A stretch of DNA of 33,433 bases from a virus: IMG/VR virus record IMGVR_UViG_3300048597_000210, positions 1-33,433 of that record. One strand, written 5' to 3'. The position numbers and the translations under genes are program-made. The number at the start of each line of letters is the position of its first letter. Positions within the stretch are counted from its first letter, which is position 1. A model generated the notes under the pieces. That model saw only the letters and a list, made by a program, of their open reading frames with translations, did no database searches and was not told the DNA's origin. Below, one piece after another: positions 1 to 33,433 of the stretch.

Positions 1-696
1 CGCCACGCTGAACCGCGCCGCCGTGCCGCGCGAGACGAAGCCACCGGACACGCGCAGGAACGGGAAGTCGGTCGCGCCGACGTTGCTCCAGACCTCGGTT
101 GTCGTCTCGCCGAAAAGCCACAGGTCACGCCCCACCCGCAGCGGCGCGACGATGTTGTCCGGCGCGCCCTCGGCGGATGCGAAGTCGAGCGCGTTGTAGG
201 ACAGCGGGTCATTGATCGCGGAAAGGAAAAACTCGGTGCTGTTAGGCCGCGCGTGGACGTAATAGCCGTCAATCACCGTCACCGCGACGGAACCGGGGAA
301 GTCCGCATCGGTGATCTGCGTCACCGTGCCGGCGCTGCGGTTGACCACCCACGCTTGGTAAGTCTCCGGCACCACAATGCACAGGTTTTCGCCGTTGCTA
401 TCGAGCGACACAGGCCCGCCGTTGACGATGCTGCCCAGCAGCGCGGGCGAGCCCACGGACGGCACGAGGTAGACGCCGGTTCCGAGCACCGCGTAGAGCG
501 CGCCGCCCATGACGTGCGCGCCGCGGATTGGCCCGACGCCGATGTCCTGCAACTGGCGCAGCCCCGGCGTCGGCAGCAAGGGAAGCATGGATTTTGCCGT
601 CTCGGGCTGCCTTTCCGAAAAGCAGTTGATCAGCCGCATTGCGCTGATCGGCAGGGACCGATGCGAATAGCTGGCGAGGGCGAAGGGAAGCCTCAC
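1..696 (-). CDS. P22 gp10-like packaged-DNA stabilisation protein, partial
   Basis: This reading frame starts at a GTG at 696 and is open to the window edge, giving 232 residues with the C-terminus missing. Early residues include ASYSHRSLPISAMRLINC, followed by a segment resembling TPGLRQL and then GVGPIRGAHVMGGALYAVLG. This is the pattern of the N-terminus of P22 gp10, a tail-hub and head-closure factor that retains packaged DNA. The rest looks like repeated beta-strand blades with DGYYVHARPNSTEFFLS and LWLFGETTTEVWSN. The start overlaps the stop of the HNH gene as GTGA. In P22, gp10 follows gp4; here three virion-type genes and an HNH gene lie between them. Family membership rests on motif resemblance and position. 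Confidence 0.85.
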   Translation of the reverse strand, partial: MRLPFALASYSHRSLPISAMRLINCFSERQPETAKSMLPLLPTPGLRQLQDIGVGPIRGAHVMGGALYAVLGTGVYLVPSVGSPALLGSIVNGGPVSLDSNGENLCIVVPETYQAWVVNRSAGTVTQITDADFPGSVAVTVIDGYYVHARPNSTEFFLSAINDPLSYNALDFASAEGAPDNIVAPLRVGRDLWLFGETTTEVWSNVGATDFPFLRVSGGFVSRGTAARFSVA

Positions 697-1217
697 GCGA
701 CGTGCTTCCACGCGCGGCGATCCACGACGCTTTGAATGGTGCTTGGCGAAACACCAAACATGCCGGCGAGGGCGGCTTGGCTGTGCGCGCGCTTTGCTTG
801 CGATCCACGGATGAAGCGCACAGCGTCTTCTGTCAGGCGCGCCGTGGGGAATTCAGACCCCCGCTTCATGGTGCCCGCCTCCAGCGCGTGCGCGATGTTC
901 TCGCTCCGCGTCACCCAAGTCAGATTTTCGGGTCGGTTGTCGTCGCGGACGCCGTTGATGTGGTGCGGTTCATGGCTCGCCGACGGCGGTTCGCCGTGGA
1001 ATGCCATGCAGACCAAGTAATGCGCGTGCCGCCGTTGCCCCTTCCGCAGTCCGATGTGCGGCGCATCCGCAGATGCGCGCGCGTTGCACCAGACATAGCC
1101 GTGCGGCGTTGTCGCCGCCGCCATAAGGCCGGGGCGCCAACGGACGCGCCTCGACAAACGGATGATGTTGCCCGCCGCGTCAGCGGCGAAGCCATCAAAG
1201 AACGGGATCGGCTTCAT
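693..1217 (-). CDS. HNH homing endonuclease with C-terminal helix-turn-helix
   Basis: 174 residues. The centre carries the HNH core EPHHINGVRDDNRPENLTW, with His-His, Asn and a second Asn-Leu element. The N-terminus (GFAADAAGNIIRLSRRVRW) resembles the beta-rich domain before the nuclease in NUMOD-type phage HNH proteins. The C-terminus reads ARLTEDAVRFIRGS, then LAGMFGVSPSTIQSVVDRR and ends WKHVA, a helix-turn-helix expected to contact DNA. Its ATG overlaps the previous gene's stop by one base (TAATG) and its TGA overlaps the gp10 start (GTGA), so it fits exactly between two virion genes. A free-standing mobile endonuclease is the best reading; the target site cannot be inferred. Confidence 0.88.
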   Translation of the reverse strand: MKPIPFFDGFAADAAGNIIRLSRRVRWRPGLMAAATTPHGYVWCNARASADAPHIGLRKGQRRHAHYLVCMAFHGEPPSASHEPHHINGVRDDNRPENLTWVTRSENIAHALEAGTMKRGSEFPTARLTEDAVRFIRGSQAKRAHSQAALAGMFGVSPSTIQSVVDRRAWKHVA

Positions 1218-2401
1218 TACCCCCTCAGAAGGGCTTCAAGGCGCGAACGCGGAACGCGAACCGTGTTCAGTAGGGAAAGAAGCTCCGGGCCGTAGTGGGC
1301 AGTCGCATCGGCGTTCGCGACAAACTCGCCCTCGTGGACGGTGCCGGCGGGCCGGTGCGGTTGCACCACGCCGTCGCCGCCGTGGCCGGTATAGCCGCCT
1401 TGCTGGTAGCCGTAACCGCTGTCTCCGTAGTCGCCGCTGCCGTAGCCGCTGTCACCGTAGCCAGCGCCGCCGAAGTCCGGGCTGCCGGTTTCGCCCATGC
1501 CGAACCCGCCATCGCCCGCGCCGGGGTTGCCGTAGCCGCCGCCGTAGTCGCCGCCGCCGCCGAAGTCGCCAGAGAAGCCCGGCGTGTTGCCGTAGTTGCC
1601 CATGTTGCCGTAGTCGCCGAACCCCTCGCCGTAGCCAGTGCCCACGCCCGCCACGTCGGCGGGGCCGGCAAAGTCAACGCCGCCGCCCTGCGCGGGCGCC
1701 TGCGGCGCTGCGGGCTGCATGGGCAGGTCGTTGAAGCCGAAGAATGCATCCACGGCGGGGTAATCCTGTCCTCGCGTCGCGGCGCCATTGTATTGGTCCA
1801 CCGCGCTGCGGCCAAAGGCGCCAAGCGTGGCATTGGATGCGAAAGCAGGGCCAAATTCAACCTCGGGTGCCATGCCCATATCCGTGAGCGTGCCGTTCAG
1901 GCCCTCGCGGTCGGCGTAGGTGCCCAGCGCGCCGGCCGCTAGACCGAGGCCCGGAACGCCGAGGGCCAGCCCCGCGAGCCCGCCGAGCGTGCTGCCCAGC
2001 GTGCCCCAATTGCCTGCCACGCCCAGCCCGGACAGCCCGGAGCCGAGGTCGCCCGGATTGGGGCCGAGGCCGAACACGTTCCCGGCCGCATCGGACCCGA
2101 TCTGCCCGCCGCCGAACCCGTCGCGCTCATCGTCGCGGCTGTTGCCACTGGCGTTGCTACCCTCGGCCTGCGACACCCCGATGGACCCGGAGTAGATCGG
2201 CGTCGCGGCGGGCTGCTGAGGGGCCGCCTGTGGCGCCGCCTGCTGCGGCGGGGCGATGGCCGGGCGCTGCGCCTGCGCAGGCTGTGCGGCCTGCTGTATG
2301 GGCTGCTGCGGGGCCGGATCGCTGCCGGGATAGACGCCCGCCCGCAGCGCCGGGCCGTAGCCGAACCGCGTCTGGAAGCGGGAGGCGATGGTGCCGGACA
2401 T
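1217..2401 (-). CDS. Gly/Tyr-rich virion-associated protein (unknown)
   Basis: 394 residues, not assigned to a named family. The N-terminal 70 residues include a Gln/Pro/Ala-rich stretch. Residues 94-165 are glycine-rich with hydrophobic patches (LGGLAGLALGVPGLGLAAG) that could be membrane-active. Residues 252-345 are an extreme Gly/Tyr/Asp/Ser low-complexity tract of GYGDSGY type. The last 45 residues contain AGTVHEGEFVANADAT, an element I recognise from many phage ejection, tape-measure and virion proteins, where it ends the polypeptide. Position between gp4-like and gp10-like genes suggests a head-tail or ejected protein. The ATG at 2401 overlaps the upstream stop by one base. Confidence 0.75.
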   Translation of the reverse strand: MSGTIASRFQTRFGYGPALRAGVYPGSDPAPQQPIQQAAQPAQAQRPAIAPPQQAAPQAAPQQPAATPIYSGSIGVSQAEGSNASGNSRDDERDGFGGGQIGSDAAGNVFGLGPNPGDLGSGLSGLGVAGNWGTLGSTLGGLAGLALGVPGLGLAAGALGTYADREGLNGTLTDMGMAPEVEFGPAFASNATLGAFGRSAVDQYNGAATRGQDYPAVDAFFGFNDLPMQPAAPQAPAQGGGVDFAGPADVAGVGTGYGEGFGDYGNMGNYGNTPGFSGDFGGGGDYGGGYGNPGAGDGGFGMGETGSPDFGGAGYGDSGYGSGDYGDSGYGYQQGGYTGHGGDGVVQPHRPAGTVHEGEFVANADATAHYGPELLSLLNTVRVPRSRLEALLRG

Positions 2402-2577
2402 TACTCGCCCCCGTTCCCTACGTCGTCATAAGGCGGCGACCCGTCCGGGATGTTTTCCGGCGCGCCATCCGCCCGCGTGCTGCCAATCGTGCCGATGCGC
2501 GCGAGGATCGCGGCAATCTCGGCGCGGATGGCCGCGGCCTCGGCTTCCACCGCGGCAAGGCGCTCAAGCAGGGTCAT
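2401..2577 (-). CDS. Small coiled-coil protein, 58 aa
   Basis: The ATG at 2577 opens a 58-residue frame whose first half (LLERLAAVEAEAAAIRAEIA) is a strongly helical heptad pattern and whose second half is acidic and Pro/Gly-rich, ending NGGE. Its TAA overlaps the next ATG by one base (TAATG), and the gap to the upstream gene is 6 bp, which fits the tight packing of this operon. Short coiled-coil genes are common in podoviral head modules. No function can be assigned. Confidence 0.65.
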   Translation of the reverse strand: MTLLERLAAVEAEAAAIRAEIAAILARIGTIGSTRADGAPENIPDGSPPYDDVGNGGE

Positions 2578-2583
2578 AGGGCC

Positions 2584-3657
2584 TCACAGTGACAGCGCGG
2601 CGACAGCCGCACTAAGCCGGGAAGCGTTCATCGGGACGGAATGCACGGCAAGGTAACTGGTCTGGCCGAAGAAGTTCAGGCCGCCGGTTGAGTGCGACCC
2701 GTGCCGGAATGTCGTGAGGCCGCTTGTTGGCCCGCCGGACGAGCCGGCTATCGTCGGGGTGACAGACTCCCGCGCGCAAAGGATGATCTCGCCCGTGGGG
2801 AAGAAGCTGGCGCCGACATAAAGCGGCGTCGAGCCGCCCGCGATCCCAATCGTTGACACACTGCCGGAGTTGATGCCGCCCACTGTCGCATAGGCGCGCA
2901 GGTTGGTGCCGGCGCTTTGCAGGTCCACAATGTAGCGGTTGCTATTGGTGCCATCGTCAATTTGAAGGATCGTCTGATTGCCGGCCACGCCAAGGTTCGT
3001 GGCGTATCCCACCCAAAACACCGTGCAAGCACCATTGGCCGGAAGCCCGAGCGTAGAGAGTGACGCCGACATGAGATCGGCAGACCGCGTTACCGTTGCG
3101 CCCGCTGTCGGAACCCACGTCGAATAGAAAGAGCCCGCCTCAAGCTGCGCCCATATTGCGGGGTCCAGGCCGCCGCTAAGGTCAGTCACCGTGCATGTCA
3201 GCGTGCCGGCGCTTGGCGTGAAGCTGCGGATCTGGATGAGATTGCCCGAGTCCGTCGTCACGGTGTCCGAGTGCGCGCCGGAGAATACGACTTCCACGTT
3301 CCCGCCAACCATCGTGAATTGGTAGGGGACGGCCGCAACAGTGATGTTCTGCGTTGCGAAGGCGTTGGAATTAAGGATGAGGTTGGTGCGCGGCCCCTCC
3401 ACGAACAGGAAGCCGTTTCCGTCAAAGCGTGGCTCGTTCGCGACGTAATCTGACTTATTGCCGCCGCCATTCTGATCGTAGTTCGACGCGAACGTGCCGC
3501 CGACATGCGTGCGCGTGAAGGTCAGCAGCGGCGACAGCGTGCCGCTGCGGCGGAACAGTTCCGTCGTGGTGCCGGCCATGATGGCCCCACCCGCCATCAG
3601 TTCATAGAGATACGCCCGCCGCAGTTCTTCCTCGGTCGGTCGCTTGCGGAAGTTCAT
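2584..3657 (-). CDS. Fibre/spike-like virion protein with lectin-type fold
   Basis: 357 residues. The central part shows NGFLFVEGPRTNLILNSNAF and later FYSTWVPTAGATVTRSADLM, the layout I associate with phage head-spike or fibre domains (a beta-sandwich followed by an 'xYIPT...A(T/V)RAAD' turn). Residues 210-350 (ACTVFWVGYA, NRYIVDLQSAGTNLRAY, PLYVGASFFPTGEIIL) look like a concanavalin/LamG-type sandwich. The N-terminus is helical and charged (FRKRPTEEELRRAYLYELM), perhaps a virion anchor. The start overlaps the preceding stop as ATGA. A role in surface binding or decoration is inferred from fold type and position. Confidence 0.7.
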   Translation of the reverse strand: MNFRKRPTEEELRRAYLYELMAGGAIMAGTTTELFRRSGTLSPLLTFTRTHVGGTFASNYDQNGGGNKSDYVANEPRFDGNGFLFVEGPRTNLILNSNAFATQNITVAAVPYQFTMVGGNVEVVFSGAHSDTVTTDSGNLIQIRSFTPSAGTLTCTVTDLSGGLDPAIWAQLEAGSFYSTWVPTAGATVTRSADLMSASLSTLGLPANGACTVFWVGYATNLGVAGNQTILQIDDGTNSNRYIVDLQSAGTNLRAYATVGGINSGSVSTIGIAGGSTPLYVGASFFPTGEIILCARESVTPTIAGSSGGPTSGLTTFRHGSHSTGGLNFFGQTSYLAVHSVPMNASRLSAAVAALSL

Positions 3658-4421
3658 ATCGCGGTCCCGTAATCGAGCGTCACCGCCGTGCGGTAAGGCT
3701 CCAGGTTCACAGGCTCGCCGTCGTAGCGCACCGCCACCTGCCGGCGCAATTCGCGCTGCCCTTCCACGGCCCGCGCGCTCAACCGCGCCGCCCGCTGCGA
3801 CGACACGCCGAACGCATCGGCCATCAGGTCCGCGGCAATCGCCGCATAGGGCCGCGCCGCGAAGTTCGGGACCAGCGCCAGCGGCCAGGCCAGATCCTGC
3901 TTGTTCGCAATGCCCTTGCCGCGCAGCATCTCGTGCGCGTCGCGCAGCGCCTCAAGCGCCATCGCGGCATCTTCGAAGCGCGCCGTCTCGCCCTCGGCCA
4001 GAACGCCCATGTTCTGGAGCGCCAGCCGCACGAGCACCGTCACGTCAACGCCGGGATACACATAGGCGGTCAGGTCCAGCGTCCCCGCCGCGTCCGTCGC
4101 GGCATCGGTGCCCACCGCCACGAGCACGCTGTCTGCGGTGCCATACCGCCACCACGAGGCAGCAGCCGGCCGGACTTCCTCATCCCCGCCGGCCTGCGCC
4201 AGCGTGGACGCCGCAAGGAACCTGTCCGCGTCGGCCGCATCGCCGATGTTGAGCGTGATGGTCGGGCTTGCGTTGCTGTCCAGATCGCTGGCCGTGAGAT
4301 CGAAGGCCGCGACCACGTAGCCGGCCGGAACCGGCAGGGTCAGCAAGGTCGCGCCGGCCGAGAACGGCGTCGTGACGGTCGCACTCGCCGTCAGTGTGTC
4401 GAACCCGACCAGCGCGGCCAT
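3654..4421 (-). CDS. Decoration-like domain fused to P22 gp4-like head-completion connector
   Basis: 255 residues in two parts. Residues 1-123 resemble the separate 143-residue protein encoded at 4740-5171: VPAGYVVAAFDLTASDLDS and DAAGTLDLTAYVYP line up with LPKGAIVHEVKLTTTDMDA and PAAGTIDIAVHYTVE. Residues 124-255 look like the P22 gp4 family of connector or adaptor proteins: LVRLALQNMGVLAEGE, an acidic EDAAMALEALRD helix, then WPLALVPNFAARPYAAI and an Arg-rich helix. In P22, gp4 docks under the portal after DNA packaging. A decoration-like domain on the connector is unusual. The stop overlaps the next start as ATGA. Confidence 0.75.
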   Translation of the reverse strand: MAALVGFDTLTASATVTTPFSAGATLLTLPVPAGYVVAAFDLTASDLDSNASPTITLNIGDAADADRFLAASTLAQAGGDEEVRPAAASWWRYGTADSVLVAVGTDAATDAAGTLDLTAYVYPGVDVTVLVRLALQNMGVLAEGETARFEDAAMALEALRDAHEMLRGKGIANKQDLAWPLALVPNFAARPYAAIAADLMADAFGVSSQRAARLSARAVEGQRELRRQVAVRYDGEPVNLEPYRTAVTLDYGTAI

Positions 4422-4424
4422 GTG

Positions 4425-4733
4425 TCAGCCCCCCGCTTCCGCGAGGGCGGCGCGCAGCTTCGCCACGCCCCATCGCTTGTCATAGGTGACGCCGAGGAAG
4501 TCGAGACGCTCGCGCGCCTCGGCCGCGGAAATCTCGCCGTCGCCGTCAGTGTCCGCGCTGTCCTCCGCAACCGCCTCGCCCTCGCTCCAGTGCGGGTGCT
4601 TGCGGAGGAACGCGATATGCCGCGGGTCGGCGACCTCGCGCGCCACGCCCTTGATCCACGCGCCGGTCAGCGCATTCTCGACGCTGCCGACGCCCGGTTC
4701 ATCGGGCGGGCCGTTGTAGGTGAAGGTCGCCAT
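4425..4733 (-). CDS. Small head-module protein with canonical EF-hand loop and HeH-like C-terminus
   Basis: 102 residues. Residues 61-72 read DTDGDGEISAAE, which fits the 12-residue calcium-binding EF-hand pattern DxDxDGxIxxxE at every key position (Asp61, Asp63, Asp65, Ile68, Glu72). The final 25 residues (LDFLGVTYDKRWGVAKLRAA) resemble the short HeH/LEM-type helix-extended-helix domain seen in small phage head proteins. The N-terminal 50 residues are not recognised. It sits between the two decoration-domain genes with gaps of 3 and 6 bp. Calcium-dependent head stability is a plausible role but inferred only. Confidence 0.7.
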   Translation of the reverse strand: MATFTYNGPPDEPGVGSVENALTGAWIKGVAREVADPRHIAFLRKHPHWSEGEAVAEDSADTDGDGEISAAEARERLDFLGVTYDKRWGVAKLRAALAEAGG

Positions 4734-4739
4734 GCCGCG

Positions 4740-5171
4740 TCACTCCACCGTGTAGTGGACGGCGATGTCGATGGTGCCGGCGGCCGGCGTGGTCGCCGCG
4801 GCCTGGATCAGCAGATCCACCGTGGTTTCCGCCGCCAGCGGCACGGCCGCAACGCAGGTCGCCGCCGCGGTCGCGTCGTTCGCCATGCGCGCGGTGCCGG
4901 CGGCCTGGCCGGACAGTCGCCGGATGTAGCGCTCAGTATCGCCCGCCACGCCCACCGACAGCACGAGGCCGGTGGAGGCATCCATGTCCGTGGTGGTCAG
5001 CTTGACCTCGTGGACGATGGCGCCCTTGGGCAGACGCACCAGCGGATACACGGCGTTGAGCGTCAGTTCGCCGGTCGCGAACCCGACGCGGTTCCACGCG
5101 ATGGCGCTGTCCTGCCCACGCGGGGCGAAGGCCGGCGCCGTCGCGGCAACCGACTTGGAATAGGTCGGCAT
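4740..5171 (-). CDS. Head decoration-like protein (unknown family)
   Basis: 143 residues, predicted mostly beta. The central and C-terminal part resembles residues 27-122 of the gp4-like fusion two genes downstream, so the two domains probably arose by duplication. The gene lies directly after the major coat gene, where many phages encode capsid decoration or stabilising proteins. It has the best ribosome binding site of the late operon (AAGGAGG, 8 bases before the ATG), consistent with a need for many copies. Neither the cement role nor the fold is proven. Confidence 0.7.
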   Translation of the reverse strand: MPTYSKSVAATAPAFAPRGQDSAIAWNRVGFATGELTLNAVYPLVRLPKGAIVHEVKLTTTDMDASTGLVLSVGVAGDTERYIRRLSGQAAGTARMANDATAAATCVAAVPLAAETTVDLLIQAAATTPAAGTIDIAVHYTVE

Positions 5172-5177
5172 CTGCCG

Positions 5178-5186
5178 AACCTCCTT
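5178..5186 (-). promoter_or_regulatory. Strong Shine-Dalgarno of the decoration-like gene
   Basis: On the minus strand this reads AAGGAGGTT, nearly the full complement of the 16S 3' end, 8 bases before the ATG at 5171. It is clearly stronger than at most genes here, which rely on stop-start overlap. Confidence 0.7.
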
Positions 5187-5208
5187 TCGAATGTGGGAGA
5201 GGGAAGAA

Positions 5209-5231
5209 GCCCGGCGGGATCACCGCCGGGC
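5209..5231 (-). terminator. Hairpin after the coat gene (terminator-like or RNA-stabilising)
   Basis: Nine perfect base pairs (GCCCGGCGG with CCGCCGGGC, arms 5209-5217 and 5223-5231) enclose a 5-base loop in the only sizeable gap (71 bp) of the head-gene block just downstream of the coat stop. On the minus-strand RNA it is followed by UUCUUCCC, a weak U-tract. It may stop part of the transcripts or protect the coat mRNA 3' end. Confidence 0.5.
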
Positions 5232-5242
5232 CAATGTCAGGC

Positions 5243-6340
5243 TCACGCATCCGCCGGGGCGCTGAACCAGCCGGTCATGATGCCGTAGTCCTTCGGCGTG
5301 TCGGTATCGCCGGTCGAGGCGGTGCCGTAGCGCATCTTGCCGACGCCGCGGATTTCCTCGCACGCAACGCCGCCCTTGGCGTCGTAGTCGAAGTCCTTGT
5401 TGATGGTCTTCGACCGCTGCGCGTAGGCCACCGCCACCGCCTGCGCACCGCACAGGAAGACCGGCGACGCCTGCACGCTGTTGCCGATGGCCACGCCGCC
5501 GATGGTGGCGCTGCCGGCGTAGAGCGGCATGTCGTCCAGCTCCTTGATGACCACGCCCTCGTAGTAGAGGTCCGCGCCCGTGAAGATCGGGTTCATCAGG
5601 CCGCGGGCGTAGGCGTCGCGGTTCACCGTCTGGAGCGACTGCGCCAGGTTGCGGAAGGTCAGCGGGTGGCAGAACGCGACGAACACGCGCTTGCCGTCCG
5701 AAACCTCAATCGGCCGGATCTTCGGGCTGGCCAGCAGCGCGCGACGCCGCATGAGCGAAATCGCGTTCGCCGTCAGCAGGTCGTTCGTGGTGTCCAGCGT
5801 CGCCATCGCGGTCGCGAAGGTGGTGGAGTAGTTGCTCGCCAGGGCGCCGAACAGCACGCGATCCGCGTTGTTCGTGACCCAGGTGTTGCGCTGCGCCGCC
5901 GTGGTGGAGCCGAACGCAACGCCGTCAATCGAGTGCATCGCCTCGATGACCTGATTGCGCAGATCCTCCAGCGCCCACGTCTTCAGGCTCGCACGCGCGG
6001 CCTGCCGCAGATCGATGGCGGAACGCTGGTTCTCCATCTTCGGAACCAGCACGGCATGCCGGCGCAGATCGACGGAGAGTTCATAGGAACGGGTGGAGAG
6101 GTCTTCCTCGTTCCCTTCCATGCTGGTGTTGCCGGTCGTGGCCGCGTTGGTGAGGCGGTTCACGAGAGCGAAGGTGAAGCGGTCGCCCTTCTTCCGGGTC
6201 AGTTCCTCGTTGATCTGGACGACGGAGGACTCGTCGGTGCCCATGTAGGGCTTGAAGACGTTCTCCTGGAAATACTCGACGAAAAACTGATCGTCCCACT
6301 GCTCGACCGTCAGACCGGTCGCGGCGCGAGTCTCAGCCAT
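5243..6340 (-). CDS. Major coat protein, N4-gp56/P22-type
   Basis: 365 residues, a normal length for this coat class. The N-terminus (GLTVEQWDDQFFVEYFQENV), then RKKGDRFTFALVNRLTNAA, a stretch beginning DLRRHAVLVPKMENQRSAID, and a C-terminal GWFSAPADA match the layout of N4-gp56 family HK97-fold coat proteins. The acidic GNEEDLSTRSYELSVDLRR region precedes the long spine helix. It builds the procapsid around the scaffold encoded directly upstream. A GCCCCT/AGGGGC hairpin at 6350-6367 lies just before its ribosome binding site (AGGGG, 9 bases before the ATG), and a further hairpin follows its stop. No proteolytic pro-region is evident. Confidence 0.88.
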   Translation of the reverse strand: MAETRAATGLTVEQWDDQFFVEYFQENVFKPYMGTDESSVVQINEELTRKKGDRFTFALVNRLTNAATTGNTSMEGNEEDLSTRSYELSVDLRRHAVLVPKMENQRSAIDLRQAARASLKTWALEDLRNQVIEAMHSIDGVAFGSTTAAQRNTWVTNNADRVLFGALASNYSTTFATAMATLDTTNDLLTANAISLMRRRALLASPKIRPIEVSDGKRVFVAFCHPLTFRNLAQSLQTVNRDAYARGLMNPIFTGADLYYEGVVIKELDDMPLYAGSATIGGVAIGNSVQASPVFLCGAQAVAVAYAQRSKTINKDFDYDAKGGVACEEIRGVGKMRYGTASTGDTDTPKDYGIMTGWFSAPADA

Positions 6341-6384
6341 TGTAGTGTGCCCCTATGGCAAGGGGCGCGGCGCGTCACAGCGCG

Positions 6385-7257
6385 CTAACGTCGCCCCAAG
6401 ATTGACGAGAGGGGCGTCGGACCTGCGAAAGTGGCGGCACCCGTGCGGGGGGCCGCGGAACGTGCCGACGCCAGCGAAGCGGGCGGCGGAGGAGCGGAGG
6501 AAGGGGCAGGCGGCGGGGCGGCAGCGCGCTGCGCGGCGGCGTAGGCTTCCGGCGACCCATACTGCTGGATCACCGAAGACCACTGCTGCCGCGAGATCAG
6601 CGCCTTGCCGGCCTCATAAGCCCACAGCGCGGGCGCCTGATGGCTGCGCAATGCCTGCGCAACCTCAAGCGCCGCCTTTTGGCTCGACTGCGCGTATTGC
6701 GTCAGCGCAGCCTCGGCCTCGGCGTAGTCCGGCTTGTCCCGGACAAGCGCCTCAGACAAGGCAATACGCGTCTGCAACAGCGCCTCTTGCTGCTGCTGCT
6801 GCATCATCCCGATGAACGCGCGCGGATCTTGGAAGATGAGTTCTTCCGGCGGGATCTGCGGCGCTGCGGGCTGCTGCGGCTGCGCGGGCTGCGGTGCCGG
6901 CTGCTGCGCGAACCGCGCCTCCAGCTCGGCAACCTTGGCCTGCCACTTCCTTCGCTCCTCCACGAGCACGGAGGTTGGAACCGACTTTGGCGGGTCATTC
7001 TCTGCCGGCGGCGTCCCGGTTGCCGGCTTCGCAGCGGCCTCAGCCTTCGGCGCGAACCTGCCCGCTTCATCGCGGGGGCGGTCGTCCTTGGCTTCCGGCG
7101 GCGGCGCAGCGGCTTCGCCCGTTTCGGGCCGTGCCTCGGGTTGCGCCCGCGGTTCCGGCTGCCCAGCCGGTTCCGAAGACGCGCCGGGCTCGGCGCGCAG
7201 AATGTCGTCAATCGGCGTCGGCACGAAGCCGCCGCGTTCGGTGCTGTCCTGTTCCAT
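6385..7257 (-). CDS. Scaffolding protein
   Basis: 290 residues from the ATG at 7257, chosen because MEQDSTERGGFVPTPIDDIL looks like a natural N-terminus; in-frame codons upstream have no clear ribosome binding site. The sequence is Ala/Pro/Glu/Gln-rich and hydrophilic, with DRPRDEAGRFAPK near residue 70, a helical VLVEERRKWQAKVAELEARF at about 100-120, a Gln-rich MMQQQQQEALLQ helix at about 150, and long amphipathic helices after that. DEAGRF(A/V)PK is frequent in podoviral scaffolds. The position directly upstream of the coat gene is the P22 gp8 position. It would direct coat assembly and leave the procapsid. Confidence 0.82.
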   Translation of the reverse strand: MEQDSTERGGFVPTPIDDILRAEPGASSEPAGQPEPRAQPEARPETGEAAAPPPEAKDDRPRDEAGRFAPKAEAAAKPATGTPPAENDPPKSVPTSVLVEERRKWQAKVAELEARFAQQPAPQPAQPQQPAAPQIPPEELIFQDPRAFIGMMQQQQQEALLQTRIALSEALVRDKPDYAEAEAALTQYAQSSQKAALEVAQALRSHQAPALWAYEAGKALISRQQWSSVIQQYGSPEAYAAAQRAAAPPPAPSSAPPPPASLASARSAAPRTGAATFAGPTPLSSILGRR

Positions 7258-7359
7258 GGTTCCCGTGCGGCCACGTTGACGGCGGGCCAATCCGAAGCGC
7301 CGGTTACTGCCGGCGGCAGGCCGCGCTATCGCGCGCGGCGGGCGAACTCGGTTGCGGCC

Positions 7360-8526
7360 CTAGGCCAGCAACAGCATCTCGATCTCGTCTTCCTCGTCGT
7401 CCTGCCACTCGGCAGGCACACGAGGCGGCGGCGGGCGCATCTGTCCCACCGCTGCCAGGTCGGACAGCGTTGCCGCCCGCTCCAGCTTCGGCGTCGGCGC
7501 CTTCCATTCCTGCGGCACAGCCGCGACAGGCTCGGGCTTCGTCCACTCGCGCGGGATGCCCCGCGACTTCGGGCGCAGCGGGCGAGTGCGCGCCCACATC
7601 TCGCCGAACGTGCCGTCACCTGCGCCGCCGTCGTCAGTGTCGGCAGCCGGTTCGCCGCCTTCGGACGCGCCGACAGCCGCAAAGGATGCGATGCCAGCGA
7701 ACGTGCCCGCGGCAGCAGCCGCCGAAGCGCCCACGCCCGCGAAGGACGCCGTGCCGGCAAACGTGCCAACGCCGCCGCCCGAGCCTGTGGAGTCACCGAC
7801 CGCCGCGAAGCTGGCCGCGCCCGTGAACGAAAACGCCGCCTCGGCCGCAGACGCGCCGACGGCCGCGAAGCTTGCCACGCCTGCCGTGCTGCCGGCCGAA
7901 GCCGCTTCAGACGCGCCGGTTGCGGCGAAGGACGCCACGCCCGCGAAGGTGCCGACTGCGGCGCCAGATCCGCCAACGGCGTCGCTTTCGAAGTCATCAA
8001 GTATCGGGTCAACTGCGGCGGAACGAACCACCACGCCCGGCGTCTGGACCGTCGTATGCACGGCCGCCGTGCGGACCATGACAGACGAGCCGTTGCGGTA
8101 GACGGTCAGCGTGGTGCCGACCCTCTCCACCTTCCACACATCGGCGGCGTTGTATGTGCCGATTGAGACGGTCGCGCCGAGCTGCGTCAGCGTGCTGCTG
8201 TTGCGCTGCCAAAGCTGGATGCCGGGCGCGAGACGAAGCCCGGCGCAGAAATTCGCGTTGTCCTGAAGCCCGACAACAAGCGGGAACCCGCTGTAAGTGG
8301 ACTGAAGGATCAGGCCCTGCACATACATGTCGGCGGTGCCGACATCCGCAGATTGAAAGCCCGACCCGCCGGCCGAGGTATCGTTGCCCTTTAGCTGGTT
8401 AGACGCGTTGATCTCGGCGCCGGATGCGGTGCCGCCCGAAAGCGTCCATGTCCCGCCACCCGACGCAGTGCGCCCGCCTAGATCGTCGCCGTTTGTCCCG
8501 CTGAAGTCGTCGGTAAAAACGGCCAC
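7360..8526 (-). CDS. Lectin-like repeat protein with acidic tail (unknown)
   Basis: 388 residues from a GTG. Residues 1-180 look like a concanavalin-type beta-sandwich (VFTDDFSGTNGDDL, ADVWKVERVGTTLTVYRNGS), as in LamG-like adhesion domains. Residues 191-290 hold five imperfect repeats of about 20 residues of type GTFAGVASFAAVGAS. Residues 320-380 carry three short motifs, PREWTKP, PQEWKAP and PAEWQDD, and the protein ends DDEEDEIEMLLLA. It sits between portal-proximal small genes and the scaffold, a place with no P22 equivalent. It may be a capsid-exposed fibre or an internal protein; neither is shown. Confidence 0.65.
   Translation of the reverse strand: MAVFTDDFSGTNGDDLGGRTASGGGTWTLSGGTASGAEINASNQLKGNDTSAGGSGFQSADVGTADMYVQGLILQSTYSGFPLVVGLQDNANFCAGLRLAPGIQLWQRNSSTLTQLGATVSIGTYNAADVWKVERVGTTLTVYRNGSSVMVRTAAVHTTVQTPGVVVRSAAVDPILDDFESDAVGGSGAAVGTFAGVASFAATGASEAASAGSTAGVASFAAVGASAAEAAFSFTGAASFAAVGDSTGSGGGVGTFAGTASFAGVGASAAAAAGTFAGIASFAAVGASEGGEPAADTDDGGAGDGTFGEMWARTRPLRPKSRGIPREWTKPEPVAAVPQEWKAPTPKLERAATLSDLAAVGQMRPPPPRVPAEWQDDEEDEIEMLLLA
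7657..7956 (-). repeat. Five imperfect coding repeats of about 60 bp
   Basis: The DNA encodes five copies of GTFAGVASFAAVGAS-like units with Ala/Ser/Gly linkers, each about 57-66 bp. Copies differ at many codons, so the array is old or is held at the protein level and is not a recent DNA amplification. Similar A/G/V/S repeats occur in other phage virion proteins. Confidence 0.75.
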
Positions 8527-8539
8527 GGCCTAGGCCCGA

Positions 8540-9013
8540 TCAGTCCGGAAAGGCGCTCTTGAACGGCTCCGGGAAGCCCTGGAACGTCGGCTGAAGCACT
8601 TGCGCGACGCGGCCCGCCATTTCCAGCGTGCTGCCGGTGCCGGACAGGTCCACCGTGGCCATGCCCTTCTCGCGCAGCCGCGCCTCAACGCTGGTCCGCT
8701 GCGCCTCGGTGAGATCGCCCTTGATGCGCCACACGTCGGGGACGGCATCCAGTTCGTTGATCGTCGCCGCGCTGGCCATCACGACGTGCATGCAGACGCC
8801 ATAGACCGGCACACCGCCGCCGATGACGTTCTGATGGCTGTCCGTCACGATGTCGGTCGCGCCGGGGAGGATCACGTCGGCGTCCACAAGTCCCTCGTAA
8901 TTCGGGCTGTTGAGCACGTCGGCGAGAATGGACGTGAAGATGCGCCCGTCGTTCGGATCATCCCGGACGAAGAAGGGCGAGCAGAAGACGCCAAGCGTGG
9001 TGCTGCCAGACAT
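8540..9013 (-). CDS. Conserved-looking virion-module protein (unknown)
   Basis: 157 residues, not recognised. It begins TTLGVFCSPFFVRDDPNDG and has mixed alpha/beta character with a C-terminal helical segment (LTEAQRTSVEARLREKG). It lies 3 bp after the previous gene's stop and 13 bp before the next start, within the portal-to-scaffold interval. No signal peptide or membrane segment is seen. Confidence 0.65.
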   Translation of the reverse strand: MSGSTTLGVFCSPFFVRDDPNDGRIFTSILADVLNSPNYEGLVDADVILPGATDIVTDSHQNVIGGGVPVYGVCMHVVMASAATINELDAVPDVWRIKGDLTEAQRTSVEARLREKGMATVDLSGTGSTLEMAGRVAQVLQPTFQGFPEPFKSAFPD

Positions 9014-9016
9014 GCC

Positions 9017-9454
9017 TCAGTCCTCCGTTCCGGCCGATGCGGTCGTCAGGCTCGGCGTGACGCCGGACGAAACGCTGATGGATGGCGACACCGCGCCCTT
9101 GTAGAGCAGCACGCCCGCGCCGCTGGACGCGGTGCCGATGCCCATGTGCGTGATGGTCGCCGTGCCGCCCGTGCAGGCAGGGAAGGTGATCGTCGCGGCC
9201 GGCGACACGCTGTTGCCCGTCACAGTCCAGCCGGCGCCAGACCGCGCCACGGCCACGCGGGCATAGGACGTGTAACTCGTCTCGTTGGTCGTCTGATCGC
9301 CGGCCTCGCCGGGGTCGGACGTGTGGAGCGAGACATAGAGGCTGCCCGCCGTGCTGCTGCCGCGCAGGCCCGTTGCGTCGCCGATGTTCGCGGCGTTGGT
9401 GTTGTTGAACACCAGCAGCAGTAGCGCGTTTTCCCAAGCGTTCGACTTGCTCAT
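9017..9454 (-). CDS. Beta-rich phage protein of tail-fibre/decoration type
   Basis: 145 residues. The pattern SLYVSLHTSDPGEAGD, then SYTSYARVAVAR, ITFPACTGGTATITHMGIG and a final LLYKGAVSPSISVSSG is one I recognise in many phages (a small beta-rich virion protein often beginning with a 'LYVSLHTxDPGE' strand), usually unnamed. The ATG overlaps the portal stop as ATGA. A surface or decoration role is plausible from the fold and context. Confidence 0.7.
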   Translation of the reverse strand: MSKSNAWENALLLLVFNNTNAANIGDATGLRGSSTAGSLYVSLHTSDPGEAGDQTTNETSYTSYARVAVARSGAGWTVTGNSVSPAATITFPACTGGTATITHMGIGTASSGAGVLLYKGAVSPSISVSSGVTPSLTTASAGTED

Positions 9455-11628
9455 GCCAGCCCCATTGCGCGCCCGCGCTCATCCCGCATAACGGCCATGG
9501 TGCGCTTGCCTCGCTTCACCTGCGCAGCCCGCCCATCCGGGCCGCGAATGATCTCCGGAACCGCTGCCGCATCTTCCGCCAGATCGGAAACCGTGGTCTC
9601 GACGCGCGCCATACGCTGGCCAAGATCGCTCACCCCTTGCGCAATCACGCCGACGTTGCCGGCGATGCCTTCAAGCGCCTGCGCCAGCCCATCAATGCGC
9701 CGGTCGGGCTCGGGCGCCGGAGGCGGTGCCGGCGGCGCGACAGGCTCGGGCGGCGGCGGCTGCATCGCCGCAACCTGCATCTTGGTCTGCGCGTCGAGTT
9801 CGGCCCGGTAGCGCGCGAGCGCCGCGTCCTGCTCGGCCTTCCACCGCGCCAACGCCATCTCTTGCTCGGCCGTCTGAAACTGCAACGCCGCGTCCTGCTG
9901 CGCGGCCTCTTGCTTCAGCGCCGCGTCCTGCTGCGCCTTCGCCGCGTCAATCTGCATGCGCTGCTGCGCGGCCACCACAGCCGGGTCAGGCGGCGGCGGC
10001 GCGGCGTTCTCGCCCTCGCCCCGCATGCGCTCCAGGATCTTGTCCTTGTTGCGCAGCGTGCTTGCCTCGATCAGCGCATCCGGCGGGATCGGCACGCCGG
10101 CCTTGGCAAGCCCTGCCAGCGCCTCAAACTGCTCAATCTGGAGCGTGGCCACGTCAGGGCCCTCCTCCACCACGATGTCTACCTGCATCTCGGCCACGTT
10201 GTTCCGGATGACCGGCTGGCCCGTCATCGGATCAATGGCCGGCTGCCCGGTCATCGGGTCAATCTCGGGCTGGTTCAGCCCGACGAACCTCACGTTGCGC
10301 TCGTCGTCCGTGACCCTGACCCACTTCTCCGCGGTCCAATACTGCCGGATGCGGTTCCAGATCGCGCGGTACACGCGGCGCCGCCAGTGCCGATGCACGT
10401 CCAGCAGCGCGCCGATTTCGATCTGCCCGCCCTGCTGCGACAGCGCGATGGCCCGGCCGGACGCTTCCTTGCCCTGCTTGCCGAGCAACGCCGCGTTCGG
10501 CCCCATGATCTGGAAGACGCTCTTGGCCTCTTGCAAAGCCTGCGCCTGGCCTGTGGAAAGGTCGCCGGTCGGGCTGATGTCGAACCGCATCCCCGGCGCG
10601 ACCTGAATGTAGCCGTCCGGCTTGGCCAATTCCTGCCGCGCCGCATTCACGTCCTGAACCGCGCCCTCCTCGGCCACGACCTGCCGCACGCTCAGCAGAT
10701 GCACCATCTTGCGATGGCGCAGGTTGATCTCGTCCTGCGGGTCGATCAGGTTCCGGACGCTGCCATACCGCTCATTATCGCGGTTAACGTAGGCAGACGC
10801 GAACACCAGCGGGCAGTCGGACTTGCCCGTCTCGTCGGTGTAGGAGCACGGCGCCGCGTCCTCCAGCCAACCGCCGCGCGTGAACGTGCCGCACATCCAC
10901 TCGTCGCCTTGGCGCCAGTAGAGCTGCACCACGCGGACACGCTTGCGCCGCCGATCCGCCCACACGTTCCACCGCGGCCGGTCGTCGTAGGTCTCCGTCA
11001 TGGAGACCGTCTCATACGAGACCGTCACGATATCCCGCGCGTCCGGCCACTTGGCCAGCAGATCGGCCTCATCCATCCACACAACGACGCCAAGGAACTT
11101 CGCGTCGCTGAAATCCTTCTCGCGACTGTGCGGGTCCCAAATCATCCGGTCCCAATGAACCTGCCGGATCTTGATATCCCAGCCGTCCGCGCTCTGCTCA
11201 ACGCACACGTCGGCGCCGCCCGCGCCCTCGATAATCATGTTTTCCCAGACGCCGCTGGCGGTCATCTGCAAGTCCGCGACATCGCAGACAAAGCGAATGG
11301 CGTCGGTTGCCGCCTCGGCGTCCTGTTCGTGCTGCGGCGTGCGCGGAAATGCCTTCGGGTCGGAACGCTGCTGCTTTTCCAGGCCGAGCAGATAATCAAC
11401 CTTGTCTTGGATTAGGTTGAAGGCAAGGGTTGGCTGATTGCGCTTCTTGAGTTCGGCGGCTTCCTCGTGGGTAAGCTGCCGGCCGTCGTAGTAGTCGCGG
11501 TCGCGCTCGGAACGCTGGCGGGGCTCGACGCCCTGGGATTCGGCGTCCTCCACCCAACCGACGACCATGTTCAGGGTGTCGTCGGACGTGCCGGCTTCCT
11601 CCCTGTCCGTGGCCGTGAAAGCGTTCAC
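9451..11628 (-). CDS. Portal protein, P22 type
   Basis: 725 residues, matching the large P22 portal class. The N-terminal region has RDYYDGRQLTHEEAAELKKR and RNQPTLAFNLIQDKVDYLLG, typical of this family, followed by the wing and stem region (GSVRNLIDPQDEINLRHRKM, MGPNAALLGKQGKEASGRAI). Two tandem copies of DPMTGQP lie at about residues 465-480. From about 570 the protein becomes a long Ala/Gln/Glu coiled coil, the equivalent of the P22 portal barrel, ended by a Pro-rich hinge and a basic tail. It forms the dodecameric DNA channel where terminase docks. The GTG start overlaps the upstream stop as GTGA. Confidence 0.92.
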   Translation of the reverse strand: MNAFTATDREEAGTSDDTLNMVVGWVEDAESQGVEPRQRSERDRDYYDGRQLTHEEAAELKKRNQPTLAFNLIQDKVDYLLGLEKQQRSDPKAFPRTPQHEQDAEAATDAIRFVCDVADLQMTASGVWENMIIEGAGGADVCVEQSADGWDIKIRQVHWDRMIWDPHSREKDFSDAKFLGVVVWMDEADLLAKWPDARDIVTVSYETVSMTETYDDRPRWNVWADRRRKRVRVVQLYWRQGDEWMCGTFTRGGWLEDAAPCSYTDETGKSDCPLVFASAYVNRDNERYGSVRNLIDPQDEINLRHRKMVHLLSVRQVVAEEGAVQDVNAARQELAKPDGYIQVAPGMRFDISPTGDLSTGQAQALQEAKSVFQIMGPNAALLGKQGKEASGRAIALSQQGGQIEIGALLDVHRHWRRRVYRAIWNRIRQYWTAEKWVRVTDDERNVRFVGLNQPEIDPMTGQPAIDPMTGQPVIRNNVAEMQVDIVVEEGPDVATLQIEQFEALAGLAKAGVPIPPDALIEASTLRNKDKILERMRGEGENAAPPPPDPAVVAAQQRMQIDAAKAQQDAALKQEAAQQDAALQFQTAEQEMALARWKAEQDAALARYRAELDAQTKMQVAAMQPPPPEPVAPPAPPPAPEPDRRIDGLAQALEGIAGNVGVIAQGVSDLGQRMARVETTVSDLAEDAAAVPEIIRGPDGRAAQVKRGKRTMAVMRDERGRAMGLA

Positions 11629-11780
11629 GCTGGCTTCCTTTTCTGCGAAGCCACAAGGGCCTCAAAATTGGTCCACGTAATGTAGAGGTGCCCGCACTTA
11701 GGGCACTGCGTTGGGCCTGCCGGCTCCCGCCACTCGTGCGCGCAGGACTGGCACCGATACTCGGCGGTCCATCGCGCCAT
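11625..11780 (-). CDS. Zinc-ribbon mini-protein, 51 aa
   Basis: The ATG at 11780 gives 51 residues with two CxxC knuckles: YRCQSCAHEW and TQCPKCGHLYI, spaced 14 residues apart, as in small rubredoxin-like zinc ribbons. A short basic tail (SQKRKPA) follows. Both ends overlap neighbours (TGATG at the start, GTGA at the portal start), which supports it as a real translated gene despite its size. It lies between terminase and portal. A packaging-accessory or nucleic-acid-binding role is possible but not shown. Confidence 0.75.
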   Translation of the reverse strand: MARWTAEYRCQSCAHEWREPAGPTQCPKCGHLYITWTNFEALVASQKRKPA

Positions 11781-11989
11781 CAGGCAGCCCTCCGCACGGG
11801 CAGATGCGCCCGGATTTCCGAAATGGCCTCGTCAACACGGCTGTTGCACGCCCGCAGCAGCAGCGCCGCCTGCGTTGCCTTGCACGTCCGCGGGTAGTGC
11901 ATCAGGAAGCGCCGGAACTCGCCCGGCAGCGCGTCGAATGCCGCCATCTGCTCAACTGCGCGGGGGCACGGCGCTAGACCGTCTTCCAC
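11780..11989 (-). CDS. Small helical protein next to terminase (unknown)
   Basis: 69 residues from the GTG at 11989, which has a GGGGGC element 9 bases upstream and overlaps the terminase stop by 16 bp. A TTG at 12019 or an ATG at 11947 are alternative starts. The core FDALPGEFRRFLMHYPRTCK followed by a second helical pair resembles small proteins often found beside podoviral terminases ('LP..LRR.L...P'), which have no named function. Its TGA overlaps the zinc-ribbon ATG. Confidence 0.6.
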   Translation of the reverse strand: MEDGLAPCPRAVEQMAAFDALPGEFRRFLMHYPRTCKATQAALLLRACNSRVDEAISEIRAHLPVRRAA

Positions 11990-13425
11990 GAGTTGCCCCC
12001 ATCGCCGCGCTTTGCCCAACGGTCCCGAGGCGGCGGGCCTGCCGGCGCCTTCGCGCCAACCACCATCGTGTCGAGCAACTGCCCGACCAGCCCGAGCGCA
12101 TCCACCTGGTCGTCATGCTTGCCGGCGGGGAACGCCAGCAGCTCGGCCTCCAGGTCTGCAATCCACGGCGCGTCCGGACGCATCCGCAGCCCGTCCAGCG
12201 CCATGCGCCCGATGATGGACTGCGCCCTCACCGCCTTGTCGCCACGCGTCGGAAACTGCCGGCGCGACGTGAACGTCTTTCGCTCCCGCATCCGGCGCTC
12301 AAGGAACGGCCCGATGCCGGCCCGGATCTGGCCGTTCTCCTCAGCCCACGCGAGCGGCTTCCACTTCGCGATCAGGTCGCACAGCGCCTCAATCCACACG
12401 CCCGCGTCAGCCTGCGCCCGCCACAGGTCCAGCAAATGCAACTTGCCGGCCGGGTCCATCCCGACCACGGCGTGCACCGTGTAGTCGCCGCCGTCTGCCG
12501 TCACCGCGTAGTCGCTCGCGCCGTAGACCCGCATGCGCTCAGGAGCGGGCGGCGGTTCACGCAAGAGCCATTGCCGCCTGAATAGCGAGCCTTCGGCCGG
12601 TGCCGGGCGCTGCTGATACAGCGCCGCCCATGTGCGAGCCTCGGCGCCGTCCCGCTTGCGCAGCAGGTCCGCGCCGTAGCCGTATTCGTCATCGCCCCAC
12701 AGCGCGTCACCGGGGCGACGGCCGAGCGGGTCGTTAGGATCTTCCGCGATGGCCGGCAGGCTCAACACCCGCCACCTGTGCGCCTCGCGCTCAAGCAGGC
12801 GGCCGGCGAGGTCATCCTCGTGCCAGCGGGTTTGCACCAGCACGATGCCTGCGCCCGGCCGTAGCCGCGTCGTCAGGTCGTCCTGGAACCACTCCCACAC
12901 GCGATTGCGGCGGGTTTCGCTGTCCGCGTCCTCTCGGGACCGGATAGGGTCGTCAATCACCGCCAGATCGGCGCGTAGGCCAGTAATCACGCCGCCAACG
13001 CCGGCAGCGCGGTATTGCCCGCCGTTGCTCGTGGTCCACAGTTCCTCGGCCTCGCGCTCAAGCCGGTAACGCAGGACCGCGCCGTGCTCCCGCACTCGCG
13101 ACCGAACCCGCCGGCTGAACGACTGCGCCAGATCCGCGGTATTGCTCGCGGCGATGATGCTCAGGTCCGGCGCCTGGGCCAGATACCACGGCGGGAACAG
13201 GTCCGACGTGTAGGTGGACTTCGCCGAGCCCGGCGGCATGAAGACCATCAGGCGGTCGTTGTGGCCCGATGCCACGTCGGCCAGTTCGCGAATCAGCAGC
13301 CTATGGTGCGCCGCCGGCTTGAGGCCCCGCGGCGCGAGCGCGTAGTCACACCAGCGCGCGAGATCACGCCTAATCAGGCGCCGTGCTAGAAGCGCCTCGG
13401 CTGCCTCGGCTTGCGATAGCGGCAA
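11974..13425 (-). CDS. Terminase large subunit (packaging ATPase-nuclease)
   Basis: 483 residues. The ATPase domain has Walker A VFMPPGSAKST (about 61-71), Walker B DLAVIDDPI, and a coupling-motif-like LVQTRWHEDDLAGRL. The C-terminal RNase H-like nuclease shows YGASDYAVTADGGDY, then WAEENGQ and the acidic KHDDQVDALGLV element, which bind metal. This is the Terminase_6 type architecture. It pumps DNA into the procapsid through the portal and cuts it. The first plausible start is TTG at 13425, overlapping the small-subunit gene by 56 bp. An AGGA element lies only 2-3 bases before that TTG, so the exact start is uncertain. Confidence 0.93.
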   Translation of the reverse strand: MPLSQAEAAEALLARRLIRRDLARWCDYALAPRGLKPAAHHRLLIRELADVASGHNDRLMVFMPPGSAKSTYTSDLFPPWYLAQAPDLSIIAASNTADLAQSFSRRVRSRVREHGAVLRYRLEREAEELWTTSNGGQYRAAGVGGVITGLRADLAVIDDPIRSREDADSETRRNRVWEWFQDDLTTRLRPGAGIVLVQTRWHEDDLAGRLLEREAHRWRVLSLPAIAEDPNDPLGRRPGDALWGDDEYGYGADLLRKRDGAEARTWAALYQQRPAPAEGSLFRRQWLLREPPPAPERMRVYGASDYAVTADGGDYTVHAVVGMDPAGKLHLLDLWRAQADAGVWIEALCDLIAKWKPLAWAEENGQIRAGIGPFLERRMRERKTFTSRRQFPTRGDKAVRAQSIIGRMALDGLRMRPDAPWIADLEAELLAFPAGKHDDQVDALGLVGQLLDTMVVGAKAPAGPPPRDRWAKRGDGGNSWKTV

Positions 13426-13777
13426 GTTCCTCGTCCGTCATTTCGTCCAGCCGCTTGTCGGCGATCTCGACGCGCTGGGTTGATGCGCCGTCCATGCGGT
13501 CAGAGCCCTTCGCAACCATGGTCGCGTGGTGCGGGTGCGTCGGGTCGTCCAGAATTTCCATCCAGCGCCGCGCCGCCAGTTCGCGCCCGCCGGCCGCAAT
13601 CATCAGGTCCGCGACGGTGCGCTTGCCCTCGCCGTTACCGACGCCTTCCGGCCTGCCAGGTCCCGCTGCGGCGTTGCCTTCGCCCTTGGCCGCACCGCCC
13701 CAGCCCGCGCCATTGCCCTTGCGCGTGCCGGCCGTGGGGGCGCAGCCCTTGGCCTTCGTGGTCGAGCTGCGCGCCAA
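13370..13777 (-). CDS. Terminase small subunit
   Basis: 135 residues from the TTG at 13777, preferred because GGAGG lies 5 bases upstream and because an upstream TTG at 13795 falls inside a terminator-like element. The N-terminus is Lys/Gly-rich with GRPEGVGNGEGKRTV, like the GRPKG(V/T)xN opening of many small terminases. The middle (LMIAAGGRELAARRWMEILD) and the C-terminus (DKRLDEMTDEELAAI) are helical. It precedes and overlaps the large subunit gene, as usual. It would recognise the pac or cos site, which I could not locate. Confidence 0.8.
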   Translation of the reverse strand: MARSSTTKAKGCAPTAGTRKGNGAGWGGAAKGEGNAAAGPGRPEGVGNGEGKRTVADLMIAAGGRELAARRWMEILDDPTHPHHATMVAKGSDRMDGASTQRVEIADKRLDEMTDEELAAIASRGSRGASSTAPD

Positions 13778-13793
13778 GCTGGCCTCCGAACGC

Positions 13794-13826
13794 AAAACGC
13801 CCGCGCGGCGGGTGCCGGCGGGCGCT
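13794..13826 (-). terminator. Terminator-like hairpin before the small terminase gene
   Basis: On the minus strand CGCCCGC (13824-13818) pairs with GCGGGCG (13804-13798) across a 13-base loop, followed at once by TTTT. The stem is GC-only and the U-run short. It lies after the GIY-YIG gene and ends about 15 bases before the chosen TTG of the small terminase gene, so it could limit read-through from the late promoter. Confidence 0.45.
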
Positions 13827-13880
13827 TGGAATGCTATGGGCGCACGTATCTGTGCCCCGTGCGGCGAAGGTAGTGCATCT

Positions 13881-14369
13881 TCACCCGCCGTTCAAGCGAA
13901 TTCTTTGCAGCCTCGCTTCCTCGGCTGTCAGGCGCGGATCAGCGTGCCGATACCGCGACACTCGATCCCGCGCGGCCATGACCGCGGCCTCGGCCTCCTC
14001 GGCGCTGGCCAGCACCCACTCGCCTCGGGTGTCGTTGTATTGGCCGAGCATGGTCAGGGCCAACCCCTCCACGTCCAGCGCGGCGGCGTGGACGACCTCG
14101 ACAATGCAGTGGATCTTGACGCCGAGCGTGCGGGCGCGGGCATATGGGCTGGCCGAGACGCCAACCTTCACGCCCTTCTTGCCAGCCGCAACGTAGACGT
14201 AGCACTCCAAGCCTTCGCCGGGCGTGCCACTTGTGCGGCGCCTATCGGTCAACTTGGGGCGTGGGCGGCATCCCCAATGGCCGGTGGCCAATTTGGACCA
14301 AGATGCGCGCCCTCGCGAAAGCACTCTTGGCGCATCCCACCCCGAGGGGACATACTCGTCATCAGCCAT
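13881..14369 (-). CDS. GIY-YIG-superfamily nuclease (T5orf172/Mug113-like)
   Basis: 162 residues. The domain at about 55-120 reads ECYVYVAAGKKGVKVGVSAS, then PYARARTLGVKIH, a conserved Glu in LDVEGLALTM and GEWV. This is the order of the T5orf172/Mug113 branch of GIY-YIG nucleases (YVY...VKVG(V/I)S...R...E...GEW). A basic N-terminal part (LSRGRASWSKLATGHW) may bind DNA. The ATG at 14369 has GGAGG 6 bases upstream and is the first gene after the late promoter element. It could be a homing endonuclease inserted ahead of terminase or a packaging-linked nuclease. Confidence 0.75.
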   Translation of the reverse strand: MADDEYVPSGWDAPRVLSRGRASWSKLATGHWGCRPRPKLTDRRRTSGTPGEGLECYVYVAAGKKGVKVGVSASPYARARTLGVKIHCIVEVVHAAALDVEGLALTMLGQYNDTRGEWVLASAEEAEAAVMAARDRVSRYRHADPRLTAEEARLQRIRLNGG

Positions 14370-14429
14370 TGTGACCTCCGATCACGTGGTTAGGCGTCGG
14401 GTCAGGGCATGGCCGTGCCCGCCGACGCC

Positions 14430-14445
14430 GCCAATTTATAGCCGG
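14430..14445 (-). promoter_or_regulatory. Candidate late promoter -10 element
   Basis: In the only real gap of the left arm (14370-14488) the minus strand carries TATAAATT (14440-14433), the most AT-rich short run nearby, placed after the terminator and before the late genes. No sigma70-like -35 lies 16-18 bp upstream, so activation or antitermination may be needed. A GGGCA/TGCCC hairpin (14405-14420) falls in the predicted leader. The leader to the first start would be about 60 bases. Confidence 0.5.
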
Positions 14446-14462
14446 AAAGCCTTGGTTTTGCT

Positions 14463-14489
14463 AGGAAAAGCGGTCATTCGCACCGCTTT
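14463..14489 (-). terminator. Terminator of the early leftward operon
   Basis: An 8-bp perfect stem (AAAGCGGT at 14467-14474 with ACCGCTTT at 14482-14489) and a 7-base loop, followed on the minus strand by TTTTCC. It starts at the last base of the final early gene and precedes the late promoter element. The flanking A/T pairs make it usable from the other strand as well. Confidence 0.65.
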
Positions 14490-14731
14490 CAGCCGCCGGG
14501 CGCGGGGTCAAGGGGTTTCTGCCACGCCTGCCGCAGAAGCATGGCTGTCCCCGTGAGCGTCGTTTGCGCGGTCAGCCCCGCCGACATCCCCAACATGGCC
14601 GGCGCCACATTGCGCATCATTTCGCGAACCTCGCGCAGATAGGCCATCTCAGCATCGCGCCTCGCCACTTCACGGGGCGGGACCGCAAGCCACTCGCGGC
14701 CGCCTACACGTTGCCATTGCCACCCGCTCAT
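14489..14731 (-). CDS. Last gene of early leftward operon (unknown, 80 aa)
   Basis: 80 residues, not recognised. A Trp-rich opening (SGWQWQRVGGREWLAVPP) leads to a charged helix (REVARRDAEMAYLREVREMM) and a hydrophobic segment (VAPAMLGMSAGLTAQTTLTG) that is borderline for a membrane helix. The ATG overlaps the previous stop (ATGA). The stop abuts the terminator hairpin. Confidence 0.6.
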   Translation of the reverse strand: MSGWQWQRVGGREWLAVPPREVARRDAEMAYLREVREMMRNVAPAMLGMSAGLTAQTTLTGTAMLLRQAWQKPLDPAPGG

Positions 14732-15345
14732 GCATCCCTCGCCAGCTTGAGCCGATCCGCGACCGCATCCGCCGCGTCCTGCACCTGCGACACCCGCAGG
14801 CTATACGCCCATTCGTCCGTGGCCAGCATGTGCAATAGCGGCGCCCGGATCGCCACAGGCACCGCGCACAGCAGCCGCACCAGCTCCTCGCCGGCCTCGA
14901 TCTCGGCCCGCTCCGGCCGCTCGCCACCATGGCCCGCAGGGCGCTCCCATGCCTGCCTGAGCCCCGACGCACGGCGCAGGCGGCGCAGGGTCATCAGGGC
15001 CTCGCCCTGGCGCCAGGAGAGCAGCGGTGTGCCTGCCGCGTCCCGCGTGTTGCGCAGTTGCTCCACGATGCAGCGGGAGACGACGACCTCGTAAGCTTGG
15101 CCCGCGTCGTCTGCCGGGACGGTGATGCGCTCGCGCTGGTCCGCCGTGCCCGGCATGGACCGCAGCACCCGGTCAGTGGCCGCGATGTGGTCCTCTACCC
15201 GAAAACTGCGGATGGCGAAGCGGATCAGCTCGCCAGCCTTGGCGCGCAGCCGATCAAGCCGCTTGGGATCGGGCAAGTCCGGGTCCGGCTTCGGCGGCGG
15301 ACTGTGCTTGCGCGTCACGGTGCGGGGCGGTTCAGCGGCCATCAT
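14728..15345 (-). CDS. Unknown early protein at a late-regulator position
   Basis: 205 residues, helical and charged, with a Pro/Lys-rich N-terminus (HSPPPKPDPDLPDPKRLDRL) and later GEALMTLRRLRRASGLRQAW. No zinc or enzyme motif is visible. It lies next to last in the early leftward operon, just before the terminator and the late promoter, where lambdoid phages keep their late antiterminator. A regulatory role is a guess from position only. Tandem ATG codons at 15345 and 15342; the first overlaps the upstream stop as ATGA. Confidence 0.65.
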   Translation of the reverse strand: MMAAEPPRTVTRKHSPPPKPDPDLPDPKRLDRLRAKAGELIRFAIRSFRVEDHIAATDRVLRSMPGTADQRERITVPADDAGQAYEVVVSRCIVEQLRNTRDAAGTPLLSWRQGEALMTLRRLRRASGLRQAWERPAGHGGERPERAEIEAGEELVRLLCAVPVAIRAPLLHMLATDEWAYSLRVSQVQDAADAVADRLKLARDA

Positions 15346-15545
15346 GCCTCCGGTTCCATGCGCGCGATGGCGTCGGCTGTGACCTCAAGCGCGCCGATGA
15401 CGGCAGCGTCTACGTTGCGCACGGCAAGGCCCAGCACCATGCCGCGCATCATGAGCACAGCCTGCGCCTTCGCCGCCTCGTATCCGGCCTTCCGCGCATC
15501 AGCCTCGCCCGGCGTCGGCGCGCGGCGCTCGCGGCGGGCGGTCAT
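15342..15545 (-). CDS. Small unknown protein, 67 aa
   Basis: 67 residues with a basic N-terminus (TARRERRAPTPGEADARKAG) and a helical, partly hydrophobic body (AVLMMRGMVLGLAVRNVDAA). Both ends overlap neighbours as ATGA. Not recognised. Confidence 0.6.
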   Translation of the reverse strand: MTARRERRAPTPGEADARKAGYEAAKAQAVLMMRGMVLGLAVRNVDAAVIGALEVTADAIARMEPEA

Positions 15546-15763
15546 TCCCCGCGCTCCCCGTCGCGCGCGGGCGCAAGGGCGTCCTTCGCGATCTTCTGCG
15601 CCACGATCAGCAGTTCAGCGCCGGACACGGTGCCGTCCTCGCACCAATCAATGAAGGCGATGCTTCCCAGCGCCTTGCGCAGCCGCTCTATCTCGGCGGC
15701 GGCTTCGTGCGCCAGCACGCTCTCTCGCGGCAGATGCCGCAGCCGCTCCACGATGTCGCTCAT
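15542..15763 (-). CDS. Small early phage protein, 73 aa
   Basis: 73 residues from the ATG at 15763, which overlaps the preceding stop (ATGA). The opening DIVERLRHLPRESVLAHEAA followed by AEIERLRKAL is a pattern often found in short phage early proteins, which are typically helical and unnamed. The second half (FIDWCEDGTVSGAELLIVAQ) is acidic. Confidence 0.65.
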   Translation of the reverse strand: MSDIVERLRHLPRESVLAHEAAAEIERLRKALGSIAFIDWCEDGTVSGAELLIVAQKIAKDALAPARDGERGE

Positions 15764-15915
15764 GCCCCGCGCCCCACAGCACCGATCATGCACAGCACCA
15801 CCCACGGCGGCGCTGCCAGCAACCACGCTGGATTGGCGGTCAAAAACAGCCCGGCGACACAGCTAAACGACAGAGCCGCGCCAAGCCACATCAGCCCAGT
15901 GCAGACCATCCTCAT
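15760..15915 (-). CDS. Small membrane protein, 51 aa
   Basis: 51 residues from the ATG at 15915. Two hydrophobic segments (GLMWLGAALSFSCVAGLFL and WLLAAPPWVVLCMIGAV) are separated by a short TANPA turn, giving a likely two-helix hairpin in the inner membrane. Stop and start overlaps (ATGA at both ends) support translation. Lysis proteins usually sit in late operons, so a holin role here is doubtful. Confidence 0.6.
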   Translation of the reverse strand: MRMVCTGLMWLGAALSFSCVAGLFLTANPAWLLAAPPWVVLCMIGAVGRGA

Positions 15916-16460
15916 GCCCCTTCTCCTTCGTCGGAAACGCCCGGCCGCGCGCGTGTTTTTGCGAATGATTCGCAATTGCATTTGGCTGTGTTGAGGGCAT
16001 CGATTGCGAGGTTTTGCAACCATCCGCACTCGTCAGCATCTGCCACGCGCTCGACCACCTGCCTAAGCAGGTCGCGCTCAGCCACGGCGTTGTCGGCAAT
16101 CTCGGCCAGCTTGTCCGCGCGCGTTTCCTCGCGTCGGAATGCCTCGACGTAGCCAAGCAACCGCCCGACCTCTGCCCGCAGCCTCTTAATCTCCGCGTCT
16201 GCCTCTGCGCGCTTCAGCTTCTCGTAGTCGCGGTCCAGTTCCATGTGCACGAAGTCGTTGGTCAGTTTCGCAATCTTCGCGTCGCGCTCCGCGATGGCGT
16301 CGGCGGCGGCGTCACATGCGCGCGCAAGCCCATCGAAGGCGGCGCCTGTCACGTTGCCCGTGGCAACGCCTTGCAGCATCAGCCGCGCTTTGGTGCGCAG
16401 CCTGTCCACGATGTCCACGCTGGCGCTGCGCTCGGCGGCTTCGTTGGTCTGCTCAATCAT
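15912..16460 (-). CDS. Coiled-coil early protein (unknown)
   Basis: 182 residues from the ATG at 16460, 8 bp inside the upstream gene. From about 50 to 150 the protein is one long coiled coil (ERDAKIAKLTNDFVHMELDR, RAEADAEIKRLRAEVGRLLG). The N-terminus has SVDIVDRLRTKARL, echoing the DIVERLR opening of the gene two places downstream, so the two may share ancestry. The tail NTAKCNCESFAKTRAR holds two close cysteines. No enzymatic motif. Confidence 0.65.
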   Translation of the reverse strand: MIEQTNEAAERSASVDIVDRLRTKARLMLQGVATGNVTGAAFDGLARACDAAADAIAERDAKIAKLTNDFVHMELDRDYEKLKRAEADAEIKRLRAEVGRLLGYVEAFRREETRADKLAEIADNAVAERDLLRQVVERVADADECGWLQNLAIDALNTAKCNCESFAKTRARPGVSDEGEGA

Positions 16461-16665
16461 CGGTGCCCGCCTCCACGATGCGGACCAGCCGGACCTCGAC
16501 CTCAACAATGCCGCATCCTCCTACGCACTTCCGGCAATGCTTGATGTCTTCGACGCTGGGATGCACTCGCACCCCGCCGGACGCATAGCCCAGCTCGTGC
16601 TCGAAATCGGTGCGGCACATGTAGCCAATTTCGCCTTCTGTGGCGGCTGCTTCTGTCTCGCTCAC
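16453..16665 (-). CDS. Cysteine-containing early protein, 70 aa
   Basis: 70 residues from the GTG at 16665, which has AGGAGAGAGG just upstream and forms GTGA with the previous stop. It carries EGEIGYMCRTDFEHELGYA and then KHCRKCVGGCGIVEVEVR, where CxxC plus C suggests a small metal site. Not recognised. Confidence 0.6.
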   Translation of the reverse strand: MSETEAAATEGEIGYMCRTDFEHELGYASGGVRVHPSVEDIKHCRKCVGGCGIVEVEVRLVRIVEAGTDD

Positions 16666-16859
16666 GCCCTCTCTCCTTCTGCCTTCTCCGCGAACTGTCT
16701 CGCCCACTTCCGCACGATGGCGGCGCAGGCGGTGAGGTATGGCTCGCCGGGCTGTGCCTGTAGCTGCGCGTCGAACTGCTCAGCCAGCGTGGTGAAGTGC
16801 CAGGCGGCGTTGCTGGCGCAGTGGCGCGCGGCGGTTTGCGCGGGGGTTTCGGAGGTCAT
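16662..16859 (-). CDS. Small early protein, 65 aa
   Basis: 65 residues from the ATG at 16859 (ATGA with the methyltransferase stop). Helical, Ala/Gln-rich (TPAQTAARHCASNAAWHFTT, LTACAAIVRKWARQFAEKAE). Not recognised; included because both ends couple to neighbours. Confidence 0.55.
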   Translation of the reverse strand: MTSETPAQTAARHCASNAAWHFTTLAEQFDAQLQAQPGEPYLTACAAIVRKWARQFAEKAEGERA

Positions 16860-17605
16860 GCGACGGTATCCACGAAGATGTCGCGCTGTGCGCGGATGCC
16901 CGCGCCGGCAGCGGACGCCACGGATTGCGCCTCGGCAATGCGCCGGCAAGCGAGGTCGAACGCATCCGGGTCTATCTCCGCACCGATGAAGGGGCGGCCG
17001 GCTTGGACCGCGGCTACACCCGTGGTGCCAGCGCCCATGAACGGGTCGCACACGACATCACCGGGCCGGCTGTAATGCTCCACCAACAGCCGCATGAGCG
17101 CCGTGGGCTTGCCGCCCATGCGCGCCTTATCGTCCCATCCCGGCCCTGCCACGTAGCCGCCGGGTAGCGTGCCCCATGTCTTTAGCGCCGTGGTGCGAGC
17201 GACCATGATCCAGTCGGTCCAGCTTGACGGCCCGTCGCCTGGAAGCCGCACGCTGCGACCTGCGTGGAAGTATGGCAGTGGGGGGAACGTGCAACGCCCG
17301 CAGCGCCGCAGCGCCCGCTCGACCGCCGGAGCCAACACATGATCCGTCAACCACACGACCCAACCGGCGCAAGCTTCATGGAACATCGCGGCCAGTTGTT
17401 GCGCGTCAGCTTCCGTCAACGCGGGGTAGCCCAGCGCGGCGCGCGCGCTGCCATCGCTGCCCTTAAGGCCGTCATGCCCCTTGTGCGTCCGTTCGCTGTA
17501 GGGCGGGTCTGTGATGATGTGCGCCGCCTTCACGCCGGGCAGCACGTCGCGCGCGTCGCCGAGATACAGCGTCGCCAGCCCGATGCGTTCCACGCGCACG
17601 CTCAT
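16856..17605 (-). CDS. DNA methyltransferase, N6-adenine/N4-cytosine type
   Basis: 249 residues from the ATG at 17605. Catalytic motif IV ITDPPYSE lies at residues 31-38 and the AdoMet-binding motif I CDPFMGAGTTGVAA at 186-199, an order (IV before I) typical of the beta class. DPPY suits amino-group methylation of adenine or cytosine. LVEHYSRPGDVV and the closing GAEIDPDAFDLACRRI also fit. The protein is short, with little room for a target-recognition domain, as in phage orphan enzymes. No restriction gene is nearby, so it probably protects or marks phage DNA. It lies beside the candidate origin, so methylation could affect replication. Confidence 0.88.
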   Translation of the reverse strand: MSVRVERIGLATLYLGDARDVLPGVKAAHIITDPPYSERTHKGHDGLKGSDGSARAALGYPALTEADAQQLAAMFHEACAGWVVWLTDHVLAPAVERALRRCGRCTFPPLPYFHAGRSVRLPGDGPSSWTDWIMVARTTALKTWGTLPGGYVAGPGWDDKARMGGKPTALMRLLVEHYSRPGDVVCDPFMGAGTTGVAAVQAGRPFIGAEIDPDAFDLACRRIAEAQSVASAAGAGIRAQRDIFVDTVA

Positions 17606-17976
17606 CGCTTCCACCTATCCCGGCGCCATGCGTCCGGTCGGCATGCGTCGAGGCCGGCGCTCACCAGCCCAGCCGGCGGCGGCCACGGTTCCCCGGCCTG
17701 TTCCCATGCCTGCCAGGCGGCACGTCGTGCGGCTCGCGTGGGGTAAGCGGCGGCGGGGTCCACAGGGTCGGCAGGGACGGCAGGGACGGCACCGGACGGC
17801 CTTCCCACCAACTTCTCCTCACCTGCGCGTGTGCGTTGGAAAGGTGGTGAGATAGTCGTCCCTGCCGTCCCTTGGGCCATAAGTGCATGATCTAACAGGG
17901 ATAGTTGCCCATTAAGGGCGTCCCTACAGTCGTCCCTGTGGGCGTCCCTACGGGTGTCCCTAGTCATCCCGCCCAT
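17602..17976 (-). CDS. Unknown protein whose gene carries the repeat array
   Basis: 124 residues from the ATG at 17976 (AAGGA upstream; an alternative ATG lies at 17967). The N-terminus is a periodic TRDTRRDAHRDDCRDALNG, the direct product of a 12-bp DNA repeat. A Pro/Ala-rich middle (AVPAVPADPVDPAAAYP) is encoded partly by another repeat. The C-terminus is Trp/Arg-rich. Not recognised. The reading frame may be secondary to the DNA function of the repeats. The start overlaps the helicase stop, and the stop overlaps the methyltransferase start as ATGA. Confidence 0.5.
   Translation of the reverse strand: MGGMTRDTRRDAHRDDCRDALNGQLSLLDHALMAQGTAGTTISPPFQRTRAGEEKLVGRPSGAVPAVPADPVDPAAAYPTRAARRAAWQAWEQAGEPWPPPAGLVSAGLDACRPDAWRRDRWKR
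17763..17961. repeat. Iteron-like AGGGACG repeats with 16-bp inverted repeat (candidate origin)
   Basis: Four tandem 12-bp units lie at 17914-17961 (minus strand: AGGGACACCCGT, AGGGACGCCCAC, AGGGACGACTGT, AGGGACGCCCTT). A perfect 16-bp inverted repeat, AGGGACGGCAGGGACG, has arms at 17773-17788 and 17857-17872 and a 68-bp spacer. The left arm has a further degenerate copy at 17764-17770. The array begins at the helicase stop codon. Phage and plasmid origins often carry such iterons inside or beside the initiator or helicase gene. The repeats are seen directly; the origin role is inference. Confidence 0.6.
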
Positions 17977-19393
17977 CCCGGTAAGTCCTTGTTTCTGATA
18001 CCTTTAGCCCTACACCACAGACCCAGCGTATACCGTTGCTTTTCTCTCTCTTGAGGCCAGGCGTGCGGTTGACGGTTTCGGCGAACTCATTGGCGGACAA
18101 CGGTTTTTCGCCGTTCTCCTTCGCCCATGTGTTGAAGTCGGCGATGAGTTGCGCGGGCTTGGTTTTGAGGGTTTTGTCCCGGATGCACCGCTCCTCCAGC
18201 CACATGCCGAAGGCGTCCTGCTGCTCGAAGTAGCTGCTGGTCGCGCTGCGGATGGCGTCGGCGTTGCCGAGGCGGTCGCGCTGCCATGCCACGCAGCCGT
18301 CGATCATCCAGCGCAGGATGGCAGGCCACTCGTCGCGCAGTTTCTCCTTGAGGTCGGGATCTGGTCGTGGTGGCGCCTGCTCAAACGGGATGATCCGCAG
18401 GCGGCGCTCCATGGCTGGCGACCGCCCGCGCAGCTTGGGGGCGTGGTTGCCGACGATGGCGATCTTGAACTGTGGGCGGAACGTAAACGGCTTGCCGTAG
18501 GGCTCGCGGCCGGAGAGCGGCGTTTCGTTGCCCGACATCTCCTTGATCTGCGCTTCGGCCCAGGTGCCGGCGGCTTCCGTTTCCGATGCCGTGACAAGCC
18601 GGGCGCCGGCCATCTGCGCGCGGTAGTATTCCGCGTTGATGCGAGCTTCGGCCATGAAGACCTCGATCGGCACGGACACCGCGTATTCGCCCATGATCGC
18701 CGTCACCGCGCCGAGGAACACGCCCTTCCCGTTGCCGCCGGGGCCGTAGATGAAGGTCAGCATCTCCTCCGAGACGTCGCCGGTCAGGAAGTAGCCGCAC
18801 AGGCGTTGCAGGAAGTCCTGGAGCTTGCGGTCGTCACGGGTGGCAGCCTTCAGGAACGCTATCCATAGCGGCGCCTCGGTGCCCTGCGGCGCTGGCATGA
18901 TGGCGGCCTGGCGGCGGATGCACTGGCGCGGCTTGGGATCTATCAGTTGCCCGTCGCGCAGGTTGACCACGCCGCCGGGGACGCCGAGCAGCCATCCGTC
19001 GCGATCCCAGACGGCATGGGAAAGCGCCATGCGGCGGTCGTAGCGTGCGGCGCGTTCGATGGCTTCGGCGAACTTGATCTTGCCGAGGGCGGGATGCGGG
19101 GCCAGTGCCGACATCTCCCGGACGAACTTGCGGGACGTGTCAAACACCACGCCCGTGTTGTCGGCCTTCCACCTGGCCCCGTCGTATTCCATCCAGACGC
19201 GGGCCGTGTGGTCGTAGGCAAACCGGCCGCAGAACTTGGTGGCGAACGCGACGGCGACGGCATCCTCGGATGGTCCTGGGTTCGCTGGCGCAGCCGCGGC
19301 GGCAGCGGGCTCCTTCTTCTTGCGCCCACCCTCGATGACGGCAAACTGCTCGCGTGCGGCGCCGAACTGCGCCTCGAAATCATCAGCGGCCAT
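17960..19393 (-). CDS. D5-type SF3 replicative helicase (primase-helicase C-terminal half)
   Basis: 477 residues from the ATG at 19393. After a short N-terminus comes a D5_N-like domain (about 50-200: RFAYDHTARVWMEYDGARWK, GVPGGVVNLRDGQL). The SF3 ATPase follows, with Walker A FIYGPGGNGKGVFL at about 214-227, then ASETEAAGTWAEAQIKEMSG, a sensor-like FKIAIVGNHAPKL and RSPAMERRLRIIPFEQ. This is the helicase part of P4/D5-type primase-helicases. No primase catalytic domain is visible at the N-terminus. It would unwind DNA at the origin; the neighbouring repeat array fits that. The C-terminal 70 residues look like a winged-helix domain. Confidence 0.88.
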   Translation of the reverse strand: MAADDFEAQFGAAREQFAVIEGGRKKKEPAAAAAAPANPGPSEDAVAVAFATKFCGRFAYDHTARVWMEYDGARWKADNTGVVFDTSRKFVREMSALAPHPALGKIKFAEAIERAARYDRRMALSHAVWDRDGWLLGVPGGVVNLRDGQLIDPKPRQCIRRQAAIMPAPQGTEAPLWIAFLKAATRDDRKLQDFLQRLCGYFLTGDVSEEMLTFIYGPGGNGKGVFLGAVTAIMGEYAVSVPIEVFMAEARINAEYYRAQMAGARLVTASETEAAGTWAEAQIKEMSGNETPLSGREPYGKPFTFRPQFKIAIVGNHAPKLRGRSPAMERRLRIIPFEQAPPRPDPDLKEKLRDEWPAILRWMIDGCVAWQRDRLGNADAIRSATSSYFEQQDAFGMWLEERCIRDKTLKTKPAQLIADFNTWAKENGEKPLSANEFAETVNRTPGLKREKSNGIRWVCGVGLKVSETRTYRDGRDD

Positions 19394-19871
19394 GGGCAAG
19401 GGGGGCCTCCGGCAGTCCGCAGACGCGGGCGATGCGATGGCACGCATAGGCGATGCCACAGCCCCACATGAGCGACGCAAGGGATGGGATGTCGTCGCCG
19501 CGCACGGCGCCGTCAGGGGATCGCCACTCGCCCGTGTCACCGTCCACCGCGATGATCTTCTCGGGATCGCTGCGGTGCATGACGTGAACGGTCGATCCGG
19601 CCATGGCGCGGTTGACCGCGGCGAGCTGCTGGCGGCGGCTGTGGGCGTAGGCGTCGGCCTGCGCCTGGCCGTGGCGAGCGCGGATCAGCGACAGGTCCGG
19701 CATGCGCAGGTAGTCCGGCGTCCACCATTGGAAGTCGCCGCGCGGGGCCGTCATAAGGCGCCGCTGAAAGCCGAGGGACGCAAGCACGCGCGGCAGGTTC
19801 TCGTGGTCGAGCGCCAGCGCCGCGATCAGGTCGCGGTCTATGGGCGCGGACTGCCGGCGCGCGTAGCTCAC
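19383..19871 (-). CDS. Unknown replication-module protein, 162 aa
   Basis: 162 residues from the GTG at 19871, chosen for its GTGA overlap with the nuclease stop. Contains WWTPDYLRMPDLSLIRARHG, a helical HGQAQADAYAHSRRQQLAAV and a C-terminal segment with three cysteines (WGCGIAYACHRIARVCGLP). Not recognised. Its end overlaps the helicase start by 11 bp, so the two are coupled. Confidence 0.6.
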   Translation of the reverse strand: MSYARRQSAPIDRDLIAALALDHENLPRVLASLGFQRRLMTAPRGDFQWWTPDYLRMPDLSLIRARHGQAQADAYAHSRRQQLAAVNRAMAGSTVHVMHRSDPEKIIAVDGDTGEWRSPDGAVRGDDIPSLASLMWGCGIAYACHRIARVCGLPEAPLAHGR

Positions 19872-20278
19872 CTGAACCACCCCGCTGCCCGCAGCGTGTC
19901 CACCGCCTCGTCCTGCGACCGCACGACGGCCACCAGGTGCCCCTTGTCCCGCAGCGTGTCGTGAAACGCCGCCTGTGCAGGCGCGACGCGGCCGTCTGCG
20001 CGCTTAACCTCCAGCCATGCGACGCGGCCACCCGCACCGATGCAGATGAGATCCGGCGCGCCCGCGATCATGCCTTCCTGCCGCAGCCGGAAGCCGGCGG
20101 CCTTGGAGCGGCGGCCCTCGTTCGGGATGTGCAGGCAGACGATGCCGTGGAATGCCAGCCGCGACTTGATCGCGATCTGGATGGACCGCTCCGACGCTTG
20201 CGGCGCCTTGCGCTTGCGGCGGCGCGTGGGGAGCGCGGTTTCTAGCGGCTCGTCGCCGAGGTGCGGGGGGAGGGTCAT
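19868..20278 (-). CDS. VRR-NUC domain nuclease
   Basis: 136 residues from the ATG at 20278 (ATGA). The catalytic core of the VRR-NUC branch of PD-(D/E)xK nucleases is visible: HIPNEGRRSKAAGFRL (about 50-65), GMIAGAPDLICI with the Asp (about 69-80), AWLEVKRADG with Glu90 and Lys92, and Gln102 followed by AFHDTLR. Stand-alone VRR-NUC proteins are common in phage replication clusters and resemble Holliday-junction or flap nucleases. The first 30 residues are basic (PTRRRKRKAPQ). It lies two genes before the helicase, so a role in replication or recombination intermediates is likely. Confidence 0.85.
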   Translation of the reverse strand: MTLPPHLGDEPLETALPTRRRKRKAPQASERSIQIAIKSRLAFHGIVCLHIPNEGRRSKAAGFRLRQEGMIAGAPDLICIGAGGRVAWLEVKRADGRVAPAQAAFHDTLRDKGHLVAVVRSQDEAVDTLRAAGWFR

Positions 20279-20739
20279 GCCGCGACTTCCCAGCGCAGTT
20301 TCGCTTGGCCCGTCACGGTCTGCCATTCGAGCCCTGGTCGGTTCGTCCATGCCGCGCCCGTTGCGCCCGGCAATTCCGCCACCACGCGCCAGCCGGCGCC
20401 GCGCAGAGATGCGCCGCTCTCAGATTGCAGCGTGTAGGTGACGAGGCGCCGCCCACCCATTGCGCGCCACGCTCGCCAACAGCAGGCGTAGAGGAAGGAG
20501 CACGAACCCTTGGGCGCATCGTCCAGCACACAGCACCGCGTGACCTCGGCCACGTCCGGGCCTTGCGCCTGCAACTGCCGCGCAACGGGACGGGAGACGA
20601 TGGCGACGCCGACAAGCCGCGCGCCGTCGCTAGCGCCGATGGCAAAGCGTGCGCCGGCGACGGGCTTGTTGTGCCGGTGGAAATTGGCCACGACCTCGTT
20701 TGCCTCGGCCAGCGTCATGGGGACTGCATGCAGGGTCAT
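20275..20739 (-). CDS. XF1762-like acetyltransferase-fold protein
   Basis: 154 residues. The opening MTLAEANEVVANFHRHNKPV, then FAIGASDGARLVGVAIVSRP, the VTRCC segment and RRLVTYTLQSESGASLRGAG match the phage XF1762 family, which appears to have a GNAT acetyltransferase fold. No substrate is known for the family; protein or nucleotide acetylation would be a guess. Coupled by ATGA at both ends between VWA and VRR-NUC genes. Confidence 0.75.
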   Translation of the reverse strand: MTLHAVPMTLAEANEVVANFHRHNKPVAGARFAIGASDGARLVGVAIVSRPVARQLQAQGPDVAEVTRCCVLDDAPKGSCSFLYACCWRAWRAMGGRRLVTYTLQSESGASLRGAGWRVVAELPGATGAAWTNRPGLEWQTVTGQAKLRWEVAA

Positions 20740-21317
20740 CGCGCCCCGACCTCCAGCACCACTTTCTTCCTCACGGCCGTCGCGAATTCTTCCCAGCCGC
20801 TAACGCGCATGACGAACCCGTCCCGCGTCGCGAGCCGGTCGCGCATGTCGTCGGCGTCCTCGTCATCCCCGCCGACGATCAGCACGTTGACCCGCACGCC
20901 TGCGTCCTGCGCGGCATCGCGGGCTGTGGGCAGCGGCGTGCCGCCGTTGGCCTTGCCATCGGTCACGACATCCACGATCCGCACATCCCCGCACGGCGCG
21001 TTATCGAGCGCCGCCAGCGCATCCATGACGGCGCTGCCCGTGTAGGTGTTGGTCGCGCCGAGGCGGTCCATGCCTGCCAGGTGCTCGGCGGCGGCCGTGG
21101 CATCGGCGGCGCTACGCAGCACGCGCCACTGCATGGCCGGGTAGCTGTCCGCGTCGTATTGGATCGCGGCGATGGCGATGCCGTCCTGCTCGGCGGCGCG
21201 GGTAATGGCCGGCGAGCGCAGCGCCGCCGCGTGGCCCTCGCGCTGGCGTGCGAAATCGTCCGGGCCGATGGACCCGGACACGTCCAAAAGCAGGATGAGC
21301 GCCAAACCGCAGTTCAT
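20736..21317 (-). CDS. DUF1194-like von Willebrand A domain protein, no signal peptide
   Basis: 193 residues from the ATG at 21317. The metal-ion-dependent adhesion site is complete: LLLDVSGSIGPDDFARQ gives DxSxS at residues 12-16, a Thr lies in GATNTYTGSAVMDAL, and an Asp in VDVVTDGKANG. The REGHAAALRSPAI and TARDAAQDAGVRVNVLIVGG segments resemble DUF1194, normally exported proteins of 220-250 residues. Here the protein starts directly at the first beta strand, so it should stay in the cytoplasm. Function unknown; VWA domains bind partners through a divalent metal. A lone VWA gene in a phage early operon is unusual. Confidence 0.8.
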   Translation of the reverse strand: MNCGLALILLLDVSGSIGPDDFARQREGHAAALRSPAITRAAEQDGIAIAAIQYDADSYPAMQWRVLRSAADATAAAEHLAGMDRLGATNTYTGSAVMDALAALDNAPCGDVRIVDVVTDGKANGGTPLPTARDAAQDAGVRVNVLIVGGDDEDADDMRDRLATRDGFVMRVSGWEEFATAVRKKVVLEVGAR

Positions 21318-21454
21318 CCCTTTGCCGCGTCCCCGTATTCGCGGGCCTCGCGCTCCAGCTTGGCCACGCGCTCGTCCATCGCTTCGATGGCCTGGATCAG
21401 CGCCCCGATTGCGCTGCTGTAGTAGGCGAGGGCGATGAAGAACTGCGGGGTCAT
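21314..21454 (-). CDS. Mini-protein with hydrophobic and coiled-coil parts, 46 aa
   Basis: 46 residues from the ATG at 21454. A hydrophobic stretch (FFIALAYYSSAIGALIQAIE) is followed by a short charged helix (AMDERVAKLEREAREYGDAA). It may be membrane-associated or a small oligomer. ATGA overlap at both ends supports it; no family is recognised. Confidence 0.55.
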   Translation of the reverse strand: MTPQFFIALAYYSSAIGALIQAIEAMDERVAKLEREAREYGDAAKG

Positions 21455-21633
21455 CGTGCTTCCCCAAAAGATGCGACGCCGCCGGCCGCGGCGCGCGAGT
21501 TGTCGCCCAGGGAGGAACACAGGAAAGCTGACGCCCCGAGAGGCGTCGTAATTGCCGGGACCGCCGGCACGGATGCCACGTCGCCGCAGTCCATCAGGAC
21601 GGCCGGGCAGCGAGTGAAATTGGGATCTGTCAT
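21451..21633 (-). CDS. Small unknown protein, 60 aa
   Basis: 60 residues, mixed polar and small residues (MTDPNFTRCPAVLMDCGD, AVPAITTPLGASAFLCSS). Three cysteines, no metal pattern. ATGA at both ends. Not recognised. Confidence 0.5.
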   Translation of the reverse strand: MTDPNFTRCPAVLMDCGDVASVPAVPAITTPLGASAFLCSSLGDNSRAAAGGVASFGEAR

Positions 21634-22157
21634 GCGGTGAGGCTTTCGCGCGACGGGGCGCGAGCGATCTCAACCGGGCTGTTGCGCTTCTTCCGGGCGC
21701 GGCCGAGTTCCAGAAGCCGCTTGAACTCCTTCAGATCGAACGCCATGCGCGCCATAATCTTCGCGGCGGGCTCGCCTGTGTCGAATGCCTCAAACACCAG
21801 ATCGGCCAGCAGCCGCCGTTCCTCGCGCGCGCTCAGAAGGCGCACCCGCCACGATGCAAAGCGCGTAATGCAGCCGCCGCGCGCTATGGCGATCTTCGCG
21901 AGTGCTTTCTTGCGCGCCCACTCCGGATCGACGCCGGCAGCGTCGCACCATGCGCGCCGGGCCCCGGCCCAATTCGATTTCTCGTCAGCCCAAAACGCGC
22001 AGGCTTCCGCGATGTCCTTGTTGGAAACGTAGTCGCTGCCGAGAATCGGCTCCTTGCCGTCCTTGAGCGCGCGCCATGGGAGGCATGCGTCAGTCAGTGC
22101 CTGATGCAGCACCGATAGCGCCAACTCGCGCTCTCGCTCCGTCAGCGATGGGCTCAT
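21630..22157 (-). CDS. Unknown early protein, 175 aa
   Basis: 175 residues, largely helical. Starts LTERERELALSVLHQALTDA and has a Trp-containing central part (AEACAFWADEKSNWAGARRA) and a basic C-terminus (LLELGRARKKRNSP). It might bind DNA, but no defined domain is seen. It begins and ends with ATGA couplings and follows the HTH gene. Confidence 0.6.
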   Translation of the reverse strand: MSPSLTERERELALSVLHQALTDACLPWRALKDGKEPILGSDYVSNKDIAEACAFWADEKSNWAGARRAWCDAAGVDPEWARKKALAKIAIARGGCITRFASWRVRLLSAREERRLLADLVFEAFDTGEPAAKIMARMAFDLKEFKRLLELGRARKKRNSPVEIARAPSRESLTA

Positions 22158-22531
22158 GGCGTCACCGCCTCGCGCGCTTGAAAGCCGCCGTTGCTCGCCG
22201 CACGCAGAATTCCGCCGCCGCTGTCCAGCGACGGCCTATCCATGTCCACATTCATCCGCCCCCGTTGGGTAATTTCGTCTGCCTCGGCGCACAGCCGGAC
22301 AATCTGCTCAGTGACAAGCGCCAGCCGCGCGCGGTCCGCACGCGCGGCACGTTCTGCATCGGCGGCAAAAGCGCCATCTTCGTAGGCGTGGCGCGCGGCG
22401 CGCTCGGACATCCCAATCTGTTCGGCCGCGAGGTAGATGCCGCGCTTGATGCCGTGCACCTTGCAGTAGGCTAGGATTGCTGCGCGGATCGCACTGCGAT
22501 GGGTAATCCGTTCCCGTGCGTCGGCGCCCAT
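22154..22531 (-). CDS. Helix-turn-helix early regulator candidate
   Basis: 125 residues from the ATG at 22531, which overlaps the HNH stop by one base (TGATG). Residues 25-55 (HGIKRGIYLAAEQIGMSERA, then ARHAYEDGAF) look like a helix-turn-helix, and a long charged helix follows (ERAARADRARLALVTEQIVR). Third in the operon behind cro, in the slot where lambdoid phages keep CII-type regulators. Homology to CII is not claimed. Confidence 0.6.
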   Translation of the reverse strand: MGADARERITHRSAIRAAILAYCKVHGIKRGIYLAAEQIGMSERAARHAYEDGAFAADAERAARADRARLALVTEQIVRLCAEADEITQRGRMNVDMDRPSLDSGGGILRAASNGGFQAREAVTP

Positions 22532-23061
22532 CACGCGGCATCCTTGCGGGCATGGAAAGCAAGCCTTCGCCACGTGACGCCGGTAGCAATCCTCGCGACG
22601 GTCGTGTCCGAAACACCAAACTCTGCCGCTATCTTGCGCGCGCCCCAGTGGCGCAATCCGGTCCTTTGCGCCTCTGCACAACGGTGTTTGATCTCGTTGA
22701 CTTGGGCGCATGTCAGCTTAGCGCAGCCAACCTGCTCGCCCCAAACGTTGCGGCCCTTCGCCACAGCATCCATGGCGTTATCGCGATGCGTCCCAAGGAA
22801 CATGTGGGCCGGGTTCACGCACGCAGCCACGTCGCACCGATGGCAGACGACCAAACCGGCAGGGACATCACCGTTGGCGAGCACCCACGCGGCGCGGTGC
22901 GCGTAAAGCTTCTTGCTGCCCGGCCCTCCGATGCAGCCGTGGCCGTCGCGATGAAGCGCCCCGTCGAACAGCCAGCAGCCGGAATTCGGCTCAGGAACCG
23001 TCTTCTCATCCAGCCGTCGCCGAAGCGACGCTACTTCTGTAGGGGACCACCATGCAGACAT
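22531..23061 (-). CDS. HNH homing endonuclease (HNH_3-like) with C-terminal HTH
   Basis: 176 residues. The nuclease core reads NSGCWLFDGA, then AHRAAWVLANGDVPAGLVVC followed by HRCDVAACVNPAHMFLGTHR, with the Cys/His cluster and NPAH element of HNH_3-type phage endonucleases. The C-terminus AKLTCAQVNEIKHRC, then KIAAEFGVSDTTVARI and TWRRL matches the arrangement in the two other HNH genes of the window. Start and stop each overlap neighbours by one base (TGATG twice), placing it exactly between cro and the next regulator. Confidence 0.88.
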   Translation of the reverse strand: MSAWWSPTEVASLRRRLDEKTVPEPNSGCWLFDGALHRDGHGCIGGPGSKKLYAHRAAWVLANGDVPAGLVVCHRCDVAACVNPAHMFLGTHRDNAMDAVAKGRNVWGEQVGCAKLTCAQVNEIKHRCAEAQRTGLRHWGARKIAAEFGVSDTTVARIATGVTWRRLAFHARKDAA

Positions 23062-23249
23062 CAGGCGGCCCTCGCCTTGGCCGCGCTCTCAGCGAGGTAG
23101 GCTTGCAGCGCAACCTTCACAGCTTCGCGCCGGTCATCCGGGATGCCGCGCTTCTTCCACTGCGACACAGCCGCGTCGGAAATGCTCAGGGCGCGGGCGA
23201 CAGCGGTGACCGCTCCCCGCGTCGTGTAGAGGGTCGTCCTGATGTCCAT
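23061..23249 (-). CDS. Cro-like repressor
   Basis: 62 residues from the ATG at 23249; the in-frame TTG at 23255 lies between the -10 and this ATG. The helix-turn-helix is clear: GAVTAVARALSISDAAVSQW, then KKRGIPDDRREAVKVALQAY. The composition and size fit Cro-type regulators, which bind the immunity operators as dimers and turn down early transcription. It is the first gene of the leftward operon, divergent from the CI-like gene. The predicted start of its transcript falls on its ATG, so it may be translated from a leaderless mRNA. Confidence 0.82.
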   Translation of the reverse strand: MDIRTTLYTTRGAVTAVARALSISDAAVSQWKKRGIPDDRREAVKVALQAYLAESAAKARAA

Positions 23250-23284
23250 GGCCAAACGTTAGGCCGCCTAATGATCGGATGCAA
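23247..23284 (-). promoter_or_regulatory. Leftward early promoter with operator OL
   Basis: On the minus strand TTGCAT (23284-23279) and TAACGT (23261-23256) are separated by exactly 17 bp. A 13-bp palindrome TTAGGCNGCCTAA (23259-23271) fills the spacer and runs into the -10 box. The first base seven positions past the -10 is the A of the cro ATG. A repressor bound here would block RNA polymerase directly. Confidence 0.72.
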
Positions 23285-23334
23285 GGGCAAACTAAGCGCG
23301 ACACAGACAGTCCGCCCCCGCACACACAGTGCGG

Positions 23335-23347
23335 TTAGGCAGGATAC
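23335..23347 (+). promoter_or_regulatory. Operator half-site before the repressor gene
   Basis: TTAGGCAGGATAC keeps one full half of the operator (TTAGGC) but not the other, 4 bp before the repressor ATG. It could give weak self-control of the repressor. No convincing promoter boxes for this gene are visible. Confidence 0.35.
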
Positions 23348-23351
23348 CACG

Positions 23352-23717
23352 ATGTCAAAGCAGAGAGATCTGACGCAACGCGAGCTGGCGGTGATGGATC
23401 GGATACAATCTGTGATGTTAGGCGCGGGGCTAAATTGGTCCGCGCTTGCGGTTGCGGTAGGAAAAACCGCGAGTTCCGGCTCGCAGTGGTCTGGAAGGCG
23501 TTCCTTTCCGCGCGAGCAAACCTTATACCTGATCGCACAGCGGTTGGGGGTAGAAATGGGCTGGCTACTTACCGGCGACGAACCTACCGAGCAGCGGACG
23601 GCACAGACCGAGAACGAAAAATCAATGCTAGGTGTCATGCGTGAAATGTCGCCGGCAGAGCAGTCAGCGCTGTTAGCCGCCGCACGCGGGATCAAGGGCA
23701 GTCTGACGAAAAAGTAA
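23352..23717 (+). CDS. CI-like prophage repressor without peptidase domain
   Basis: 121 residues from the ATG at 23352. The N-terminal half carries an atypical helix-turn-helix with a Ser/Gly-rich turn (LNWSALAVAVGKTASSGSQW), then REQTLYLIAQRLGVEMGWLL and TGDEPTEQ, the usual end of phage CI-type HTH domains. The short C-terminus (MREMSPAEQSALLAAARGIK) resembles the helical tail of small repressors. There is no LexA/CI S24 peptidase domain, so RecA-triggered self-cleavage is not expected. It is flanked by the operators and divergent from cro, the standard immunity layout. Confidence 0.82.
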   Translation: MSKQRDLTQRELAVMDRIQSVMLGAGLNWSALAVAVGKTASSGSQWSGRRSFPREQTLYLIAQRLGVEMGWLLTGDEPTEQRTAQTENEKSMLGVMREMSPAEQSALLAAARGIKGSLTKK

Positions 23718-23727
23718 TGCGCCATCG

Positions 23728-23740
23728 TTAGGGCGCCTCA
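23728..23740 (+). promoter_or_regulatory. Upstream operator of rightward promoter (OR2-like)
   Basis: TTAGGGCGCCTCA matches the operator at 23762 in 12 of 13 positions. It begins 11 bp after the repressor stop and ends 8 bp before the -35 box of the rightward promoter, so paired binding with the downstream operator is possible. Confidence 0.6.
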
Positions 23741-23748
23741 CTTTGCGC

Positions 23749-23777
23749 TTGCCAACTTGAATTAGGGCGCCTAACGT
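23749..23777 (+). promoter_or_regulatory. Rightward early promoter with operator OR1
   Basis: TTGCCA (23749-23754) and TAACGT (23772-23777) are 17 bp apart. The operator TTAGGGCGCCTAA (23762-23774) sits in the same place relative to the -10 as at the leftward promoter. The 17 bases around the two operators, read in promoter direction, are nearly identical. The predicted transcript start lies about 22 bases before the first rightward gene. Confidence 0.72.
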
Positions 23778-23805
23778 CTGCGGCATCCACACCGGAGCCG
23801 CAGAC

Positions 23806-24132
23806 ATGGACTTGCACCACCCGGACATCGCAGCCGCCGCCGAGGCCCGCGAGCTGCGCCCCACTTACCGCACCGCGCGCGCCCTCGACGCCGACCGCGC
23901 CTGCAACATGCTCCACGCCGACGACGCGATGCGCGCGGCGCTGGACGAGGCCGAGGAAGTCGCGCGGCTGCTGGACCGGCACGACAGCGACAGCGGCGAC
24001 GATGCCGCGATGATTGACTGCTGGGCACAGCGGCTGCGCGCGATGGCCGACGAGATCCGCACGGCGCTCGGCGAGCCGCGCGTCATGAAGCACGGCGTGC
24101 TGGTGCCGGCTCGTGGGGCGCATGTGCGATGA
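23806..24132 (+). CDS. First gene of rightward operon (unknown)
   Basis: 108 residues. Helical and acidic (AAAAEARELRPTYRTARALD, MRAALDEAEEVARLLDRHDS), ending in a short basic tail (GVLVPARGAHVR). GGAG lies 10 bases before the ATG. Not recognised. As the first product after the regulated promoter it could be an early host-takeover factor, which is a positional guess. Confidence 0.65.
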   Translation: MDLHHPDIAAAAEARELRPTYRTARALDADRACNMLHADDAMRAALDEAEEVARLLDRHDSDSGDDAAMIDCWAQRLRAMADEIRTALGEPRVMKHGVLVPARGAHVR

Positions 24133-24458
24133 GCGGCGTTGATACGAGCGCCGAGGCCGTCGAACGGCTGGCGGCATGGCACGACAACGAAGCCGGCGCT
24201 TGGGCTGCGGACGGCGGCAACGTGGTGCTGGCGAAGATCCATCGCTTGCACGCCGCCACGCTCCGCGCCCTCGCGGCCGAGCGCGACGCGGCGCGGGCTG
24301 ACGAACGCGAGGCGTGTGCGCGGATCGCCAATGAGCGCGGCGCGTGGGCAAGCAACGACGCCGACGCCGACAGCTTGGTGGACAGGCTGGAAGCGAATGG
24401 CCGGATGGATATGGCCAAGGAAATCGCCGCCGCCATTCGCGCCCGGAGCACCCCATGA
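24129..24458 (+). CDS. Small helical early protein, 109 aa
   Basis: 109 residues, ATGA-coupled. Contains AEAVERLAAWHDNEAGAWAA and a coiled stretch (ALAAERDAARADEREACARI) resembling the common phage 'ERDAARADEREACAxI' motif shared with the gene at 27927 (EEREACAAEA). No enzyme motif is visible. Such proteins are frequent in alphaproteobacterial phages, without known function. Confidence 0.65.
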   Translation: MSGVDTSAEAVERLAAWHDNEAGAWAADGGNVVLAKIHRLHAATLRALAAERDAARADEREACARIANERGAWASNDADADSLVDRLEANGRMDMAKEIAAAIRARSTP

Positions 24459-24574
24459 GCTTCGGCACGCTGTCGCGCGACCGCGACACCTACGCGTCCC
24501 GGCTGGTCGCCGGGCTGATCCTGATCGCCGTCGCGGCGGCGGTCGCAATGGTGGCAGTGGAGATCGTGACGTGA
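24455..24574 (+). CDS. Single-pass membrane mini-protein, 39 aa
   Basis: 39 residues from the ATG at 24455 (ATGA). After a basic polar start (SFGTLSRDRDTYASR) comes one hydrophobic helix (LVAGLILIAVAAAVAMVAVE). The end overlaps the next GTG as GTGA. A membrane-anchored early peptide, perhaps for exclusion, but this is speculation. Confidence 0.6.
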   Translation: MSFGTLSRDRDTYASRLVAGLILIAVAAAVAMVAVEIVT

Positions 24575-24903
24575 GCGAATGGCAGAAACTGCCGCCGATC
24601 CAAGGCGGCGTTCACCCCTGTCTGTGCTGCGGCGCCATTGCCGCAAAGTTCCCGAGTGACGGCCGCGTGGCCGTCGGCTTCGGGATGGCGGCCCTTCAAT
24701 GCGACGGCGCCGTGAAGTGGCAGGAAGCCCACGACATGGAATGGGAAGACTGCATCACTGGCGCGCAGGCCGAGGCCTTCGCCGCAGCCGATCCCGACCA
24801 CGACTGGCGCATCGTCATTCATGGCCCGTTGTCCGGCCGCACCTATCAGCGCCACGCGGAAGGCGAGTTGGTGCTGGTCGAGAAAAACATGGGGTTCGCA
24901 TGA
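24571..24903 (+). CDS. Unknown early protein with CxxC, 110 aa
   Basis: 110 residues from the GTG at 24571. The N-terminal GGVHPCLCCGAIAAKFPSD includes a CLCC cluster. The middle is Trp/Asp-rich (WQEAHDMEWEDCITG) and the C-terminus beta-like (HDWRIVIHGPLSGRTYQRH). It resembles small phage proteins often seen among early genes of Rhodobacterales and Acetobacteraceae phages. No function is known to me. Confidence 0.6.
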   Translation: MSEWQKLPPIQGGVHPCLCCGAIAAKFPSDGRVAVGFGMAALQCDGAVKWQEAHDMEWEDCITGAQAEAFAAADPDHDWRIVIHGPLSGRTYQRHAEGELVLVEKNMGFA

Positions 24904-25139
24904 CCGCCGCCGACACGCACGCCGCGGACTGCCGGCGCCGCGCTGCGCTCATGGACAGCCTGCGCCACACGACGCGGCCGGACAGCCCTGTCCACCAGCG
25001 CGCGCGCCTGCTGGCCGAGGCTTTGCGGTGCCGGGCTGCGGCGTGGGTCAAGCTGGCCGAGGGCGACGCTGCGGAGGCGGCGATCCTGCGCGACGCGGAG
25101 GGCGCGCTGCTGGCGCGGACCAACGAGATCAGGGGGTGA
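24900..25139 (+). CDS. Small helical protein, 79 aa
   Basis: 79 residues from the ATG at 24900 (ATGA). Arg/Ala-rich helices (DCRRRAALMDSLRHTTRPDS, VHQRARLLAEALRCRAAAWV). Not recognised. Confidence 0.55.
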   Translation: MTAADTHAADCRRRAALMDSLRHTTRPDSPVHQRARLLAEALRCRAAAWVKLAEGDAAEAAILRDAEGALLARTNEIRG

Positions 25140-25141
25140 CG

Positions 25142-25453
25142 ATGGCCGAGACACTGACGCTCGACGGCGCCGTGGAGGCGATGGCGCGGGCGCTCCAGCC
25201 CTACGCATGGAAGGTTGATCCCGATGAGGCGTTGTGGGTGGATGACCGCCGGGCACTCCTGCGCATGCAAGCCCGCGCCGCGCTCGCCGCGCTGGCGAAG
25301 GCGATAAGTGTGTCTCCTGACCGCCTGCGAGACGAGGCCGACTGGTTTCAGGAAAGCACCAGCTATCTTGAGGCCGCCGAGGTTGACGGGTTCCGTGGCG
25401 TTGACCCGGTCGCCGCCCTCCTGCGCGTGCTCGCGGAGGCGTCCGATGCGTGA
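25142..25453 (+). CDS. Small early protein, 103 aa
   Basis: 103 residues from the ATG at 25142, 2 bp after the previous stop. Opens LTLDGAVEAMARALQPYAWK and continues LRMQARAALAALAKAISVSP, a pattern of small phage proteins with repeated Ala helices. The acidic end (VDPVAALLRVLAEASDA) overlaps the next gene by 8 bp. No known function. Confidence 0.6.
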   Translation: MAETLTLDGAVEAMARALQPYAWKVDPDEALWVDDRRALLRMQARAALAALAKAISVSPDRLRDEADWFQESTSYLEAAEVDGFRGVDPVAALLRVLAEASDA

Positions 25454-25592
25454 CCTGAACCCCGGCCCGCTGCTCGGGCTGATCACGCTCGGCATCTCCG
25501 GCGCGCTGATGTGGCATCTCCTCACGCGCGGCGAGGAACTGCTGCGCGAAGTGCTGTTCCCGGTGCTGGTGTTCGCGGAACTGGCCCGATGA
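25446..25592 (+). CDS. Small membrane protein, 48 aa
   Basis: 48 residues from the ATG at 25446. Two hydrophobic runs (PLLGLITLGISGALMWHLL and LREVLFPVLVFAELA) separated by TRGEEL. The stop overlaps the exonuclease start (ATGA). Likely membrane-associated; function unknown. Confidence 0.55.
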   Translation: MRDLNPGPLLGLITLGISGALMWHLLTRGEELLREVLFPVLVFAELAR

Positions 25593-26269
25593 CGATCACG
25601 ATCCACCCCGAGGTCGTGCAGGGCAGCGACGAATGGCTGGCCATGCGGTGCGGCCTGCTGACCGCATCCGAGATGAAGCTGATCCTCACGCCTACGCTCA
25701 AGATCGCCGGGAACGACAAGCAGAAGGCGCATCTGTGGGAACTCGCGGCGCAGCGGATCACCGGCTACGTCGAGCCCGCCTTTATCAGCGATGACATGCT
25801 GCGCGGCCAGAATGACGAGATCGAGGCCCGCATCCTCTACGCCGAGCGATACGCGCCTGTGCAGGAGGTCGGCTTCGTCACCAACGATGAGTGGGGCTTT
25901 ACGCTCGGCTGCTCGCCGGACGGCTTGGTTGGCGACGATGGCATGATCGAGTGCAAGAGCCGCCGCCAGCGGTTCCAGATCGAGACCATCGTTAGCCGGA
26001 TGATGCCCGCCGACTACGTGTTGCAGGTCCAGACGGCGCTACTCGTGACCGGCCGTGCCTGGTGCGATTTCGTTAGCTACTCGGGCGGGCTGCCGATGGT
26101 GACGATCCGGGTCTTTCCCGACGCCAAGGTGCAGGAAGCAATCATCGAGGCCGCGACGGTATTCCACGAGACGCTGAACGCGCTGCTGGACAGCTACGCA
26201 AGCGCGCTGGCGTCCGAAATGCGGCTGATCCCGACCGAACGCAGGATTGAGGAGGAGATGCACCTGTGA
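25589..26269 (+). CDS. YqaJ/lambda-type recombination exonuclease
   Basis: 226 residues. The family layout is complete: GSDEWLAMRCGLLTASEMKL near the N-terminus, a Glu helix (GQNDEIEARILYAERYA), the catalytic GCSPDGLVGDDGMIECKSRR with Asp111, Glu121 and Lys123, and the QVQTALLVTGRAWCDFVSY strand and helix. These enzymes chew 5' ends of double-stranded DNA and pass the 3' single strand to an annealing protein. It is followed directly by an unknown 213-residue protein and SSB, so the three probably form a recombination module. Confidence 0.9.
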   Translation: MTITIHPEVVQGSDEWLAMRCGLLTASEMKLILTPTLKIAGNDKQKAHLWELAAQRITGYVEPAFISDDMLRGQNDEIEARILYAERYAPVQEVGFVTNDEWGFTLGCSPDGLVGDDGMIECKSRRQRFQIETIVSRMMPADYVLQVQTALLVTGRAWCDFVSYSGGLPMVTIRVFPDAKVQEAIIEAATVFHETLNALLDSYASALASEMRLIPTERRIEEEMHL

Positions 26270-26907
26270 ACATCACCGACACCATAGAGCCGAAGGTGGA
26301 CCAGCTCACGGCGGACCATCTGATCGGGCGCACGCTCACCATCCGCGTGACAGACGTTCGCCTTGCCGCCGGGGATCAGCCCTGCGAAATCGGCTATGAA
26401 GGCGACAACGGCCTGCCCTACCGGCCCGGCAAGTCCATGCGGCGGGTGCTGGTGCATGTGTGGGGTGGCGACGTGAAGCAATACGTCGGCCGGTCCATGA
26501 CGCTCTACCGCGACGATGACGTGCAATTTGGCGGGCTCAAGGTCGGTGGCATCCGCATCTCGCACATGAGCCACATCACCGCGCCCGTTACGCTGGCCCT
26601 GACCGCGAAGAAGGGCAGCAAGAAGGCGTTCAAGGTGCAGCCGCTGGTGCTGCCGCAGGAGCCGGCAAAGCTGGCGCTGCTCGGCCCGGACGGCGCCAAG
26701 GTTTACCGCGTCGCGCCCGCGCAGTGGGTGGCGAAGGTGATCGGCGCTCTCGCGCAGATCCACGACACGGAAAGCGTCGAAGCGTGGCGTGACGGCATGG
26801 TGCCGCACATCGCGGCCGCGCGGAGCGCGGATGAGACGTTCGGGACCGAGGCCGAAAGGCTGATCGCCGAGCGCCTGGCAGAAATCAAGGAAGGAATTGC
26901 AGCATGA
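26266..26907 (+). CDS. Unknown protein between exonuclease and SSB (candidate recombination partner)
   Basis: 213 residues from the GTG at 26266 (GTGA with the exonuclease stop). The middle has YRPGKSMRRVLVHVWGGDVK, then YVGRSMTLYRDDDVQFGG and GGIRISHMSHITAPVTLALT, a pattern I recall from alphaproteobacterial phages without a named function. The N-terminus is beta-rich (RTLTIRVTDVRLAAG), and the C-terminus has AERLIAERLAEIKEG. It occupies the place where Bet- or RecT-like annealing proteins are found but lacks motifs of either that I can see. Confidence 0.75.
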   Translation: MNITDTIEPKVDQLTADHLIGRTLTIRVTDVRLAAGDQPCEIGYEGDNGLPYRPGKSMRRVLVHVWGGDVKQYVGRSMTLYRDDDVQFGGLKVGGIRISHMSHITAPVTLALTAKKGSKKAFKVQPLVLPQEPAKLALLGPDGAKVYRVAPAQWVAKVIGALAQIHDTESVEAWRDGMVPHIAAARSADETFGTEAERLIAERLAEIKEGIAA

Positions 26908-27368
26908 GCGGCGTCAATAAGGTCATCATCCTCGGCCGCCTCGGGAAAGACCCGGAAGCGCGGAGTTTCCAGAACGGCGGCAAGGTCGTGAACCTGCGCC
27001 TTGCCACGTCCGAACGCTACAAGGACCGCGAGGGCAACATGCAGGAGCGCACCGAGTGGCATTCGGTCGCGATCTTCAACGAGAAGCTCGGCGAGATCGC
27101 GGAGAAGTATCTGCGCAAGGGCAGCGAGGTCTACATCGAAGGCGCCCTGGAAACGCGCAAGTGGACGGACCAATCCGGCGCGGAGAAATACACGACCGAG
27201 ATCGTGCTGCGGCAGTTTCGCGGGGAACTGGCGCTGATCGGCGGCCGGGCAAGCGGCGCCAGTGACGACCAGCCCGCGCAACCCACGCGCGGCGGCGGCG
27301 GGACGAAGCCGGCGCCCGCGCTGGATGACTCGGACTCGATCCCGTTTGCTGCCGAGTGGCGCGCATGA
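26904..27368 (+). CDS. ssb: Single-stranded DNA-binding protein
   Basis: 154 residues with a good ribosome site (AAGGAAGG). The OB fold opens GVNKVIILGRLGKDPEARSF and includes TEWHSVAIFNEKLGEIAEKY, YLRKGSEVYIEGALETRKW and TTEIVLRQFRGEL. A Gly/Pro-rich linker leads to DDSDSIPF, the acidic tip that recruits partners. In most bacterial SSBs IPF is the last residue group; here AAEWRA follows. The stop overlaps the HNH start (ATGA). It would coat single strands during replication and recombination. Confidence 0.93.
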   Translation: MSGVNKVIILGRLGKDPEARSFQNGGKVVNLRLATSERYKDREGNMQERTEWHSVAIFNEKLGEIAEKYLRKGSEVYIEGALETRKWTDQSGAEKYTTEIVLRQFRGELALIGGRASGASDDQPAQPTRGGGGTKPAPALDDSDSIPFAAEWRA

Positions 27369-27934
27369 CCGGCTGGCCTGACGACGCGCGGCCCGGCGTG
27401 CCGCTGCACCCGGAGCGGGATGGCGAGGAATGGCGCCCTGTCGTGGGATATGAAGGGCTTTACGAAGTCAGCAGTCTTGGCCGCGTGAAATCAGCAGCAG
27501 CGGGGCGCGGGCGAGTGCAGGGGCGTGTGCTGCGGCAGTCCGCTCGAAATGCAAAGGGCTACATGCGCGTCAACTTGTGGAATGGCACGCAGCGCAACCA
27601 CTTTACACATCATCTTGTGGCGGCGGCCTTCATCGGCCCCCGTCCTGCTGGCTTGCTGGTGCTGCATGAGAACGGCCGTGCAGACGACAATAAAGCGAGC
27701 AATCTGCGATACGGGACACACCGCGAGAATGTCGCGGATGCTAAGCGGCACGGGACTTTCCGGCCCGGCCATGTGCGCGGCGACCAGCACGGCGCGGCAA
27801 AACTGACGGCGCAGATCGTTCGGGATATCCGGTCCATCTGTTCGCCACGCTTCGCGGAACTGGCGCGGCAGCATGGGGTGGACGAAGCCGCCATTCGGCA
27901 AGCGTGGAACGGAAGGACGTGGCGCCATGTGTGA
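27365..27934 (+). CDS. NUMOD4-HNH homing endonuclease with C-terminal HTH
   Basis: 189 residues from the ATG at 27365. The NUMOD4-like opening is clear: EEWRPVVGYEGLYEVSSLGR, then VKSAAAGRGRVQGRVLRQ. The HNH core is HHLVAAAFIGPRPAGLLVLH, then ENGRADDNKASNLRYGTHRE. The C-terminus AAKLTAQIVRDIRS, then ELARQHGVDEAAIRQAW and RTWRHV is a helix-turn-helix matching those of the other two HNH genes. It sits exactly between ssb and the next gene, with ATGA at the start and an 8-bp overlap at the end. Confidence 0.92.
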   Translation: MTGWPDDARPGVPLHPERDGEEWRPVVGYEGLYEVSSLGRVKSAAAGRGRVQGRVLRQSARNAKGYMRVNLWNGTQRNHFTHHLVAAAFIGPRPAGLLVLHENGRADDNKASNLRYGTHRENVADAKRHGTFRPGHVRGDQHGAAKLTAQIVRDIRSICSPRFAELARQHGVDEAAIRQAWNGRTWRHV

Positions 27935-28313
27935 GTGCGGAAAGGGCTGCCTGCCGCCCGCCGAGGTCGCGGCGCTGCTGGCCCGCGTCGAGCGCGCGGA
28001 GGCATGGGGCGCAGAGCAAGAGGAGCGCGCGAACCGGGAGACGGCGAACGCAGAGCGCGCCGAGGAGGACAGGGCGCACTTGCTTGCGCTCGTCAAGGTC
28101 GAACGCGAGGCCGGCCTGCAAGCGATCGCGGAGGAACGCGAGGCGTGCGCGGCCGAGGCGCAGGCGGTGGCGCAGGCGGCGATAGATGCTGACGCCGAGG
28201 AGCAGGAGAGACTTGGCGGAGAATACCCCGGGATGGATTTGTTCGATGAGGGATACATGAAAGCCGCGCAGCGCATCGTCTCCACCATCCGCGCGCGGGG
28301 AGAGCACGCATGA
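27927..28313 (+). CDS. Coiled-coil early protein with N-terminal cysteines
   Basis: 128 residues. Starts MCECGKGCLPPAEVAALLAR, a short Cys cluster, then a long charged coiled coil (ERAEAWGAEQEERANRETAN, AIAEEREACAAEAQAVAQAA) and a final FDEGYMKAAQRIVSTIRARG. The EREAC(A) motif recalls the gene at 24129. Function unknown. ATGA with the next gene. Confidence 0.65.
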   Translation: MCECGKGCLPPAEVAALLARVERAEAWGAEQEERANRETANAERAEEDRAHLLALVKVEREAGLQAIAEEREACAAEAQAVAQAAIDADAEEQERLGGEYPGMDLFDEGYMKAAQRIVSTIRARGEHA

Positions 28314-28498
28314 ATAAGAAGCCCGTGAAGGTGACTGTCTCTGATCCCGACAACGGCGCTGTGCTGGAGGAGACGGTCCTCGACAACAACTGGACCGTGA
28401 TCTGCGCCGGCAATCGCTACGTGAAGTCCATGCAGCAGATGGGCAGCACCGTGATGCTCTCCATTGCGGTGGTGAAGCCGGATGGAGAGCGCGCATGA
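28310..28498 (+). CDS. Small beta-rich early protein, 62 aa
   Basis: 62 residues of likely beta structure (KKPVKVTVSDPDNGAVLEET, VLDNNWTVICAGNRYVKSMQ, STVMLSIAVVKPDG). ATGA at both ends. Not recognised. Confidence 0.6.
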   Translation: MNKKPVKVTVSDPDNGAVLEETVLDNNWTVICAGNRYVKSMQQMGSTVMLSIAVVKPDGERA

Positions 28499-28803
28499 CT
28501 GACGCAACTGCGCGCGAGGTGATCGTTGACCTGATCGAAAGTGTGCGGATCAACAAGCACGTCGGCCGGCTGGGCTGCGGAAGCATCGAACTGACCATTA
28601 CAGGCGACGCAGCGAAGAAGCTGTCCGACGCCATCCTCGCCGAGCTCGCCGCCGCCGGGTGGAGCGTGGTGCCGAGGGTGCCGACGGTTGAGATGGAAAT
28701 CGCCGGCACTGAAGAATGGATGACGGTTCGCGCGTGCGAAGATCGGGCCGCCGTCATCTACCGCGCCATGCTCGCCGCGGCAGTCGAGAGGGCCGCGCGA
28801 TGA
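28495..28803 (+). CDS. Small early protein, 102 aa
   Basis: 102 residues. Contains VIVDLIESVRINKHVGRLGC, then ELTITGDAAKKLSDAILAEL and AAGWSVVPRVPTVEME. ATGA at both ends. No enzyme motif. Not recognised. Confidence 0.6.
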   Translation: MTDATAREVIVDLIESVRINKHVGRLGCGSIELTITGDAAKKLSDAILAELAAAGWSVVPRVPTVEMEIAGTEEWMTVRACEDRAAVIYRAMLAAAVERAAR

Positions 28804-29039
28804 CGCCGGAGGAGATCGCGGCGCGGGGCGATGGCAAGTGGTGCCCGCGTGACGAGTTCGGGTTCTGCTGGATCGCGCTATGGCATCCCGACGACTGCGG
28901 CGGCTTATCGGATGAGAACGGAGGTTCTGTGCGCTGCCCCGAGACGGAGGAAGAAATGCGCGGGCGCGGTGAGGCGGCGCGTCAGCACCGCATCGCAGAG
29001 ATCGCAATCGTGGTGCAGGAGGGCGCGCGGGATGAGTGA
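28800..29039 (+). CDS. Small early protein, 79 aa
   Basis: 79 residues from the ATG at 28800 (ATGA). MTPEEIAARGDGKWCPRDEF, then FCWIALWHPDDCGGLS and RCPETEEEMR carry four spaced cysteines, which may hold a metal. The last 20 residues form a charged helix (EAARQHRIAEIAIVVQEGAR). Not recognised. Confidence 0.55.
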   Translation: MTPEEIAARGDGKWCPRDEFGFCWIALWHPDDCGGLSDENGGSVRCPETEEEMRGRGEAARQHRIAEIAIVVQEGARDE

Positions 29040-29235
29040 CGCACCTGCATGGGAACGTGACGACGACGAGCCGATGGAAGGCGACTGGATCACCTGCTGG
29101 CGGTGCGGCGGCGAAGGCGGCGAGGAAGGCGACGATCCGTTCTGGGATCTGGGCGAGTGGATCAGGTGCGACATCTGCCGAGGCGAAGGCGGGTGGGAGT
29201 GCAAGACGCTGCCGGAGCCGCCGCGCGATGGCTGA
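29032..29235 (+). CDS. Zinc-knuckle mini-protein, 67 aa
   Basis: 67 residues from the ATG at 29032. Two CxxCxG-like knuckles, TCWRCGGEGGEEGD and RCDICRGEGGWECK, resemble half of a DnaJ-type zinc centre. Asp/Glu-rich elsewhere. It overlaps the excisionase-like gene by 8 bp. Protein- or nucleic-acid-binding is possible; nothing more can be said. Confidence 0.65.
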   Translation: MSDAPAWERDDDEPMEGDWITCWRCGGEGGEEGDDPFWDLGEWIRCDICRGEGGWECKTLPEPPRDG

Positions 29236-29497
29236 CGCGTCCCGGTGGCTCGACCGCGAGGCGCTGGCCGAATACGTCAGCGTTCGCCCGGCCGCCGTCG
29301 CGCGGCTGGTCAAGGAGGGCCGCCTTCCTGCCCCGTCCTACCAATTTGGCGCCCGGCGCCCGCGATGGGATCGCGCCAAGGTAGACGCCGCATTCGACGG
29401 CGGGTTAGCGTCCACAGATCCAGCAACGGCGGTGCAAGGGCTTGTCTCGCATATCCTCGCGGAAGGGCGGTCGCGTCGTTCGTCGCAAGCTCGCTGA
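29228..29497 (+). CDS. Excisionase/AlpA-like winged helix protein
   Basis: 89 residues from the ATG at 29228. WLDREALAEYVSVRPAAVAR, then LVKEGRLPAPSYQFGARRPR and WDRAKVDAAFDG is the winged-helix layout of MerR-like excisionases and AlpA regulators (helix-turn-helix, wing with an Arg-Pro-Arg-Trp, then helix). It immediately precedes and overlaps the integrase by 56 bp, the usual xis-int arrangement. Likely a directionality factor for excision. Confidence 0.78.
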   Translation: MADASRWLDREALAEYVSVRPAAVARLVKEGRLPAPSYQFGARRPRWDRAKVDAAFDGGLASTDPATAVQGLVSHILAEGRSRRSSQAR

Positions 29498-30404
29498 CGG
29501 GACGGTCAAGGAATACCGCTACGCCAACTGGCGCCCGCGCAAGGGCCGCACCGATCCGCACAGCCTCGACGCACTGCTTGCGGCCTACCGCCGCAGTCCT
29601 GAATGGGACGCCCTCAAGCCGAACACCCGCGCCGTCTACGCGGTGTATCTGCGGCTACTGGACAAGATCGGCCACGTTCAGGCCAAGGCCCTATCCCGCC
29701 GCCTATTGCTAGAGATCCGCGACGGCGTGGCCAAGGCCCGCGGCAACGGCGCCGGCACCGGCTTTCAGCGCGCGGCATCGTCGCTGCTAGGGTGGGCGGT
29801 GGATCGCGGCTGGGTCGAATACCACCCGCTCCTGAGGGCCAAGGCGCTGCCGCACGGGCATCTGCCGGCATGGACAGACGCCGAGGCCGCCAAGGCCCTC
29901 CACGCCCTTCCTGAGCCATTCCAGCGGGTGGTTACGCTCGGCCTCTACACGGGCCAGCGGCGCGGCGACCTGATCGCCATGACGTGGGGGCAGTATGACG
30001 GCACTACCCTGCGCCTGCGCCAGCAGAAGACGGGCGCCGTGCTGATCATCCCGGTCCACGCCGCGCTGCGAACGGCGCTAGAAGCATGGAAGGCCGAGCG
30101 CAAGGCGGCTGTCATCCTGACTACTGCGACGGGGCGCCCATGGACGGCGCCGCACCTGACGCGGGAGATGGGAAAGCAACTGGCCGCCCATGGCCTGCCG
30201 GGACTGAACGTCCACGGCCTGCGCAAGTTGGCCGCGACGCGGCTGGCCGAGGCCGGATGCACAGCGCACGAGATCGCCGCCATCACCGGCCACGCCAGCC
30301 TGAGCATGGTGCAGCTCTACACGCGGGGCGCCGATCAGGAGCGCCTAGCCGGCGCCGCAATTGCGAAGCTGACAAACGCCCGCAAACGGGCTGTAAGGGA
30401 TTGA
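29442..30404 (+). CDS. int: Tyrosine recombinase (phage integrase)
   Basis: 320 residues from a TTG at 29442. The N-terminal region is basic (SSRKGGRVVRRKLADGTVKE), followed by a SAM-like core-binding domain (about 40-130: KPNTRAVYAVYLRLLDKIGH). The catalytic set is complete: Arg173 in TGQRRGD, Lys196 in QQKTGAV, His258 and Arg261 in VHGLRKLAATR, His284 in ITGHASLSM and Tyr293 in LYTRG. It inserts and excises the prophage at att sites. It is the last prophage gene, 6 bp before a host gene, so its coding end lies at or very near the attachment site. Confidence 0.95.
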   Translation: MSRISSRKGGRVVRRKLADGTVKEYRYANWRPRKGRTDPHSLDALLAAYRRSPEWDALKPNTRAVYAVYLRLLDKIGHVQAKALSRRLLLEIRDGVAKARGNGAGTGFQRAASSLLGWAVDRGWVEYHPLLRAKALPHGHLPAWTDAEAAKALHALPEPFQRVVTLGLYTGQRRGDLIAMTWGQYDGTTLRLRQQKTGAVLIIPVHAALRTALEAWKAERKAAVILTTATGRPWTAPHLTREMGKQLAAHGLPGLNVHGLRKLAATRLAEAGCTAHEIAAITGHASLSMVQLYTRGADQERLAGAAIAKLTNARKRAVRD

Positions 30405-30425
30405 TTCCACATGCGCGCGATATTC
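30385..30425. other. Probable prophage-host junction (att region, core not resolved)
   Basis: The integrase stop (30402-30404) and the host AsnC-type ATG (30411) are only 6 bp apart, so the crossover site must lie in or next to this stretch. The ribosome binding site usable by the host gene (AAGGGA) lies within the last integrase codons. Without the other prophage end the repeated core cannot be defined. Confidence 0.4.
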
Positions 30426-30665
30426 GTGATGATCAAATGCGAAATGGGTCAGGCGTATCGGGTGGCACGCGAAATGGCCGATTCCATCGCCGAACTCTCG
30501 GAAATGCACTCGATCAGCGGCCAGTACGACCTGCTCGGCAAGTTCTACCTCGAGCCCGAGCAGGACATCGGGCTCTTCGTGGTGGAACGGGTGCAGAGCG
30601 TCACCGGGGTCAAGGACACCTACACCCTGCAGACCTTCAACGCCTTTTCCGGCGGCAGGGCGTAA
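30411..30665 (+). CDS. AsnC/Lrp-type ligand-binding domain protein
   Basis: 84 residues. The single domain MRAIFVMIKCEMGQAYRVAR, then SISGQYDLLGKFYLE and SVTGVKDTYTLQTFNAF is the RAM/AsnC ligand-binding fold, which oligomerises and binds amino acids in Lrp-family regulators. There is no DNA-binding domain, as in the many stand-alone versions in alphaproteobacteria. It begins the host DNA. The promoter must come from beyond the insertion or from the prophage rightward transcript. Confidence 0.88.
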   Translation: MRAIFVMIKCEMGQAYRVAREMADSIAELSEMHSISGQYDLLGKFYLEPEQDIGLFVVERVQSVTGVKDTYTLQTFNAFSGGRA

Positions 30666-30771
30666 GCCGCGGGACGCCTTCGCGTCGCCACGATCCGCCC
30701 GATTTGGCCATGCCTCGGCCCTCCGGGGGCCGTCCGGCGGGCGGAGACTCCGCAGCGTGGAGGACCCCCCG

Positions 30772-31020
30772 ATGCGCCTTCTTTCCGCCTTCGCCCTGTC
30801 AGCCGCCATCGCCGTCGGCGGCTGCACCTATCCGGATGGCAGCCTGGACGTGCCGTCCACCCTGGCGCTTGGCGCCGGCGCGGCGATCGCCGGGGTGGCG
30901 ATCGCCGCGGCGTCCAACCAGCCGCGCTACACCAACAACAACTACTACTACCGCCCGGCGCCGCGGCCGTACTACGGCCGGCCCTACTACGGCGGCGGCT
31001 ACGGCTATCGGCGCTGGTAG
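30772..31020 (+). CDS. Small Tyr/Gly-rich lipoprotein
   Basis: 82 residues from the ATG at 30772 (GGAGG 9 bases upstream). The signal peptide RLLSAFALSAAIAVGGC ends in a lipobox with Cys18. After a hydrophobic segment (LGAGAAIAGVAIAAASN) comes a repeat-like tail rich in Asn, Tyr, Pro and Gly (RPAPRPYYGRPYYGGG), as in many small alphaproteobacterial envelope lipoproteins. Function unknown. It converges with the amidase gene with only 3 bp between the stops. Confidence 0.78.
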   Translation: MRLLSAFALSAAIAVGGCTYPDGSLDVPSTLALGAGAAIAGVAIAAASNQPRYTNNNYYYRPAPRPYYGRPYYGGGYGYRRW

Positions 31021-31023
31021 CGG

Positions 31024-32520
31024 TCAGTCCATCGTCAGGAAGCCCGGCATCCCGCTGATCGGCGGCGCGGCGCGAAGGGCGGCGACGTCCGGCACCGGGC
31101 GGGCGAGGTCCGGATCGCCCGCCACCGCCGCCTCGATCGCCGCGGCAGCCGCCAGCACCTGCGCATCGCCACCGCGCGGCCCGACGATCTGCAGCCCGAA
31201 GGGCATCCCGGCCGCGTCGCGCCCGAGCGGCAGGCTGATCGCGGGGTGGCCAACCAGTGTCACGGCATAGGCCAGGCCCAGCCACTGGAAGTAGTTGATG
31301 GTCGGCTTGCCGTCGATCTCGGTCGGGAAGAGTTCCCGCCAGTCGCGCGGCGTGATGGTGATGGCCGGCGAGACGATCAGGTCGTGCGACTCGAAGAAGG
31401 TCTGCCAGGCGCGGTAGATCCGCGTCTGCGCCAGGCCGGCGCGGGCGTAGTCCTCGAGCGTGTAGCCCAGCCCCTCCGCCACGTTGGCCCGGACATTCGG
31501 CCCGACGCGGTCCGGCATCTTCCGCACCTTCTCGAGGTGGCTGGCCACGAAGTTCGCGGCGCGGAGCACGGCGAAGGTATCGTCGGCGCCGGAGCAGTCG
31601 GGCGTCGCCTCCTCCACCCGGGCGAAAAGCGGCGCAAGCTTCGCGACGCGGGCGCCGAAGGCCTCGCGGACGATGCGCTCGGTCGGCGCGAAGCCGAAAT
31701 CAGGCGTCGCCGCGACACGCAGCCGGCCGAGGTCGCAGGCCAGCGGCGGCGACAGGTCCCGGTCACCGCGCCGCACCGCACGGCCCGGCAGGGTATAGGC
31801 CAGCGGGTCCATCCCGTCGTCGTCGGCCATCGCCGCGAGCATCAATGCGCAATCCGCGACCGTCCGCGCCATCGGCCCGTTGGTGGACAGGTTGCTCCAG
31901 CCCAGGCCGCGCTTCTCGCTCGGCACCACGCCAGAGGAGGGGCGCATGCCCACGATCCCGGCAAAGGCGGCGGGATTGCGCAGCGAGCCGCCCATGTCGC
32001 TGCCGGAGGCGAGCGGCACCATGCCCGTCGCCAGCGCGACGGCCGACCCTCCGGACGACCCGGCGGTGGACTTGCGGGGATCGTGCGGGTTGCCGGTCGC
32101 GCCATAGACCAGGTTGCGGGTGTTCGCGCCGGCGCCGAATTCCGGCGTGTTGGTCTTGCCCACCACGATGCCGCCGGCAGCGCGGAGGCCCGCGACCATC
32201 GCCTCATCGGCCGCCGGGACATGCTCGGCGAAGATCTGCGAGCCCCAGGTGGTGCGCAGCCCCGCGGTCTCGCTGAGGTCCTTGATGGCGATCGGCAGGC
32301 CATGCAGCGCGCCGAGCGGATCGCCGCGCATCACCTGCGCCTCCGCCGCCCGCGCCGCGGCGCGGGCTCGGTCGGTGTCGAGCGCCACCACCGCGTTCAC
32401 GGCATGGTTCACCTCGCCGATCCGCGCCAGGCAGCTCTCCAGCAGTTCCACCGGGCTGAGCTGGCGGCTGCCGATCAGGCGCCTCGCCTCGACGGCGGAC
32501 AGGTCACAGGGGTTGGTCAC
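31024..32520 (-). CDS. Amidase-signature family amidase
   Basis: 498 residues from the GTG at 32520, chosen because AAGGAG lies 8 bases upstream. The Ser-cisSer-Lys triad is in place: Lys80 in LPIAIKDLSETAG, Ser155 within STAGSSGGSAVALA, and Ser179 in GSDMGGSLRNPA. These enzymes hydrolyse amide bonds of small molecules, and the GatA subunit belongs to the same family. This one lacks neighbouring gatB or gatC, so a free amidase acting on a small amide is more likely. Substrate unknown. It reads toward the prophage. Confidence 0.9.
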   Translation of the reverse strand: MTNPCDLSAVEARRLIGSRQLSPVELLESCLARIGEVNHAVNAVVALDTDRARAAARAAEAQVMRGDPLGALHGLPIAIKDLSETAGLRTTWGSQIFAEHVPAADEAMVAGLRAAGGIVVGKTNTPEFGAGANTRNLVYGATGNPHDPRKSTAGSSGGSAVALATGMVPLASGSDMGGSLRNPAAFAGIVGMRPSSGVVPSEKRGLGWSNLSTNGPMARTVADCALMLAAMADDDGMDPLAYTLPGRAVRRGDRDLSPPLACDLGRLRVAATPDFGFAPTERIVREAFGARVAKLAPLFARVEEATPDCSGADDTFAVLRAANFVASHLEKVRKMPDRVGPNVRANVAEGLGYTLEDYARAGLAQTRIYRAWQTFFESHDLIVSPAITITPRDWRELFPTEIDGKPTINYFQWLGLAYAVTLVGHPAISLPLGRDAAGMPFGLQIVGPRGGDAQVLAAAAAIEAAVAGDPDLARPVPDVAALRAAPPISGMPGFLTMD

Positions 32521-32545
32521 GCAGGACGCTCCTTCGCAGTGGCGC

Positions 32546-32562
32546 GTGCTGCGTCGCAGCAC
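32546..32562. promoter_or_regulatory. Inverted repeat between divergent host genes
   Basis: GTGCTGCGTCGCAGCAC has a perfect 7-bp arm on each side of 3 bases. It lies in the 104-bp gap between the amidase and the DUF6454-like gene. It may be an operator shared by both. A TTGACG at 32587-32592 could be a -35 for the plus-strand gene, but no good -10 follows. Confidence 0.35.
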
Positions 32563-32624
32563 ACCGATCGGTCATCGCGGCTTCTTTTGACGGCACTGCG
32601 CGCCGCGCGGCAAGCTGCCCCGCC

Positions 32625-33433
32625 ATGACCCGCATCGCCCTCGCCTCCGTGCTCGTCGCAGGGCTCGCCCTCGCCACCCCTGCCCTGGCGCAGGACGGCA
32701 TCCCGGACCGGCTGCGCCAGCTCGCGCGCAATTCCGTGTGGACCCAGACGGGTACGGTCACCCTGCAGTTCCCGACGCACCACCCGCAGGGGATGCTGCG
32801 GCTCGGCGAGCGCTTCGTGATGTCCTCGGTGGAGATCAACGAACGCACCGAGCGCTACCCGGCGCCGCGCAACGGCCTGGACCGCTCGCCCGGCCGCGGG
32901 CGCGGGCACCTGTTCGAGTTCGACGCGCAGGGGCGCCTGCTGCGCAGCATCACCGCCGGCGAGGGCGACATCTACCACCCCGGCGGCATCGACTTCGACG
33001 GCACCCACATCTGGATGCCCGTCGCGGAATACCGCCCGGACAGCCGCAGCATCATCTACCGCGTCGATCCCGCGACCCTGCGTGCGGAGGAGGTCTTCCG
33101 CTTCCCCGACCACATCGGCGGCCTGGTGATGGATCGCGCGAGCCGCACGCTCTACGGCGTCTCCTGGGGCTCGCGCCGGCTCTATGCCTGGCCGCTCGGC
33201 GCCGACGGCAGGCCAACCAATGCCGAGGAACGGCCCGAGGCGCTGCGCCGCCTCAACCCCTCGCACTACATCGACTACCAGGACTGCAAGTCCGTCGGCG
33301 ACGGGCTGGCCCTGTGCTCCGGCCTGAACACCTACCGGCCGCGCGGTGCGCAGGGGCCGGTGCTGGCCCTCGGTGGCGTCGAGCTGGTGGACCTCCGCCG
33401 CGGGCAGCCGGTGTTCCAGCTGCCGGTGGAGCT
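32625..33433 (+). CDS. DUF6454-like exported protein, partial
   Basis: Open to the window edge (269 residues seen). A signal peptide (TRIALASVLVAGLALATPAL) is followed by a predicted cut before QDG. The mature part has TLQFPTHHPQGMLRLGERFV, GHLFEFDAQGRLLRSI, GEGDIYHPGGIDFDGTHIWM and GVSWGSRRLYAWPLG, matching a DUF6454-type beta-propeller-like family of exported proteins. Function unknown. It diverges from the amidase. Confidence 0.78.
   Translation, partial: MTRIALASVLVAGLALATPALAQDGIPDRLRQLARNSVWTQTGTVTLQFPTHHPQGMLRLGERFVMSSVEINERTERYPAPRNGLDRSPGRGRGHLFEFDAQGRLLRSITAGEGDIYHPGGIDFDGTHIWMPVAEYRPDSRSIIYRVDPATLRAEEVFRFPDHIGGLVMDRASRTLYGVSWGSRRLYAWPLGADGRPTNAEERPEALRRLNPSHYIDYQDCKSVGDGLALCSGLNTYRPRGAQGPVLALGGVELVDLRRGQPVFQLPVE

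Follow-up and report, generated by a model that had tools for sequence, protein, structure and literature searches.

In several solved phage necks, the adaptor protein carries, in addition to its helices, a beta-domain that contacts the capsid. The adaptor of vB_DshS-R4C (8GTD) consists of an N-terminal Ig-like attachment domain followed by a helical tube domain, and it is the Ig-like domain that, at the portal vertex, meets the shell across a symmetry mismatch (PMC10276861). This domain has been reported to fall outside the Big2, I-set and FN3 families, and no kinship to a cement protein was reported for it (PMC10276861). A helical adaptor with a beta-sandwich is also found among the Class 3 neck-1 proteins (Milano gp14 and T7 gp11) and in phage 812 (PMC10491603, PMC12886913). 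In Milano, the sandwich is inserted between helices (residues 51-140) rather than placed at the N-terminus, has no described paralogy to the decoration protein of the shell, and adopts twelve conformations in binding the five-fold vertex, while the adaptors of P22 (gp4) and Sf6 lack a beta-sandwich (PMC10491603). In phage 812, the beta-sandwich of the adaptor contacts the capsid (PMC12886913).

The shell itself may be coated by cement, or decoration, proteins, and those of Pam1 (Pam1_06, PDB 7eel), GP4 (8h89) and KHP30 (7dn2) form a family of trimeric Ig-like capsid cements. In GP4, cements of this type sit on the shell as trimers at the quasi-three-fold axes, and in Pam1, the N-terminal arm of the cement runs under the neighbouring subunit and touches the E-loop of the coat protein (PMC9698820). 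The cement and the adaptor of Pam1 are encoded by separate, adjacent genes. In the locus described here, by contrast, a second cement domain that lacks the arm is fused in frame to the N-terminus of a P22 gp4-type adaptor.

The DNA that was analysed, hereafter called the window, is a viral stretch of 33,433 nucleotides (IMG/VR record IMGVR_UViG_3300048597_000210). Its minus strand, on which all the genes named in this paragraph lie, encodes the head of a short-tailed, P22-like phage, with the genes in the order terminase, portal, scaffold-like protein, coat, a 143-aa protein, a 102-aa protein, a 255-aa protein, two tail-like proteins and a gp10-like nozzle protein. The terminase (11974-13425; phrog_38) is followed by a P22-type portal protein of 725 aa (9451..11628; Pfam PF16510, E 2.3e-115) and, after the scaffold-like gene, by the major capsid protein of 365 aa (5243..6340; Pfam PF13252, E 1.1e-59; phrog_334, E 2.3e-70). 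The 143-aa protein (4740..5171, with AGGAGG upstream) is the next ORF after the coat gene, and the 102-aa gene (4425..4733) separates it from the 255-aa gene (3654..4421), which is one in-frame ORF. Both the 143-aa and the 255-aa ORF were found where the first-pass annotation had put them. The gp10-like gene (nozzle or head closure) is cut by the end of the window (1..711) and was recognized by an iterated profile built from P22 gp10 (E 3.8e-70). This arrangement is equivalent, apart from added genes, to that of P22, where the order is portal, scaffold, coat, a 69-aa ORF, gp4 and gp10.

Some other features of the window deserve mention. In the portal-scaffold interval, a 388-aa protein (7360-8526) contains a degenerate protein repeat, GxFAGxASFAAVGAS, and no tandem DNA repeat is present over the same positions. 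Among the non-structural genes, 20736-21467 encodes a protein with a DUF1194/von Willebrand A domain (E 2.4e-37), which is unusual in a small phage. At the right end, 32625-33431 encodes a DUF6454 protein (E 3.9e-77), which may belong to the host and lie beside a prophage.

The sequence pattern that the first-pass annotation had seen in the 143-aa protein and in the first 123 residues of the 255-aa protein (4053..4421) goes beyond chance. BLASTP aligns the two proteins with E = 2e-5, and their Smith-Waterman score is 86, whereas 2000 shuffles average 39.7 and never exceed 78. When relatives are included, profile-profile comparison relates the fused domain to the family of the 143-aa protein with a probability of 96 (E = 4.7e-9), where 50 column-shuffled controls reach at most 0.9. 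Against the cements of other phages, the fused domain reaches 99.6 (E = 1.8e-24) and the 143-aa family a probability of 98.7. In phmmer searches of PDB sequences, the best match of both proteins is the Pam1 cement 7eel_H (E 3.7e-14 for the 255-aa protein and 3.2e-5 for the 143-aa protein), and a joint profile of the two domains matches only the cements of Pam1, GP4 and KHP30 (7eel, E 2.9e-31; 8h89, E 4.9e-24). Direct scans of Pfam, PHROG and NCBIfam name neither domain of the fusion.

The predicted structures agree with this assignment. The AlphaFold2 model of the 143-aa protein has a mean pLDDT of 76.6, and block means range from 72 to 91 over residues 11-120 of the fusion. The 143-aa model scores Z 15.3 to the GP4 cement 8h89_J and 14.6 to 7eel_H, with all non-cement rows at or below 8.5, and that of the fused domain reaches Z 14.7 with 7eel_H (118 residues, 2.4 A) and 13.3 with 8h89_J. 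In both cases, there is a clear gap between the cements and everything else. Thus, the two domains are homologous by BLASTP, phmmer, profile comparison and predicted fold, and neither the differing folds nor the unrelated profiles that would have told against the first-pass annotation were observed. Each is a member of the family of trimeric Ig-like cements typified by Pam1, GP4 and KHP30. Outside this family, the foot of the R4C tail fibre (PDB 8gtc chains S/T, residues 118-230) resembles the cement fold with Z 9.3 and 8.5; these scores barely exceed those of unrelated rows, and the fold has possibly been reused on the fibre.

The remaining part of the fusion, residues 127-255 (3654..4043), is by profile comparison a head-tail adaptor of the P22 gp4 type (PHROG 637, head-tail adaptor Ad3). 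With hhalign, residues 125-255 align with the short adaptors encoded after the cement gene in related contigs (probability 97, E 8.5e-11), and the family formed by the fused and standalone adaptors matches P22 gp4 with a probability of 86.6 (E 4.4e-6; shuffled maximum 1.1). The register of this latter alignment makes the cement domain fall precisely at the gp4 N-terminus. In a profile search of the PDB with the adaptor half, the chains of P22 gp4 rank first, if weakly (E 0.011). The three fused sequences alone fall short of gp4 (7.9), and the link to gp4 consequently rests on the intermediate adaptors and on gene order: the domain is encoded between the coat and gp10-like genes, from the latter of which it is separated by the two tail-like genes, in a genome with a P22-type portal. 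With these qualifications, the proposal that one cement-fold copy is joined to a gp4-like connector was borne out by profile comparison.

The position of the boundary between the domains, placed by the first-pass annotation at residue 123, also proved correct. In the model of the fusion, strands extend over residues 8-123 and helices begin at 127, so that about three residues (124-126; 4044..4052) connect the last strand to the first helix. The adaptor half of this AlphaFold2 model is poor, with pLDDT mostly below 55, owing to the few aligned rows; a first combined alignment had placed the standalone adaptors on the cement half and was excluded from the modelling.

The fusion is not peculiar to the window. 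A search of viral contigs with the portal gave two contigs whose portals are 66% identical, and an alignment search with the fusion gave further contigs that bear it. In total, the module of four genes (coat, cement, small protein and cement::adaptor in frame) is present in two further lineages of viral contigs. In one of these (L022/L063 and L064), the fusion has 258 aa and the proteins from two metagenomes are identical; in the other, it has 257 aa in L065 and is cut by the contig end in L066, the DNA of which is 97.6% identical to that of L065. Homologues of the 102-aa protein occupy the equivalent position in all five contigs. The fusions of these lineages are approximately 53-58% identical to the window protein and align across the junction without a gap, and each of the two domains has a dN below its dS. 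In the window, the 102-aa gene and the fusion share a frame, with TGA CAC between them (4421-4427); the frames of these two genes differ in L022 and L065, and readthrough is thus not conserved.

The fusion was found in a small group of short-tailed phages. Among 32 other adaptor ORFs from related loci, none carries a cement domain and 31 lack any N-terminal extension; the apparent extension of the remaining one (L028) is an overlong ORF start that overlaps the cement gene in another frame. With single window proteins as queries, searches of viral contigs did not recover any relative of the 143-aa or the 255-aa protein, nor searches of genome contigs any of the coat protein, and a two-sequence alignment of the fusion did not match any genome contig. 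The 'tail adaptor' of KLEP18-1 (254 aa), which resembles the fusion in length, was considered as a further case and discarded, as it gave no match in cement or adaptor searches. In two related loci (L016 4158-6035 and L019 1-1821), P22-type portals are named '6-phosphogluconolactonase' in public records, apparently by misannotation.

The two cement copies differ at their N-termini. Before the DxD motif there are 58-74 residues in standalone cements (61 in the 143-aa protein) and 45-46 in all fused copies, a count that leaves out three very divergent second cement copies. Hence, every fused copy lacks the N-terminal arm of 13-29 residues that standalone cements possess. In the window, a longer N-terminus is precluded by an in-frame stop two codons upstream of the ATG of the fusion. 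The fused domain has therefore retained the core of the cement and lost the known grip on the shell, and the exact binding mode of a shell cement is impossible for it, since fused copies do not have the coat-gripping arm seen in Pam1. The earlier suggestion that the same fold caps the special vertex and coats the shell is plausible in outline, but an armless domain must bind differently from the shell cement.

Given the observed homology and fold of the two domains, their fusion in frame, its conservation and the loss of the arm, a role for the fusion can be proposed by analogy with other necks. The 143-aa protein would be an ordinary cement that coats the shell. The C-terminal domain of the fusion is expected to form a dodecamer, and the resulting adaptor ring would assemble under the portal carrying, by the same reckoning, twelve cement-fold domains. 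To judge from other necks, these would form a peripheral skirt that faces the capsid around the penton-less vertex, and could there hold the twelve-fold neck firm against the five neighbouring capsomers. Such a skirt would do the job of the beta-sandwich or Ig-like domains in the adaptors of R4C, Milano and phage 812, and it is because these contact the capsid that bracing the vertex is the most likely function of the fused domain. On balance, it seems somewhat better than an even chance that the fusion is a gp4-type adaptor with an N-terminal armless cement that braces the neck in this way and that the 143-aa protein is the shell cement. A counterpoint is that the standalone adaptors of relatives function without a cement domain. 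Moreover, the modelled junction of approximately three residues, as opposed to the long flexible loop of R4C, may limit the adjustment between symmetries.

Perhaps, instead of facing the capsid, the cement-fold domains point outward as an Ig-like collar that aids adsorption and has a weak affinity for glycans on the cell surface. It is known that Ig-like domains on the surface of phages can label host cells (Douge, PMC13033339), and the R4C fibre foot mentioned above (8gtc_S, Z 9.3), which is similar in fold, has been proposed to bind carbohydrate. Nevertheless, the match to this foot is near the background for the fold, the closest structures by a clear margin are capsid cements and not lectins, and the domain sits on a neck ring rather than on a fibre, all of which make a glycan-binding collar rather unlikely.

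It could also be supposed that the fused domain still works as a true cement, forming trimers with itself or with the 143-aa protein at the quasi-three-fold sites round the portal vertex and thereby tying the neck to the cement lattice. The whole cement core is kept, the DLDSNASPTITLNVGDAADADRF-type motif is preserved more closely than in the standalone copy, and cements akin to it sit on the shell as trimers (PMC9698820). By contrast, the arm that in Pam1 contacts the E-loop of the coat is absent from all fused copies, and a junction of three residues makes it improbable that neighbours on a twelve-fold ring rearrange into trimers. Trimerization of this kind is thus considered unlikely.

A third alternative is that the fusion is neutral, the adaptor acting alone after internal initiation at the junction or after cleavage, with the beta-domain as a passenger. 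In its favour, the window has GTG codons where the two domains meet, and the adaptor is a separate protein in most relatives. However, these GTG codons are not conserved together with a ribosome-binding site (in L022, the first position is ATT TCC), and an internal start was rejected for this reason; in addition, the N-terminal domain has been conserved across a large divergence with dN below dS. Neutrality is accordingly judged very unlikely. Finally, a single-base sequencing or assembly error that joined two adjacent genes, for which a TGA one frame off beside a GTG at the junction (TTGACGTGACG) would in principle need only one indel, was rejected as having a practically negligible chance, since two further independent lineages have the same fusion in frame and ungapped.

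Each kind of copy is a clade of its own, with 100/98 support for the fused domains and 100/98 for the standalone cements that accompany them, and the arrangement is therefore older than the split of the three lineages. In the first-pass annotation, the domain was described as duplicated. This description is borne out in part: the two copies are homologous, but trees differ on whether the clades are sisters, which they are in a pruned tree, at 45/72 support, and separate in a fuller one. A recent tandem duplication of the standalone cement may or may not have been the source of the fused copy. In Pam1, the cement gene immediately precedes the adaptor gene, which makes the fusion of neighbours a simple route. 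Extra copies are not unique to this group, as a second, very divergent and unfused cement-like gene lies directly after the first in two related loci (L010 9631-10038 and L047 5227-5841). That of L010 matches phrog_20969, labelled 'Rz-like spanin', a label that is probably wrong given that the gene sits in the head module.

The gain of a domain by an adaptor has a parallel elsewhere. The adaptor of Caenibius sp. WL plasmid p1 (WP_222558355.1; L019 6191-6817) is of the gp4 type (phrog_637, E 9.1e-11) and has an added N-terminal domain, although this domain belongs to another family (phrog_4137) and does not match cement profiles. This case suggests that the N-termini of adaptors gain domains repeatedly. 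In addition, two adaptors of 220 aa (L037 11193-11855 and L059 6456-7118) have extra sequence inside the helical domain, which recalls the beta-sandwich insertion of the Milano type.

With respect to described connectors, the first-pass annotation knew of none with this arrangement, and this holds in part. No description of an adaptor that carries a homologue of the phage's own cement was found in the open-access papers that were searched. Nevertheless, the adaptor of the siphophage R4C also has an N-terminal Ig-like domain that touches the capsid (PMC10276861), and the order of an Ig-like and then a helical adaptor domain in the model of the fusion resembles it. The R4C adaptor 8GTD was not among the matches in fold and profile searches, an absence that is compatible with homology. 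Compared with P22 gp4, the adaptor of the window differs in having a cement domain before its first helix.

These observations touch on two open questions, namely, how a twelve-fold neck is fixed in a five-fold vertex and where the extra beta-domains of adaptors come from. The kinship of the fusion's beta-domain with the shell decoration protein can be traced, and a domain of this kind thereby has a concrete origin. It is a real possibility, if somewhat short of an even one, that the adaptor acquired, by fusion, a copy of the shell cement that lost its gripping arm, one fold now serving both the ordinary shell sites and the special vertex. If true, it would show one way for plain P22-type adaptors to come by a beta-domain that faces the capsid, as in the T7, Milano and R4C adaptors. 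A single virion would also offer the same fold with and without the arm that grips the capsid, a clean comparison that could be read by structure determination.
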